From positions 1 to 44,834 of IMG/VR virus record IMGVR_UViG_3300032086_002777: a DNA stretch of 44,834 bases; one strand, 5' to 3'. The number at the start of each line of letters is the position of its first letter. Position 1 is the first letter of the stretch. The notes under the pieces are model-generated. The model saw only the letters and a list, made by a program, of their open reading frames with translations. It ran no database searches and was not told the origin of the DNA. The translations under genes and the position numbers were made by a program. Below are positions 1-44,834 of the stretch, one piece after another. Source of the DNA: a virus.

Positions 1-91
1 TAATGTAGTCATGATGTCACCTTTAAAATTTTGAGATGTCGTGATATGTGGTGTATGTATGCGCGCCGTTATGCTTTATGCATTTGGCGTT
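1..91. repeat. Terminal direct repeat, left copy
   Basis: Bases 1-91 are identical to 44744-44834. Gene 44264-44755 starts inside the right copy, and its start codon also appears at 12-10 here, so the genes read through smoothly when the ends are joined. The odd, short length fits a k-mer overlap of a circular assembly better than a biological terminal repeat, but a real redundancy cannot be excluded. Confidence 0.95.
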
Positions 92-208
92 ACGTTGATT
101 GGCTAGGCCACCACGTAAACAAAAATACTCGTATGTAATTTGGTTGGAGTATCGCGCAGGGAATCTATCCCCGTGATATTCCAGCTTGAAGCCATTATGT
201 GTACTCAT
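23..208 (-). CDS. Hypothetical protein, 61 aa
   Basis: Small leftward gene of unknown function. It starts in an ATGA overlap with the stop of the gene at 205-393, so translation is probably coupled. The protein is rich in Tyr, His and Asn, with two Cys and no membrane segment or known motif. After circularisation the next gene downstream is the one at 44264-44755, whose ATG lies about 10 bases beyond this stop codon. Confidence 0.6.
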   Translation of the reverse strand: MSTHNGFKLEYHGDRFPARYSNQITYEYFCLRGGLANQRNAKCIKHNGAHTYTTYHDISKF

Positions 209-393
209 GATGCTTGCTCCAAGTTGGTTACTGCCTTGGCCGCGTGTACTTCACGACCAACGTTAATAAGTACGCGCATTTGTGTGGATGTGGTCCCGTG
301 CTTTTTGGCCATCATATAGATAGTGTAATCACTCGCACGGCGCGTCGTTGCGAACTCTAAATAGAGCTTTTCAACTACATTCAATACACTCAT
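205..393 (-). CDS. Hypothetical protein, 62 aa
   Basis: Not recognised. The start was set at 393 rather than at an upstream in-frame codon at 432 because an ideal ribosome-binding site, AAGGAGGTG, lies just before it and the ATG overlaps the previous stop as ATGA. The predicted product is mostly helical and basic in its second half (TRRASDYTIY, then a KKHGTTSTQMR segment that resembles a small helix-turn-helix). DNA binding is possible but unproven. Confidence 0.65.
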   Translation of the reverse strand: MSVLNVVEKLYLEFATTRRASDYTIYMMAKKHGTTSTQMRVLINVGREVHAAKAVTNLEQAS

Positions 394-806
394 GAGTTCA
401 CCTCCTTCAATGACTGGTGCCAGAACGGGCATAGTGAGCCATCAGGGGAACATGCCACGCGCACCTCCTTTGCTTCAGCGTCGCTAGTGCTCCAAAAATC
501 CCGTTGTTGATCTGGCTCCACACTGTACGCGTAGACCTCGCCGTCCGCGTCGCACGCCAGAAAATTGGTCCAGCTAGGTACTATCAGCACCGCGCCGAAA
601 TACTCTACTTCAATAGTATCTGGCTCGACATCGTTTAAGCCTGCACACTGGCGCGCGTGTTCTAAGCATGATAAGAACGCCGCGCACGCGTCGCGCTCTG
701 AGATACCCACTGTCTCATCGTGGCCATACTGGACCGTATGACGTTCGCCGCGCACGGTCCAAATGATTGGCACCTGACCTTTAATACTCGCCGTTGCAAT
801 AATCAT
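390..806 (-). CDS. Hypothetical protein, 138 aa
   Basis: Unknown function. It is overlapped by one base-sharing ATGA junction at each end, so it sits inside a tight leftward operon. The protein is acidic, with four Cys and several Trp and no transmembrane helix. A stretch near residues 70-95 (EVEYFGAVLIVPSWTNFLA) looks like alternating beta strands. Codon choice includes GCGCACGCGTCGC words like those in the 3.3-3.7 kb region. Confidence 0.6.
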   Translation of the reverse strand: MIIATASIKGQVPIIWTVRGERHTVQYGHDETVGISERDACAAFLSCLEHARQCAGLNDVEPDTIEVEYFGAVLIVPSWTNFLACDADGEVYAYSVEPDQQRDFWSTSDAEAKEVRVACSPDGSLCPFWHQSLKEVNS

Positions 807-1138
807 AGGATCACCTCAACTTGTACGCCATTGTAAAACTCAGTGGTTTCACCTGTTTGGTTATCACGGATAAACCACTCGCCAGCTTTTTGGAACACGT
901 GCACGCCAGCACATAACCCGCTTAGCAGGGCGTTGATACGGCTTTTGGTGGTAGGCGTGAACCAGCCAGCACTCGACAGCGTTAAGTATTTGCCATGCGA
1001 GATCACACCAATGACATGACCGTGTAAGCGTATCTCTGCTGCTTGGTGATCTGGGTAACTCAACACCTGAGTGTTGCCGCTTTTAAAGTTGCGTTGGTTG
1101 GCTACTGCTTTGATCATATTCGATTCGATTTTACGCAT
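803..1138 (-). CDS. Hypothetical protein, 111 aa
   Basis: Function not recognised. The frame is open from 1180, but ATG at 1138 follows an AAGGGGA ribosome-binding site at normal spacing, so the shorter form is preferred. The product begins MRKIESNMIKAVANQRNF and contains repeated short strand-like segments ending TTEFYNGVQVEVIL, suggesting a small beta-rich fold. It overlaps the following gene by ATGA. The 58-base gap upstream carries the near-palindrome GAGCGCGACGCGC at 1166-1178. Confidence 0.6.
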   Translation of the reverse strand: MRKIESNMIKAVANQRNFKSGNTQVLSYPDHQAAEIRLHGHVIGVISHGKYLTLSSAGWFTPTTKSRINALLSGLCAGVHVFQKAGEWFIRDNQTGETTEFYNGVQVEVIL

Positions 1139-1196
1139 GATAAGTCCCCTTATATGTTGTATGTGGAGCGCGACGCGCACTAGGCGCGCCCTGCTG

Positions 1197-1457
1197 CTAT
1201 TCTTGGATGGCTAACAAGTTAGTCATGAAGTTAATCAAACGTTGGTGCGCATATTCTGAGTGATAAAGCTCTTCTACCTCTTCAGCGTACGCCGCTACCA
1301 AGGCACCTAAAGCAGCTGCTGTGCGCAGTGCTTTGTATTCATTAAATAGGTCCATAAGTTGCTCAATTGTTTCGTCGCGTGCATCATCTTGGATGGCTCC
1401 TTCGATGAACTCAATAGAGTCCCAAATACCTATCTCGAGTTTAATATTCTGTGTCAT
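1197..1457 (-). CDS. Hypothetical acidic helical protein, 86 aa; first gene of the leftward block
   Basis: This is the gene nearest the control region on the leftward strand, so it should be among the first transcribed. Its start follows GGAAACGGGAA, a usable ribosome-binding site. The product is acidic and nearly all helical, with runs such as DETIEQLMDLFNEY and EEVEELYHSEYAHQ. No domain is recognised. An early anti-host or regulatory role would fit the position but is inference only. Confidence 0.6.
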   Translation of the reverse strand: MTQNIKLEIGIWDSIEFIEGAIQDDARDETIEQLMDLFNEYKALRTAAALGALVAAYAEEVEELYHSEYAHQRLINFMTNLLAIQE

Positions 1458-1522
1458 TTCCCGTTTCCTTAAAGGCCGTGGTTGGTGTTTGCTAATTGCT
1501 TAGCTAGTGTCTGAATAATAGG

Positions 1523-1583
1523 TAAGAACTGGTGAAGTAGCAAGTTAATTATAAGACTGTGAAGGCATAAGAACTGGTGAAGT
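1523..1583. repeat. Two 16-bp direct repeats, TAAGAACTGGTGAAGT
   Basis: The 16-mer occurs at 1523-1538 and 1568-1583, start to start 45 bases. A third, shortened copy (AAGAACTGGTGAA) lies at 1922-1934, and a one-mismatch copy (TAAGAAGTGGTGAAGT) lies at 30187-30202 just upstream of another leftward gene. All four have the same orientation. A protein-binding site acting on leftward transcription is the likeliest role. Confidence 0.75.
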
Positions 1584-1686
1584 GTTGCAAATTCATTATT
1601 AGTGAAGGGGGGTATACAGTTTTTTATCAGTACACAGTCTAAGGTCACAACTTAGTGAGAGTGTGTAACAAAAGCATATGATTTAA

Positions 1687-1770
1687 TACACTACTTCAAA
1701 TGCGCTATTTACAACCGATACACAACTATTTTAACAGGTACACAACTTGATTACTTTTAATACACAACTT
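1687..1770. repeat. Iteron-like TACACAACTT repeats
   Basis: TACACAACT appears at 1719, 1739 and 1761, spaced 20 and 22 bases, which is about two helical turns. A variant TACACTACTT lies at 1687, and inverted relatives (TTGTGTACC near 1791, TTGTGTATG near 1830) lie beyond. Same-face spacing is typical of binding sites for an initiator or regulator. No matching initiator can be named from this window. Confidence 0.6.
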
Positions 1771-1958
1771 GGTGACTTTGTGACCCTAGATTGTGTACCT
1801 ATTTGGCAATATTTGAACGTGAAAAATTCTTGTGTATGCCCCTTCACTACTTTGTGTTTGAGATACTAACGCTTTGAGCGCGTCGCACGCGTTGCAACTT
1901 GTTGATTTTGCTACCAATTTAAAGAACTGGTGAACCAATGCAAACCTTTCTATATATC

Positions 1959-1987
1959 TTTACCTTTTAAGGTAGTGTATATATACT
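1959..1987 (+). promoter_or_regulatory. Predicted sigma70-type promoter for the gene at 2022
   Basis: TTTACC at 1959-1964 and TATACT at 1982-1987 are separated by 17 bases, placing the transcript start near 1994 and leaving a short leader before ATG 2022. The -35 overlaps one dyad and the start site lies in another, so repression is expected. Confidence 0.5.
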
Positions 1988-2008
1988 ATACATAGGTATA
2001 CTACCTAT
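1961..2008. promoter_or_regulatory. Two dyad operators sharing AGGTA half-sites
   Basis: TACCTT-TT-AAGGTA (1961-1974) covers the -35 region, and ATAGGTA-TAC-TACCTAT (1992-2008) covers the predicted transcript start. Both are perfect inverted repeats with the same TACCT/AGGTA half-site. Autoregulation by the product of the gene at 2022 is a natural guess. Confidence 0.5.
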
Positions 2009-2021
2009 TTAGGAGAGAATT

Positions 2022-2540
2022 ATGGAAAAATTAGTACATGCAAAATCAGAACTAGATCAAGCAATTGAGCACCTAAAATCAGTACGTAAATCGTTGGACC
2101 AAAATTTTGGAGCTTATGAAGCGTTAGCGCCTAAGTATGAGGCAGATTTTATACCTTGGTTAGTATCTGGATTACGTCAGCTTGGTGTAACTGAAATACC
2201 TGCATTTTTAGTCGAGCAAAGCGCCAGATCTTTTAACGTGGAGTTAACACAGCGCGCAGGTTGGTGGCTTAGATCTTGTGGGTACACTAACAACCGCAAT
2301 AAAAATGGTATGCGTTGGTATGACATCCAGAGTATGGGCCTACCTGACCCAACCGCAAAAATCACAAACCAGCCAGTAAATCAAAAGCCAGTACCTGACC
2401 AATTTATATTAGATACGCTGCAAGCTACTAGCGCGGACCAAGTAGAATATCACCCTGAATATGGTTGGATGCTCAAACAAAAAGAAACGCCTCAAGACGA
2501 TACAGACCTCAAGGCGTTGCTGAATAACTGGGGCAAATGA
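2022..2540 (+). CDS. Putative regulator or replication-associated protein, 172 aa
   Basis: Not assignable to a family. The start has a strong AGGAGAGA ribosome-binding site, and two dyads overlap the promoter. Residues 1-35 form a charged helix. Residues 40-95 read like a small winged-helix or helix-turn-helix unit (ADFIPWLVSGLRQLGVTEIP, then TQRAGWWLRSCGYTN), and residues 120-172 are acidic and flexible. The last residues, DDTDLKALLNNWGK, resemble the end of the protein at 28236-28832. It is the only rightward gene in the control region. DNA binding is inferred from context and the helical pattern. Confidence 0.65.
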   Translation: MEKLVHAKSELDQAIEHLKSVRKSLDQNFGAYEALAPKYEADFIPWLVSGLRQLGVTEIPAFLVEQSARSFNVELTQRAGWWLRSCGYTNNRNKNGMRWYDIQSMGLPDPTAKITNQPVNQKPVPDQFILDTLQATSADQVEYHPEYGWMLKQKETPQDDTDLKALLNNWGK

Positions 2541-2789
2541 TTAGCGACGGTTTGCAGCGTTTGCGCCCTTGGCAAAGTTGATAGCTGCACTACGTTGTGC
2601 AGCTTCGCCGCGTGCGCGTTCTGCTGCTGTTTTTGGGCGGCGGCGCATGTGATAGCGTCGACCACGTTCACGCTTCAGCACTTCGAGTATATCGCCGTAC
2701 TTGGTCCCGCCGCTCATTTCGTAGCGGTGCAGATATACTCTGTAGCGAATGTCGAGCAAACTATCGGGCAACTGTTCTAAATTACGCAT
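2541..2789 (-). CDS. Hypothetical very basic protein, 82 aa
   Basis: Unknown function. The start was placed at 2789, where ATG follows GGGAGG and overlaps the end of the upstream gene; a longer form from 2843 would overlap that gene by 62 bases. The second half is strikingly basic (RERGRRYHMRRRPKTAAERA), so nucleic-acid binding is plausible. Its stop abuts the stop of the convergent gene at 2022-2540 with no space for a terminator. Confidence 0.6.
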   Translation of the reverse strand: MRNLEQLPDSLLDIRYRVYLHRYEMSGGTKYGDILEVLKRERGRRYHMRRRPKTAAERARGEAAQRSAAINFAKGANAANRR

Positions 2790-3159
2790 ACAAACCTCCC
2801 TCAACTCTGAATATTTGCGAGCCCACAAAGTAATGGACCGCACCAGCTAACACTTTTCTGTCTTTGACTTGATGCCAAAAGCCTTTAACACTTGGAGTGC
2901 TCTGGCCTTTGATACACTCCAGAACCACCCCAGAATCAAGAACAAGCAAATTGCTACTATCACCCACGGACGCAAATACATTTTGAATATCTCCTAAGTC
3001 ATCAATATGGTTTAAAGGCACCTTAATGGCTGCCTGAGCTGTTTTTGACTCGTCCAAGTACGTGACTGGCTCCACACCATCGAACACGCCTTGAGTGAGC
3101 TTGTGCAGCGTTGCAATGCTATTCATTATCTTGTGCGTTGTTGGCACTATTAAATACAT
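2782..3159 (-). CDS. Hypothetical protein, 125 aa
   Basis: Unrecognised soluble protein of mixed alpha/beta pattern, with hydrophobic strands at about residues 78-90 (NLLVLDSGVVLECI) and 104-118. ATG at 3159 follows GAGGGGAT at good spacing; a second Met at codon 12 is a weaker alternative. It is translationally coupled to 2541-2789. The two genes form a small leftward unit cut off from the main leftward block by the regulatory stretch and the gene at 2022. Confidence 0.6.
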   Translation of the reverse strand: MYLIVPTTHKIMNSIATLHKLTQGVFDGVEPVTYLDESKTAQAAIKVPLNHIDDLGDIQNVFASVGDSSNLLVLDSGVVLECIKGQSTPSVKGFWHQVKDRKVLAGAVHYFVGSQIFRVEGGLYA

Positions 3160-3520
3160 AAACTATCCCCTCTTCACCATTTTTTACATTTTTGAGACTA
3201 GCACCAGCACCTAAGATACTCAAAGACCGATAAGTTATAAGAAATGCACCGTTATAACCTTGTGGATATGCTTACAGCTTGAACGAACACGTAAAGCGAG
3301 CGACGCGCGCTCCTCATTTCCTACAGCATTTTGACCGTATGCCCTGCGTAAGTGCGTCGCGCTCCTTGCACTCTTAATTGCAGCCCAAGAACTAGCCTTC
3401 AGCCCAGTATCCATGCGGGTTACAGCTGCCTTACATGCAGGGCGCGCGACGCGCTCAGAGCGTGCGAAGCGTGCGCCGTGAAGGACCGGAGCGCACCAGG
3501 ACGGTGCACACGTCGCGTTC

Positions 3521-3551
3521 GATTGTCGCATTGTAAGATTGTCCGACAATC
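3521..3551. other. Hairpin with perfect 8-bp stem
   Basis: GATTGTCG (3521-3528) pairs exactly with CGACAATC (3544-3551) across a 15-base loop. It lies in the non-coding GC-rich stretch. There is no T-run, so it is not an ordinary terminator; it could be an operator or an RNA element. Confidence 0.5.
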
Positions 3552-3606
3552 CCAGGCTAGGTGCGACGCGGGCTAGGGATTCGGGGCGCGCGTCGCGCAC
3601 GTGGCA

Positions 3607-3639
3607 GACCCCGCCCCGCCTCGTAGTGGGGGAGGGGTC
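3607..3639. other. Strong G/C hairpin
   Basis: GACCCC-G-CCCC (3607-3617) pairs with GGGG-A-GGGGTC (3629-3639), a ten-pair stem with one G.A mismatch and an 11-base loop. No T-run follows on either strand. A stable structure of this kind outside a gene suggests a structured transcript or a barrier element. Confidence 0.55.
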
Positions 3640-3688
3640 CCAGAAATATCCGCGCTGAAAATTTTGAAATTGATGTCGGTATAGTTCA

Positions 3689-3717
3689 TTGAGAATGATT
3701 CTCATTTAGATTAAACT
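3689..3717 (+). promoter_or_regulatory. Predicted sigma70 promoter with embedded Fur-type box
   Basis: TTGAGA (3689-3694, five of six matches to TTGACA) and TAAACT (3712-3717) are separated by exactly 17 bases. Between and across them lies the perfect 7-1-7 palindrome TGAGAAT-G-ATTCTCA (3690-3704), which matches the known gammaproteobacterial Fur pattern TGATAATNATTATCA with one changed base per half. Fur-Fe(II) bound here would block the promoter. The transcript would start near 3724 and run toward the M15 peptidase gene and the terminase genes. Confidence 0.55.
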
Positions 3718-3884
3718 AGCCCAGGGTGCGACGTGTGCGACGCGTTTTGCTTGACCTCAGCACGCACTTACACTATATTTCAGGTAGGGCGGCAATGCGC
3801 TGAACACGGAAGTTACATGGAGTTCGACGGATGCGGTCACGGAAGGACTAAAAACACCACGGAAATGGGTCAAAATCGAACGCT

Positions 3885-3911
3885 AAAAGCGCGTTGCACG
3901 CTCTGCTTTTT
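3885..3911 (+). terminator. Weak terminator-like hairpin before the M15 gene
   Basis: AAAAGC-GCG (3885-3893), loop TTGCA, then CGC, a three-base bulge and GCTTTT T (3905-3911). The stem is short and interrupted, so this is tentative. If functional it would end a transcript of roughly 190 nt from the promoter at 3689-3717, 34 bases before the next gene. Confidence 0.3.
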
Positions 3912-3944
3912 GACCAACCTCTTCACCAAAAGTAAGGATTGACC

Positions 3945-4412
3945 ATGTATTTGAAGAAAGGAGCCTCACTAGAAGGCGCATCTGCTAAGACAATCTCAGC
4001 AGTTGAAATCGTAAATAAGATCTATGAGTCGTTTGGTCACGAGCTAGTTGTAACCTCTGGTACTGAAGGCCATCGTGGTGACAAAGTCCATGGTGACAAC
4101 TCAAAACATTACACTGGTGACGCATTTGACTGCCGTACCAGAATTTTCGTAGACGAGTATAACGTTCGCGACGAGCCTAAAATCAAGGCTGTAGCGAAGG
4201 CGATCCGTGAAGCATTGGGCAAAGAATACGATGTGGTAATTGAGAATACACATATCCACGTTGAGTACGACCCGAAGCTTGGATCAGGTACGCTGGCCTC
4301 TGACTTGAAAAACCTGATTGATTTGGTGTTCAAGTTCATCGGAGATTTCACTCCGTTTTATCGCAGCTTGGAAAAACTCGTTAAGTCCATAGTTGGTAAG
4401 ATCAAGAAGTAG
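3945..4412 (+). CDS. Endolysin, M15-family D-Ala-D-Ala carboxypeptidase/endopeptidase type
   Basis: Zinc peptidase expected to cut peptidoglycan cross-links at lysis, or locally during entry. The family signature is clear: SKHYTGDAFD gives His55 and Asp62 as zinc ligands, and NTHIHVEYD gives His103/His105 with a following Glu. The catalytic part ends near residue 112. Residues 120-155 form a basic amphipathic tail (LVFKFIGDFTPFYRSLEKLVKS) that might bind membrane. ATG 3945 follows AAGGA; an in-frame TTG at 3939 is less likely. There is no signal peptide, so export would need a holin. It is the first gene of the rightward late block, directly before the terminase genes. Confidence 0.88.
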   Translation: MYLKKGASLEGASAKTISAVEIVNKIYESFGHELVVTSGTEGHRGDKVHGDNSKHYTGDAFDCRTRIFVDEYNVRDEPKIKAVAKAIREALGKEYDVVIENTHIHVEYDPKLGSGTLASDLKNLIDLVFKFIGDFTPFYRSLEKLVKSIVGKIKK

Positions 4413-4420
4413 GAGATCTC

Positions 4421-5230
4421 ATGCCAGATTATCCTAAGCGCCAAGGTCATATACCGCCAGAAGAGCTGAAACTCACCGCCGCCCAGCAAGAGCTGATGGA
4501 GGCGTTGATGACTGACCTGACTGATGTAGAGATCGCAGTTCGGTTGGACAGCTCACGTGCTGCACTGCACGATCGGTTCAAAGGTGCTCTGAAAAAATTA
4601 GGTGCTCGTGAGTTAGAGCGCCGGTTCAACTCCCCTCGCGTTCGCGAGAAAATTGACTATCAAATCCGTAAAAATTCAGCCTCTGTGACGATGAAACCTC
4701 ACGCAGAGATCCATAGTTCACAGGCTGTCAAAGAGCGCGAGGCGCGGGCTGAGGTGATGATACCTCCGCAGGATAAGTTGCTGGTGGGTGTGGAAGAGAT
4801 AGTTGATCCAGGCGAAGCGTTGTTCAAATTAATGCAGATAGCTCAGAAAACAGGGGTGCCAAAGGCGCTGCTTGAAGGGCTGTCAAACCGGATAATGAAA
4901 GGGATAACTGAGGTAGATCAGTTACCACCTGACTACAAGGATGATGAGTTACACGCTGAGTTACGTAAAAAGGTAACGTTGGTGCTCGCTCACATAGATG
5001 AAGCCACGGTAGGCGGAGCGAAGTTGACAGAGTTGTCGTCGATGCTGAAAACACTGCAAGAGCAAACGCAGTTGCTGGAAGGTCGCCCAACTGCGATACT
5101 CGCTGTAGAGGACAAACAGGGTATGTCTCAGATCGCTGAGATGCTCCAAGCAGAAATGGCTCGTCGAGGTAAGATCATAAATGGCACATGCGAACCCAGT
5201 AGCGAAGATGGTAACGATACCGATATATAA
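4421..5230 (+). CDS. terS: Terminase small subunit (putative)
   Basis: Predicted to bind the packaging site on the viral DNA and load the large terminase. The assignment rests on position immediately before the large subunit and on an N-terminal helix-turn-helix pattern (residues about 33-65, LTDVEIAVRLDSSRAALHDRF). A helical, acidic middle and C-terminal part suitable for oligomerisation follows. At 269 aa it is longer than many small subunits, and residues 95-150 look like a linker. Its 3' end overlaps the next gene by 50 bases. Confidence 0.65.
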   Translation: MPDYPKRQGHIPPEELKLTAAQQELMEALMTDLTDVEIAVRLDSSRAALHDRFKGALKKLGARELERRFNSPRVREKIDYQIRKNSASVTMKPHAEIHSSQAVKEREARAEVMIPPQDKLLVGVEEIVDPGEALFKLMQIAQKTGVPKALLEGLSNRIMKGITEVDQLPPDYKDDELHAELRKKVTLVLAHIDEATVGGAKLTELSSMLKTLQEQTQLLEGRPTAILAVEDKQGMSQIAEMLQAEMARRGKIINGTCEPSSEDGNDTDI

Positions 5231-5540
5231 TCGGCCTGTTATCCTAGCGAATGATAACGTGGCAGCTGAGAAGCTGCTGCACAAACACTACAAAGTTTGG
5301 ACTGATATGAGCATGGGTAATACATGCGTCGGCATAACTTGTATAGTTGAAGAGGTTGGCGTGATCGTTGTGATCGTGCACGATGGTACAGCTCAGACAC
5401 TGTGCCATGAAGCCGTCCATGCTGCCTGGGAGACACTGCGTGCAGCTGGTGTCATATCAGATGTAGATAATCAAGAATCGTTGGCATACCTAACAGACTG
5501 GGTGTTCCACGCAGGCATGAAGGCGTTGAAATTGAAATGA
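5181..5540 (+). CDS. HExxH-motif putative metallopeptidase-like protein, 119 aa
   Basis: A small protein with a zincin signature: CHEAVHAAW puts HExxH at residues 76-80, and Glu99 in NQESLAYL is a suitable third zinc ligand. The rest is a short beta region (residues 11-70) preceding the motif helix. Similar HExxH proteins are found next to phage terminase genes, but their substrate is unknown. ATG 5181 has a GAGGTAAG site inside the TerS gene; a Met at codon 11 is an alternative. Its stop overlaps the TerL start as ATGA, so it is co-translated with packaging genes. Confidence 0.65.
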   Translation: MAHANPVAKMVTIPIYNRPVILANDNVAAEKLLHKHYKVWTDMSMGNTCVGITCIVEEVGVIVVIVHDGTAQTLCHEAVHAAWETLRAAGVISDVDNQESLAYLTDWVFHAGMKALKLK

Positions 5541-7252
5541 GGTTCTCAGACTATTCTCCTGAAGACTTAGCGAATATGACCGATGAGCAGCTCCAGCAGC
5601 TCGCCGGTGATTTTGCGACCGCGTTAGATGTTGACCGCAAGCAGAACCAGCTTGAGTATTATCGCCCGGTGTCGGATGACGCCATGCGGATACACATGAC
5701 ACCTGCTGACTTGGTTGGGATAGGCGGTGGTAACGGGTCTGGGAAGACTGAGTCAACCATAGTTGAAATGATCACATGTGCCACCGGGGTGTTCCCGCAG
5801 TGGATGCGTGAGGCATACGAGAAAGAGTGGGGTCCAGACTGGTGGCAGTTCAAATCACCGGGTCCAATGAATTGTCGTGTCATCATCGCGTCGTTGACGT
5901 CGATGCTCGAAATGATGATGCTGCCGAAGTTACGCTGGGATCAGTGGACAGGTACGCTGCCGGTTGGTGGCGATAAAGGTCACTGGGGCTGGATACCAAA
6001 GCGGTGCCTGATAGATGAGAAGTGGGAGAGCAGCTGGAAGTCGAAGGCGAATACACTGCACATCAAAAGCTACCATCCGATCACCGGCGAAGAGCGCGGC
6101 GTAAGTCACATCCAGTTCATGTCGAATGACCAAGATCCAAAGAACATGGTGGGTAACGACATCCAGTTCGTAATGATGGATGAGCCGTCAACGTATCCAG
6201 TGTTCTTGGAGAACCAGGCTCGTACCATGCGTGGTAACGGTCGGATATTCTTATCCATGACCTGGCCAGATGATCCTACGATCGCAGTAGACTGGATATT
6301 TGAAGAGATATACGAACCTGGCAAACGTGGCGCTGAGGCGCTGGCGAAAAACGGGGATGTACCTGAAGTAGAGTGGATCGAACTGCTCACACGTAACAAC
6401 AAACACCTGAATCAAGATAAAGTGAATCGCCAAGCTGGGCGTTGGTCTGCTGAGATGCAGGCAGTACGTCTTGAAGGTAAGCCGATACGATTTAGTAACT
6501 TGGTGCACCCACTGTACACCGGGCCTGATGTCGAGAAGCACTGGTGCTTCAAAGCTGAGAAAGAAACTCACCTTGACTCTGATGGCCAGTGCCTGTGCTG
6601 CGGTGCCAAAAATCACGTATCGTTCTGCCATACGTTTGACTTTGAAGTTGAGCAGAATTGGCCGGTCGTGTTTATACTTGACCCTCACCCACGTAAGCCG
6701 CACATGATGCAGTGGGTAGCGATAGACCCGAACGATAACTTTTGGCAGATAGCTGAGTTGTCGATTGACGATACACCAGATGTCATGGCCAGAGCTGTGA
6801 AAGAGATTGAGTACGAGATGCGCCTTAGTGTGCAGTTGCGCCTAATTGACCCTAACATGGGCAGGTCGCCATCAAGTGCACGTAACCGCGGTCGTACATG
6901 GCAGGATGAGTTTGCGGAAGCTGGTATAATCTGTGAGCTGGCAGATGACTCAAGTGTAGGTCGCGCGAAAGTAGATGAGTGGCTGAAGCCTGATGAGAGC
7001 ACTCACGAGCCAAGGCTGTACATACACCCACGCTGTGCGAGCACCATCTCACAGCTGAAACGGTATCGCTGGGATGAGCACAAAGTAACTTTGGAAAGGG
7101 AGCAAAAACAAACTCCGAAGCCTAAAGATGATGACTTCCCGAACAATCTGAAGTATCTTGCTAATAGAGATCCATGCTTTCAAGAGTTCTTGAACGTTGG
7201 CAGGGTCATTAATACAAGATTCAAAAAGAACACCAGAGGCAGGGATAGATAA
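5537..7252 (+). CDS. terL: Terminase large subunit
   Basis: ATP-driven DNA packaging motor and headful nuclease. The Walker A motif GGNGSGKT is at residues 64-71 and the Walker B FVMMDE at 211-216. The C-terminal RNase H-like nuclease contributes Asp382 (VVFILD) and Asp438 (LRLIDPN). Between the two domains, residues 350-366 carry a Cys/His-rich insert (CLCC, then His360, Cys364, His365) that looks like a zinc site and is not universal in the family. Length, 571 aa, is normal. It sits directly before the portal operon segment and starts in an ATGA overlap. Confidence 0.95.
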   Translation: MRFSDYSPEDLANMTDEQLQQLAGDFATALDVDRKQNQLEYYRPVSDDAMRIHMTPADLVGIGGGNGSGKTESTIVEMITCATGVFPQWMREAYEKEWGPDWWQFKSPGPMNCRVIIASLTSMLEMMMLPKLRWDQWTGTLPVGGDKGHWGWIPKRCLIDEKWESSWKSKANTLHIKSYHPITGEERGVSHIQFMSNDQDPKNMVGNDIQFVMMDEPSTYPVFLENQARTMRGNGRIFLSMTWPDDPTIAVDWIFEEIYEPGKRGAEALAKNGDVPEVEWIELLTRNNKHLNQDKVNRQAGRWSAEMQAVRLEGKPIRFSNLVHPLYTGPDVEKHWCFKAEKETHLDSDGQCLCCGAKNHVSFCHTFDFEVEQNWPVVFILDPHPRKPHMMQWVAIDPNDNFWQIAELSIDDTPDVMARAVKEIEYEMRLSVQLRLIDPNMGRSPSSARNRGRTWQDEFAEAGIICELADDSSVGRAKVDEWLKPDESTHEPRLYIHPRCASTISQLKRYRWDEHKVTLEREQKQTPKPKDDDFPNNLKYLANRDPCFQEFLNVGRVINTRFKKNTRGRDR

Positions 7253-7497
7253 TGGCCACAATCACAACATGTGACGGATGTAAAAACCCAATTTCAGGCA
7301 AGCCAGTTTCAGTAGGGCTTGTCACCAAAAACGAATATTGCGAAACATGTGGCGGCATAGCGAAAGATATGTTAGCAGAGATCGACAACTTACATGACAA
7401 GATGGCAGACCTGTGGCATACTCAGCTGTCAAGCATTAAAGATAACTTTCGTGATAAGTTAGAGACTTTACCTGATGAGCACCCAGACTACGAGTAG
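7252..7497 (+). CDS. Small zinc-ribbon protein, 81 aa
   Basis: The N-terminal half holds two CxxC pairs (CDGC at residues 8-11 and CETC at about 30-33), a classical zinc ribbon. The C-terminal half (residues 37-81) is a charged helix, possibly a coiled coil. The start lies in an overlap with the TerL stop. It is probably a packaging or head-assembly accessory because of its place between TerL and portal, but the function is unknown. Confidence 0.65.
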   Translation: MATITTCDGCKNPISGKPVSVGLVTKNEYCETCGGIAKDMLAEIDNLHDKMADLWHTQLSSIKDNFRDKLETLPDEHPDYE

Positions 7498-7873
7498 AAT
7501 AGGCCACTGCCCATGCTGTGGCACCCAAATCGCAGACGGTGCGACGTATTTCACATCTGGCCCTCTTAACGGCCAAATGCGTTCAATATCACGTTGGTTC
7601 AATGCGTTTGACGTAGTTGTCATATCAACTGCAGGACATCAAATACACGTCAAATTGTGCGGGTTATGTGCAGAATCAGCTCATTTAGGCGAAAATCTGC
7701 GTGTTATCTGGAACTGGATCATAGAAGGCTTCGAGCTAGAAGCTACGAAAGAATACCGCGCAAGCATTGGCGCAATCAACTTATCAAAAAATCAGCTAGA
7801 CCAGCAATACAAGACGATTGAAGGTCTGAAGAAAAACACATTAGTCGGCGTTTATACCAAGCGCGGAGTTTGA
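7475..7873 (+). CDS. Zinc-finger-containing hypothetical protein, 132 aa
   Basis: Contains CPCC (residues 12-15) and CGLC (about 62-65), spaced to form one zinc site around a beta hairpin, followed by a long helical C-terminus (residues 75-132). It overlaps the preceding zinc-ribbon gene by 23 bases, and both carry a two-part zinc plus helix design, although they are not obviously homologous. It lies 7 bases before the portal gene. Function unknown. Confidence 0.6.
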   Translation: MSTQTTSRIGHCPCCGTQIADGATYFTSGPLNGQMRSISRWFNAFDVVVISTAGHQIHVKLCGLCAESAHLGENLRVIWNWIIEGFELEATKEYRASIGAINLSKNQLDQQYKTIEGLKKNTLVGVYTKRGV

Positions 7874-7880
7874 GGTAATT

Positions 7881-10199
7881 ATGGTAGATCAAGTAACCGT
7901 ACAGGAAAAAGCGGACATCAAACGAACTCGCGCACGCCCAAAGACTTTAAAGTTTGACAAGGCAGAGATCGCAAAGCGTGTAATTCAATTTGCTGACGAT
8001 GATATGTACGCACGTACTGACTTCATGGAAGCTCGACTACAACGATATGCCAAATTTCGTAACTGGGTAGAACGTGACACCGGCCCTTGGCAGGATTCAA
8101 GTGATGTAGCACTACCAGACATGATGACACACTCAACAAAGCTCCAAGATATTTTGGTCAACGCGATCATGTCATCACAGCCTCCAATCTCAGCAATGGC
8201 ACGTAACAAAGCTGATGTGGCCAAAGAATCTACCATCGACGATTTGATCCAGCACCAACTATTCGTAGACATGAAAGGCACCGTACTAATCGGTGATTTA
8301 GTAGAGTGCTTCGTGAACGACGGTGTATTCACAACTCACATACCATGGGTCCAAGAGCGCCGCGATATAATCGACATTCGCACATTCCCAGCGATCCCAG
8401 ATGAATTGCTACCACGTCAATATTTTATCGCCAAGATCCGTGAAGAATTCCCACAAGCGTTAGTCCAGTCCGTAGGAAATAGTGACTGGGACTTCAACGT
8501 TGAGGACGGCAAAGAAGTATTCTTAGCACGCTTCTACACCACAGACGAAGACAAGGTAGAGCTGTTCATGGAGCGTGAAGTCGAAGTATTTAATGGCCCA
8601 CGCCCAAGTGTAAAAGACATTGACGAAGTATTGCACCCATGGCGTGCAGCCAACTTGCAAATGCCTGGGCCATCAAACCCAGGCGGTGCAGCTCATGTAG
8701 TATTGGTAGACTACCCAACGATCGACGAGATACGTCGTTTGAAAAAAGCCGGTCATTATGACTTGATCACTGAAGAGCAACTAGAATCATTAGATCAGTT
8801 TGCACGTACTCGCGTAAACGAAGAATTTAAAGACCAGAAAGATGCACTTCAAGGTACTGAGGAAGTCGATGAGCGCGACGCGAGCCACAAGACCTTAACC
8901 CGCTACATTTGCTATGACGTATGGGACGGCAAAGATGTCATCTGGTACGTATTGCGCGAAGGTGAGATCATGCTCAAAGCAGCTCATCTAACAGAGATCT
9001 ACCCAGCAAATCCGCCACGTCGCCCATTCGCGGAAGCTACATTTTTGCCGGTAAAAGGCCGCCGTTTGTCGATCTCATATCTTGAGCAGATGGAAGGTCT
9101 ACACGATGCCAGTAAAGAGCTATTTGATCAGATGATCGACGCCGGTACGCTATCGAACAGCCCATTCTTCTTCTACAAAGCGAATGCTCAGAACCCAGAC
9201 GCGATCCGATTAGGCCCAGGTGATGGTATGCCTATGACTAACCCGCGTGAAGACATATTCTTCCCAAATATCCAGAATAATCAGACATTTGGCATAAATG
9301 CTTACAGCATTCTCGAAGGTCTACAAGGTCGAGTCACACTGACTAATGATTTGAACTTCGGCGGTGTACCACAAGGCGGATCATCAGCACTACGTACTGA
9401 AGGCAACATGCAGTTAGTACTTGGTCAATCAGAATCACGTCCTGAGCGCATTATACGTCGCCTATTCGAAGGTTTGGCTGAGATGTACCACCAAATTCAC
9501 GAATTAAATCAGCGTTATCTGCCAGATGACAAGAAAATACTCAAATCTGGCAATTTAGACCAAGATGCAGACCCATACCAAACCATCAAGGATATAAGCG
9601 AAATCCAAGGCCGTATGGAGTTCAAATTCAGTGCAAACGTGCTAAATACCTCGAAATCAGGTATGCAGCAAGCGATGAACGCGATCACAGGGCTATTGGC
9701 GTCAGAGCTGATGATTCAAACAGGTATTGTATCGCCTGAGCAGCTATACAACATCGCTGAAGAAACGATCAAAGCACTTGGTCAAGATCCTCGCAAGTTC
9801 ATTAAGAAACCAACACCAGATAGCGGCTTAATGAAGTACTTCGCTGAAGAAGCGATCTTGCAGATAATGAATAACAGCAAGCCAGTAGGCCGCCCAGCAG
9901 AAGCTGGTGGTGCTACAGAGCATCTACAGTACTTAATTCAATTTACTGAGTCAGATAACTTTGGCCACCTAACTGAGAAGCAAGTAGGTGAGTTCAAAGC
10001 ATACTTAGAGCGCATTCAAGCCATGGCTCAACAAGAGGCTCAGCTACAACAGCAAGCCGCAGCAGCAGGCTCACGAGGTCAGGCACGATCTGCACCAGCA
10101 GGACCAGGCCCAAACAGTGAAGTCATCAAAGCGATGCAGCCGCAGCAGCTTAGCAACAATGAAACGTTCGCACCACAACCAGGGGAGCCAGGCGCATGA
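7881..10199 (+). CDS. Portal protein
   Basis: Dodecameric ring at one capsid vertex through which DNA enters and leaves. At 772 aa it is in the size range of P22-like podoviral portals. The body includes a long alpha/beta clip and wing region and motifs seen in these portals (SISYLEQMEGLHDASKELFD near residue 395; a segment near 490-520 with RTEGNMQLVLGQSESRPERI). The C-terminus from about 715 is Gln/Ala-rich, like the barrel-forming helices that protrude into the head. ATG follows a GAGGTAATT site. Confidence 0.9.
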   Translation: MVDQVTVQEKADIKRTRARPKTLKFDKAEIAKRVIQFADDDMYARTDFMEARLQRYAKFRNWVERDTGPWQDSSDVALPDMMTHSTKLQDILVNAIMSSQPPISAMARNKADVAKESTIDDLIQHQLFVDMKGTVLIGDLVECFVNDGVFTTHIPWVQERRDIIDIRTFPAIPDELLPRQYFIAKIREEFPQALVQSVGNSDWDFNVEDGKEVFLARFYTTDEDKVELFMEREVEVFNGPRPSVKDIDEVLHPWRAANLQMPGPSNPGGAAHVVLVDYPTIDEIRRLKKAGHYDLITEEQLESLDQFARTRVNEEFKDQKDALQGTEEVDERDASHKTLTRYICYDVWDGKDVIWYVLREGEIMLKAAHLTEIYPANPPRRPFAEATFLPVKGRRLSISYLEQMEGLHDASKELFDQMIDAGTLSNSPFFFYKANAQNPDAIRLGPGDGMPMTNPREDIFFPNIQNNQTFGINAYSILEGLQGRVTLTNDLNFGGVPQGGSSALRTEGNMQLVLGQSESRPERIIRRLFEGLAEMYHQIHELNQRYLPDDKKILKSGNLDQDADPYQTIKDISEIQGRMEFKFSANVLNTSKSGMQQAMNAITGLLASELMIQTGIVSPEQLYNIAEETIKALGQDPRKFIKKPTPDSGLMKYFAEEAILQIMNNSKPVGRPAEAGGATEHLQYLIQFTESDNFGHLTEKQVGEFKAYLERIQAMAQQEAQLQQQAAAAGSRGQARSAPAGPGPNSEVIKAMQPQQLSNNETFAPQPGEPGA

Positions 10200-10552
10200 T
10201 CGACAAAGGTGACTACGAAAGGCTCTTAGAGAGAAAGAGTAAAGAGTCTGCCCAAGAAAGTATGACGACCCACCGCATCAAAGCGGTAGGCGCACTGCTG
10301 GCAGACAAGCTCAGCTCAGATCCATCTTGGGCTAAATTCCAGCAAGAAGCTGCTAACAAAATCAAGGCAGCAGAAGCAGCTGTGACAGCGTACCGTGCAG
10401 TGCTGCTTGATCCGACTACAACCAACTCAGAACAGATCGCCCGTGCCAAAATCGGGATGCACGCACATCAAGCCATAGCGGACTCATATATGGACATGCT
10501 GCAATTCCCGAACAGAGAAAAAGAGAAGGCAGGTGTTGACTCTGAAATTTGA
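10196..10552 (+). CDS. Hypothetical helical protein, 118 aa
   Basis: It starts in an ATGA overlap with the portal stop and is therefore probably co-translated with it. The sequence is almost entirely helical, alanine- and lysine-rich (AANKIKAAEAAVTAYRAVLL at about 46-65). The position between portal and scaffold suggests a head-assembly role. No domain was recognised. Its 3' end contains the -35 element of a promoter for the capsid genes. Confidence 0.6.
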   Translation: MIDKGDYERLLERKSKESAQESMTTHRIKAVGALLADKLSSDPSWAKFQQEAANKIKAAEAAVTAYRAVLLDPTTTNSEQIARAKIGMHAHQAIADSYMDMLQFPNREKEKAGVDSEI

Positions 10553-10564
10553 GTACTGTATAAA
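10536..10564 (+). promoter_or_regulatory. Predicted strong sigma70 promoter for scaffold and capsid genes
   Basis: TTGACT (10536-10541), a 17-base spacer and TATAAA (10559-10564) give five of six matches at both elements. The predicted transcript start is near 10571, about 59 bases before the scaffold gene. Extra transcription of scaffold, decoration and capsid genes would match their high copy need. Confidence 0.65.
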
Positions 10565-10629
10565 TACATCTGAAGGCATTATAGAGACTAGCCACCTCAT
10601 GCGTCACGGCACTAACGTAGGAATGAAAC

Positions 10630-11412
10630 ATGGACACAGATAACGACGTAAATATCGAAGATGAAGACTTCGAGTTCGACGAAAGCCAGATCCCAGAAGG
10701 GGTTCGCAAGCAAATTGAAAAGCGAGCACGTGATGGGTACATACCAAAAGATCGGTATGATTCAGCAACTGGCAAATTAAAAGATGAGATCGCTAAACTA
10801 AGCGCGGCACCAGCCCAGGCTCCAGCGCCTAAGCCAGTGTACACACGTGCTCAGCTTCGAGAAGCGGTACACCAAGGTACAATTGACGAAGATCAAATGG
10901 ATGAAATTTGGTCACGCCAAGTGTTAGAGCAGGCACGCGAAGAAGCTCGTAAAGAAGCTCAGCAAAATGTCAGCTCAACTAGCACACAGGCTAAGTTAGA
11001 AACTACCTTACGTGCATACGCTGAAGCAGTTGAAGGTCTTAACGACCCAGGCAGTGATAATCGCAGAGCGGTTGAAGAAGCCTACGAAGACTTAGTAAGT
11101 CTCCAAGGTGAGCCAACTACAACTCTTGCGAAACAGCAGTTAGAAGCAGCCGCATGTCGAGCAGCTTTTGGCCCACTAGCCAAATTGGAAGGTCGTGTGA
11201 ATCGTTTGAAGCGCAAACCTAATTCGTTCTCAGAAGAAGGTAGCACAGAACACAGCGGGGCTTCTGGCTCACCAGTAAAAGGTGTACCGAAGCATTTAGT
11301 AAGTTACTACCAGCCGTTGATTGACCGTGGCATGTATAAAGATTGGGATGCTGTGAAAGCAGAACTCAAGTACGCAAGCCCCCAAGTCAAGCAGCGAAAT
11401 AACTCAAAGTAA
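10630..11412 (+). CDS. Scaffold protein (putative)
   Basis: Predicted internal assembly scaffold. The evidence is the position between portal and capsid, the very acidic N-terminus (residues 1-22), long charged helices rich in Ala, Glu and Lys (residues 75-160), a Pro/Ala linker around 60-70, and a basic C-terminal segment that could contact capsid subunits. No protease gene is visible nearby, so the scaffold may leave intact. It has its own upstream promoter. Confidence 0.7.
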   Translation: MDTDNDVNIEDEDFEFDESQIPEGVRKQIEKRARDGYIPKDRYDSATGKLKDEIAKLSAAPAQAPAPKPVYTRAQLREAVHQGTIDEDQMDEIWSRQVLEQAREEARKEAQQNVSSTSTQAKLETTLRAYAEAVEGLNDPGSDNRRAVEEAYEDLVSLQGEPTTTLAKQQLEAAACRAAFGPLAKLEGRVNRLKRKPNSFSEEGSTEHSGASGSPVKGVPKHLVSYYQPLIDRGMYKDWDAVKAELKYASPQVKQRNNSK

Positions 11413-11443
11413 TAAGTCATTGCCGTGACAAGAGGAAATTGAC

Positions 11444-12142
11444 ATGGAATTTAGTTATACACTCTCAGGCGCTACACCTCGTAAGCGCCTAGTGATTTTA
11501 GGGGAGCAAAGCGATGTCGCTGGCGTCCCTTTAATTGCAGGAACCGCAGCGAAAGCAGGCCCAATTAAAGCCAGCACCACAGCTGCTGTAGATACACTTG
11601 GCGTACAGATCAACGTACCTACCAATTCGTACCAAACTGCTAAAAATACAGACAACTCAGAAAACGCATCAATCGCTGAAGTAATCGTCAGCCCAGATGC
11701 AGTTTACAAAGTTCGTCTATCAGGTAGCTCTACTTCTGGTACAGCACTTACCACATACACCGCGTCAGCAACTGCATCTGATGGTGCCACTGCTACATTC
11801 GCATCATTAGCATCTACCTTCGACGAAGGCACGCTACACTGCATCACTGGTGCTAACAAAGGTGTAAGCCGTCGTATCGCGTCAATCACTACTAACGTAG
11901 CAACATTGACTGTAGCGTTCCCAGCGGCCATCACTTCTGGTGATGAGTTTATCGTTGTACCTTACGCGCCAGATACAGCGTTGCAGTATGTGCAGCTAAC
12001 CTCAGACCTTACTGAGCTAGATGCGTCAGTTGCAGTAGATACGGATAACGTGAACTTCCGCGTTGTTGAAATGAAACTAGCAGGTGTTAGTGATAGCTAC
12101 GCATACGTAGTAGCCGCAGACCACCTATACGGCCAAGGCTAA
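11444..12142 (+). CDS. Head decoration-like protein (putative), 232 aa
   Basis: Beta-rich, Thr/Ser/Ala-rich protein immediately before the major capsid gene, the usual place of capsid cement proteins. It contains repeated strand patterns (residues 75-175) and no membrane or enzymatic motif. The start follows GAGGAAATTGAC. The decoration role is inferred from position and composition; a minor head protein is possible. Confidence 0.55.
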   Translation: MEFSYTLSGATPRKRLVILGEQSDVAGVPLIAGTAAKAGPIKASTTAAVDTLGVQINVPTNSYQTAKNTDNSENASIAEVIVSPDAVYKVRLSGSSTSGTALTTYTASATASDGATATFASLASTFDEGTLHCITGANKGVSRRIASITTNVATLTVAFPAAITSGDEFIVVPYAPDTALQYVQLTSDLTELDASVAVDTDNVNFRVVEMKLAGVSDSYAYVVAADHLYGQG

Positions 12143-12154
12143 CAGGAGGCTATC

Positions 12155-13072
12155 ATGGCAGCACCACATACATCTTCGAATTTTGGCGATCTACTAGACC
12201 CACGATTCCAGAAAATTTTCCACGAGCAGTACCAAGAACTGCCTGACATGTTGTCTAAGTTATATACCTCTGAAGGCCACAACGGTCGTGCGGATATGAC
12301 TTGGAGTCAAATCGGCACCATTGCGGACTTTGAAGAGTTCTCAGGTAACGTGAACTACAATTCACAGAACCAAGGTTATGACACTCGTGCAACCTACAAA
12401 GAATTCACGAACGGTATTCAAGTTGAGCGTAAATTGTTCGACGATGACCAATACAACGTGATGGATCAAAAACCTCGCGGTCTAGCGACAGCAGCTCAGC
12501 GTACCCGTCAGAAGCATGGTGCTCAACTACTGAACAACGCGTTCTCAGTTGACAACACCTTCGCTGTAAACTCTGAAGGCGTAGCACTGTGCTCTGACAG
12601 CCATACTACCACCTCTGGTGCATCAACAGCTTCTGGCTTTGATAACAAAGGTACTTCTGCACTGTCTGCGACAGCTGTAGCAGCAGCCCGCATCCAAATG
12701 GTTGGCTACCGTGGCGACCAAGCTGAGCGCATTAGCGTAATGCCAAACGAGATCTGGATTCCTAACGCCCTTTACGAAGAAGCGTTCGAAATCACCCAAT
12801 CTATGGGTAAACTAGATACTCCAAACAACAACCGCAACGTACATGAAAGCCAGTACGAAATCATCGAGTGGAACTACTTGACTGATGCTAACAACTGGTT
12901 CATGGCTGACTCTACCATGCGTAAGCAAAAAGTGTTCTGGGTAGACCGTACCCCACTTGAGTTCGCGATGGCGGAAGACTTCGATACGTTCATTGCCAAG
13001 TGGCGCGCATACATGCGTTACACTGCAGCATGGACCGATTGGCGTTGGGTGTTTGGCGCTCAAGTAAGCTAA
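12155..13072 (+). CDS. Major capsid protein
   Basis: HK97-fold shell protein by context and pattern, similar in style to Mu gpT-like capsid proteins. Features include an N-terminal arm, an E-loop-like stretch rich in Asn and Tyr at about 68-88, the helix-bearing segment KPRGLATAAQRTRQKHGAQL (about 107-126), and a C-terminal beta/Trp-rich part ending YTAAWTDWRWVFGAQ. At 305 aa it is typical. The gene has the strongest ribosome-binding site in the block (AGGAGG) and is followed by an intrinsic terminator, both fitting very high expression. Confidence 0.88.
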   Translation: MAAPHTSSNFGDLLDPRFQKIFHEQYQELPDMLSKLYTSEGHNGRADMTWSQIGTIADFEEFSGNVNYNSQNQGYDTRATYKEFTNGIQVERKLFDDDQYNVMDQKPRGLATAAQRTRQKHGAQLLNNAFSVDNTFAVNSEGVALCSDSHTTTSGASTASGFDNKGTSALSATAVAAARIQMVGYRGDQAERISVMPNEIWIPNALYEEAFEITQSMGKLDTPNNNRNVHESQYEIIEWNYLTDANNWFMADSTMRKQKVFWVDRTPLEFAMAEDFDTFIAKWRAYMRYTAAWTDWRWVFGAQVS

Positions 13073-13078
13073 CAAGCT

Positions 13079-13104
13079 AAAAGGGCGGCCAAGGTCGCCC
13101 TTTT
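13079..13104 (+). terminator. Intrinsic terminator after the capsid gene
   Basis: Stem AAAAGGGCG (13079-13087) pairs with CGCCCTTTT (13096-13104) around an 8-base loop, ending in four T. It lies in the 46-base gap after the capsid stop and would separate the abundant capsid message from the downstream tail genes, probably with partial read-through. Confidence 0.85.
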
Positions 13105-13118
13105 GCACTGAGGTTATT

Positions 13119-13310
13119 ATGACAAACAAGTTTTACAATGATATGACGACTAAGAGTGACAAAGGTGCCGCAACAGGCGCTCAAGGCACTAAAGCTAACG
13201 TCACAGCAGACAGCACAGCCAACTGGCCTGGTATCCCAGGTAAAGCTGGTCCAGACCGCTCTGCAGGTGTAGAAAAGGTAAAGACAACCGTTAAGTCCGA
13301 AGGGATTTAG
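13119..13310 (+). CDS. Hypothetical small protein, 63 aa
   Basis: Short, low-complexity protein rich in Lys, Ala, Gly and Thr, probably unstructured. The start follows GAGGTTATT. It is the first gene after the capsid terminator. Function unknown; a minor virion component is possible. Confidence 0.55.
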   Translation: MTNKFYNDMTTKSDKGAATGAQGTKANVTADSTANWPGIPGKAGPDRSAGVEKVKTTVKSEGI

Positions 13311-13348
13311 CAGACACAACGCATTTTAGTAGCGAAGGAGCTATAACA

Positions 13349-13969
13349 ATGTCAAGCTTATTACGACCAAACCAAACAGCTGAATTAACCGAAGAAAAAG
13401 CTCGCATCGCCGCAGCACTTCGTGACCGCCCTGAAATGGTGCAAGACAAAGCCTCTGCCCGTAAGCAGATGAGCGAAATTGATAAGATGCTTGATACACA
13501 AGCACCTAAGACGCTGACCGGCAAAGAAAAAGATGAAGCCGCGAAACGTGCTGACAGCTTGCGTGACAAAATCTTACAAGGTATGCCTTCGAAAGAAGAG
13601 ATGCGCCAATGCCCAGTAGGTGCGATCAAAAAGCATACCAATTGGGAAAAGCGTAACAAGAAAAACTTAGCTGAGTGGAAAGAGCTGCAGCTACGTTTGA
13701 ACAAAGATACTGATGATGTAGATGTGGCGAACTTTGAACGCTACCGCCCTACAAAATCAACGCTGAATATTCACAACCCTATTGTGGAAAGCAAAGACTT
13801 TCACAATATCGAAAATGCAGCACCTGCGTTAGTATTAAAAGACGCGGATTTAAAACTAATCAAAGAGCGTGCTCCTGAAGAAGTTTATGGCCGTCTAGCA
13901 CTGATGGATCGTGAGCAACGTGCGCTCGTAGTGCAGCAGTTCATTACGAACTGGTCGCCTAAGAAATAG
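13349..13969 (+). CDS. Hypothetical virion-region protein, 206 aa
   Basis: Highly charged, largely helical protein (Lys, Glu, Asp, Arg). Residues 1-75 form long helices, and 100-150 are basic. It lies between capsid and tail genes and follows an AAGGAG ribosome-binding site. No family was recognised; a head-completion or assembly role is suggested only by position. Confidence 0.6.
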   Translation: MSSLLRPNQTAELTEEKARIAAALRDRPEMVQDKASARKQMSEIDKMLDTQAPKTLTGKEKDEAAKRADSLRDKILQGMPSKEEMRQCPVGAIKKHTNWEKRNKKNLAEWKELQLRLNKDTDDVDVANFERYRPTKSTLNIHNPIVESKDFHNIENAAPALVLKDADLKLIKERAPEEVYGRLALMDREQRALVVQQFITNWSPKK

Positions 13970-13978
13970 AGGTTCAAC

Positions 13979-14971
13979 ATGGCATCATTCCCATTCCAAT
14001 TCGAGTCAAATTTTGAGGTGAGTGATGCCTCTGAGTGGACCGCTACCGTCGGCACGCAAGTCGATGTAGCAGGTTATAAAGAATTAGCACGCCAGAAGTC
14101 TTTTGGTATGCCTTATCGTGGCGCATACGCGCTACGCGCTACACTAGGTACTGACACTGACTCATATGTCCGCAGTACCACCGTGGCGATCACATCAGGC
14201 CAGGTAGGTCACGCTCGCTTTATGTTCTACATAGGCGATGACCTAACAGCCAGCACAACCACTGAAATCTTACTTTATACGACTCAACCTGCTGTAGCAG
14301 CACTTGGACTTCAAGTAAGCTCGACAGGCGACATCAAGTTCGGCATCCGCTCAGGCACCGATGCGTTGACCGTATCAGATGTAGTGCTAGAACGCGGTCG
14401 TTGGTACACTGGTAAACTAATAGCTGATACGACTCAAACGAACACTTGTACAGCGACTATCGCTGAATTAGGCATCTCTGTAACGACTGCGAACGACATC
14501 GCTACCGGCGCTGTAACAGAAGGCCGCCTGGGTGTAATTGGCGTAGGCGCAGGATCATTGGCGGACATTACAGGCACAATATTGCTAGATCAGTTTGTAA
14601 GCGACTCTGCAGCGATTGACACTATTGAAGATCGTTATCCTCAACACCTTGTGCTAACAAAAACTAGCCACATCTTTTTAGGCCATGGCCATTTAGAGAG
14701 CATCCAGCTAGTAGCAGGTGCGGGTACTGACTGTGACGCGAAGTTTTACGACACTGACGTTGCGAGCACTTCAGACTACGACCTGAAGGCAGTGCAGACA
14801 AATAACACATCCAGCGAAGCCACTAACTATGACGGTCGTTCGAACATCAAGTTCTCGAAAGGTGCATACGCTGTCCTATCCGGGACTGACCCTCGTGTAA
14901 TCGTTACGATCACACATGCTCCTAACTATGGCTCAGACTCAACGTTGCGAGCACTAGCACTGGCCCGCTAA
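13979..14971 (+). CDS. Lectin-like beta-sandwich virion protein (putative), 330 aa
   Basis: The first two thirds (about residues 5-210) have the strand order and motifs of a concanavalin/LamG-type jelly-roll, including ALRATLGTDTDSYVRS, GHARFMFYIGDD, RGRWYTGKLIADTTQTN and a final ILLDQFV strand. A second small beta domain covers about 220-330. Such domains decorate heads or bind carbohydrate. The placement before the adaptor gene suggests a virion surface protein rather than a tail fibre, but this is inference. Confidence 0.6.
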   Translation: MASFPFQFESNFEVSDASEWTATVGTQVDVAGYKELARQKSFGMPYRGAYALRATLGTDTDSYVRSTTVAITSGQVGHARFMFYIGDDLTASTTTEILLYTTQPAVAALGLQVSSTGDIKFGIRSGTDALTVSDVVLERGRWYTGKLIADTTQTNTCTATIAELGISVTTANDIATGAVTEGRLGVIGVGAGSLADITGTILLDQFVSDSAAIDTIEDRYPQHLVLTKTSHIFLGHGHLESIQLVAGAGTDCDAKFYDTDVASTSDYDLKAVQTNNTSSEATNYDGRSNIKFSKGAYAVLSGTDPRVIVTITHAPNYGSDSTLRALALAR

Positions 14972-14972
14972 C

Positions 14973-15065
14973 ATGGCGGACAGTAATCAATTCAGCCGGT
15001 CGCTAACTCCAGAATTTCTACTGGAGGTAGCGAAAGGCTTTATACTCATAGAGAGGGATAACTAG
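14973..15065 (+). CDS. Possible 30-aa protein between head and adaptor genes
   Basis: ATG at 14973 opens a 30-codon frame starting MADSNQFSRSLTPEFLLEVAKG that fills the gap exactly and stops at 15063-15065, directly against the adaptor ATG. Its last codons contain the AGAGAGGGATAA site that would serve the adaptor. There is no clear ribosome-binding site of its own, so it may be translated by coupling, or it may be chance. Confidence 0.4.
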   Translation: MADSNQFSRSLTPEFLLEVAKGFILIERDN

Positions 15066-16109
15066 ATGAGTTCTACAACCCAATTTACAACGTTTAGTGA
15101 TCTCTACCAAGGACTCCTGAAGGCGATCCGATCAGATCGCAGCAACTCAGCAACTGTAGAAGACGCCAAACGTTATATCAACACAGCACTCTTAGACATG
15201 CACGTAGGCTTCGCAGAGAAAGTACCTTGGGCATTGCGTGACTATACATTCACTACAAAAGCTACTCAAACATTTACCATAACTGTACGCGGTGTAGCAA
15301 CAGCACCGAATGCAAATGGCGTGAACTCAAGGGAGTACACGATAGGATCATCCCCTGTACCTACTTTCAATGTTGGTGATAAAGTCACCGTCACTAGCTC
15401 ATCTGTACCAAGCAGTGTAGGCGAGGAAAGTGAGATAGCAGCCCCATGGTCACTTGCTGGTAGTGACTACAAAACAAGCATTTACTCCAGTGCCATCAGT
15501 GTAGACGATATAATTTTGGTATACCAAAATGAGATCGTACTACCAGATGACTTTATGCGAATCGCCAGCAGCACAGTACGTCTAGGCACACGTCAAATAC
15601 CTGTGATAGGCCGTGTAGAATTCAGACACCGTTTTGCCGGTGACTACTCACTTAACCGCCCTCAGTGCGCTACAATGATCGACACAACCGACATCGCACT
15701 TGGTTTAGACAACCGTAAGCTACGCGTACATCCGATCCCTAACGTTGTAGAACGTGGCCACCTAACGTATGTCACTAACCTTTTGGCTGTAGACGCTGCA
15801 GGTACATGGCTTACAGAGATGAGCGCCGATACTGACGTACCTATCGTACCGCTACGTTATCGCCATGCAATATTCTTCCATGCGCTGTACAACTGGTATC
15901 GTGACAAAAAAGATGACGTTCGATCTCAAGAAGCGAAGGCTGAATACGTTGAGATTATGAGCCGCATCACAAACGATACTGAGGCAGGTCAGAGCAACAT
16001 GAGCATCCGACCTTCTATTGGCCCGTACCGTGGCAAAGCAAAACGTCCTTATTCTCGCAGAGGCGGACGCTCTTATGACTTTGGTAGATTCGACAGGATG
16101 TATGATTAA
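15066..16109 (+). CDS. Head-to-tail adaptor / tail-tube-A-like protein (putative)
   Basis: Predicted ring that joins portal to nozzle. The N-terminal helical part (residues 5-60, with VEDAKRYINTALLDMHVGFA) and a C-terminal helix (about 270-305) flank an inserted beta domain (residues 60-150), a layout like podoviral adaptors such as P22 gp4 or T7 gp11. The extreme C-terminus is basic and Tyr/Arg-rich. It is translated just before the nozzle gene (start and stop share bases at 16109). Confidence 0.65.
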   Translation: MSSTTQFTTFSDLYQGLLKAIRSDRSNSATVEDAKRYINTALLDMHVGFAEKVPWALRDYTFTTKATQTFTITVRGVATAPNANGVNSREYTIGSSPVPTFNVGDKVTVTSSSVPSSVGEESEIAAPWSLAGSDYKTSIYSSAISVDDIILVYQNEIVLPDDFMRIASSTVRLGTRQIPVIGRVEFRHRFAGDYSLNRPQCATMIDTTDIALGLDNRKLRVHPIPNVVERGHLTYVTNLLAVDAAGTWLTEMSADTDVPIVPLRYRHAIFFHALYNWYRDKKDDVRSQEAKAEYVEIMSRITNDTEAGQSNMSIRPSIGPYRGKAKRPYSRRGGRSYDFGRFDRMYD

Positions 16110-17848
16110 TGCCAGCACGTAATGCCAAACCTATAATCACGTTCGCAGGTGGGCTAGGACTGAGCCAACCTGGGGGTGTCATTGCCGACCTTCAAAACCC
16201 GGTAATTGAGATACCTTACCTATTCAAAGCGAACAACGTACTCTTTCAAGACGGCAACTCGCTAAGAAAGATCGGTGGTGCGCTAATAGCGTCTACACTG
16301 ACATCACCTACACAAAACTTCGGTAAAATCCTTGCGCTACTCCCAGCGTCAGGTGGAGGCGGTGCTGTAGATATATGGACAGTCGTTGGTGGAGCTGACG
16401 GCGATGTCAAAGGTATTATAGGTTGGTACTTAGACTCACGAGGGTTTATAGCAGATCAATACGTACAACTCGACGGTGATGTGTCAAGGAACGCAGCAGC
16501 TGACAATTACTCAGTATGGACTTCAGTAGAGTTCGAAGGGTATACGATCATAATGTCAGACGACCCGAACATACGCCCTTCGCTAATCCAATTCACACCA
16601 AGTACGAGTATATATTCAATCTCTGTCTTAGATACAGCTGAGCCTGAGTTCCATATCGCAGCTGTGTACAAGAACAGACTTTGGACAGCAGGCAACCCAA
16701 CGAATCCTTCACGCTTGTACTACTCAGATCTATTTGACCCGACGGCTGGGTATTCTACAAATTTCGTCGACATAGACCCGTTCGATGGATCTGAGATCAC
16801 AGCAATCCATGTGTACAAAGAGACACTATTCGTATTCAAAGGACCGAACAAAGGGAGTATTCACAGACTCTCAGGCGCTACTCCAAGTACATTTGCGCTA
16901 AGCCCAATCTCCACATCAATAGGCTGTGCCGGTCCGAACGCGATCGCAGACTTCGCAGATGATGTCATGTTCTTAGATACCGACGCGAACTTGAGAACAT
17001 TATCAACAACCCAGAATTTTGGTGACTTTGAGACAGCTGTACTTACGGACCCTATTCGAGAGTTGATTGACGCTGCAGTATATAAATCAGAGCTAAAGTA
17101 CACCACGATAAGTGCAGACACTGAGAACAGCAGAGTATGGGTACAACTACCTACAGGTGAGACTATACTGGACCGCCTATCAGTCGTTGTGGATTACAAA
17201 CAAGGGATCAAACTCACAACAGTGGACTACATAAAAACCGCATACGTTGTACCTTCAAGGTCAACAGTATCTGCGCTTGGCCGGTCAAGACTCATGGCAG
17301 TCACACCGGACTACTTATATACAATGGATGAAGTAGGCAAAGAGCGTATAGAGACTTTTGTGTCAGGATCAGTGACAATTCAATCAGAGGCGTATAACGC
17401 TCAAATTGAGACACCTTCGATCAAATTTACACCTGCGTTTGGGCATAACAACATCTCTAAAGTCAGCGCGTCAGTACAGCACATCGCGAAGCAGACTGAT
17501 ACTCCAGTCGGAGCATGTAGCCCGTTTGACCCGAACGTGGACATCACATTCAGATGGCAGCGCGATACAAGTGAGGTAGAAACGACAGCTCTATCTGCAA
17601 CAGCCATGTCAAGACTTGGCTCAGTATGCTCAGGTGAGACGCTCCCGTCTGATGGGTCTGTGTTCACACTAGATGCCTCAAGGTTAGGCGGTGCGAAGAC
17701 GATGGAAGTCTACGCAGAGCTTGAAACATCGGACTTTAGACGTATCACGTTCATGTTCGAACAAGGTGGCTTAAACGAAGGACTTCATGTACACTCATTT
17801 TCAGTAGTCATTGGTCAGGACGACACAGGTAGCACGGAGAACTTATAA
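16109..17848 (+). CDS. Tail nozzle protein, beta-propeller type (putative)
   Basis: Tail conduit below the adaptor, analogous to P22 gp10 or T7 gp12. The 579-aa chain is almost all beta, with repeated propeller-blade-like units (for example residues 190-270 with YKNRLWTAGNPTNPSRLYYS, and LFVFKGPNKGSIHRL) and an oligosaccharide-fold-like insert near 410-500. Order and size after the adaptor fit. No adhesion domain is seen, so receptor binding is left to the following fibre gene. Confidence 0.75.
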   Translation: MPARNAKPIITFAGGLGLSQPGGVIADLQNPVIEIPYLFKANNVLFQDGNSLRKIGGALIASTLTSPTQNFGKILALLPASGGGGAVDIWTVVGGADGDVKGIIGWYLDSRGFIADQYVQLDGDVSRNAAADNYSVWTSVEFEGYTIIMSDDPNIRPSLIQFTPSTSIYSISVLDTAEPEFHIAAVYKNRLWTAGNPTNPSRLYYSDLFDPTAGYSTNFVDIDPFDGSEITAIHVYKETLFVFKGPNKGSIHRLSGATPSTFALSPISTSIGCAGPNAIADFADDVMFLDTDANLRTLSTTQNFGDFETAVLTDPIRELIDAAVYKSELKYTTISADTENSRVWVQLPTGETILDRLSVVVDYKQGIKLTTVDYIKTAYVVPSRSTVSALGRSRLMAVTPDYLYTMDEVGKERIETFVSGSVTIQSEAYNAQIETPSIKFTPAFGHNNISKVSASVQHIAKQTDTPVGACSPFDPNVDITFRWQRDTSEVETTALSATAMSRLGSVCSGETLPSDGSVFTLDASRLGGAKTMEVYAELETSDFRRITFMFEQGGLNEGLHVHSFSVVIGQDDTGSTENL

Positions 17849-18966
17849 TGGCGATCACAGTATTCAAGACATTCATCAACGGCGAGGTGCTCTTAGCATC
17901 TGACCTGAACAGTTCAATCACGACCCTGCTTAACGAAATCAACGTGCACGGCGGCGAAATAGACACGCTCAACGGCCCGACACAAGGCCGCTCACGTAAC
18001 CTGATCATCAATGGTGACTTCTCTATCTGGCAGAGAGGCACTAGCGCTACAACTTTCGGATATAAAGCAGACGATAGGTGGTTTACAGCAGGTAATGGTA
18101 ATACTGTCACGTTTAGTAGGCAGGCCTTTACTCTAGGACAAACAGATGTACCTGGCAACCCTCAATATTTTTCACGTACTGTAATAACATCCTCAGCAGG
18201 TGCTAGTAACTTTACATCTAAATATCAAGCAGTAGAGAGTGTGATCAATACTTCCGGGAAAGAAGTTACACTTTCATTTTGGGCCAAAGCAGACTCAGCT
18301 AAAAATATAGCTACAGAGTTCTTCCAATCCTTTGGTACTGGTGGTTCTCCATCTGCACCAGTGTTAGGAATAAATGCGGTTACACATGCACTGACTACCT
18401 CTTGGCAGAAGTTTACAGTAACAGCAGCAATCCCATCAGTATCTGGTAAGACGCTAGGGACTAGCGGCTCTGATCAACTAGGTGTTGACTTCTGGTTCGA
18501 TGCAGGGTCGGACTTCGATTCTCGAACTAACTCTCTAGGACAACAATCAGGCACTTTTGATATTGCCAATGTACAATTAGAATTTGGTGACACAGCTACT
18601 GAGTTTGAGTATGTATCTCCTGCTGATCAGTTAGCTAGATGTCAGAGATACTACTGGCGCGTCGAAAAAACTTCAAGTAATGTAGCGTTAGGGACTACAG
18701 CCACGTACACAACTAATGTCTCATCATATACTACTTTAAAATACCCAGTAACAATGAGAGCAATACCTAGCATAAGCTCATCTGCCGCTTCGACGTTTAC
18801 AGTTTACATAAATAACGCAGCAGTAGCGCCGAGTGCAGTTGCCTCAGAAGTTGCTACCGAACATGCAGTAGATTTTAGGTTTACAATCGTTTCTACACAA
18901 GCACACGCAGGCATTGCGAGGATTACTACCACAGGTGGTTTTATATCAGCAGACGCGGAGTTATAA
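17848..18966 (+). CDS. Tail fibre with carbohydrate-binding-type domain
   Basis: Probable receptor-binding fibre. Residues 1-45 form an attachment helix. The NLIINGDFSIWQRGTS block at about 51-66 opens a beta-sandwich domain of the type widespread in phage fibres, continuing through ADDRWFTAG and ending with VQLEFGDTATEFEYVSPADQL at about 238-258. A final Thr/Ala-rich beta part (residues 270-372) would form the tip. The codon use is looser and more AT-rich in the middle, as expected for a host-range gene that exchanges modules. Confidence 0.8.
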   Translation: MAITVFKTFINGEVLLASDLNSSITTLLNEINVHGGEIDTLNGPTQGRSRNLIINGDFSIWQRGTSATTFGYKADDRWFTAGNGNTVTFSRQAFTLGQTDVPGNPQYFSRTVITSSAGASNFTSKYQAVESVINTSGKEVTLSFWAKADSAKNIATEFFQSFGTGGSPSAPVLGINAVTHALTTSWQKFTVTAAIPSVSGKTLGTSGSDQLGVDFWFDAGSDFDSRTNSLGQQSGTFDIANVQLEFGDTATEFEYVSPADQLARCQRYYWRVEKTSSNVALGTTATYTTNVSSYTTLKYPVTMRAIPSISSSAASTFTVYINNAAVAPSAVASEVATEHAVDFRFTIVSTQAHAGIARITTTGGFISADAEL

Positions 18967-18967
18967 T

Positions 18968-19243
18968 ATGAAATACACAAACAAAGAAAAGAACTGCGTT
19001 CAAGTGGACAACACATCAATCCCTCGTAACCACCGTCTATGGTATGAGTACGAGATTGACAAAGCTGAAGAAGCTGGTACTATCGAAGAGTTTATTGAAC
19101 CAAAACAGAGTTATCAAGAACTTCGCCAAGCCGCATATAAAGCCGAATCCGACCATCTATTCTTTGAAGGGCAGTTCGACAAGAACGACAAACCTTGGCG
19201 TAAAAAAGTAGCTGAGATAAAAGCTCGATACCCCAAGGAGTAA
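18968..19243 (+). CDS. Putative fibre assembly protein or chaperone, 91 aa
   Basis: Located directly after the fibre gene, with GGAGTTATAAT before ATG 18968. The C-terminal half (YQELRQAAYKAESDHLFFEG, then KPWRKKVAEIKARYP) matches a pattern common in small fibre-assembly proteins. The longer frame from 18914 has no ribosome-binding site and overlaps the fibre gene. Function by analogy only. Confidence 0.6.
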   Translation: MKYTNKEKNCVQVDNTSIPRNHRLWYEYEIDKAEEAGTIEEFIEPKQSYQELRQAAYKAESDHLFFEGQFDKNDKPWRKKVAEIKARYPKE

Positions 19244-19246
19244 TTT

Positions 19247-19648
19247 ATGGATATTCGCTTAGCGCGTGATGAAGAGAGCCTCGAAATCCTAAATTTGTTC
19301 ACAGTGAATCGCGACAGGATGAATGAAGCGGACTGGACAAACGTGTACCCATACTGGGCCATCGCGATCGACGATGGCGTAGTCATTGCTGCGCTACAGA
19401 TGTGCATGTCACGTCCGATTGGCCGCGTAGAAAACCTCTTAGTAAAGAAAGACATCAACAAAATTACAGCCACAAAAGCCGCTCACAGACTGATTAAGTT
19501 CGCAGAAGCTGCTATGAAGGCGAACGGATGCAGCAGTATTGCTGGATACGTCATATTCAAAAACAAACCAATCAAGAATTTAATCAAGAAGCACTACGGC
19601 GCAGTTGTGGTCGGTAGCGGCTCTATGCTCTCATGGAGGATCAGCTGA
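19247..19648 (+). CDS. GNAT-like acyltransferase-fold protein (putative), 133 aa
   Basis: The strand-helix order suits a small GNAT fold: an N-terminal strand and helix, beta hairpin (PYWAIAIDDGVVIAALQMC at about 43-61), LENLLV-type strand, long helix (TATKAAHRLIKFAEAAMKAN at about 78-97), strand, and C-terminal helix-strand. The canonical acetyl-CoA loop (Q/RxxGxG) is not visible, so catalysis is doubtful. GNAT-like proteins are common near podoviral tail and ejection genes. The stop overlaps the next ATG. Confidence 0.55.
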   Translation: MDIRLARDEESLEILNLFTVNRDRMNEADWTNVYPYWAIAIDDGVVIAALQMCMSRPIGRVENLLVKKDINKITATKAAHRLIKFAEAAMKANGCSSIAGYVIFKNKPIKNLIKKHYGAVVVGSGSMLSWRIS

Positions 19649-20781
19649 TGGAAGACGGCGGCTTAAACAATGACTTTAATTTAGACCATCTCACACCAGA
19701 GGCACTGGATGCGGCGCAGGAAGCGCAGGATACATCGCGTTTAGATACTCTTGGCATTTCTGCCAAGCCTGGAGCTGAAGGCACACTCCCTGGGTTTGAC
19801 CCAAGCGGATCAGTATCAGCAACTGGTGAAGAAGCTGCTACTTTAGAGCAGTTGGTAGACATTAACCAGATACGTGATCTTGCAGATTTAAGTGAGGCGC
19901 AGTTTGCAGAGTTAGCGCCACTGCTAGATGCTGAGAAAAAACGACGTGCAGAAGCAGAGGCAGCAGCAGGCGGCCTAGCAGCACAAGGTCAACAGTTAGC
20001 AGCAGGTGAGTTGAGTCCTGAACAATTAGCACGACTAGATGAGATCGCGAAACGCTCGATTGACGTTGGTACATCTGATATAAATGCACAACTGACACGT
20101 TCACTTGAAACACTTCGTGAAGAGGCAGGCGCATCACGCGGACTGCGTTTTACAGATACACCGATATTTGACGTAGCGCAAGATGTAACCGTTGACGCTA
20201 ACCGCCAAGCCACGAACCTAATCAGCGGCATCCGTAGTGAGCAGCGTCAGGCAGAGCTTAGTCTACCATTCCAGTTAGCAGGTCTTACGTTAGATCAGCA
20301 AAACGTGCAGAACCAGTTAGCACAGCAAGCGTTCCAAAACCGTCTGCTACTAACAGGCCAAACATCTGACTTGGGACTGAACATCGCAGGTCAGACGATC
20401 GGCCCAGCAGAGTACTTACTTGGTCTGAAAGGCATCGACGCGAGCAAAGTGAAAGATCCAAGTTTCAGAGACAAACTAGAAACTGCGCTACTCACAGGCG
20501 GCGCGACGTATTTAGGCGGACTCTCAGACGAGACAGTCAAACATGACATCACTAAGTATGACGAGTCAAACGTACTTGAGAAGCTCAATGAGCTTGAGAT
20601 CCACACATGGCGCTACAATGAAGAGGAAGGCTTAGGCACTGATCTTCATGTTGGCCCTATGGCACAAGAATTCCAACGCGTGTTTGGCGTAGGTGATGGC
20701 AAGACAATCAGCCTTGTAGATGTAATGGGCGTCATGCTCGCATCTCAAAAAGCGTTAGCGAAGGAGCACTTAAATGGCTAA
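19648..20781 (+). CDS. Helical virion protein with C-terminal S74 self-cleaving chaperone domain, 377 aa
   Basis: Residues 1-285 are helical, acidic, Ala/Gln-rich and resemble an internal or ejection protein. Residues about 290-377 match the intramolecular chaperone (peptidase S74) domain: GLSDETVKHDI gives the Ser293-Asp cleavage point with Lys298 five residues on, followed by LNELEIHTWRYN, DLHVGPMAQEF and ISLVDVMGVMLASQKAL. The chaperone usually trims trimeric fibres and spikes, so its link to a helical protein is unusual. ATG 19648 follows GGAGGA and shares a base with the upstream stop; ATG 19633 is an alternative. Confidence 0.8.
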   Translation: MEDGGLNNDFNLDHLTPEALDAAQEAQDTSRLDTLGISAKPGAEGTLPGFDPSGSVSATGEEAATLEQLVDINQIRDLADLSEAQFAELAPLLDAEKKRRAEAEAAAGGLAAQGQQLAAGELSPEQLARLDEIAKRSIDVGTSDINAQLTRSLETLREEAGASRGLRFTDTPIFDVAQDVTVDANRQATNLISGIRSEQRQAELSLPFQLAGLTLDQQNVQNQLAQQAFQNRLLLTGQTSDLGLNIAGQTIGPAEYLLGLKGIDASKVKDPSFRDKLETALLTGGATYLGGLSDETVKHDITKYDESNVLEKLNELEIHTWRYNEEEGLGTDLHVGPMAQEFQRVFGVGDGKTISLVDVMGVMLASQKALAKEHLNG

Positions 20782-22423
20782 TGGTATCAACGAACCAGGC
20801 AGTGACTTAGGCCCAGATACTGGTTTTGGCTTAGGACTTAACCGTGCAGGTGATGGCTCGCTTGGCCTTGGCCAGAGCATCGCATCAGCTCCAGTAGCTC
20901 CGTCGAATCAAAACGCACTCGATGCCAACACAGGTGGCCTGAGCAACAACGTTACAGACGCGCTCGCAGGAGCGTTACTTGGGTTTGCGAACCCGAACGA
21001 CCCAGCAGGTGCAGTAAGTACAGCAATGGGGTTCAAACGTAACCGCCAGCAGCAAGAGCAGGCAAAACGTAATAACATGATCAAGTCGATCGAACTTGGT
21101 ACATCACTCGCACGCTCAGCGTCGTCACTGCCAACCGATCGTCGTGAGACATTTATCGCAGCGACGTCAGGCACACTTCGTGAGGCCGGTGACAACACCA
21201 GCGCAGATCTGTTCGAGAGCTTGGCGCGCCAACCTGAGTATCAGGTAACGATCGGCGGCCTGGAGCAGACTGAGATCGGCAAGAACCTCTTACGTCAAGA
21301 TCCTACTGGTAACTCACTGCTACAGTTCGCGACGTCTGAGCAAGGCCGTGCTGCAATGGATACGATCGCAGATCAGACCATCGCACCTAAAGCATACGAA
21401 AAAATTCAAGGCATCGCACAGTCGCTAGATAAGTTAGGCCGCCAAGGTCACATCGACAAAACGTTGCTAGAAAAAGCTCAAGCAGATGGCAAAATCTCTG
21501 TGCCAGAAATCCAGCAGTTGGCCAACTCGCTACCTGAAGGTCATCCATTACGCCTTGGTGCTGACGAACTATCAGTAGCCACCGCACCACGTAACTTAGA
21601 AAATCTCCGCAGCATGGGGATCTCACTGGCTGAAGACTTCGAACCTGAAGAGCCTAAACTACAAGCACAAGATAACATCGTAGATGCTGATGGCAACTTC
21701 GTTGGTGTTGGTGTATTCGATCCAAAAGAAGGCTTCAAAGTACAGACTGAGAGCGGCCTACGCCCACTTAAAAATGGTGAGCGCACGCTTGATACTGCAG
21801 GCACGTTAGAAGACACCGGGCTGACTAAGAAGACTCTTAGTACACTCCAAGATACGATCATCTCGACTCAGGCAACGTCTGACTCCATCGCACGCTCAAT
21901 CGAGAAGTTTGATGATAAGTTCTTAACGTTCGGCGGCAAAGCTAAGATGAGCGCGTTAGCACTGGCTGACAGTTCTGGCATCCCATTATCTGACGATCTA
22001 AAAGCTGAGTTGAGTGAGTTCACATCATTCAAGTCAAACTCTCTTAGCATGTTGAACGAATACATCAAGTCGATCACTGGTGCTGCGATGACCAACGCAG
22101 AGGCAGAACGTTTACGTAAAACGATGCCAGATCCTGAGAACGACAGCCCAACAGAATTCTTGGCGAAACTTCAGAACGCATACGACCAAACACTGGTTGC
22201 ACGCCAACGTGCGATGTACATGTTGGATAACGGCCTGACACTTGACCAAACTTCTCTTGAAGAGACTCGTAACTTAATTACTGATGGTACACTACCACAG
22301 AAACGATTCGACTCACTCATTGAGAAAGGGCTGTCCCAGAAAGATGCTGCCCTTCAAGTGCAGAAAGAATTCCCTAAAGAGCTGTTAGAGCAAGCGCGTA
22401 AAAATAAGCGAGGCACTAAGTAA
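20774..22423 (+). CDS. Internal virion / DNA ejection protein (putative), 549 aa
   Basis: Long helical protein with a Gly/Ala/Ser-rich N-terminus (residues 1-85). The C-terminal region (about 385-475: KFLTFGGKAKMSALALAD, SMLNEYIKSITGAAMTNAEA, then RKTMPDPENDSPTEFLAKL) has a pattern recurrent in podoviral DNA-transfer proteins that lie in the head and enter the host envelope with the DNA. It is co-translated with the preceding S74 protein (8-base overlap) and the following gene. Confidence 0.7.
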   Translation: MANGINEPGSDLGPDTGFGLGLNRAGDGSLGLGQSIASAPVAPSNQNALDANTGGLSNNVTDALAGALLGFANPNDPAGAVSTAMGFKRNRQQQEQAKRNNMIKSIELGTSLARSASSLPTDRRETFIAATSGTLREAGDNTSADLFESLARQPEYQVTIGGLEQTEIGKNLLRQDPTGNSLLQFATSEQGRAAMDTIADQTIAPKAYEKIQGIAQSLDKLGRQGHIDKTLLEKAQADGKISVPEIQQLANSLPEGHPLRLGADELSVATAPRNLENLRSMGISLAEDFEPEEPKLQAQDNIVDADGNFVGVGVFDPKEGFKVQTESGLRPLKNGERTLDTAGTLEDTGLTKKTLSTLQDTIISTQATSDSIARSIEKFDDKFLTFGGKAKMSALALADSSGIPLSDDLKAELSEFTSFKSNSLSMLNEYIKSITGAAMTNAEAERLRKTMPDPENDSPTEFLAKLQNAYDQTLVARQRAMYMLDNGLTLDQTSLEETRNLITDGTLPQKRFDSLIEKGLSQKDAALQVQKEFPKELLEQARKNKRGTK

Positions 22424-24390
22424 TGGCAAACCTATTCGACGCCCTAGATCAAGCTGACCTTGAGACTGATCTAAACACACGTGCAGCCAACGCACCTGAC
22501 GTACCGCCTAACAAGCCATCTGAAGCAGATGTGTTCTCTGTGATGGATGGTGAGATACAGCCAGAAAAGCCACGCTCAAACGGTGGCATGGCGTTCGGCG
22601 CGTTCCCCGGTGAAGGTATCGGCGAAGCACTTTTACAGACGGGCAACCGATTTGTCGGTGGTATCACTGAAGCAGGCGCTGGTGTCGTACAAGCTGGTCT
22701 TGACGCCATCGACTCTGTATGGGGGCCGCCACAAGGTGAGCAGTCTCGTGCAGGCCGGTTCGCAGACACATTTAACGCAGAGCGTGATGCAGTGCTGAAA
22801 GCGACGCGTGCGTCGTTCGCAGACTCGTTCATGTTCGATGCAGCAGAAAAGGCAGGCGAAATCATCCCTGCGTTCTTCTTACCAACGAACTCCATCAAAC
22901 AAGGCATGGGCGTTGGCTTAGCGGAAGGCTTAGCACAGTTCCAAGACAACCCAGATGAGCAGTCTCGTTTGGCAGCTGGTGGCGTAGGCGCAGCAGCTGG
23001 TGGTGTAGCAGCAACGATCGGCAGCGTTATCGACTTCTTCAGCCCAGGCCGGTTCGCAGCGAGCGGCGTGAGCGACGTGCAAGGAAAGGTCGCATCCAGC
23101 AGAGAACTCAGCCAGAAGACTGGCGTAGATTTTAAACTGTCTCAGATCTTAGAAGACTCCGGTGCTGAGTCACTTGAGTCATTGGCCAAGACGTCACTGA
23201 AAGGTGAGCGTATGGCTCGTGCGTTTGAGAACAAGCAGATGCTGCAGTCATATAAATTTATGAAAAAGTTAGAACGTAGTCTGGACCCAGGCAAGGTTGA
23301 TTTTGGTACACGTATCTCGAAAGCGTTTGAGGACACTAGCCAAAAGATGACATCCATTCGTTCAACTCAGGCAGCAAAAGATTTTAACGAGGCACGCGCC
23401 GTAGCCGGTGATCGTGGCATCATCCCAAGTACTGAAACCAAACGTACACTGGATGAGTTGATCGACGGGTTCGACAGTGAGAAGACTCGTGCGATCCCAG
23501 CGATGCGTACGTTCTTAAAGAATTTAAACGACTTACAAGAGAAGTTTGCTGATAAGCCAAGCATGTCTGTGAAAGAATTGCAGAACCTAATGGCGTCGTT
23601 CGGCAAAGCTGCTGATGGTAAGGGCGGGTTCTTTTCTGACGTACCGGGGTTTGACAAACATGCGACTCACTCAATTCACCGCGCACTCCAAGCTGACTTA
23701 AAAGCAGCAGGCGACGCGGACGTCGTGGGCGCAGTTGAACTTAGAAAAGCTCGTGCAAACTATGAAGCGAATTCACAGGTCATAGATGAACTGAAGAGCA
23801 CGACGCTCGCCAAGCTGTTCAACTCTAAGACTATGCCGCCACCAGAAAAGATTGAACAAGTATTTTCAACCATGCCGCCAAGCCAAATCACAGCGGCCAT
23901 GAAGTTACTTTCTGATACGGACCCTGGCCTACACCAAGGTCTGCAACGATTTACTCTTGGTAACGCACTCACGAAGGGACGTCAGGCAGCTGCTGCCGCT
24001 CCAAGTGGTGATGTGCGATTCAACCCAGAAGCAGCACTGAAGGCACTGAGTAACGATGCTCAGTTCAAAGCAGTGTTCAACGATGCACGTACTCGTGCGC
24101 AGGTCATGGATGGCGTGCGTGTATTACGTAAACTTGGGATCGGTAGTGATCGCCCAAGTGCTCAGTTAGTGCAGAAAACTCGTGAAGGTGCGGGTGTAGT
24201 ACAAAGTTTGAACGGTACGTTTGTGACAAGGTTCTTGGCTGGTACGTTAGCTCCGACTGCGTTTGCGAAAGTTCTGTTTACGAAAGAAGGTGTGAATAAC
24301 TTACGCCTGTTAGCGAAACCAACTACAAAACCAGCAGCCGTTGCATCTGCGATGGTAGAGCTAGAACAACTCATGGAATCTGGAGAATAA
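22423..24390 (+). CDS. Large internal virion / DNA ejection protein (putative), 655 aa
   Basis: The longest late protein after the portal. The Gly/Ala-rich hydrophobic stretch at about 175-205 (AAGGVGAAAGGVAATIGSVI) could insert into membrane, followed by long charged helices through residue 600. This fits ejection proteins that form a trans-envelope channel. The start shares bases with the previous stop. A lytic transglycosylase motif was looked for and not found. Confidence 0.65.
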   Translation: MANLFDALDQADLETDLNTRAANAPDVPPNKPSEADVFSVMDGEIQPEKPRSNGGMAFGAFPGEGIGEALLQTGNRFVGGITEAGAGVVQAGLDAIDSVWGPPQGEQSRAGRFADTFNAERDAVLKATRASFADSFMFDAAEKAGEIIPAFFLPTNSIKQGMGVGLAEGLAQFQDNPDEQSRLAAGGVGAAAGGVAATIGSVIDFFSPGRFAASGVSDVQGKVASSRELSQKTGVDFKLSQILEDSGAESLESLAKTSLKGERMARAFENKQMLQSYKFMKKLERSLDPGKVDFGTRISKAFEDTSQKMTSIRSTQAAKDFNEARAVAGDRGIIPSTETKRTLDELIDGFDSEKTRAIPAMRTFLKNLNDLQEKFADKPSMSVKELQNLMASFGKAADGKGGFFSDVPGFDKHATHSIHRALQADLKAAGDADVVGAVELRKARANYEANSQVIDELKSTTLAKLFNSKTMPPPEKIEQVFSTMPPSQITAAMKLLSDTDPGLHQGLQRFTLGNALTKGRQAAAAAPSGDVRFNPEAALKALSNDAQFKAVFNDARTRAQVMDGVRVLRKLGIGSDRPSAQLVQKTREGAGVVQSLNGTFVTRFLAGTLAPTAFAKVLFTKEGVNNLRLLAKPTTKPAAVASAMVELEQLMESGE

Positions 24391-24391
24391 T

Positions 24392-24628
24392 ATGGCCGCC
24401 GATAAAAGCTCCCTTGGAGCAGTACTTGCAGGACTGATAGGAGGCGGCACGGGTATAGCCGCCTGGGTAGACTTAAACGTGGATGTGGCTGAGAATACCC
24501 AGACGATCGTAGCAGAGCGTCAAGTCAGTGAGATCCATCGTGAGTACATCAAAGATGAGCTGGTCGATATCAAAAAGATGTTGGACCGGATAGATGACAA
24601 ACTAGAAAAAGAAAAGTCCGCTAATTAG
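24392..24628 (+). CDS. Small membrane protein, holin candidate, 78 aa
   Basis: A Gly/Ala-rich membrane segment (residues 8-25, LGAVLAGLIGGGTGIAAW) is followed by a charged coiled coil ending KEKSAN. One membrane span plus a charged tail fits a class III-like holin or an ejection accessory; it is the last gene of the rightward block and there is no better holin candidate there. Its last codons and stop lie inside the terminator palindrome at 24612-24637. Confidence 0.55.
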   Translation: MAADKSSLGAVLAGLIGGGTGIAAWVDLNVDVAENTQTIVAERQVSEIHREYIKDELVDIKKMLDRIDDKLEKEKSAN

Positions 24629-24637
24629 CGGACTTTT
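24612..24637. terminator. Bidirectional terminator shared by convergent genes
   Basis: A perfect 26-base palindrome, AAAAGTCCGCTAA followed by its complement, gives an 11-bp stem with an AATT loop and T-runs on both strands. It ends the rightward block and the leftward block. It also encodes the last four residues (KSAN) and the TAG stop of both genes. Confidence 0.92.
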
Positions 24638-24836
24638 TATTGAACCATCGTCGCACGACATAATTCCTTATGACAGCGATGATGGTGTAGCAGATAGTAA
24701 CTCCGACGTTCTGTGCAGGAGTTGATAAGATACCAACAGCAGGAAAGATAAAGAACGTCGCGATCAGGCTGATGCAGAACCCGATCGCGACGTTGGTAAT
24801 ACTCTCCTTCAAACTGTGAAGTTTACTCTGACTCAC
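24621..24836 (-). CDS. Small two-span membrane protein, DUF7220-like
   Basis: Matches a family of about 70-80 aa phage proteins beginning SQSKLHSLKESITNVAIG, with two membrane helices (about residues 13-35 and 45-62) and a basic end RNYVVRRWFNK. Function is unknown. GTG at 24836 is chosen because it forms a GTGA overlap with the upstream stop and matches the family N-terminus; ATG 24860 would add eight residues. It is the last gene of the leftward block and ends in the shared terminator. Confidence 0.7.
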   Translation of the reverse strand: MSQSKLHSLKESITNVAIGFCISLIATFFIFPAVGILSTPAQNVGVTICYTIIAVIRNYVVRRWFNKKSAN

Positions 24837-25018
24837 TTTCTGGCACCAGCTGGTATGCACGCATACGCAGGGTTAGGCCCATAGCGAGGCTTTTGTTTCT
24901 TAAACTCTTGGCCACTCTCTATGCAGGCAGGCTTTGAGTCATAAACCCCAGCATCTATCATGTGAACAGAGTCACCAACGCTGGACGATAAGTACACGAT
25001 TAAAATAAGTTTGAACAT
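24833..25018 (-). CDS. Small secreted protein, 61 aa
   Basis: A short hydrophobic N-terminus (MFKLILIVYLSSSVGDS) looks like a signal peptide. The remaining 40 residues are basic with two Cys (positions about 32 and 53) that could form one disulfide in the periplasm. It lies one base after the GroES-like gene stop. Function unknown. Confidence 0.55.
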   Translation of the reverse strand: MFKLILIVYLSSSVGDSVHMIDAGVYDSKPACIESGQEFKKQKPRYGPNPAYACIPAGARK

Positions 25019-25019
25019 A

Positions 25020-25412
25020 TTATTCTACTCCTAGCACTTCACCGCAGTCAGTGCAGCGTTTATAACCCCAAAGCGAGTCATCATTGAACTCAGTCTCTAT
25101 GTCAAGATGCTTACAAACTTCAGAGTCTTCTAGGATCGCCAGAACTTCACCTTCGCTCATCACGTACAGAGTCTCACCATCAAGTTCGACTTCGATCGGA
25201 CGTGCACCTTGGAAGTAAATGTTATCACCCGGCTTTACGAGTAACGGCACTAACTTACCATTCAACATACGACCGGCACCGGCCTGCACTACGGTGCCTT
25301 CGATGATTTTCTCAGTTGACGTGCCAGCGATTTCGATACCACCATCAGTCTTGGTCTGCGCCTTTTTAGGGCGCACTAAGATCCGATCATGGAGTGTCTT
25401 GAGACTACTCAT
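25020..25412 (-). CDS. groES-like: GroES-type co-chaperonin with C-terminal zinc-ribbon-like tail
   Basis: Residues 4-96 align well with GroES: LHDRILVRPKK, the mobile loop TKTDGGIEIAGTST (with IEI in place of the usual IVL contact), GEVLAVG-like GTVVQAGAGR, VKPGDNIYF and the closing MSEGEVLAILE. It should cap the host GroEL ring and may adjust it to viral clients such as the capsid protein, as T4 gp31 does. Residues 97-130 add a tail with Cys100, His102, Cys120 and Cys123 (CKH, then CTDCGE), a likely zinc site that standard GroES lacks. It overlaps the upstream 57-aa gene by 8 bases. Confidence 0.9.
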   Translation of the reverse strand: MSSLKTLHDRILVRPKKAQTKTDGGIEIAGTSTEKIIEGTVVQAGAGRMLNGKLVPLLVKPGDNIYFQGARPIEVELDGETLYVMSEGEVLAILEDSEVCKHLDIETEFNDDSLWGYKRCTDCGEVLGVE

Positions 25413-25578
25413 CGGCTAACTCCCAGAATTCGGGTATTTCATTCACATTGGACGGGTTCCCAGGGTGGGTGCAGTAACTACATGGCGCTGCTCTAAAACA
25501 TGTGCAGCCGCAATCTTCGTATTCGAGTTCAAACGCCTCGACAGCTTCCAAACCTTCAGGTGTAAGTTGTTTACTCAT
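25405..25578 (-). CDS. Small Cys-rich protein, 57 aa
   Basis: Starts MSKQLTPEGLEAVEAFE and contains Cys at 23, 25, 27, 33 and 36 (CGCTC, then CSYCTH), enough for one zinc site. It ends ELADE, exactly as the next gene upstream does. Start and stop both overlap their neighbours by 8 bases, so it is held in a tightly coupled run ending in the GroES-like gene. Function unknown. Confidence 0.65.
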   Translation of the reverse strand: MSKQLTPEGLEAVEAFELEYEDCGCTCFRAAPCSYCTHPGNPSNVNEIPEFWELADE

Positions 25579-25765
25579 CAGCTAACTCCAAGAACTCAAC
25601 ATCATCCCATGAGAACCGCACAGGCGCTGGCTGCTGCAGCTTGTTGATAGTGTGTTGAGCGATGCCGACAGTACGTTGGGTTGCGTGAGTGATGACAACT
25701 TTGGTCAGCATCGGAGCGCCAGGCAGCTTCGCCCACCACACTTCTTCTACTTTAGGACTACTCAT
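25571..25765 (-). CDS. Hypothetical small protein, 64 aa
   Basis: ATG 25765 follows TAGGTGA at suitable spacing; a GTG three codons upstream is less likely. The sequence has an N-terminal part with several Trp and Pro and a strand-rich end (VRFSWDDVEFLELADE). Its stop and the following ATG share an 8-base overlap that is duplicated at the next junction. Function unknown. Confidence 0.55.
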   Translation of the reverse strand: MSSPKVEEVWWAKLPGAPMLTKVVITHATQRTVGIAQHTINKLQQPAPVRFSWDDVEFLELADE

Positions 25766-26030
25766 TTGAATCACCTAAGTCTAGTTCTTTTTGTTTGGTT
25801 GACTTACGCTTGGTCTGCTTAATTTCGAAGACCGCTTCGAACGCTTCAGGAGACAACGCATCGCGTGTACCGTCTTCATACTCGACAAGGTAGTCACCTT
25901 CACTGCCAACGACAACACCTTTTGGTGTCTCAACTTTGAAGGCACGAGTCATCTTTTCACACGTCACTTCGTAAGATTTGCGAACTGCTTTGTCCGACTT
26001 TGTTAGATCTAGTTGGGTTACATTTATCAT
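25758..26030 (-). CDS. Hypothetical protein, 90 aa, phage PGDYLV-type fold
   Basis: The core FKVETPKGVVVGSEGDYLVE (about residues 31-50) and DALSPEAFEAVFE (58-70) resemble a small beta-barrel family seen in many phages whose role is unknown. The C-terminus is lysine-rich. The start was moved to 26030, where ATG follows GGAGAG one base after the upstream stop; the frame continues to 26111 without a ribosome-binding site. Confidence 0.6.
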   Translation of the reverse strand: MINVTQLDLTKSDKAVRKSYEVTCEKMTRAFKVETPKGVVVGSEGDYLVEYEDGTRDALSPEAFEAVFEIKQTKRKSTKQKELDLGDSNE

Positions 26031-26031
26031 G

Positions 26032-26580
26032 TTACTCTCCGTATTTTTCCAAACGTTTAACTTCCGCGTCCGCGTAGAAGCGCATCTTCTTAGCATCACG
26101 CAATTTTTCACTGTGCTCTACTTCGCCATAGCGGTAGCACGCACGGAAAATCTCAGCGACCTGACCATTCATATTGCGAAACGAGATCAGATCTTGCAGC
26201 TGCTTAGGATCATCCTTTGGCAGCTCGTAATAGTCAGCAGTCGATCCATCTGACTTTGACTTCAAACCTGGCGCGGTGCTTGAAGTCGTCACTGTCACAT
26301 CAGGTGAGTCACCAAGTGCGCCGTACACCTCTTTAAATGGTAGGCCAAATAACACATCCACTTCACGCAGGTTCAACACCGTCATCGCTTGTTCTATAGA
26401 CGCTGCGTTAAAAACTTTAAGCGCCTTCTTTGGTACATAAGTCCCTGCACCAACGCCATGGATCTTTACGTTATAAGCATTGTCATCAAAAAACCATGCA
26501 GGGTAGTATTGATCTGGCTTCCCTTGGTATCGAACTGCCTCACTCACAGATTTAAAACGGACTAAATAATTAAACGACAT
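26032..26580 (-). CDS. Hypothetical protein, 182 aa
   Basis: Unrecognised. Three ATG codons are close together; the one at 26580 (MSFNYLVRFKS) stands nine bases after AGAGGG and is preferred over 26589. The N-terminal half is mixed alpha/beta. A Ser/Thr-rich linker lies at about 100-115, and the C-terminal 60 residues are helical and charged with one conserved-looking FRACYRYGE segment. It overlaps the small membrane-protein gene upstream by 11 bases. Confidence 0.6.
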   Translation of the reverse strand: MSFNYLVRFKSVSEAVRYQGKPDQYYPAWFFDDNAYNVKIHGVGAGTYVPKKALKVFNAASIEQAMTVLNLREVDVLFGLPFKEVYGALGDSPDVTVTTSSTAPGLKSKSDGSTADYYELPKDDPKQLQDLISFRNMNGQVAEIFRACYRYGEVEHSEKLRDAKKMRFYADAEVKRLEKYGE

Positions 26581-26680
26581 CGTCATCATCCCTCTTGTAA
26601 CTTAAATCTTTATTTACTTTCCAGACTGCGTATAAGCAGCCCACCAAAATTGCACCGCCAAAAATCAATATAGGAATCAT
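26570..26680 (-). CDS. Small single-span membrane protein, 36 aa
   Basis: ATG at 26680 overlaps the upstream stop as TAATG. The frame encodes MIPILIFGGAILVGCLYAVW, a clear membrane helix, then a charged tail ending KRDDDDVV. It fills an otherwise empty gap. Topology would place the tail in the cytoplasm or periplasm depending on insertion. Function unknown; a very similar design occurs at 27769-27903. Confidence 0.6.
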   Translation of the reverse strand: MIPILIFGGAILVGCLYAVWKVNKDLSYKRDDDDVV

Positions 26681-26883
26681 TAGTACACCGTTACGATTAC
26701 ACCATCTTTAACAACAGCGCGTGCGTCGTGCGCTTGGAGAGGGTAGTTACCGTCACCAAGCTGAGCATACGCTTCGAGGTTAATATCTGAGATCTCCTTT
26801 CGAAGATCGTCAAGATTCAAACCTAACTTACGTTCCATATATCGAATGATGGCATGGTCTGATACTACCAGGACGTCACTCAT
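26680..26883 (-). CDS. Conserved phage-type small protein, 67 aa
   Basis: The order VSDHAIIRYMERKLGLNLDD, then DLRKEISDI, and finally ARAVVKDGVIVTVY is familiar from many phage genomes, where the family is annotated only as hypothetical. The fold may be RelE/DUF4258-like (helix pair plus closing strands). ATG follows GGAGGTGTT. Placed between the ligase and a small membrane protein gene. Confidence 0.65.
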   Translation of the reverse strand: MSDVLVVSDHAIIRYMERKLGLNLDDLRKEISDINLEAYAQLGDGNYPLQAHDARAVVKDGVIVTVY

Positions 26884-26891
26884 AACACCTC

Positions 26892-27776
26892 CTAGAAATC
26901 AATTGGGTCACGGAACCCTTTGTACGTAGGGAAGCGTGGTTTATCTTTAATGCCAACCGGGAAATACTTATACGTGATAAACTTTCCGATCAGCGTTTCT
27001 TTTACTGCCCAGAGCGCGACGCGCTCGTCGCCAGTGAAGCCACTGCCTACGCTAAACTCGACGCCGGTAACAACGTCTCGCACGCGAAGCGCGCCCAGCA
27101 CTCCAGCTGGCACCATGCCTGCCTTTTCATGTGAGCGTTTGGTGTGACCTAGTTCGTCGATAGTTGCTTCATTTTCGTTGTGCATCTGTTCAACGCACTC
27201 CAAGACTTCAGCTTCTGAATCTTTGAACTGTTTTATTTTTAGGAGATAGCCTTGGTTCAAAGTCGAACGACCTTGCTTATAAGGACCATCAAGTGAACGT
27301 ACCATCACACCTTCGTACCCAATTTGGGTATGATGAGACTCAAATTCAGTCAGCATCTCAGCGTCAGCAATTAGATGGTGCTGCACAACCTCAACCTGGC
27401 CTAAACGATCTTTGAAGCCATACAGGTGCTGGTAACGATCTTTGAACTCAGCTGTGGAGTAAACATCAAATACATACAACTTCAGGCCAGCTGGATCTAA
27501 CTCGTCAGGGAAATGCTGACTCATAACCGCAGAGGTCGTCTTACGAAAGCAGTCCGGTGCACATGGATCGCCATAGACCAACTCACCATCAAACGAGAAA
27601 GGAAGATCTCCGAACAGCCCTTGAACATAACCACTGGGGATTGGTTTGAGGTTACGTGAGTACACCACACCATCCTGGATCGTGCAGCGGATGCCGTCAA
27701 GCTTAGGCGACGCGATCACAGGATAGTTTAGTTTGGTGATGTCTTCACATGTACCAGCGAGCATGGGCTTAAACAT
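26892..27776 (-). CDS. ATP-dependent DNA ligase
   Basis: Seals nicks during replication and recombination. Motif I KLDGIR is at residues 25-30 (Lys25 receives AMP). DGELVYG (about 63-69) is motif III, YEGVMVR (about 153-159) motif IV, and YLLKIKQFKD (motif V) follows near 177-186. A C-terminal OB-fold covers about 200-294. The 294-aa size is that of minimal phage ligases without an N-terminal DNA-binding domain. Its start overlaps the small membrane protein gene at 27769. Confidence 0.92.
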   Translation of the reverse strand: MFKPMLAGTCEDITKLNYPVIASPKLDGIRCTIQDGVVYSRNLKPIPSGYVQGLFGDLPFSFDGELVYGDPCAPDCFRKTTSAVMSQHFPDELDPAGLKLYVFDVYSTAEFKDRYQHLYGFKDRLGQVEVVQHHLIADAEMLTEFESHHTQIGYEGVMVRSLDGPYKQGRSTLNQGYLLKIKQFKDSEAEVLECVEQMHNENEATIDELGHTKRSHEKAGMVPAGVLGALRVRDVVTGVEFSVGSGFTGDERVALWAVKETLIGKFITYKYFPVGIKDKPRFPTYKGFRDPIDF

Positions 27777-27903
27777 CTACATCATCCTCGTGGTTATTGT
27801 CGAACGAACTTGAGTGAGTTAGGAACGCTGTGATGCAGGCTCCTGCGATGGCGATGACCAAGATCACCGCCACGCCTCCTATGTATGCGAATACTTCAAA
27901 CAC
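27769..27903 (-). CDS. Small single-span membrane protein, 44 aa
   Basis: GTG at 27903 follows AAGAGGT at good spacing and overlaps the previous stop by 8 bases. The protein has a strong membrane helix (residues 5-28, FAYIGGVAVILVIAIAGACI) and an acidic tail ending NNHEDDVDV. Its stop lies 5 bases inside the ligase start. Function unknown. Confidence 0.6.
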   Translation of the reverse strand: MFEVFAYIGGVAVILVIAIAGACITAFLTHSSSFDNNHEDDVDV

Positions 27904-28189
27904 TGCTACGTACCTCTTTCAGTGCGGACTTTAACAAGTCACGTTTGTATTTTGTGATTCGACCACCGCTGCGATAAATTTCTACACGCGTCTTAGGAAG
28001 AGTCTCGTTGTCCAAACATTTTTGCAACGCCATGATCGCTAACTCTAACATGCCGCGCTTATCGTAACTTGGTGCTGAGTAGTACCGCTTGTTACGGCGG
28101 TCATCATCTAAGCACGCGATCCAACTTTTGTAAGATCTTGGTGACACCTCCGGGAGAAGTGATGTCACCATGATGTCGATTGAAACCAT
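27896..28189 (-). CDS. Hypothetical protein, 97 aa
   Basis: Basic, helical protein with no recognised domain; the C-terminal part (GRITKYKRDLLKSALKEV) could bind nucleic acid. ATG 28189 follows GCAGGGAGAG. An alternative ATG at 28279 follows AGGTGA, would add 30 residues and would overlap the preceding gene by 44 bases; the choice between them is open. Confidence 0.55.
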   Translation of the reverse strand: MVSIDIMVTSLLPEVSPRSYKSWIACLDDDRRNKRYYSAPSYDKRGMLELAIMALQKCLDNETLPKTRVEIYRSGGRITKYKRDLLKSALKEVRSSV

Positions 28190-28235
28190 CGCGCTCTCCC
28201 TGCGCGATTCTAAAATTAGTACCAAGTCTAAGGTA

Positions 28236-28832
28236 CTAAGATCCCCATTGAGCGAGGATGTTTGCAAGGTTTGAGTCATTCGCATCACCTATTTCATTAT
28301 CTGCTGGTAACGGTGCTTCTGGCGCAGGCGCTGATGGAACACCAGGCGCACTTGGTACGGCGCTTGCACTTGGCGCAGCAGGAGCTGAAGCCGCAGGAGC
28401 GTTAGGCGTTGGGCGATCTTGTGATACAGGTTCTGATGTCGGTTTAGTGGCACCAGTTTTAAGTTGCGCTGTAACTGACTCATACAAACCTTCCGGTAAA
28501 TTTTTACGCTTGGCCCAGATGCCCTTGCTGGTTTTCTTTTTGCTGCTTGAGTGAATACGCTCATCCCAAACAACACCATCAGCATCTACTTCAAATAAGT
28601 TTTCAGGCTCAGCTGTTGCTGCTGCAGGCGCTTCTTCAAACAAGCTCTTAGCACCGGGTGCAACTTCAGCAGCAGATGGCACCGCTGCCGCTGGTTTAGG
28701 TTCAGCTGCCACAGGCTCAAGGAACGCTTGAGGAATGTCGTCACCTACTACGATCTCAAACCCGCCGGGTGTGAGTGATAGGCGAACTATATTTAGTTCG
28801 CTACCGTTGCTGTCTTTAATGGAAAAATTCAT
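28236..28832 (-). CDS. Putative DNA-replication/recombination accessory protein, 198 aa
   Basis: Contains a block at about 82-120 (DADGVVWDERIHSSSKKKTS, then GIWAKRKNLPEGL) that recurs in many phage proteins encoded beside single-strand DNA-binding or recombination genes. Flanking regions (40-80 and 130-180) are Pro/Ala-rich and disordered. The last residues, NDSNLANILAQWGS, look like a protein-interaction tail and resemble the end of the protein at 2022-2540. It follows the ssDNA-binding candidate with no gap. Confidence 0.65.
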   Translation of the reverse strand: MNFSIKDSNGSELNIVRLSLTPGGFEIVVGDDIPQAFLEPVAAEPKPAAAVPSAAEVAPGAKSLFEEAPAAATAEPENLFEVDADGVVWDERIHSSSKKKTSKGIWAKRKNLPEGLYESVTAQLKTGATKPTSEPVSQDRPTPNAPAASAPAAPSASAVPSAPGVPSAPAPEAPLPADNEIGDANDSNLANILAQWGS

Positions 28833-29723
28833 TTACACATACTCCGCATAGCCGTGTTCAACAAGAAGTTCATCGGTCCAAGAACCTTGAGCCATGAACG
28901 CTTCATAAGTAATTTCACCAGCCTTCGCTGTCATCTGTAGTTTAGGAGCTGCCTGCGCTGGTGCTTCTGCTGGTGCTTCCAATAACTCAGCTGCTGCCGT
29001 TACTGGTAACTGCTCAGGCTCAGCTGCTGCATGTAGTTGATCTTGCAACTCAGCACTTTTACTGCGCTCATAAGCTGCAGTCGCAGACGCTTCATCTAAG
29101 AAGTCAACTGGTGTGAACTCTAACTTCGGATACTCAGAAGTTTGGTCAAAACTTAAACGAGTCACTACACCTGTCATCGCAGCGTGATGTTTAACTAACT
29201 CACGACCGAAGTTCGATAAGTTCTTCAAGCTGGTTGGAGGTACTTGAACAACTGCGATGTCACCACCAACATTGTCACGAGGCACAACGATCAGACGTTT
29301 GTGATCAGCACAAGGTTTGATCTGGTTGCCTTTGGCATTTGTCTTGGCACCCCAAACATTTTGAGGGCAAGATGCGCACGCTGTGCACTGAGGCTTTTCG
29401 ATCCAGTGATCAGGAGTGACACCGTTCGCACTGGAGCAGTCTGGCTTATCACCATCACCGTCGCCAGAATAAGAACTGACAAAGTATGCCTTGCCTACAT
29501 TTTTGTTTGGTGGATCAACTGCCAAGATCACCACATCTAGGTGCTGACCTTTTGGCGCAAGCGGTACAGTACCTTTCGCACTACGCAGGGTGAATTGAAA
29601 CCCTTTGATAGAAATACGCGGTAGCGACTCGCCTGATGTAATTAACGCAGAGTTAGACTCTTGGTTCTGAAGGTGAGCTGGGAGCGTACCACCTTGTTTG
29701 AATATACTTACTTCGTTAGACAT
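28833..29723 (-). CDS. Putative single-stranded DNA-binding protein, 296 aa
   Basis: Similar in plan to phage proteins annotated as ssDNA-binding: an N-terminal beta region (LPRISIKGFQFTLRSAKGTV), a central Cys-rich part with CTACASCP and further Cys at about 97 and 137 that could hold zinc or a cluster, the strand-rich VVQVPPTSLKNLSNFG region, and an Ala/Pro/Glu-rich acidic tail (residues 225-296). A strong AGGAGG site precedes ATG 29723. High expression and location among helicase and nuclease genes support the role, which remains inferred. Confidence 0.6.
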   Translation of the reverse strand: MSNEVSIFKQGGTLPAHLQNQESNSALITSGESLPRISIKGFQFTLRSAKGTVPLAPKGQHLDVVILAVDPPNKNVGKAYFVSSYSGDGDGDKPDCSSANGVTPDHWIEKPQCTACASCPQNVWGAKTNAKGNQIKPCADHKRLIVVPRDNVGGDIAVVQVPPTSLKNLSNFGRELVKHHAAMTGVVTRLSFDQTSEYPKLEFTPVDFLDEASATAAYERSKSAELQDQLHAAAEPEQLPVTAAAELLEAPAEAPAQAAPKLQMTAKAGEITYEAFMAQGSWTDELLVEHGYAEYV

Positions 29724-29732
29724 CGCTGCCTC

Positions 29733-30167
29733 CTATTTACGAATTTGAACTTCAACTGATGAATCGTAAGTCACACCTGGAGGTGGTGCGCCGTTACCTT
29801 CATCTTTCATATAATTCTTAACAGCATCCTTTGACAATGCCTTGGTGAAGAAGTGCCATGGAAAATCATTATAAATTTTCGTAGCTAACTCTGCATCATC
29901 ACCAGCACACTTGGTGCTGAGAAACTCACGCAGTACTTCGATGTCTTCAACACCAACAAAATCTTTGGTGGTTAAGAATGCTGTGCCTTCTGAAGTCTTA
30001 GCACTGTCAGTACCAAGATCTAACAACATGTTATGCACTTCAGATAATATCGCAGCGCCTTGCTCGTCGAGTGAGCCACACGTATCTTTGTAGTCACGTG
30101 TGATCTTCGTCTTGGTGTCACGAATATTGCGGAACGCTTTGATTAGCTTGTCAAAACCGGCGGCCAT
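29733..30167 (-). CDS. Hypothetical protein, 144 aa
   Basis: Helical, charged protein of the type found next to ssDNA-binding candidates in related phages, but with no known domain. ATG follows GAGGACTAGAC, a ribosome-binding sequence shared with several other genes of this block. A near-copy of the 16-base control-region motif lies 20-35 bases upstream (30187-30202), so this gene may begin a regulated transcript. Confidence 0.6.
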   Translation of the reverse strand: MAAGFDKLIKAFRNIRDTKTKITRDYKDTCGSLDEQGAAILSEVHNMLLDLGTDSAKTSEGTAFLTTKDFVGVEDIEVLREFLSTKCAGDDAELATKIYNDFPWHFFTKALSKDAVKNYMKDEGNGAPPPGVTYDSSVEVQIRK

Positions 30168-30186
30168 GTCTAGTCCTCAATGGGTG

Positions 30187-30202
30187 TAAGAAGTGGTGAA
30201 GT
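30187..30202. promoter_or_regulatory. Distant copy of the control-region 16-mer
   Basis: TAAGAAGTGGTGAAGT differs in one base from the two repeats at 1523 and 1568 and has the same orientation. It lies in the 50-base gap upstream of the gene at 29733-30167. A regulator that acts at the control region may also act here. Confidence 0.55.
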
Positions 30203-30217
30203 TGAAAAGATAAGTTG

Positions 30218-31792
30218 TTATAAAGATGTTGTCAACAAATCTTTTAACAGCCCCTGCATATTTTGTTTTGTTGTGAGACGTTTAAACATTAAGTCCTCAA
30301 GATCTGAGCAGGACGCTTGCACAATCGTCTGCTTATTCTTCTGACTTGGACGTGTGATACGACCACATGCCTGCTCATAAATCTCATTGTCATCTATCGG
30401 TGCCCACCAGAATATGGTATGGCTGGCGGTCAACGTCAGACCATGTGCCATCGCTGCTGGGTGAGCGACGATAACTTGAAGGTCTTCATGTTGGAACGCG
30501 TGGAAAATCTCAGATCGTTTACCTGCTGCGACGTCACCATTTACAACTCCGACTGAGATGCCTTTCTTTTTGAGATGCTCTTCGATGGTCTTCATCACAT
30601 GTTTGAACGGTACGTACACCAACAACTTGTTGCCGCACTCTTCAAACGTCTGGTCCAACAAATCAAATTTAGGACGTGCTGGCAGTGTGTGCACATTCTT
30701 GTCAGCATCATAAATCGCACCACATGCGATCTGTACTAACTTCATGCGCTTAACACCTTCATTCGCAGCGTTGATCTTACCTTCCTTCAACTCTAACGTG
30801 AACGTGGTCTTCAACTCTTGATATGCCTTCGCTTGCTCACGAGACATCGTGGTGCGACGCGGCACAGTCGTGCATGGCGGCAGGTCGATACAATCATCAC
30901 GACGAAATAAAATCGAAGGCTTGATCATACTGAAGACAGTATCCTCCCAGCCTTTCTTGGCCACCCACTTGTACGGTCCCATCTGAGTCATAACACGATC
31001 ACGGAAGCGACTGAAATATCTATCAATTTTTGATGGGCAGACAACTTTGGCTTGCGCCCAAATATCTGTAGGAGCGTTAGGCATCGGCCCACCTGTCATC
31101 CACCAGATACCACGCTCGCCTAGTGTGCGAGTGAGCGCCTCGTAACGGTCTGTACCTTGGTTACGAAACTGTGTGCCTTCATCTAAGATAAATAAATTTA
31201 TGTCAGTACGATCATCTAACTCACAAGACTTGATGATCTTTTTGTCATGTACCAAATCCCAATCGCACAGAACTTTCAAACCATCGTGGTTGATAATATA
31301 AAAGTCTACATCTGAGTTGAGCATCTCCAAACGTTTTTGTTTTGAACCGTGGAGTACTGCACACTTACGATGAGGCATGTGGTAGAAAATTTCTTCTGCC
31401 CACACAGATTGAAGTGTCGAAAGTGTTGAAACAATAAAGACTTTATCAATACAGCCTTGCTTCATTAAGAAGTCAGCTGCCCACAACGCTGATAAAGTTT
31501 TGCCTGTGCCGATCTCGTTAAAGCAGAACGCTCGATAATGATTTGCCAAGAACTCTGCTGTACGCAGTTGGTGAGTGAATGGATTGAACCGCCCCGGCCA
31601 GTCGTACTCAGTTCGGATAGGTGATACTACTTCCAAACCAATACGTGCCAACTCGTGGCACGCTTGGATCGTGTGAGGCACAGCTACCCACTGCTTACCT
31701 TCGTGCTCAATCATTTTGATATTGCTGAGATAAGCGTCTGTGGTCTGAGTACCTGGCTCGATTAAAACTAACTTACCTGGGATGACTATCAC
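30218..31792 (-). CDS. SNF2/superfamily 2 DNA helicase
   Basis: ATP-driven DNA translocase or helicase for replication or recombination. Motif I NEIGTGKT is at residues 92-99, the Walker B box appears as DEGT (204-207), MTGGP gives motif III, and QACGRITRPSQ near 475 gives motif VI. The arrangement is that of phage SNF2-like helicases with two RecA folds. GTG start at 31792 overlaps the VRR-NUC stop as GTGA; the pairing of this helicase with a VRR-NUC nuclease is common in phages. Confidence 0.9.
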   Translation of the reverse strand: MIVIPGKLVLIEPGTQTTDAYLSNIKMIEHEGKQWVAVPHTIQACHELARIGLEVVSPIRTEYDWPGRFNPFTHQLRTAEFLANHYRAFCFNEIGTGKTLSALWAADFLMKQGCIDKVFIVSTLSTLQSVWAEEIFYHMPHRKCAVLHGSKQKRLEMLNSDVDFYIINHDGLKVLCDWDLVHDKKIIKSCELDDRTDINLFILDEGTQFRNQGTDRYEALTRTLGERGIWWMTGGPMPNAPTDIWAQAKVVCPSKIDRYFSRFRDRVMTQMGPYKWVAKKGWEDTVFSMIKPSILFRRDDCIDLPPCTTVPRRTTMSREQAKAYQELKTTFTLELKEGKINAANEGVKRMKLVQIACGAIYDADKNVHTLPARPKFDLLDQTFEECGNKLLVYVPFKHVMKTIEEHLKKKGISVGVVNGDVAAGKRSEIFHAFQHEDLQVIVAHPAAMAHGLTLTASHTIFWWAPIDDNEIYEQACGRITRPSQKNKQTIVQASCSDLEDLMFKRLTTKQNMQGLLKDLLTTSL

Positions 31793-32160
31793 TTGGGCTT
31801 AGCCTCGTTCAATGGTTGGTGAATTGTATCGAACAGAGTTGTGAGTTTGCCGTGAGCGTCGTCCGATCCCCACACGATGCACGCCGCGCCACTAGCAGTT
31901 AAGATCTTTTCTAACTTATCACGCTGGAGTGGTGACAGCTTACCTGTCATTGTCTTGGCTTCGATACCAACAAACACTCCTATGGTGCGGCCTACCATGT
32001 CAGGAGTGATCTCGGCAGGTACGCAGCACACAAAGTCAGGGATGCCGTTACTGCCCATACCGTTAGATACAGGCATGTACGTAAACGTGTCAGGCAGCTC
32101 AGCTGCGATGACTTTTTTGATCGTGTCTTTTACACGACCTTCTGGTGTTTGCTTAGCCAT
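31789..32160 (-). CDS. VRR-NUC (PD-(D/E)XK) nuclease
   Basis: Structure-specific nuclease expected to process branched DNA. The family core is visible: an N-terminal helix with a conserved Glu (PEGRVKDTI), GSNGIPDFVCC with Asp at about 42, GVFVGIEAKTMTGKLSPLQ with catalytic Glu-x-Lys near 67-69 and the Gln at about 78. At 123 aa it is a typical stand-alone VRR-NUC protein. It is translationally coupled to the helicase gene. Confidence 0.9.
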   Translation of the reverse strand: MAKQTPEGRVKDTIKKVIAAELPDTFTYMPVSNGMGSNGIPDFVCCVPAEITPDMVGRTIGVFVGIEAKTMTGKLSPLQRDKLEKILTASGAACIVWGSDDAHGKLTTLFDTIHQPLNEAKPK

Positions 32161-32334
32161 CTACTCTAACCTCGCTTTTACTACAGTGAGTGGTTCCTTC
32201 ACCGCGTAATACTCTTCTTCTGAAAAGTTTACGAATACCACGCCCTCACTGTTAACGTCTATGTACTTAATCAAGTCACTATTGAACAAGATACGGCGTC
32301 CCTTGTCACTGGTCAGCTCGACAAACTTAGCCAT
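32161..32334 (-). CDS. Small FlbD-like protein, 57 aa
   Basis: ATG at 32334 begins MAKFVELTSDKGRRILFNSD, with a later VVFVNFSEEEYYAVKEP. The strand pattern and the N-x-D-L-I plus Y-x-V-K-E spacing resemble small FlbD-type beta proteins, which also occur in phages without known function. The frame starts at the stop of the exonuclease and ends one base before the VRR-NUC gene, leaving no empty space. Confidence 0.6.
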   Translation of the reverse strand: MAKFVELTSDKGRRILFNSDLIKYIDVNSEGVVFVNFSEEEYYAVKEPLTVVKARLE

Positions 32335-32897
32335 TACTTCGCCGCCTTCTTAATGTAGTGACGATGCAACGCGATCTGAGTGTGCACATCATCCAAAGCG
32401 TTGTGAGTTACGCCGCCATCTTTGATCGCTTTTGCTTTGGCATCCATACCAACGAAATTCTGCACGGTGCGCAAGTCACGTACTTGGTAGAACTTCCAAG
32501 GTACTTCGATGTCGAACTGAGCCATTAAGTGCTCTAAAATTGTGATGTCAAACGTCGGGCCTTGTGACCAAATCTCAGTTATGTCATGGCGTTTGATGTA
32601 ATCACTTAACGTTCTCAAGGCGATCTCGACAGGGACATCCTGGTTCGCAAGGATAGCACCTAGCACCGCTTTGGTATCACTATTTTTAAACCAGAACTTC
32701 ATCGTATCTTGAGAGATTGTACGACCACGCTGTATTTGCGATGGAGTATTTAATTTGAGATCTAACGCAGGCAGTGTCTTACCAGCGCCTTTGTCAGTGT
32801 ACGTATATGCTGCTGCTGCGATCTGGATAACTACCGAAGTCGTCGCAGTGTCAAGTGTCTCGATGTCGAGAGCAAGTGCGTTAGTGTATTTGGCCAT
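32334..32897 (-). CDS. DnaQ-like 3'-5' exonuclease
   Basis: DEDD-superfamily exonuclease. Exo I is ALDIETL (residues 9-15), exo II SQGPTFDITIL in the middle, and exo III HNALDDVHTQ near the C-terminus, so the DEDDh type (His then Asp) fits. It resembles phage 3'-5' exonucleases active on DNA or RNA. ATG 32897 follows GAGGATATTCC; the frame extends 34 codons upstream through the neighbouring gene without a site. The polymerase at 33985 also has an exonuclease domain, so this one may serve another task. Confidence 0.85.
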   Translation of the reverse strand: MAKYTNALALDIETLDTATTSVVIQIAAAAYTYTDKGAGKTLPALDLKLNTPSQIQRGRTISQDTMKFWFKNSDTKAVLGAILANQDVPVEIALRTLSDYIKRHDITEIWSQGPTFDITILEHLMAQFDIEVPWKFYQVRDLRTVQNFVGMDAKAKAIKDGGVTHNALDDVHTQIALHRHYIKKAAK

Positions 32898-33090
32898 CTG
32901 GAATATCCTCTTCAGGTGAGATCTCAACAGCAGCGACTGCCTCTTCTCTGTCTTTGTGTAGTGACACTTTAAACTGGAGTAACAGAGCGTGACCATCACA
33001 CTCTGCCACCGCTGCCAGATTTGTTACTTCAGTCGACTCGCAAAAATCCAGCAGAGCTTCGACGATCTCTTCTTGCGTAAAATTTGCCAT
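32881..33090 (-). CDS. Hypothetical acidic protein, 69 aa
   Basis: Begins MANFTQEEIVEALLDFCE; ATG 33090 shares its A with the TGA of the nuclease upstream and follows GGGAAGAAG. The acidic C-terminus (SPEEDIPDGQIH) includes the ribosome-binding site of the exonuclease. Function unknown. Confidence 0.55.
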   Translation of the reverse strand: MANFTQEEIVEALLDFCESTEVTNLAAVAECDGHALLLQFKVSLHKDREEAVAAVEISPEEDIPDGQIH

Positions 33091-33755
33091 CACTTCTTCC
33101 CGTAAACACATTGATCTTTGGTGGCTTCACACCAACCGCATAAATGGTTCTTACGCGGTGGCCAGTTGTTTTGCTCATTTGCAATTTGAATTAATTCAGC
33201 ACGCTCATTGAACTCATGCCAAATACCTTTGAATTGATCACGCTTATAAAGCGCATCACAAACTTTATTGTGATCTACAAATATAAACGCTGTATGTACT
33301 TCCTGCACTTCAGGATACAGCAAAAATATTACTGCAGCATACAGACGTAATTGGTCTGGCTTGTCACGCACCTTACCTGTCTTCCAGTCGTAGATGATCG
33401 CTTTCGAACCATTGACTGCCAGCACATCTAACTGCGCACGAAAGAAACAAGTTTTGGTGTCGAACCAATCACACAACTGCAGCTGCTCATTGAACGCGAC
33501 ATCACGCTCGCACTGTACTTGTGGATACTCTGCACGGATCGCTGCGACGATCGGAGCCACGTGTGCCAGTTCTTTTGGTAACGCCTCACCTAACAACGCA
33601 GCTTCCAACGCTGAGTGAATACGCTTACCACGTTTGGTAATTTCGTTTTCGATGAACTTAAAGTTCTCAGGTTTGAGAATATTTTTCAACTGAAATTGTC
33701 GAGGACATAACTCGAACGTTTCTAGTCGTGAGTACGACCATGCTAACTTACCCAT
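33090..33755 (-). CDS. Cas4/RecB-type iron-sulfur nuclease (PD-(D/E)XK)
   Basis: Predicted exonuclease of the PDDEXK_1 family. SYSRLETFELCPRQF (residues 7-21) contains Cys17. KRGKRIHSALEAAL holds the conserved His, AQLDVLAV the Asp, and IYDWKTGK the D-x-K motif, followed by QLRLYA. Three Cys near the end (LCGWCEATKDQC) complete a four-Cys cluster of the Cas4/AddB type. No CRISPR array or other Cas gene is present, so a role in phage recombination or end processing is likely. Confidence 0.9.
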   Translation of the reverse strand: MGKLAWSYSRLETFELCPRQFQLKNILKPENFKFIENEITKRGKRIHSALEAALLGEALPKELAHVAPIVAAIRAEYPQVQCERDVAFNEQLQLCDWFDTKTCFFRAQLDVLAVNGSKAIIYDWKTGKVRDKPDQLRLYAAVIFLLYPEVQEVHTAFIFVDHNKVCDALYKRDQFKGIWHEFNERAELIQIANEQNNWPPRKNHLCGWCEATKDQCVYGKK

Positions 33756-33988
33756 TATAACTCCCTCATCTCACTATCTTTGAGCGCACTCATTAGAACC
33801 GCTTCACCTGCGTGCATCTTGCATAAAGGCGCGTCGTCTACCATAAAATGTGCTGACCTACTGCATTGACTTTCATCCACCATGTGCTGACTTCTTGCGA
33901 ATCTATGCTCGTGTGTAGATGTCTTTCCACACCGCTGCTTTCTGAAATTCAAAGTACCTAGCTCATATGCGATCTTAGTAACCTTCAT
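33755..33988 (-). CDS. Hypothetical zinc-finger-like protein, 77 aa
   Basis: Contains QCSRSAHFMVDDAPLCKMHAG, with two Cys and two His in a zinc-finger-like order, after a basic N-terminus. It ends SEMREL, the same residues that end the DNA polymerase gene just upstream, because the DNA of both 3' ends is duplicated. It starts in an ATGA overlap with the polymerase stop. Function unknown. Confidence 0.6.
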   Translation of the reverse strand: MKVTKIAYELGTLNFRKQRCGKTSTHEHRFARSQHMVDESQCSRSAHFMVDDAPLCKMHAGEAVLMSALKDSEMREL

Positions 33989-35862
33989 AACTCCCTCATC
34001 TCACCCCAGTTCGGACCAACTTGGCAGTCCCAAGGCAGTGGAAACGGTGGTTGGAATCCCCATACTTCTTTGTATGGTAGATTGTTAAGTGTCTCACGCA
34101 TCTCTAACAATTTCGAGTCTGGCATGTCTTCATCTACATAACCAAACAACGCATCATGTAAGTCGAACGCGTATTCAAATTCATTTGGATAGGCACGCGT
34201 CAACACCGCTACACCTAACTCCTTCATATCCGCACCAGTGCCTTGGATTGGATGATTGATCGCACTGGACTCTGTGCTCCACTTACGATCACCTGTCCAC
34301 ATGCTTAAATAAAATCGACGGCCACCAAGTGACTCTGCATAACCTAAATCTGTAGCACGTCGAATTGCATCTTTCCAATACTGCTTAACACCTGGGAACG
34401 TATTGTGGTACGAACGCTGCCAGTCTACTACTGTCATAAAGTCTACGATCATACCGTACTGCACTCGTGCTTGAATGCGCTGCTTCTTAGCGCCGATGCG
34501 GTACTGGTTAGATAAGTTATTGAACTTACCTTGATAGCGAAAGCCGTGAGCACCAACGACAGCCTCGTTGCCTTTCGCTTTTAACTGCATGAACCCTTCA
34601 TATGAGATGCCTGCTAACTGCGCTCCCATGTATGAGTGGATGTCCTTGTCTTCTTTAAAAATTCTAGTCATCGCTTCTTCTTGAGCCATGATCGCCATGA
34701 ACCGATTCTCTTGGCCGCTGGCATCAAACTCAACTAACTTTTTACCCGGCGGTGGTAAAACTAATTTGCGCAACTCTTTGTTACGAGGCCATTGGTGAAG
34801 AGCGCACCCAGTCTTGAACTTGTTCTTGATCTTGCCTGAGTATGTCATCCTACCAGTATAAGTTGCGAACAACTTAGGTGCTGGATGTAGGTAGGCTGAC
34901 TGCAGATATTTGGATGCGCCCTGTGGAGTTTCTATAAACTTCGTAAGCTGAGTATTCAGCTCCCGCCAGCGCAAGATGTCGAGAACTTGTTCATGATTAT
35001 CGGCGAGGTACGTGAGTGCGGCCTTATCCGTTGCAGGCGCACCTTTTGGGGTAAAGTTTTTACACTCGAATCCCCACGTATCGTAAAGTAAGGTAGCAAG
35101 CTGCTTCGGACTTCGTAAAATCTTACTTGGTCGCCAAGCAGCGATCGCACTATGTACGGAATTAGGATCATTCAATACTCCTAGTTTGCTTTCAAGTTCG
35201 CGCATCTCAAGTCGAGTCGGCTGTGACATCTCCTCGCAACGCGCAACGTCAATTCGAATACCATTGAACCAAGCTTTGGCATTAGGCCACAAGCACATAC
35301 CTTCAACCGGCGCAGTTCGTTTTTGTTTTGGTGTGAGCTGTTCCCAACATTTGACAGCTACTCGTACAGTCGCATACGCATCCATCGCAGCACGGTCGGT
35401 CCAGTACTTAGCGTTCTCGCCTGCTGCATGGCCTGCCTTTTTCATTTCGATGAACGCTTCAGCCCATGACTCATCACCAAGCCAGTACTTAACAGCAGCG
35501 CCTAAGCTCCAGCTGTGTGTACCCATCTCTGTGATCTGTGAGTTCTTAACCCACTTCCATAAGTGCATGGCGTCGATGTGTTCGAACTGTCCCATGTCGT
35601 GGCCGTCTGCATATAAGAACGCGAGGTCAAAGATGCCGTTAAACCAAACTAACATTGAGCCGCGTGACTTTAATTCTGCGAGCAGGTCGGCTGCAGCAGT
35701 ACGTGTGTACGCGATTGTCTTGGATCGACCATCAACATCAGAGACTGAGATGTCTGTGATCACAGCTTCACCTGACGCCACACGCCAAGGTTGAAGTGCG
35801 TACTCGTCATGGCCAGCCACAGTTGACTTTGTTTCGATGTCTATGCCGATCCAGTTCTTCAT
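33985..35862 (-). CDS. polA-like: DNA polymerase, family A, with 3'-5' exonuclease domain
   Basis: Replicative polymerase, 625 aa. Exo I is GIDIET (Asp8, Glu10) and exo II FNGIFDL (Asp79). Polymerase motif A is FDASGQENR (Asp380, with the Glu five residues on). Motif B is RYQGKFNNLSNQY (Arg442, Lys446, Tyr454), with Leu450 where E. coli Phe762 stands. Motif C is LHDALF (His569, Asp570), where Ala replaces the usual Glu after HD. There is no 5' nuclease domain. It has an unremarkable ribosome-binding region and a 3' end that doubles as the next gene's ribosome-binding site. Confidence 0.93.
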   Translation of the reverse strand: MKNWIGIDIETKSTVAGHDEYALQPWRVASGEAVITDISVSDVDGRSKTIAYTRTAAADLLAELKSRGSMLVWFNGIFDLAFLYADGHDMGQFEHIDAMHLWKWVKNSQITEMGTHSWSLGAAVKYWLGDESWAEAFIEMKKAGHAAGENAKYWTDRAAMDAYATVRVAVKCWEQLTPKQKRTAPVEGMCLWPNAKAWFNGIRIDVARCEEMSQPTRLEMRELESKLGVLNDPNSVHSAIAAWRPSKILRSPKQLATLLYDTWGFECKNFTPKGAPATDKAALTYLADNHEQVLDILRWRELNTQLTKFIETPQGASKYLQSAYLHPAPKLFATYTGRMTYSGKIKNKFKTGCALHQWPRNKELRKLVLPPPGKKLVEFDASGQENRFMAIMAQEEAMTRIFKEDKDIHSYMGAQLAGISYEGFMQLKAKGNEAVVGAHGFRYQGKFNNLSNQYRIGAKKQRIQARVQYGMIVDFMTVVDWQRSYHNTFPGVKQYWKDAIRRATDLGYAESLGGRRFYLSMWTGDRKWSTESSAINHPIQGTGADMKELGVAVLTRAYPNEFEYAFDLHDALFGYVDEDMPDSKLLEMRETLNNLPYKEVWGFQPPFPLPWDCQVGPNWGEMREL

Positions 35863-36204
35863 TTATAAGTGACCTGACGATTTTAAAAGTTCAACAATTT
35901 TAGTGGCGTACTCGTGAAGGTCACTGTCTGTATGACCTTTTTTGCGGAGCGCGTCTCGTAACAGCAGGTGAATTGGCTCATACGTACCTTTGTGGTAGAA
36001 GTTAGGAATTTCTTCAGCCATCATATCGACAGCTTCGCCCAAGCCATCTGCAGTGGTGATAGCTACTAACCGATCTAAGTTATCCTCTACATACATGCGG
36101 AGGCTCATAACATTGAGTTCAGCTGTGGACCGTGCCGGTTGCTTTTTCTTTTTGGATGCGAACAGGCCGCGCAAAACATAATACGCTAATTTAAAAATAC
36201 TCAT
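35863..36204 (-). CDS. Hypothetical protein, 113 aa
   Basis: Has a hydrophobic N-terminus (MSIFKLAYYVLRGLFAS) followed by KKKKQ, suggesting a membrane anchor with the body inside the cell. The remainder is helical and acidic. It starts in an ATGA overlap with the membrane-protein gene and ends one base before the polymerase start. Function unknown; its neighbours include lysozyme-linked envelope genes. Confidence 0.55.
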   Translation of the reverse strand: MSIFKLAYYVLRGLFASKKKKQPARSTAELNVMSLRMYVEDNLDRLVAITTADGLGEAVDMMAEEIPNFYHKGTYEPIHLLLRDALRKKGHTDSDLHEYATKIVELLKSSGHL

Positions 36205-36497
36205 AATTCTTGCACCTTAGCACAGTGAAATTTTACGACAGTCCCGTCAGGTAAGTTGAACTCTAACAGGCTGCCACCATCTTTACTGCAACGACGCATG
36301 ATCTCGTTGTACAGTACGTTTAAATCTGATACACATGCGTTCGCCATCAGCTTGACAACTTTGTCACACTGCTTAGGCCAGGGATTAGGTTCAACTGCGA
36401 ACACCTGGCGTGCGGCGAGCAGCATCAAACATACACACGCGAACGTGCCTAGACCGATCCAGATGCACTGGAATACTTGTGGCTTGGTGATTTTCAT
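36201..36497 (-). CDS. Membrane-anchored periplasmic protein, 98 aa
   Basis: Residues 9-34 form a membrane segment or uncleaved signal (FQCIWIGLGTFACVCLMLLA), possibly cut after VFA. The outer part has four Cys (about 44, 55, 70, 92) able to form two disulfides. It overlaps the lysozyme gene by ATGA, so it may help lysis, for instance as a spanin-like or lysozyme-modulating protein; the lack of a coiled coil argues against a classical spanin. Confidence 0.6.
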   Translation of the reverse strand: MKITKPQVFQCIWIGLGTFACVCLMLLAARQVFAVEPNPWPKQCDKVVKLMANACVSDLNVLYNEIMRRCSKDGGSLLEFNLPDGTVVKFHCAKVQEL

Positions 36498-36961
36498 AAC
36501 GTATAATCTCCGCGTAAGATCTCAGCGTTGCGCTCTGCGCGTGCTGGCAATTTCTTAGCGTACTTACTATCCAGTAGGTGGTACGCTGCCCACTCAAAGT
36601 TACCTGCACACATGGCAGCAACTGTTTTCTTGAATGAGAGTGCTCCATACACACCCATGTTGTAAGCCATATCTATGAGCACGACGCGCGCTTTTACAGC
36701 AAGTTGATCGTAACACTTGACGTTCGCACGTAATCGCTCGCGCACGTCGCGCACGTCGCGCTCTAAGACTTCGAAGGCATGTTCACGACTCCACAAAAGA
36801 CAGCTGTACTCTGGACAATCATCAGCTGGTTCGCCGTAATGCTCTTCGAGATTGTATCCAAACCCAATGTGCCAAACACCAAAGAGTTCATAAGGATGCG
36901 GTACGAAGCCCTCGTTAGCTACGAGAGATTTCAATGCTAAGTAAAGTACTAAAGTTTTCAT
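36494..36961 (-). CDS. GH24 (T4-type) lysozyme-like protein with altered catalytic site
   Basis: The fold family is clear from LVANEGFVPHPYELFGVWHI and later LIDMAYNMGVYG and RAERNAEILRG. Glu17 matches the catalytic acid. The usual Asp is replaced or shifted (Glu25 or Leu26), and the usual Thr before IG-x-G is His31. In T4 lysozyme the engineered T26H change turns the inverting enzyme into a retaining transglycosylase-type one, so the chemistry here may differ. 155 aa is normal length. It lies in the leftward block, not with the late M15 enzyme. Confidence 0.8.
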   Translation of the reverse strand: MKTLVLYLALKSLVANEGFVPHPYELFGVWHIGFGYNLEEHYGEPADDCPEYSCLLWSREHAFEVLERDVRDVRERLRANVKCYDQLAVKARVVLIDMAYNMGVYGALSFKKTVAAMCAGNFEWAAYHLLDSKYAKKLPARAERNAEILRGDYTL

Positions 36962-36976
36962 AGTCAGTCCCAGTTG

Positions 36977-37097
36977 TAAAGTACATATGAAGCAGCTCGC
37001 TTAACAACCGTGACAGGCTGTATGTATTAGCATCAACTAAAACCCGGCGCTGTTCAGTGCGTGATGATCCAGGTGGAGCTGCTTCATATGTACTTTA
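36977..37097. repeat. Perfect 22-bp inverted repeat with 77-base loop
   Basis: The arms 36977-36998 (TAAAGTACATATGAAGCAGC, plus two bases) and 37076-37097 are exact reverse complements. They nearly fill the 133-base gap between the lysozyme start and the stop of the gene at 37095. A smaller stem (CATCA with TGATG) can form in the loop. It would fold into a long hairpin in the lysozyme mRNA leader, or it may be a small mobile-element-like unit. Confidence 0.85.
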
Positions 37098-37316
37098 GTT
37101 TAAGTGTGGTGACAATTGTTTAAGTCTTTCAATCGTCACCGCCAAAATCTTTTCGTACTTCTCTAACTCTGACACGCTGTTTACATCAGAGTAAATTACT
37201 TTGGTGAGGTCGATGCCAGTGCACATATCTGCGTGCATGTGGATCAAATCATCAATAAGGATCTTGTCTGACTTTTCTAACTCTTTGCGTTTCGTTTCAA
37301 AGTCTACAACAGACAT
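37095..37316 (-). CDS. Hypothetical helical protein, 73 aa
   Basis: Charged helical protein (FETKRKELEKSDKILIDDLI, then VSELEKYEKILAVTIERLKQ) that could form a coiled coil. The start has the AGAGGTGAACTATG context shared by many genes of this block. The stop codon lies inside the right arm of the inverted repeat at 37076-37097. Function unknown. Confidence 0.55.
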   Translation of the reverse strand: MSVVDFETKRKELEKSDKILIDDLIHMHADMCTGIDLTKVIYSDVNSVSELEKYEKILAVTIERLKQLSPHLN

Positions 37317-37340
37317 AGTTCACCTCTATTTGGATCAGGT

Positions 37341-37365
37341 CTAGTAGGGGGACTAGGGCTACTAG
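37341..37365. other. Small hairpin in the 37.32-37.40 kb gap
   Basis: CTAGTAG (37341-37347) pairs with CTACTAG (37359-37365) over an 11-base loop. It lies in the 89-base spacer between the genes at 37095 and 37406. There is no T-run, and the role is unknown. Confidence 0.35.
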
Positions 37366-37405
37366 GCAGATATATCAGCCGCTGCACGGACTTACCTGAA
37401 ACTGG

Positions 37406-37696
37406 TTACGCTTTGAGTGTATAAACTTCACACTCTTTTTGGACTGCTTGGCGACCATGTAAAAGATCATCCAACTCAGTCACTGAGGCCATCATCATTT
37501 TATGTATTTCGATCATGGCTGCGAATTTGTTTGGTGCGTTGTTCTTCTTAATGTCGATGCGCCACTGTAGTGCTTCTAATCGCTTACGGCGCTCAGGTGA
37601 TACACTCTCCAATAGCTGAGTTAGTTCTGACTGCATCAGCGCATCTAGCTCTGCATCGGTCATGTTCATTAAATCATCTATTGGAGGTAGTGCCAT
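37406..37696 (-). CDS. DUF3135-like protein, 96 aa
   Basis: Pattern matches DUF3135: PPIDDLMNM start, LLESVSPERRKRLEALQWRI (about 28-47), DIKKNNAPNKFAAMIEIHKM and a final helix. The family is found mainly in gammaproteobacteria and has no known function, so the gene hints at host range and at exchange with host chromosomes. It stands between two genes for envelope-type proteins. Confidence 0.7.
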   Translation of the reverse strand: MALPPIDDLMNMTDAELDALMQSELTQLLESVSPERRKRLEALQWRIDIKKNNAPNKFAAMIEIHKMMMASVTELDDLLHGRQAVQKECEVYTLKA

Positions 37697-37701
37697 TTTA
37701 T

Positions 37702-38007
37702 TTACCCGCGAACTGAGTTAAGAGAATCTTTTAGCTCGTCCTTGACATCATCCAATGACTCTTCCAGATTTTCCTTAATCGCTTCAGCACCATCTTTGAT
37801 TGACTTGCCTAACGCTTCGGCTTCGTCGATCTTTTCCTTGGTACGCTCCTGAGCTTTGTCGATCTTAGCGTTGGTACGTTCTACCTCTGCGTCGATCTTT
37901 TCTGGCGTCAAACCACAGCCAGATAATAAAACAGTGAATGCAGCAACACTTAAAAATGCTGCATTCACTCGTGCGCTAAGAGTGCGCACTAAACTGGTTT
38001 CAAACAT
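37702..38007 (-). CDS. Lipoprotein with coiled coil, 101 aa
   Basis: The signal sequence ends in a lipobox, VLLSGCGL, giving a lipid-anchored Cys at about 31. The mature part (ERTNAKIDKAQERTKEKIDE, then LEESLDDVKDELKDSLNSV) is a regular heptad coiled coil like Lpp. It could be an outer spanin, a cell-wall linker or a superinfection-exclusion factor. ATG 38007 follows AGGTGATCG; a GTG three codons before is less likely. Confidence 0.75.
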   Translation of the reverse strand: MFETSLVRTLSARVNAAFLSVAAFTVLLSGCGLTPEKIDAEVERTNAKIDKAQERTKEKIDEAEALGKSIKDGAEAIKENLEESLDDVKDELKDSLNSVRG

Positions 38008-38019
38008 GACGATCACCTG

Positions 38020-38037
38020 CTTTAAATTCGTTTAAAG
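38020..38037. other. AT-rich hairpin upstream of the lipoprotein gene
   Basis: CTTTAAA-TTCG-TTTAAAG is a perfect 7-bp inverted repeat just upstream of the lipoprotein ribosome-binding site. On the leftward transcript the loop is CGAA. It may modulate translation or be incidental. Confidence 0.35.
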
Positions 38038-38061
38038 TATTTCAACTAGGACTTAAAATTC

Positions 38062-38406
38062 TCACTGTTCGAATTGTGTGTCAAGTGTTTTTTCATCATT
38101 CCAACCTGCACACCATGCGCAGAACTTTTGGATGTCATCTACTTTGCTATACGGGTTAGCTGAATACGCGACGTCCATGCGATAAGCCTGTGCGCCTTCT
38201 TCAACTACTGACCTAACTACTACAGTAGGTCGAAGCGAAACCTTCGTCACACGCTGATGCCATGCCTCCAGCACACCTTCGTCGTAGAACTTGGTCTTAC
38301 CTACCATCTCATACGAGCCTTTTATTGGGTAGACATTCGTTCTGTGCTGGAGTGTGTTTTTCTTTTCACCCGTCGCTTCAGCGAGCTGCGCTAATGTTCT
38401 GATCAT
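38062..38406 (-). CDS. Putative DNA-binding protein, 114 aa
   Basis: The N-terminus (TLAQLAEATGEKKNTLQHRT) reads as a helix-turn-helix of the excisionase/MerR-like kind, followed by KTKFYDEGVLEAW, a common wing. The C-terminal half is different, with FCAWCAGWNDE Cys pair and Trp. It may be a regulator of the leftward block. The start follows GAGGACTAACGT. Confidence 0.55.
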   Translation of the reverse strand: MIRTLAQLAEATGEKKNTLQHRTNVYPIKGSYEMVGKTKFYDEGVLEAWHQRVTKVSLRPTVVVRSVVEEGAQAYRMDVAYSANPYSKVDDIQKFCAWCAGWNDEKTLDTQFEQ

Positions 38407-38416
38407 ACGTTAGTCC

Positions 38417-38632
38417 TCAAAACCATACTTTGTGGTTGCACTTCAAGCACTTCGCTTGAGTCAGTTCTAGCCAAGGCTGCTGCTCCCACTTGTGGTCGCA
38501 CTTACGTTTAGTTTTGAGCTGAGCGAGGTGTAACTCCAACGTTTTCAATTCTACCTTAGCGATGTCTAATTCAGACTCAGCTGTTATGATCTTTTCATCT
38601 AACTCTTGGAGTATCCAATCTGGTGTGATCAT
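38417..38632 (-). CDS. Coiled-coil protein with C-terminal zinc site, 71 aa
   Basis: Residues 8-42 form a coiled coil (EKIITAESELDIAKVELKTL), and residues 45-71 hold CDHKW and CLKCNHKVWF, a Cys/His set that can bind one zinc. The same tail style occurs in the GroES-like protein. It starts after GAGGACTAGCAC, 3 bases beyond the primase stop. Function unknown. Confidence 0.6.
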   Translation of the reverse strand: MITPDWILQELDEKIITAESELDIAKVELKTLELHLAQLKTKRKCDHKWEQQPWLELTQAKCLKCNHKVWF

Positions 38633-38635
38633 GTG

Positions 38636-40960
38636 CTAGTCCTCAGTCTTAACTGCTTCTAAGTTCGCACCGGGCTGCTGACCCAGGCTAAACTGCCATG
38701 CACGTTTTGACTCCTTCATCAGTGCTTCTTTTGGTGCTTTACACCAAATGTCGAACCGGCGCACAACTTCCATGTAGCGGCGTGCATCACCTTGAGTAAT
38801 GTAGTCAACCTTGAATCGCTGGTTGTCTTCATCTTCAGGTACACGGCACTTGTTCAACAAGTAATTCTTTATCTGCAACAACTCGCTACGGTCCAGACGG
38901 TCCTTACGCAGCACAGTCTCCAAATATATCTGGATGACATCACGCGTCACGACGTCGGCAGCGAACGGGCCAGCACGGTCCTCAATGGCGTCATCCAACA
39001 CACGTTCGATCTCTGACTTGAACGAGTTGATCATGTGCTGCTTGGCCTTGGTCATCGGTGGTGGCGCTGCTGCATTCCACTTGCTGATGTCGAGTGCCTT
39101 CAACCATGCGTACACATGTGCAGGACCATCAGTGTCTAACCACTTGAATAAGTCATCGTAGTAGTCAGGAGCCTGACGCCCTGCCAGTACTTGGTGCACC
39201 CAGAACCGACGATCATCTTGCGGTAATGGCGCAGCGTTCGAGTGATTCGAGTATCCTAATAAGTTCGGGAATATTAAGTAGTCACCTTTGGCACCAAACT
39301 TAATATTCACGTTGATCTGCGGGTTCGAGATGATCGCCTTCATACTTTCGATCACATCGTACTGGCCTTTGCCGCCGATCTTTAATTCATCTACCAATAC
39401 AAGTGTCTTCTCAAACAGCCATTCATTGAAGCCGCTCTCAAGATCCTTTGGTACGATCACTGCACAATTGTCACGGCCCATCAGTAACTGAAGTAGCTCG
39501 TACAGCCAACCTTTGCCGACGCCCGGCTCAGAAATAATCAGAGGCATCCATGGCACACGAAATTGTGGGCGCTGTATCGTCACGGCCAACCAACGTGTGA
39601 ACAGATCGCGATCATCTTTCTCTGGGAATAAGTACTCAACGTGATCTAAGAACGGCTGTATCTGAGCAGGATGTGCTTCTTCAACAGCGACTAAATCATT
39701 GCCCTTGTGGTTATTCAACATCAGTTCACCCTGCAATTCATAGATGCGTGGCTTCCCTGGAAAATACTGGATGTCCCTAAGTGTCAAACGTTCTGGGTGC
39801 TCTAGCCATAACTTAGTAAGTGGCTTACCACCGCGTTTAATATTCCCGTAAGAATTCTTAAACTCTTCTAACTTCAGATCACGCCAGCTGTCCTCACTAC
39901 GCATGTGTACGATACGGCAATTCTTTTCGATGTAGTAGAACTGGCTCAAAAATAATTCAATGTCCTGCATCTCACGCGCATCACGCGTCGCACGCGCCTC
40001 GTCCTCAGTACGTTGTACAACTGGCTCAACGTAGTCAGTGAATGAGTTCGCGATCGGTGCTGATGGTACTGCTGGTGCACCTCTTGGTGTATCGTTAGCC
40101 ACAAACTTTTCAATGGCTGGGTAAATTTCAACTTCCAGAGTCTCGTCAGGTATAGGTTGCTGCCCTGCTGGTAGTCTCTCCAGCATCACCTGCTTGATTT
40201 TCTGCTTGATCGTGTCTACCCCATACCCTTGGGCTGCCAACTGGCCAGCGTACGATACAAGGTGGCGTGTACGATCGCCCGCAGGTAACGTCTCTGGTAG
40301 TTCAAACGTCTCCTGTGTGGTGATCATAGCACTCGCGCCGCACGCGTCGCTCTCGACTTGTGGGCAGCACTTCAATAGTTCTTCACCTGTATAAGCTACT
40401 TCAGGTGTGTCTGGCAAAGCCAGTTTTACTTGGAATGGTTTGTCCGTATTTTTTAGGTGCCAAGTCCCTGGGATTCGCACCACACGGTCAAGGTTCACCA
40501 TAGCTTCATCACACGCGAACGCGATCGCTAACTGCTTCTGCACTGGCTTGAAATTTTCCAGTGGATCTATAGTTCGCCAATATACGTGATAGTTGCCTTG
40601 GCTTGACTCCACCAGCATCAAAGGCGGTGGCATTTGCTTTAAGATCGGCGCTAAGTCAGCACCATCAGTATCAACAAAGAACGCTGCTAGTTTAGTAACA
40701 GCGTTCTTGCCACGTGCGATGCTGTAGTTCATTTGAACGAACGCGCCAGCGCCTTTATTCTGCAACTCTTGAATACGTACTAGCGCGTTCTCTGGTGTAT
40801 CGTTAATTATCGACGCCAAAGGATCTGATACCTTGGCGTCACGATACTGCTTAGCTACTGTCTTATCATCCGTGAATGTTTGGAATACGAACGTATCAGA
40901 GTCTGGCTGAATCGTTTTAAGAAACGATAGAAACAGCTCTTTGTTTATCATTCGACTCAT
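38636..40960 (-). CDS. Primase-helicase (RepB/AEP-type primase fused to SF3-like helicase)
   Basis: Two-domain replication protein of 774 aa. The N-terminal primase region shows FFVDTDG (Asp97, Asp99), SSQGNYHVYW (His125) and RVVRIPGTWHLK, as in AEP/RepB-like primases. After a linker the helicase has Walker A SEPGVGKG (about 477-484) and Walker B LVLVDEL (about 520-526), with the conserved EKTL and PFPNLLGYSNHSN-like sensor. This is the DUF5906-type plan of many phages. ATG 40960 follows AAGGGG; the start overlaps the preceding gene by 44 bases. Confidence 0.9.
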   Translation of the reverse strand: MSRMINKELFLSFLKTIQPDSDTFVFQTFTDDKTVAKQYRDAKVSDPLASIINDTPENALVRIQELQNKGAGAFVQMNYSIARGKNAVTKLAAFFVDTDGADLAPILKQMPPPLMLVESSQGNYHVYWRTIDPLENFKPVQKQLAIAFACDEAMVNLDRVVRIPGTWHLKNTDKPFQVKLALPDTPEVAYTGEELLKCCPQVESDACGASAMITTQETFELPETLPAGDRTRHLVSYAGQLAAQGYGVDTIKQKIKQVMLERLPAGQQPIPDETLEVEIYPAIEKFVANDTPRGAPAVPSAPIANSFTDYVEPVVQRTEDEARATRDAREMQDIELFLSQFYYIEKNCRIVHMRSEDSWRDLKLEEFKNSYGNIKRGGKPLTKLWLEHPERLTLRDIQYFPGKPRIYELQGELMLNNHKGNDLVAVEEAHPAQIQPFLDHVEYLFPEKDDRDLFTRWLAVTIQRPQFRVPWMPLIISEPGVGKGWLYELLQLLMGRDNCAVIVPKDLESGFNEWLFEKTLVLVDELKIGGKGQYDVIESMKAIISNPQINVNIKFGAKGDYLIFPNLLGYSNHSNAAPLPQDDRRFWVHQVLAGRQAPDYYDDLFKWLDTDGPAHVYAWLKALDISKWNAAAPPPMTKAKQHMINSFKSEIERVLDDAIEDRAGPFAADVVTRDVIQIYLETVLRKDRLDRSELLQIKNYLLNKCRVPEDEDNQRFKVDYITQGDARRYMEVVRRFDIWCKAPKEALMKESKRAWQFSLGQQPGANLEAVKTED

Positions 40961-41156
40961 TGACTAGCGCCCCTTTTTCTTCTGACTCTGTGATGTAGCT
41001 TTGGATTCGACCAATATCACGTATGACTTTCTGAGCATCTTGGTCGTACTGCCCTGCGCAAATCGCCATCGTCAAAGGTTCGCCGTGAATGACTACATCA
41101 GCGATTGTCGTCCGCGTGGTTGGTTCAAATGACCATTTAGTTTTCGAATTTCTCAT
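40917..41156 (-). CDS. Hypothetical protein, 79 aa
   Basis: No domain seen. It begins MRNSKTKWSFEPTTRTTIAD with the shared GGTGAACT start context just upstream (the ATG reads ..AACTATG-like from 41156). The second half is helical and charged. The end overlaps the primase gene by 44 bases. Possibly a small replication accessory because of position. Confidence 0.5.
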   Translation of the reverse strand: MRNSKTKWSFEPTTRTTIADVVIHGEPLTMAICAGQYDQDAQKVIRDIGRIQSYITESEEKGALVNESNDKQRAVSIVS

Positions 41157-41182
41157 AGTTCACCGCCTTAGTCAATGTTGAG

Positions 41183-41803
41183 TTACGCTTGGGCGTCCAA
41201 GTCATCCGCGAATGTATCCAAAATTTCAACCAGCTTTTGGATGTTTGAAGTGTGTATGGCACGCTTCGCTACGACATACTTCGACGCGATTTTCAAATCA
41301 TTGAGCACGTCCAATGCTTTACGCTCTTTCTGGATTAGACGGATAATTGAGTCAGGTGAGTGGTCACTCAATAGTGTGCCGTCGATAAGTTTGGTGTCTT
41401 CGATTTTGATTGGTTTAGTCATAGTTGGAGTCTCTTCAGTTAGTTGATTTAATTCGCCAGGTGCCCAGGGATTAAACGGCCGGTCCCCTGATTTCTCGTC
41501 GCGCTCTTTGCGTATTAAGCTACGTGTGCGGTTTGCATGTTCAAAGTCTCGAATGTATCCGTTTAGGACAGCATCCCCTGCGGACTGTGCGTGTTGGAAC
41601 CTTTCAAAGCACTCCTTATAGTTCGGATTGGCGTGTCTCTCTGGCATCTCAGTGAGCCACCAATAATTTGCCCTGGCTGCGATTTCAAACGCGTGGAGGT
41701 TATCATCAGCGATCCGTATCTTACCATTGGCTTCTTGCGTGACTTTGTAAAACTTACCTTTTGTGACATGGTCATTTGAGCGTGCCATTCGTATCGCGTA
41801 CAT
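41183..41803 (-). CDS. Two-domain hypothetical protein, 206 aa, with probable internal start
   Basis: Residues 1-70 have a strand-rich fold (TKGKFYKVTQEANGKIRIAD) and 70-120 are helical. From Met128 (TMTKPIKIEDTKLIDG) a separate 79-residue helical domain begins. The DNA before Met128 reads GAAGAGACTCCAACTATG, the same ACTATG context that starts many other genes in this block, so a shorter protein from 41422 may also be made, or two genes have fused. Function unknown. Confidence 0.55.
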   Translation of the reverse strand: MYAIRMARSNDHVTKGKFYKVTQEANGKIRIADDNLHAFEIAARANYWWLTEMPERHANPNYKECFERFQHAQSAGDAVLNGYIRDFEHANRTRSLIRKERDEKSGDRPFNPWAPGELNQLTEETPTMTKPIKIEDTKLIDGTLLSDHSPDSIIRLIQKERKALDVLNDLKIASKYVVAKRAIHTSNIQKLVEILDTFADDLDAQA

Positions 41804-41806
41804 AGT

Positions 41807-42025
41807 CTACTCCGCATAGTTGTATGTTTTGACGTCGCCGCTCATCTCTATGAACGCCATGAATTGAATAGGTTCCCCTTGAGTCATAACCACATCATTT
41901 GCAGTTGTGATCTTTTTGTACACCCAGCCACGCTCACGCATTTCAGCACGCTTCAAAAACTGCTCCGGTGTCATCTCTGGCTGTGAGTATGGTGGTGTCA
42001 CGATGTCGCACACTGATGCGCTCAT
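41807..42025 (-). CDS. Hypothetical protein, 72 aa, paralog of the next gene
   Basis: Core MTPEQFLKRAEMRERGWVYK and a later QFMAFIEMSGDVKTY match the core of the 82-aa protein at 42029-42277 (shared T-P-x-Q, G-W, V-M and Q-F positions). The two genes are adjacent and likely arose by tandem duplication. The start follows GAGGACTAA-ACT. Function unknown. Confidence 0.55.
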   Translation of the reverse strand: MSASVCDIVTPPYSQPEMTPEQFLKRAEMRERGWVYKKITTANDVVMTQGEPIQFMAFIEMSGDVKTYNYAE

Positions 42026-42028
42026 AGT

Positions 42029-42277
42029 TTAGTCCTCTTTGAGTTTTGTTGATCCCATACTGAGCACGATGCCCGCTGGGGTGATGCCTAAAAATTGAAG
42101 TTCATTGCCTACTTGCTTGGACATAACCAGCTCACGCGACGGTGACATTTTCACTACGGTCCAGCCTTGCTGTGTCAGCATAGTTTGCTGTGCTAGTTGG
42201 TGCGGCGTACGCTTTGCCAACAACGCCAAACGCTTTGACCTATAGTCCATAAATGTGCCGTAGCTGATTACGTTCAT
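42029..42277 (-). CDS. Hypothetical protein, 82 aa, paralog of the preceding gene
   Basis: Contains RTPHQLAQQTMLTQQGWTVV then LQFLGITPAGIV, aligning with the 72-aa neighbour downstream. The C-terminus KLKEDxxx-type codons contain the ribosome-binding site of that neighbour, with TAA-ACT-ATG between them. No known domain. Confidence 0.55.
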   Translation of the reverse strand: MNVISYGTFMDYRSKRLALLAKRTPHQLAQQTMLTQQGWTVVKMSPSRELVMSKQVGNELQFLGITPAGIVLSMGSTKLKED

Positions 42278-42290
42278 AGTTCACACCTAT

Positions 42291-42707
42291 TTAAAATTCA
42301 AACACCACACCAGCATTCACAACTGGGCCTAGTAACGTCACTTGTACGAACGCGTAGCGCAGTGCGACTACTGGCGCGAATATCAGCCCCTTATAGTGGG
42401 TGTCAATGTGGCCTTCATAGCCTTTGATGATCACAATGGCAGAGTCCACATCAATCGGTCCAGCTGGTACAGTGTACCCCAAACCTATGAACTCTGATTT
42501 GGTATAGTGCGAGTTCGTAAACGTGCCGAACGTGACAAAATCGCCGTCGTCGTTGGTTGTTTTAAACTGGATAAAATCATTATCCTCATTATAGTTGGGG
42601 CTATCATTGTGATAGTGCTCAGTCCATACGCCGATGTTGATGGATTCGCTCGCACTGCACGCGCCGCACGCTACAAACATAGTTAAGGCTAGGATTAAAT
42701 TTTTCAT
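42291..42707 (-). CDS. PagP-like outer-membrane beta-barrel protein (putative)
   Basis: A signal peptide (MKNLILALTMFVACGACSA) is followed by a 118-residue beta-rich chain ending in Phe (GVVFEF), typical of outer-membrane barrels. The order TEHYH, YNEDND, FTNSHY, then SEFIGLGY and KGYEGH matches the PagP lipid A palmitoyltransferase pattern, where His33, Asp76 and Ser77 act; here His31 or His33, Asn65 and Ser66 would be the counterparts. The similarity is visual and the active site is not exact. Modification of lipid A to block superinfection is one possible role. Confidence 0.55.
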   Translation of the reverse strand: MKNLILALTMFVACGACSASESINIGVWTEHYHNDSPNYNEDNDFIQFKTTNDDGDFVTFGTFTNSHYTKSEFIGLGYTVPAGPIDVDSAIVIIKGYEGHIDTHYKGLIFAPVVALRYAFVQVTLLGPVVNAGVVFEF

Positions 42708-42919
42708 TGGGCTTGCTCCATACCTTCGATATAGTCTCGAAGTTCATTGTTGAATTCAGTGGCTTGGTCTAAACGTGCAAACGTTTTTATGGCCTGCTTT
42801 GCGCAGTCATCTATATTACGAGAGCGCGGCTTGTCAATGGCGTGATCCATTGAGTCAATCATACTATCTGGGCTGGTGTTGTGAGCTTCGATAAACTCAA
42901 CTAATTCTTGATAGTTCAT
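42704..42919 (-). CDS. Hypothetical protein, 71 aa
   Basis: Starts MNYQELVEFIEAHNTS, sharing its first six residues and DNA with the pentapeptide protein gene just upstream. The remainder is acidic and helical. Start and stop overlap or nearly touch the neighbours. Function unknown. Confidence 0.55.
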   Translation of the reverse strand: MNYQELVEFIEAHNTSPDSMIDSMDHAIDKPRSRNIDDCAKQAIKTFARLDQATEFNNELRDYIEGMEQAQ

Positions 42920-42924
42920 AATTT

Positions 42925-43551
42925 TCAGTCCTGTGTAGTTGGGGTGGCTGGGTGTTTTTCTAAAACGCTAAAAATTTCGTCTTTGTGCGCAGACCAAAAT
43001 TCTAGTGCTTTGCAGTTCATTCGGTCAATTTCTCCATCGTTAAATAGTCCCCAGTCTTTTATTCTGTGGTTCTGGCAGCCTATTTGCATGTGAGTGCTGG
43101 TGTAAGTCACGCCCCAAAATGGTAGATAGTCAATATTTTTGATCTCGCGACGGTTCCCAACTGTGTCCCACATGTCAGCACCTAATAGCCGTGCATCGCG
43201 TAAGTTTGCATCGCGTAAGTTTGCATCGCGTAAGTTTGCATCGCGTAAGTTTGCATCGCATAAGTCCACACTGCTTAAATTCGCGCCTATTAAATTTGCA
43301 TCGCGTAAGTTTGCTCTATCCAAAGATACTTCACGTAGGTTTGCACCGCGTAGGTTTGCACCGCCTAAGTTTGTGCCGCGTAAGTCCGCACCGCTCAGGT
43401 TTGCATGACCTAAGTCCGCACCGCATAAGTCCACACCGCGCAGGTCCACACCGCGCAGGTCCGAATTACTTAAATTTGCAGCACGGACGCCATTACCGTC
43501 CAAATACAGTTTGTGGTCTATTAAAATCTGCTTTAGTTCTTGATAGTTCAT
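42925..43551 (-). CDS. Pentapeptide-repeat protein, 208 aa
   Basis: About 21 tandem pentapeptides of the form (A/V)(D/N)L-x-x cover residues 23-127, building a right-handed square helix. Repeats RDANL at 104-119 are exact, as is their DNA. An N-terminal helix (MNYQELKQILIDHKLYLDG) and a C-terminal domain (residues 133-208, DYLPFWGVTYTS, then IGCQNHRIKDWGLF) are found in other phage proteins of this type. Some such proteins mimic DNA and inhibit gyrase, but here function is not known. Confidence 0.85.
   Translation of the reverse strand: MNYQELKQILIDHKLYLDGNGVRAANLSNSDLRGVDLRGVDLCGADLGHANLSGADLRGTNLGGANLRGANLREVSLDRANLRDANLIGANLSSVDLCDANLRDANLRDANLRDANLRDARLLGADMWDTVGNRREIKNIDYLPFWGVTYTSTHMQIGCQNHRIKDWGLFNDGEIDRMNCKALEFWSAHKDEIFSVLEKHPATPTTQD
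43192..43258. repeat. 15-bp tandem repeat inside the pentapeptide gene
   Basis: Four perfect copies of CGTAAGTTTGCATCG run through 43199-43258, after a partial copy at 43192-43198; further degenerate copies follow to about 43480. Each unit encodes one five-residue repeat. Exact copies suggest recent slippage or unequal recombination. Confidence 0.92.
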
Positions 43552-43745
43552 AGTTCGCTACCTTCGACTTTTCGTTTGAGTACGCACTCAGGTTCATTGT
43601 TAAGCGCGGCCTTGGTGATCTTTTTCATGGCTTCAAACACTAGCCCGCCATCGTTACCAGCTAACGCTGCCACTTCAAGTGCTCGCTTGAGCGCCATCAG
43701 CGTGGGGTTAGTAACCTTTACAGTTATTTCGTGGTGTGCATCCAT
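43548..43745 (-). CDS. Hypothetical small protein, 65 aa
   Basis: Begins MDAHHEITVKVTNPTLMALK with a long helix after an initial strand, a fold common in small DNA- or protein-binding factors. It ends SEL and overlaps the pentapeptide gene start as ATGA. The start follows GGCTAA-ACT. Function unknown. Confidence 0.55.
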   Translation of the reverse strand: MDAHHEITVKVTNPTLMALKRALEVAALAGNDGGLVFEAMKKITKAALNNEPECVLKRKVEGSEL

Positions 43746-43748
43746 AGT

Positions 43749-43973
43749 TTAGCCCTCACACATGGCTTCAATAATTGGATCAATGTACGCGTCGCTGGTT
43801 TCATACCAGTCCGTGCTGGACCAGTCCGTGCCTTTGTGAATTTCACAGAACTTTTCTGCGTGATAGATTAAGAACGCCACCCACTCATACTGGCCACCAC
43901 TAAATGATGCTGGTGGCTCTGGGTTATTCATGGCAAACAGTGCTATCTGCTCATGCAGTGCTAAGTCACTCAT
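43749..43973 (-). CDS. Hypothetical protein, 74 aa
   Basis: Starts MSDLALHEQIALFAMNNPEP in an ATGA overlap with the preceding gene and ends three bases before the next. It is acidic, with several Trp and Tyr. No domain was recognised. Confidence 0.55.
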   Translation of the reverse strand: MSDLALHEQIALFAMNNPEPPASFSGGQYEWVAFLIYHAEKFCEIHKGTDWSSTDWYETSDAYIDPIIEAMCEG

Positions 43974-44248
43974 AGTTTAACCTCGCTGCCGTCCTGTTTA
44001 TCCCACTGCTCACGTATGTGGTCCAGCGTTACAAATAAGCCTTGCGGCTCAAGGACCACACCAGCTACCAAAGTACTGGCCGCGCCCAGGCACTTGGCTT
44101 GCGCGTGGATAATTTCCAACGTGTCATAGAACACGGTGCGATTTGCGAACATGTCGAGCGGACTGCCAGTGGTGTGCACTGCGCCAGCGTCGCGCGCTTC
44201 ACTATACGAGTTATAGTTCGCGCTGTTGTAAAACGATAATTTGTACAT
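43970..44248 (-). CDS. Hypothetical protein, 92 aa
   Basis: No family recognised. The N-terminus has alternating Tyr, Asn and Ser (YKLSFYNSANYNSYSEARDA), then a helix and a strand-rich end (ASTLVAGVVLEPQGLFVT). Its start follows AGCAGGGACT, and its stop TGA overlaps the next ATG. Confidence 0.55.
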   Translation of the reverse strand: MYKLSFYNSANYNSYSEARDAGAVHTTGSPLDMFANRTVFYDTLEIIHAQAKCLGAASTLVAGVVLEPQGLFVTLDHIREQWDKQDGSEVKL

Positions 44249-44263
44249 AGTCCCTGCTCCGAA

Positions 44264-44755
44264 TTAGTGGCGCACGGCGCACGCGATGCGCTCGCCGTGT
44301 TGAATGTATGAGTCTACAAACGCGGCTTGATTCTCCACGAATGTTTTATGTTTGGCATAGTACGCAACTTGGCCGCGTGTATCTGCCTCAAGGATGCGCA
44401 ACGCTAGATCACTTAGACCATATTCACGCCCCGCCGCGAGGTGCAGATCCGCAACGCGGTTCTCATCAGGCGTGTTAAATCCAAGATCATGCTCAAGGTG
44501 CAGCTTGTCATGCCAAAAACGAAACAGGATATTGGTGTGCGCACTATCGTATATAGTTTGGTCACAGCCATAGTCTGCCACTGGAATCACGAACCCCACA
44601 GTGCGCGCCTTGAGATCCTTGAAATTTTCCGGTGCGTCGCTGGTTGGTCGATAATACCAGCCTTCAAGCATACAGCTTTGTGCTTGGTATATAATGAACG
44701 CGCTTAGTTCTGCCTTAGCCGCGTTTAGTTCGGTGTCTAAATATAATGTAGTCAT
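44264..44755 (-). CDS. Conserved phage-type protein, 163 aa
   Basis: The segment FRFWHDKLHLEHDLGFNTPD, then ALRILEADTRGQVAYYAKHK and FVENQAAFVDSY, is of a kind seen in other tailed phages with unknown role; the paired His and Asp could bind metal. After circularisation it follows the 61-aa gene at 23-208. Its start codon and first codons lie in the terminal repeat, so the gene is complete. Confidence 0.65.
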   Translation of the reverse strand: MTTLYLDTELNAAKAELSAFIIYQAQSCMLEGWYYRPTSDAPENFKDLKARTVGFVIPVADYGCDQTIYDSAHTNILFRFWHDKLHLEHDLGFNTPDENRVADLHLAAGREYGLSDLALRILEADTRGQVAYYAKHKTFVENQAAFVDSYIQHGERIACAVRH

Positions 44756-44834
44756 GATGTCACCTTTAAAATTTTGAGATGTCGTGATATGTGGTGTATG
44801 TATGCGCGCCGTTATGCTTTATGCATTTGGCGTT
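44744..44834. repeat. Terminal direct repeat, right copy
   Basis: Exact copy of bases 1-91. It contains the first four codons of the gene at 44264-44755 and the spacer before it. Joining the copies gives a circle of about 44,743 bp and makes the leftward gene block continuous. Confidence 0.95.

Follow-up and report, generated by a model that had tools for sequence, protein, structure and literature searches.

Does a GH24 lysozyme that carries a histidine at the place of its catalytic threonine still work like the rest of its family? This question is raised by a lysozyme gene of a bacteriophage, in a 44,834-base virus record (hereafter the window). According to the available text of PMC2976769, Glu11 is the acid, Asp20 the base and Thr26 the water-positioning residue of GH24, and changing Thr26 to His turns T4 lysozyme from an inverting into a retaining enzyme. 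The available text of PMC8228626 gives Glu-x8-Asp/Cys-x5-Thr for all published structures of this endolysin family. The original prediction had described the window protein as a GH24 lysozyme with Glu17, with His31 in place of the threonine and with the aspartate shifted or replaced.

The window encodes a lysozyme with the predicted fold of T4 lysozyme

The gene and its active-site positions are as follows.

36494–36961, minus strand: GH24 (T4-type) lysozyme of 155 aa, with His for the catalytic Thr and without an Asp20 equivalent (ORF, Pfam, PHROG, alignments and model)
36911–36913, minus strand: codon of Glu17 (T4 Glu11, general acid), read from the nucleotides; Glu in 154 of 160 motif-free loci, the other 6 being gaps
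36878–36892, minus strand: shortened hairpin loop Y24-E-L-F-G28, in which the place of Asp20 is lost (sequence, alignments and the turn of the model)
36869–36871, minus strand: codon CAC of His31 (T4 Thr26; sequence and alignments), CAT in the syntenic relative L463
36539–36541, minus strand: codon of Arg141 (T4 Arg145 by the 8-sequence alignment)

The ORF begins MKTLVLYLALKSLVANEGFVPHPYELFGVWHIGFGYNLEE... and gave a single match, within its own virus record. Its assignment to GH24 was borne out by Pfam, PHROG and structural comparisons. The protein matched PF00959 with an E value of 6.8e-8 and 33.3 bits, the cut-off being 22.3 bits, and this was the only family returned by a Pfam scan with E up to 1. 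It also matched endolysin PHROG 7 (E 3.1e-9). An AlphaFold2 model was obtained with a 66-row alignment, after removal of 12 aberrant rows and of those that came from annotated phage records; the mean pLDDT was 95.6 and the pTM 0.88. Foldseek returned T4 lysozymes and their fusions with E values of 2e-7 to 1.2e-6 among the matches listed. In VIA-align, the model aligned with Z of 17.7–18.7 over 141–151 residues (rmsd 2.1–2.8) among the matches listed, typically with model residues 7–155 on residues 1–160 of T4 lysozyme. The model is a confident prediction of a T4-lysozyme-like fold.

No relative was found when the viral contigs were searched directly with the window protein. Among annotated phage records, the best matches to the DNA polymerase were those of Acinetobacter phages such as Effie and of Xanthomonas phage Xp15, at 32–34% identity.

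His31 stands at the place of Thr26, and Asp20 has no counterpart

In an 8-sequence alignment whose rows were not chosen by motif, E17, G18, Y24, G28, I32, G33 and G35 were invariant. Because these flanking residues fix the register, E17 corresponds to E11 of T4 lysozyme and H31 to T26, with Y24 and G28 matching Y18 and G23. The same register was obtained in the 66-row alignment, although its rows were picked by a motif demanding most of these residues. In the model, Glu17 is the last residue of helix 2–17, the place of the general-acid Glu before the hairpin, whose strands (20–26 and 29–33) are joined by a tight turn at the shortened loop.

Between Y24 and G28 the window enzyme has three residues (E-L-F) and T4 lysozyme four; because the loop is one residue short, Asp20 is without a counterpart. 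Neither Asp nor Cys was found at position 20, where the window enzyme offers Glu25, Leu26 and Phe27 and L463 offers Gln, Val and Arg, and His31 stands at position 26 instead of Thr or Ser. The Asp that the original prediction described as shifted or replaced is better described as lost, the hairpin having become one residue shorter. We also looked for an alignment that restores Asp and Thr. The flanking invariant residues fix the register, and neither residue was restored by any of the three alignments made. Glu25 keeps the six-residue distance to His31, but its candidacy as a stand-in for Asp20 is weakened by the Gln at that place in L463, the nearest relative. The column of Arg141 held Arg in 30 of 33 His rows (the other 3 being gaps) and in all 71 Thr/Ser rows.

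The invariant flanking residues of the 8-sequence alignment thus uphold the earlier reading that the general-acid Glu occurs together with a His at fold position 26. Like T4 lysozyme and canonical GH24 enzymes, the window enzyme combines this fold (Z about 18) and PF00959 with the catalytic Glu, the frame of Tyr and Gly and a counterpart of Arg145. Unlike them, it has His for Thr, lacks Asp or Cys and reads Glu-x13-His instead of Glu-x14-Thr. Judged by sequence and predicted fold, it is a member of GH24 outside the canonical catalytic class. It shares its fold with engineered T4 T26H, as well as the places of Glu and His within it, whereas it is a natural enzyme without Asp20 and T26H is a single change that keeps Asp20. 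The comparison with T26H in the original prediction was apt, T26H being described as retaining in the available text of PMC2976769, but the window enzyme is not simply T26H because Asp20 is also absent.

The closest relative found retains Glu and His

The lysozyme of L463, about 48–49% identical to that of the window, was the closest relative found. L463 is a 6,176-base contig in an Emcibacter MAG and is syntenic with window positions 32454–36967, the exonuclease and DNA polymerase gene being 67–68% identical. Its lysozyme retains Glu and His, and because QVR replaces ELF, no acidic residue is kept in the loop. The 12 residues GVWHIGFGYNLE are identical in the two enzymes; 8 of their 12 codons differ, all synonymously, and the His codon is among them. 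Since L463 was first found by a pattern demanding E, G, Y, G, H, I, G and G, those eight identities alone prove little, but identity at seven other residues (V, W, F, Y, N, L and E) is independent of the pattern. Chance or a sequencing error behind His31 is unlikely given the same His in this relative.

When 385 genomes of L463's class were searched with the protein and without a motif, L463 came first (E 1.8e-46), the next full-length matches being 32–35% identical. There were 17 matches, 3 of them unreadable; 13 of the 14 readable ones had Thr and one, L463 itself, had His. Among the 32 genomes of L463's family, the sole match was in L463's own genome. As no Thr relative closer than L463 was found in the 385-genome search, the comparison supports, but does not prove, selection for His in the lineage of the window and L463.

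Frequency of His and of the short loop in GH24

GH24 was surveyed for His with scan patterns demanding EGx5Y, HIG or TIG, and two Gly; therefore the invariance of those residues in the 66-row and tree alignments is partly by construction. His at the T4 spacing occurred in at least 120 viral contigs, and all 120 were GH24 by HMM; position 20 was Asp in 116 of them and Gly in the other 4. A codon-restricted scan for T4-spaced His returned 20 contigs, and because 18 of these were among the 120 listed, the total is estimated at about 133. Judged by sequence, most of these contigs encode natural counterparts of designed T26H, with Glu, Asp and His at the three places. A DNA pattern for the short loop and His matched 15 IMG/VR stretches, of which 13 were GH24, and 16 stretches of the genome collection, where L463, L449 and, more weakly, L451 look like GH24. 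The residue directly before the Gly was Asp or Glu in 9 of the 13 short-loop His contigs, and is Phe27 in the window and Arg in L463. Two His GH24 lysozymes of normal spacing, L036 and L041, have Gly for Asp20 and represent another route to the loss of Asp in His enzymes.

For Thr, the short loop was found in 16 stretches (15 of them GH24), 5 of which kept Asp six residues before Thr. T4-spaced Thr gave at least 120 matches in a scan covering a codon fraction of 0.0059 (about 0.6% of combinations), and the total was estimated from this at 20,000 or more, as a product of codon frequencies that 0 of 79 strict Thr loci met in full. On these contig counts, which are not independent, the ratio of short Asp-less loops to T4-spaced loops is thus much higher among His enzymes, at 13 to about 133, than among Thr enzymes, at 15 to an estimated 20,000 or more; the short loop occurs in roughly one of eleven His enzymes and in at most about one of a thousand Thr enzymes. 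The HMM check of the scanned rows is partly circular because profile A3 contains some of them; Pfam independently recognised 9 of 10 His proteins and missed L022.

Samples gathered without the motif gave a second view. Among the 80 loci nearest the window by profile, none of the 70 that were parsed had His (68 Thr, 2 Ser). Across all 160 motif-free loci, position 11 was Glu in 154 and a gap in 6, and position 26 was Thr in 134, His in 21, Ser in 2 and a gap in 3; these 21 His loci overstate His, as their query, A2, consisted of His-clade rows only, and some were already in the T4-spaced His scan. Positions 20 and 26 could be read in 153 of the loci, as Asp/Thr (71), Cys/Thr (59), Asp/His (21), Cys/Ser (1), Asp/Ser (1) and Cys/His (0). 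In 14 annotated phage records (one a prophage), no lysozyme had His at the place of Thr26: the motif scan read 13, with Thr in 12 and Ser in that of ZP9, and the fourteenth, the Aegir lysozyme (L322), was missed by that scan and is a non-His row of the tree set.

Cys20 accompanied Thr in 65 of the 120 matches listed (Asp20 in 55) and was found in 59 of 153 motif-free loci. With His, it was found in 0 of the 120 T4-spaced matches listed and in 0 of 21 motif-free loci, the contigs being partly shared. In Thr enzymes Cys20 was as common as Asp20, above the few Cys examples in the available text of structural papers. A Fisher test of His against Cys20 gave p 0.08 in 70 dereplicated rows. On undereplicated or estimated counts, the Fisher values are descriptive only: p 2e-21 for loop length and p 9e-30 for Cys20, the latter from rough counts of 117, 0, 46 and 74, where the printed counts are 116, 0, 55 and 65. 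An independent-pairs test of loop length against His had too few supported pairs on a poorly resolved tree.

His26 seems to have arisen several times

We mapped the residues on a tree built from 104 dereplicated rows with the motif masked. Between Thr and His, 15 changes were required, of which supported branches force 6; for the 13 rows that have His but neither Asp nor Cys20, about 10 changes were required and 3 were forced. The tree is poorly resolved, and its row set is biased by gathering, omits short-loop Thr rows and lost L016 to the HMM filter. The window and L463 formed a pair (support 99) adjoining the Thr row L186 (support 84); a position of the window inside the large marine His group was unsupported. 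Close relatives inside the marine group differ in having His or Thr, which might indicate that the switch matters little. The sequences suggest several natural origins of His26. Our reading is that GH24 has a recurrent natural variant whose His replaces Thr26 and would make Asp20 dispensable. The case is larger than one protein, and on these comparisons the window enzyme belongs to the sub-kind of natural His GH24 that also lost Asp20. In the literature searched, mostly without subscription papers, we found no report of a natural His at the place of Thr26 and no activity, product or structure data for a natural His26 enzyme.

A putative retaining mechanism and its alternatives

The window enzyme is most likely an active muramidase, and altered chemistry is the favoured reading of His31. 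The non-hydrolytic role that the original prediction had raised beside it is disfavoured because Glu17 and Arg141 are kept, Glu being present in all 154 motif-free loci with a readable column. We infer a catalytic role for His31. As a tentative first choice, argued by analogy, we propose that this endolysin is a retaining muramidase running on Glu17, His31 and Arg141, with His31 as the nucleophile and Asp20 dispensable. In this proposal, the three residues would form the active site instead of Glu, Asp/Cys and Thr. His31 would take the place of the water-holding Thr26, so that Asp20 becomes dispensable and the loop that carried it could shrink. His31 would attack C1 of MurNAc from the alpha face as Glu17 protonates the leaving sugar, and a short-lived glycosyl-imidazolium would be formed on His31. 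Glu17 would then activate water (or another sugar), and a product of retained beta configuration would be released.

The reaction is plausibly retaining by analogy with designed T26H. In that variant, His has reportedly been proposed as the nucleophile of a retaining reaction, and Kuroki 1999 and Hiromoto 2017 are the key T26H papers; PDB entries 1qt8, 5xpe and 5xpf are T26H. The coupling of His with the loss of Asp20 would be expected if His does chemical work that is otherwise Asp20's. Against the retaining proposal speak the absence from the window enzyme of Asp20, which designed T26H keeps, and the alternation of His and Thr among very close relatives. In addition, the Asp or Glu before Gly in 9 of 13 short-loop His contigs could replace Asp20 there, though not in the window enzyme or L463. 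The wider claim, that nature repeatedly evolved retaining GH24 lysozymes with a His nucleophile and that some of them, the window enzyme included, then dropped the Asp, is more doubtful still.

It is rather unlikely that the window enzyme is an inverting muramidase in which His31, as the general base, places the water alone, replaces both Asp20 and Thr26 and yields alpha products. Loss of Asp20 in His enzymes would be expected equally if His were the base, and the available text of PMC2976769, in which Asp20 is the base and Thr26 positions the water, fits this scheme; however, the same text reports the only studied His enzyme, designed T26H, as retaining. We favour the retaining scheme over the general-base scheme because this only studied precedent known is retaining.

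Cleavage by Glu17 alone, in the style of lytic transglycosylases or goose-type enzymes, with Asp and Thr unneeded and His only shaping the cleft, is improbable. The AP3 endolysin and goose lysozyme are described without a catalytic Asp in the available text of PMC5674055, but His is found again in the closest relative and in other, separate lineages, which is not required of a passive residue. The AP3 endolysin (DUF3380) resembles the window enzyme as a lysozyme-like phage enzyme lacking this Asp; unlike it, AP3 belongs to another domain family, and the available text of PMC5674055 reports no His in the Thr place.

We give very little credence to a degenerate or non-hydrolytic GH24 fold that serves binding or regulation and leaves lysis to another protein, which would suit the absence of two of the three canonical residues and the amidase-like PHROG match of the virion protein at 16109–17848, but is opposed by the retention of Glu17, Arg141 and the glycine frame, by the preservation of the active-site stretch in L463 under synonymous change, and by the PHROG scan, in which the lysozyme gave the sole endolysin match among 46 window proteins (a subset of the ORFs).

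According to the available text of PMC2670981, members of a glycoside hydrolase family essentially share one stereochemical outcome, with the mixed family GH97 as an exception. If natural retaining His enzymes hold true, GH24 would be a family of mixed stereochemistry. Natural T26H-like enzymes, with the loss of Asp20 accompanying His, would make a protein-engineering result testable on evolution's own variants, and natural His GH24 enzymes may be a source of new endolysins or of transglycosylating lysozymes with which glycans could be synthesised.

Neighbouring genes and elements

The gene next to the lysozyme is the following.

36201–36497, minus strand: 98-aa protein with one N-terminal hydrophobic segment, its start overlapping the lysozyme stop (ORF, counterpart in L463)

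This protein may be a lysis partner. It had no PHROG match, and comparison with solved structures gave two chance-level matches (E above 1). Its counterpart near the L463 lysozyme lies one gene further on and has the same C-terminal KVQEL. A 104-aa protein at 37702–38016 (minus strand) has a lipobox-like stretch, LLSGC, matches an Rz-like spanin weakly (E 0.0013) and is possibly an outer-membrane lysis protein. The 579-aa virion protein at 16109–17848 (plus strand), with amidase and internal virion protein PHROG matches, is possibly a second wall-acting protein.

Between the lysozyme gene and the next upstream gene lies a perfect 22-nt inverted repeat (36977–36998 and 37076–37097), its arms 77 nt apart. 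In the predicted fold of the minus-strand RNA, three small hairpins are enclosed by a long stem, with an energy of -53.8 kcal/mol (z -6.4). The region 36977–37097 had no Rfam, tRNA or phage-record DNA match, and no inverted repeat was found at the matching place in L463. Elsewhere in the window, 42291–42707 (minus strand) matched a PagP-like lipid A acylation PHROG (E 1.5e-11), an unusual cargo gene, and 25020–25412 (minus strand) encodes a GroES-like co-chaperonin (E 9.3e-18).
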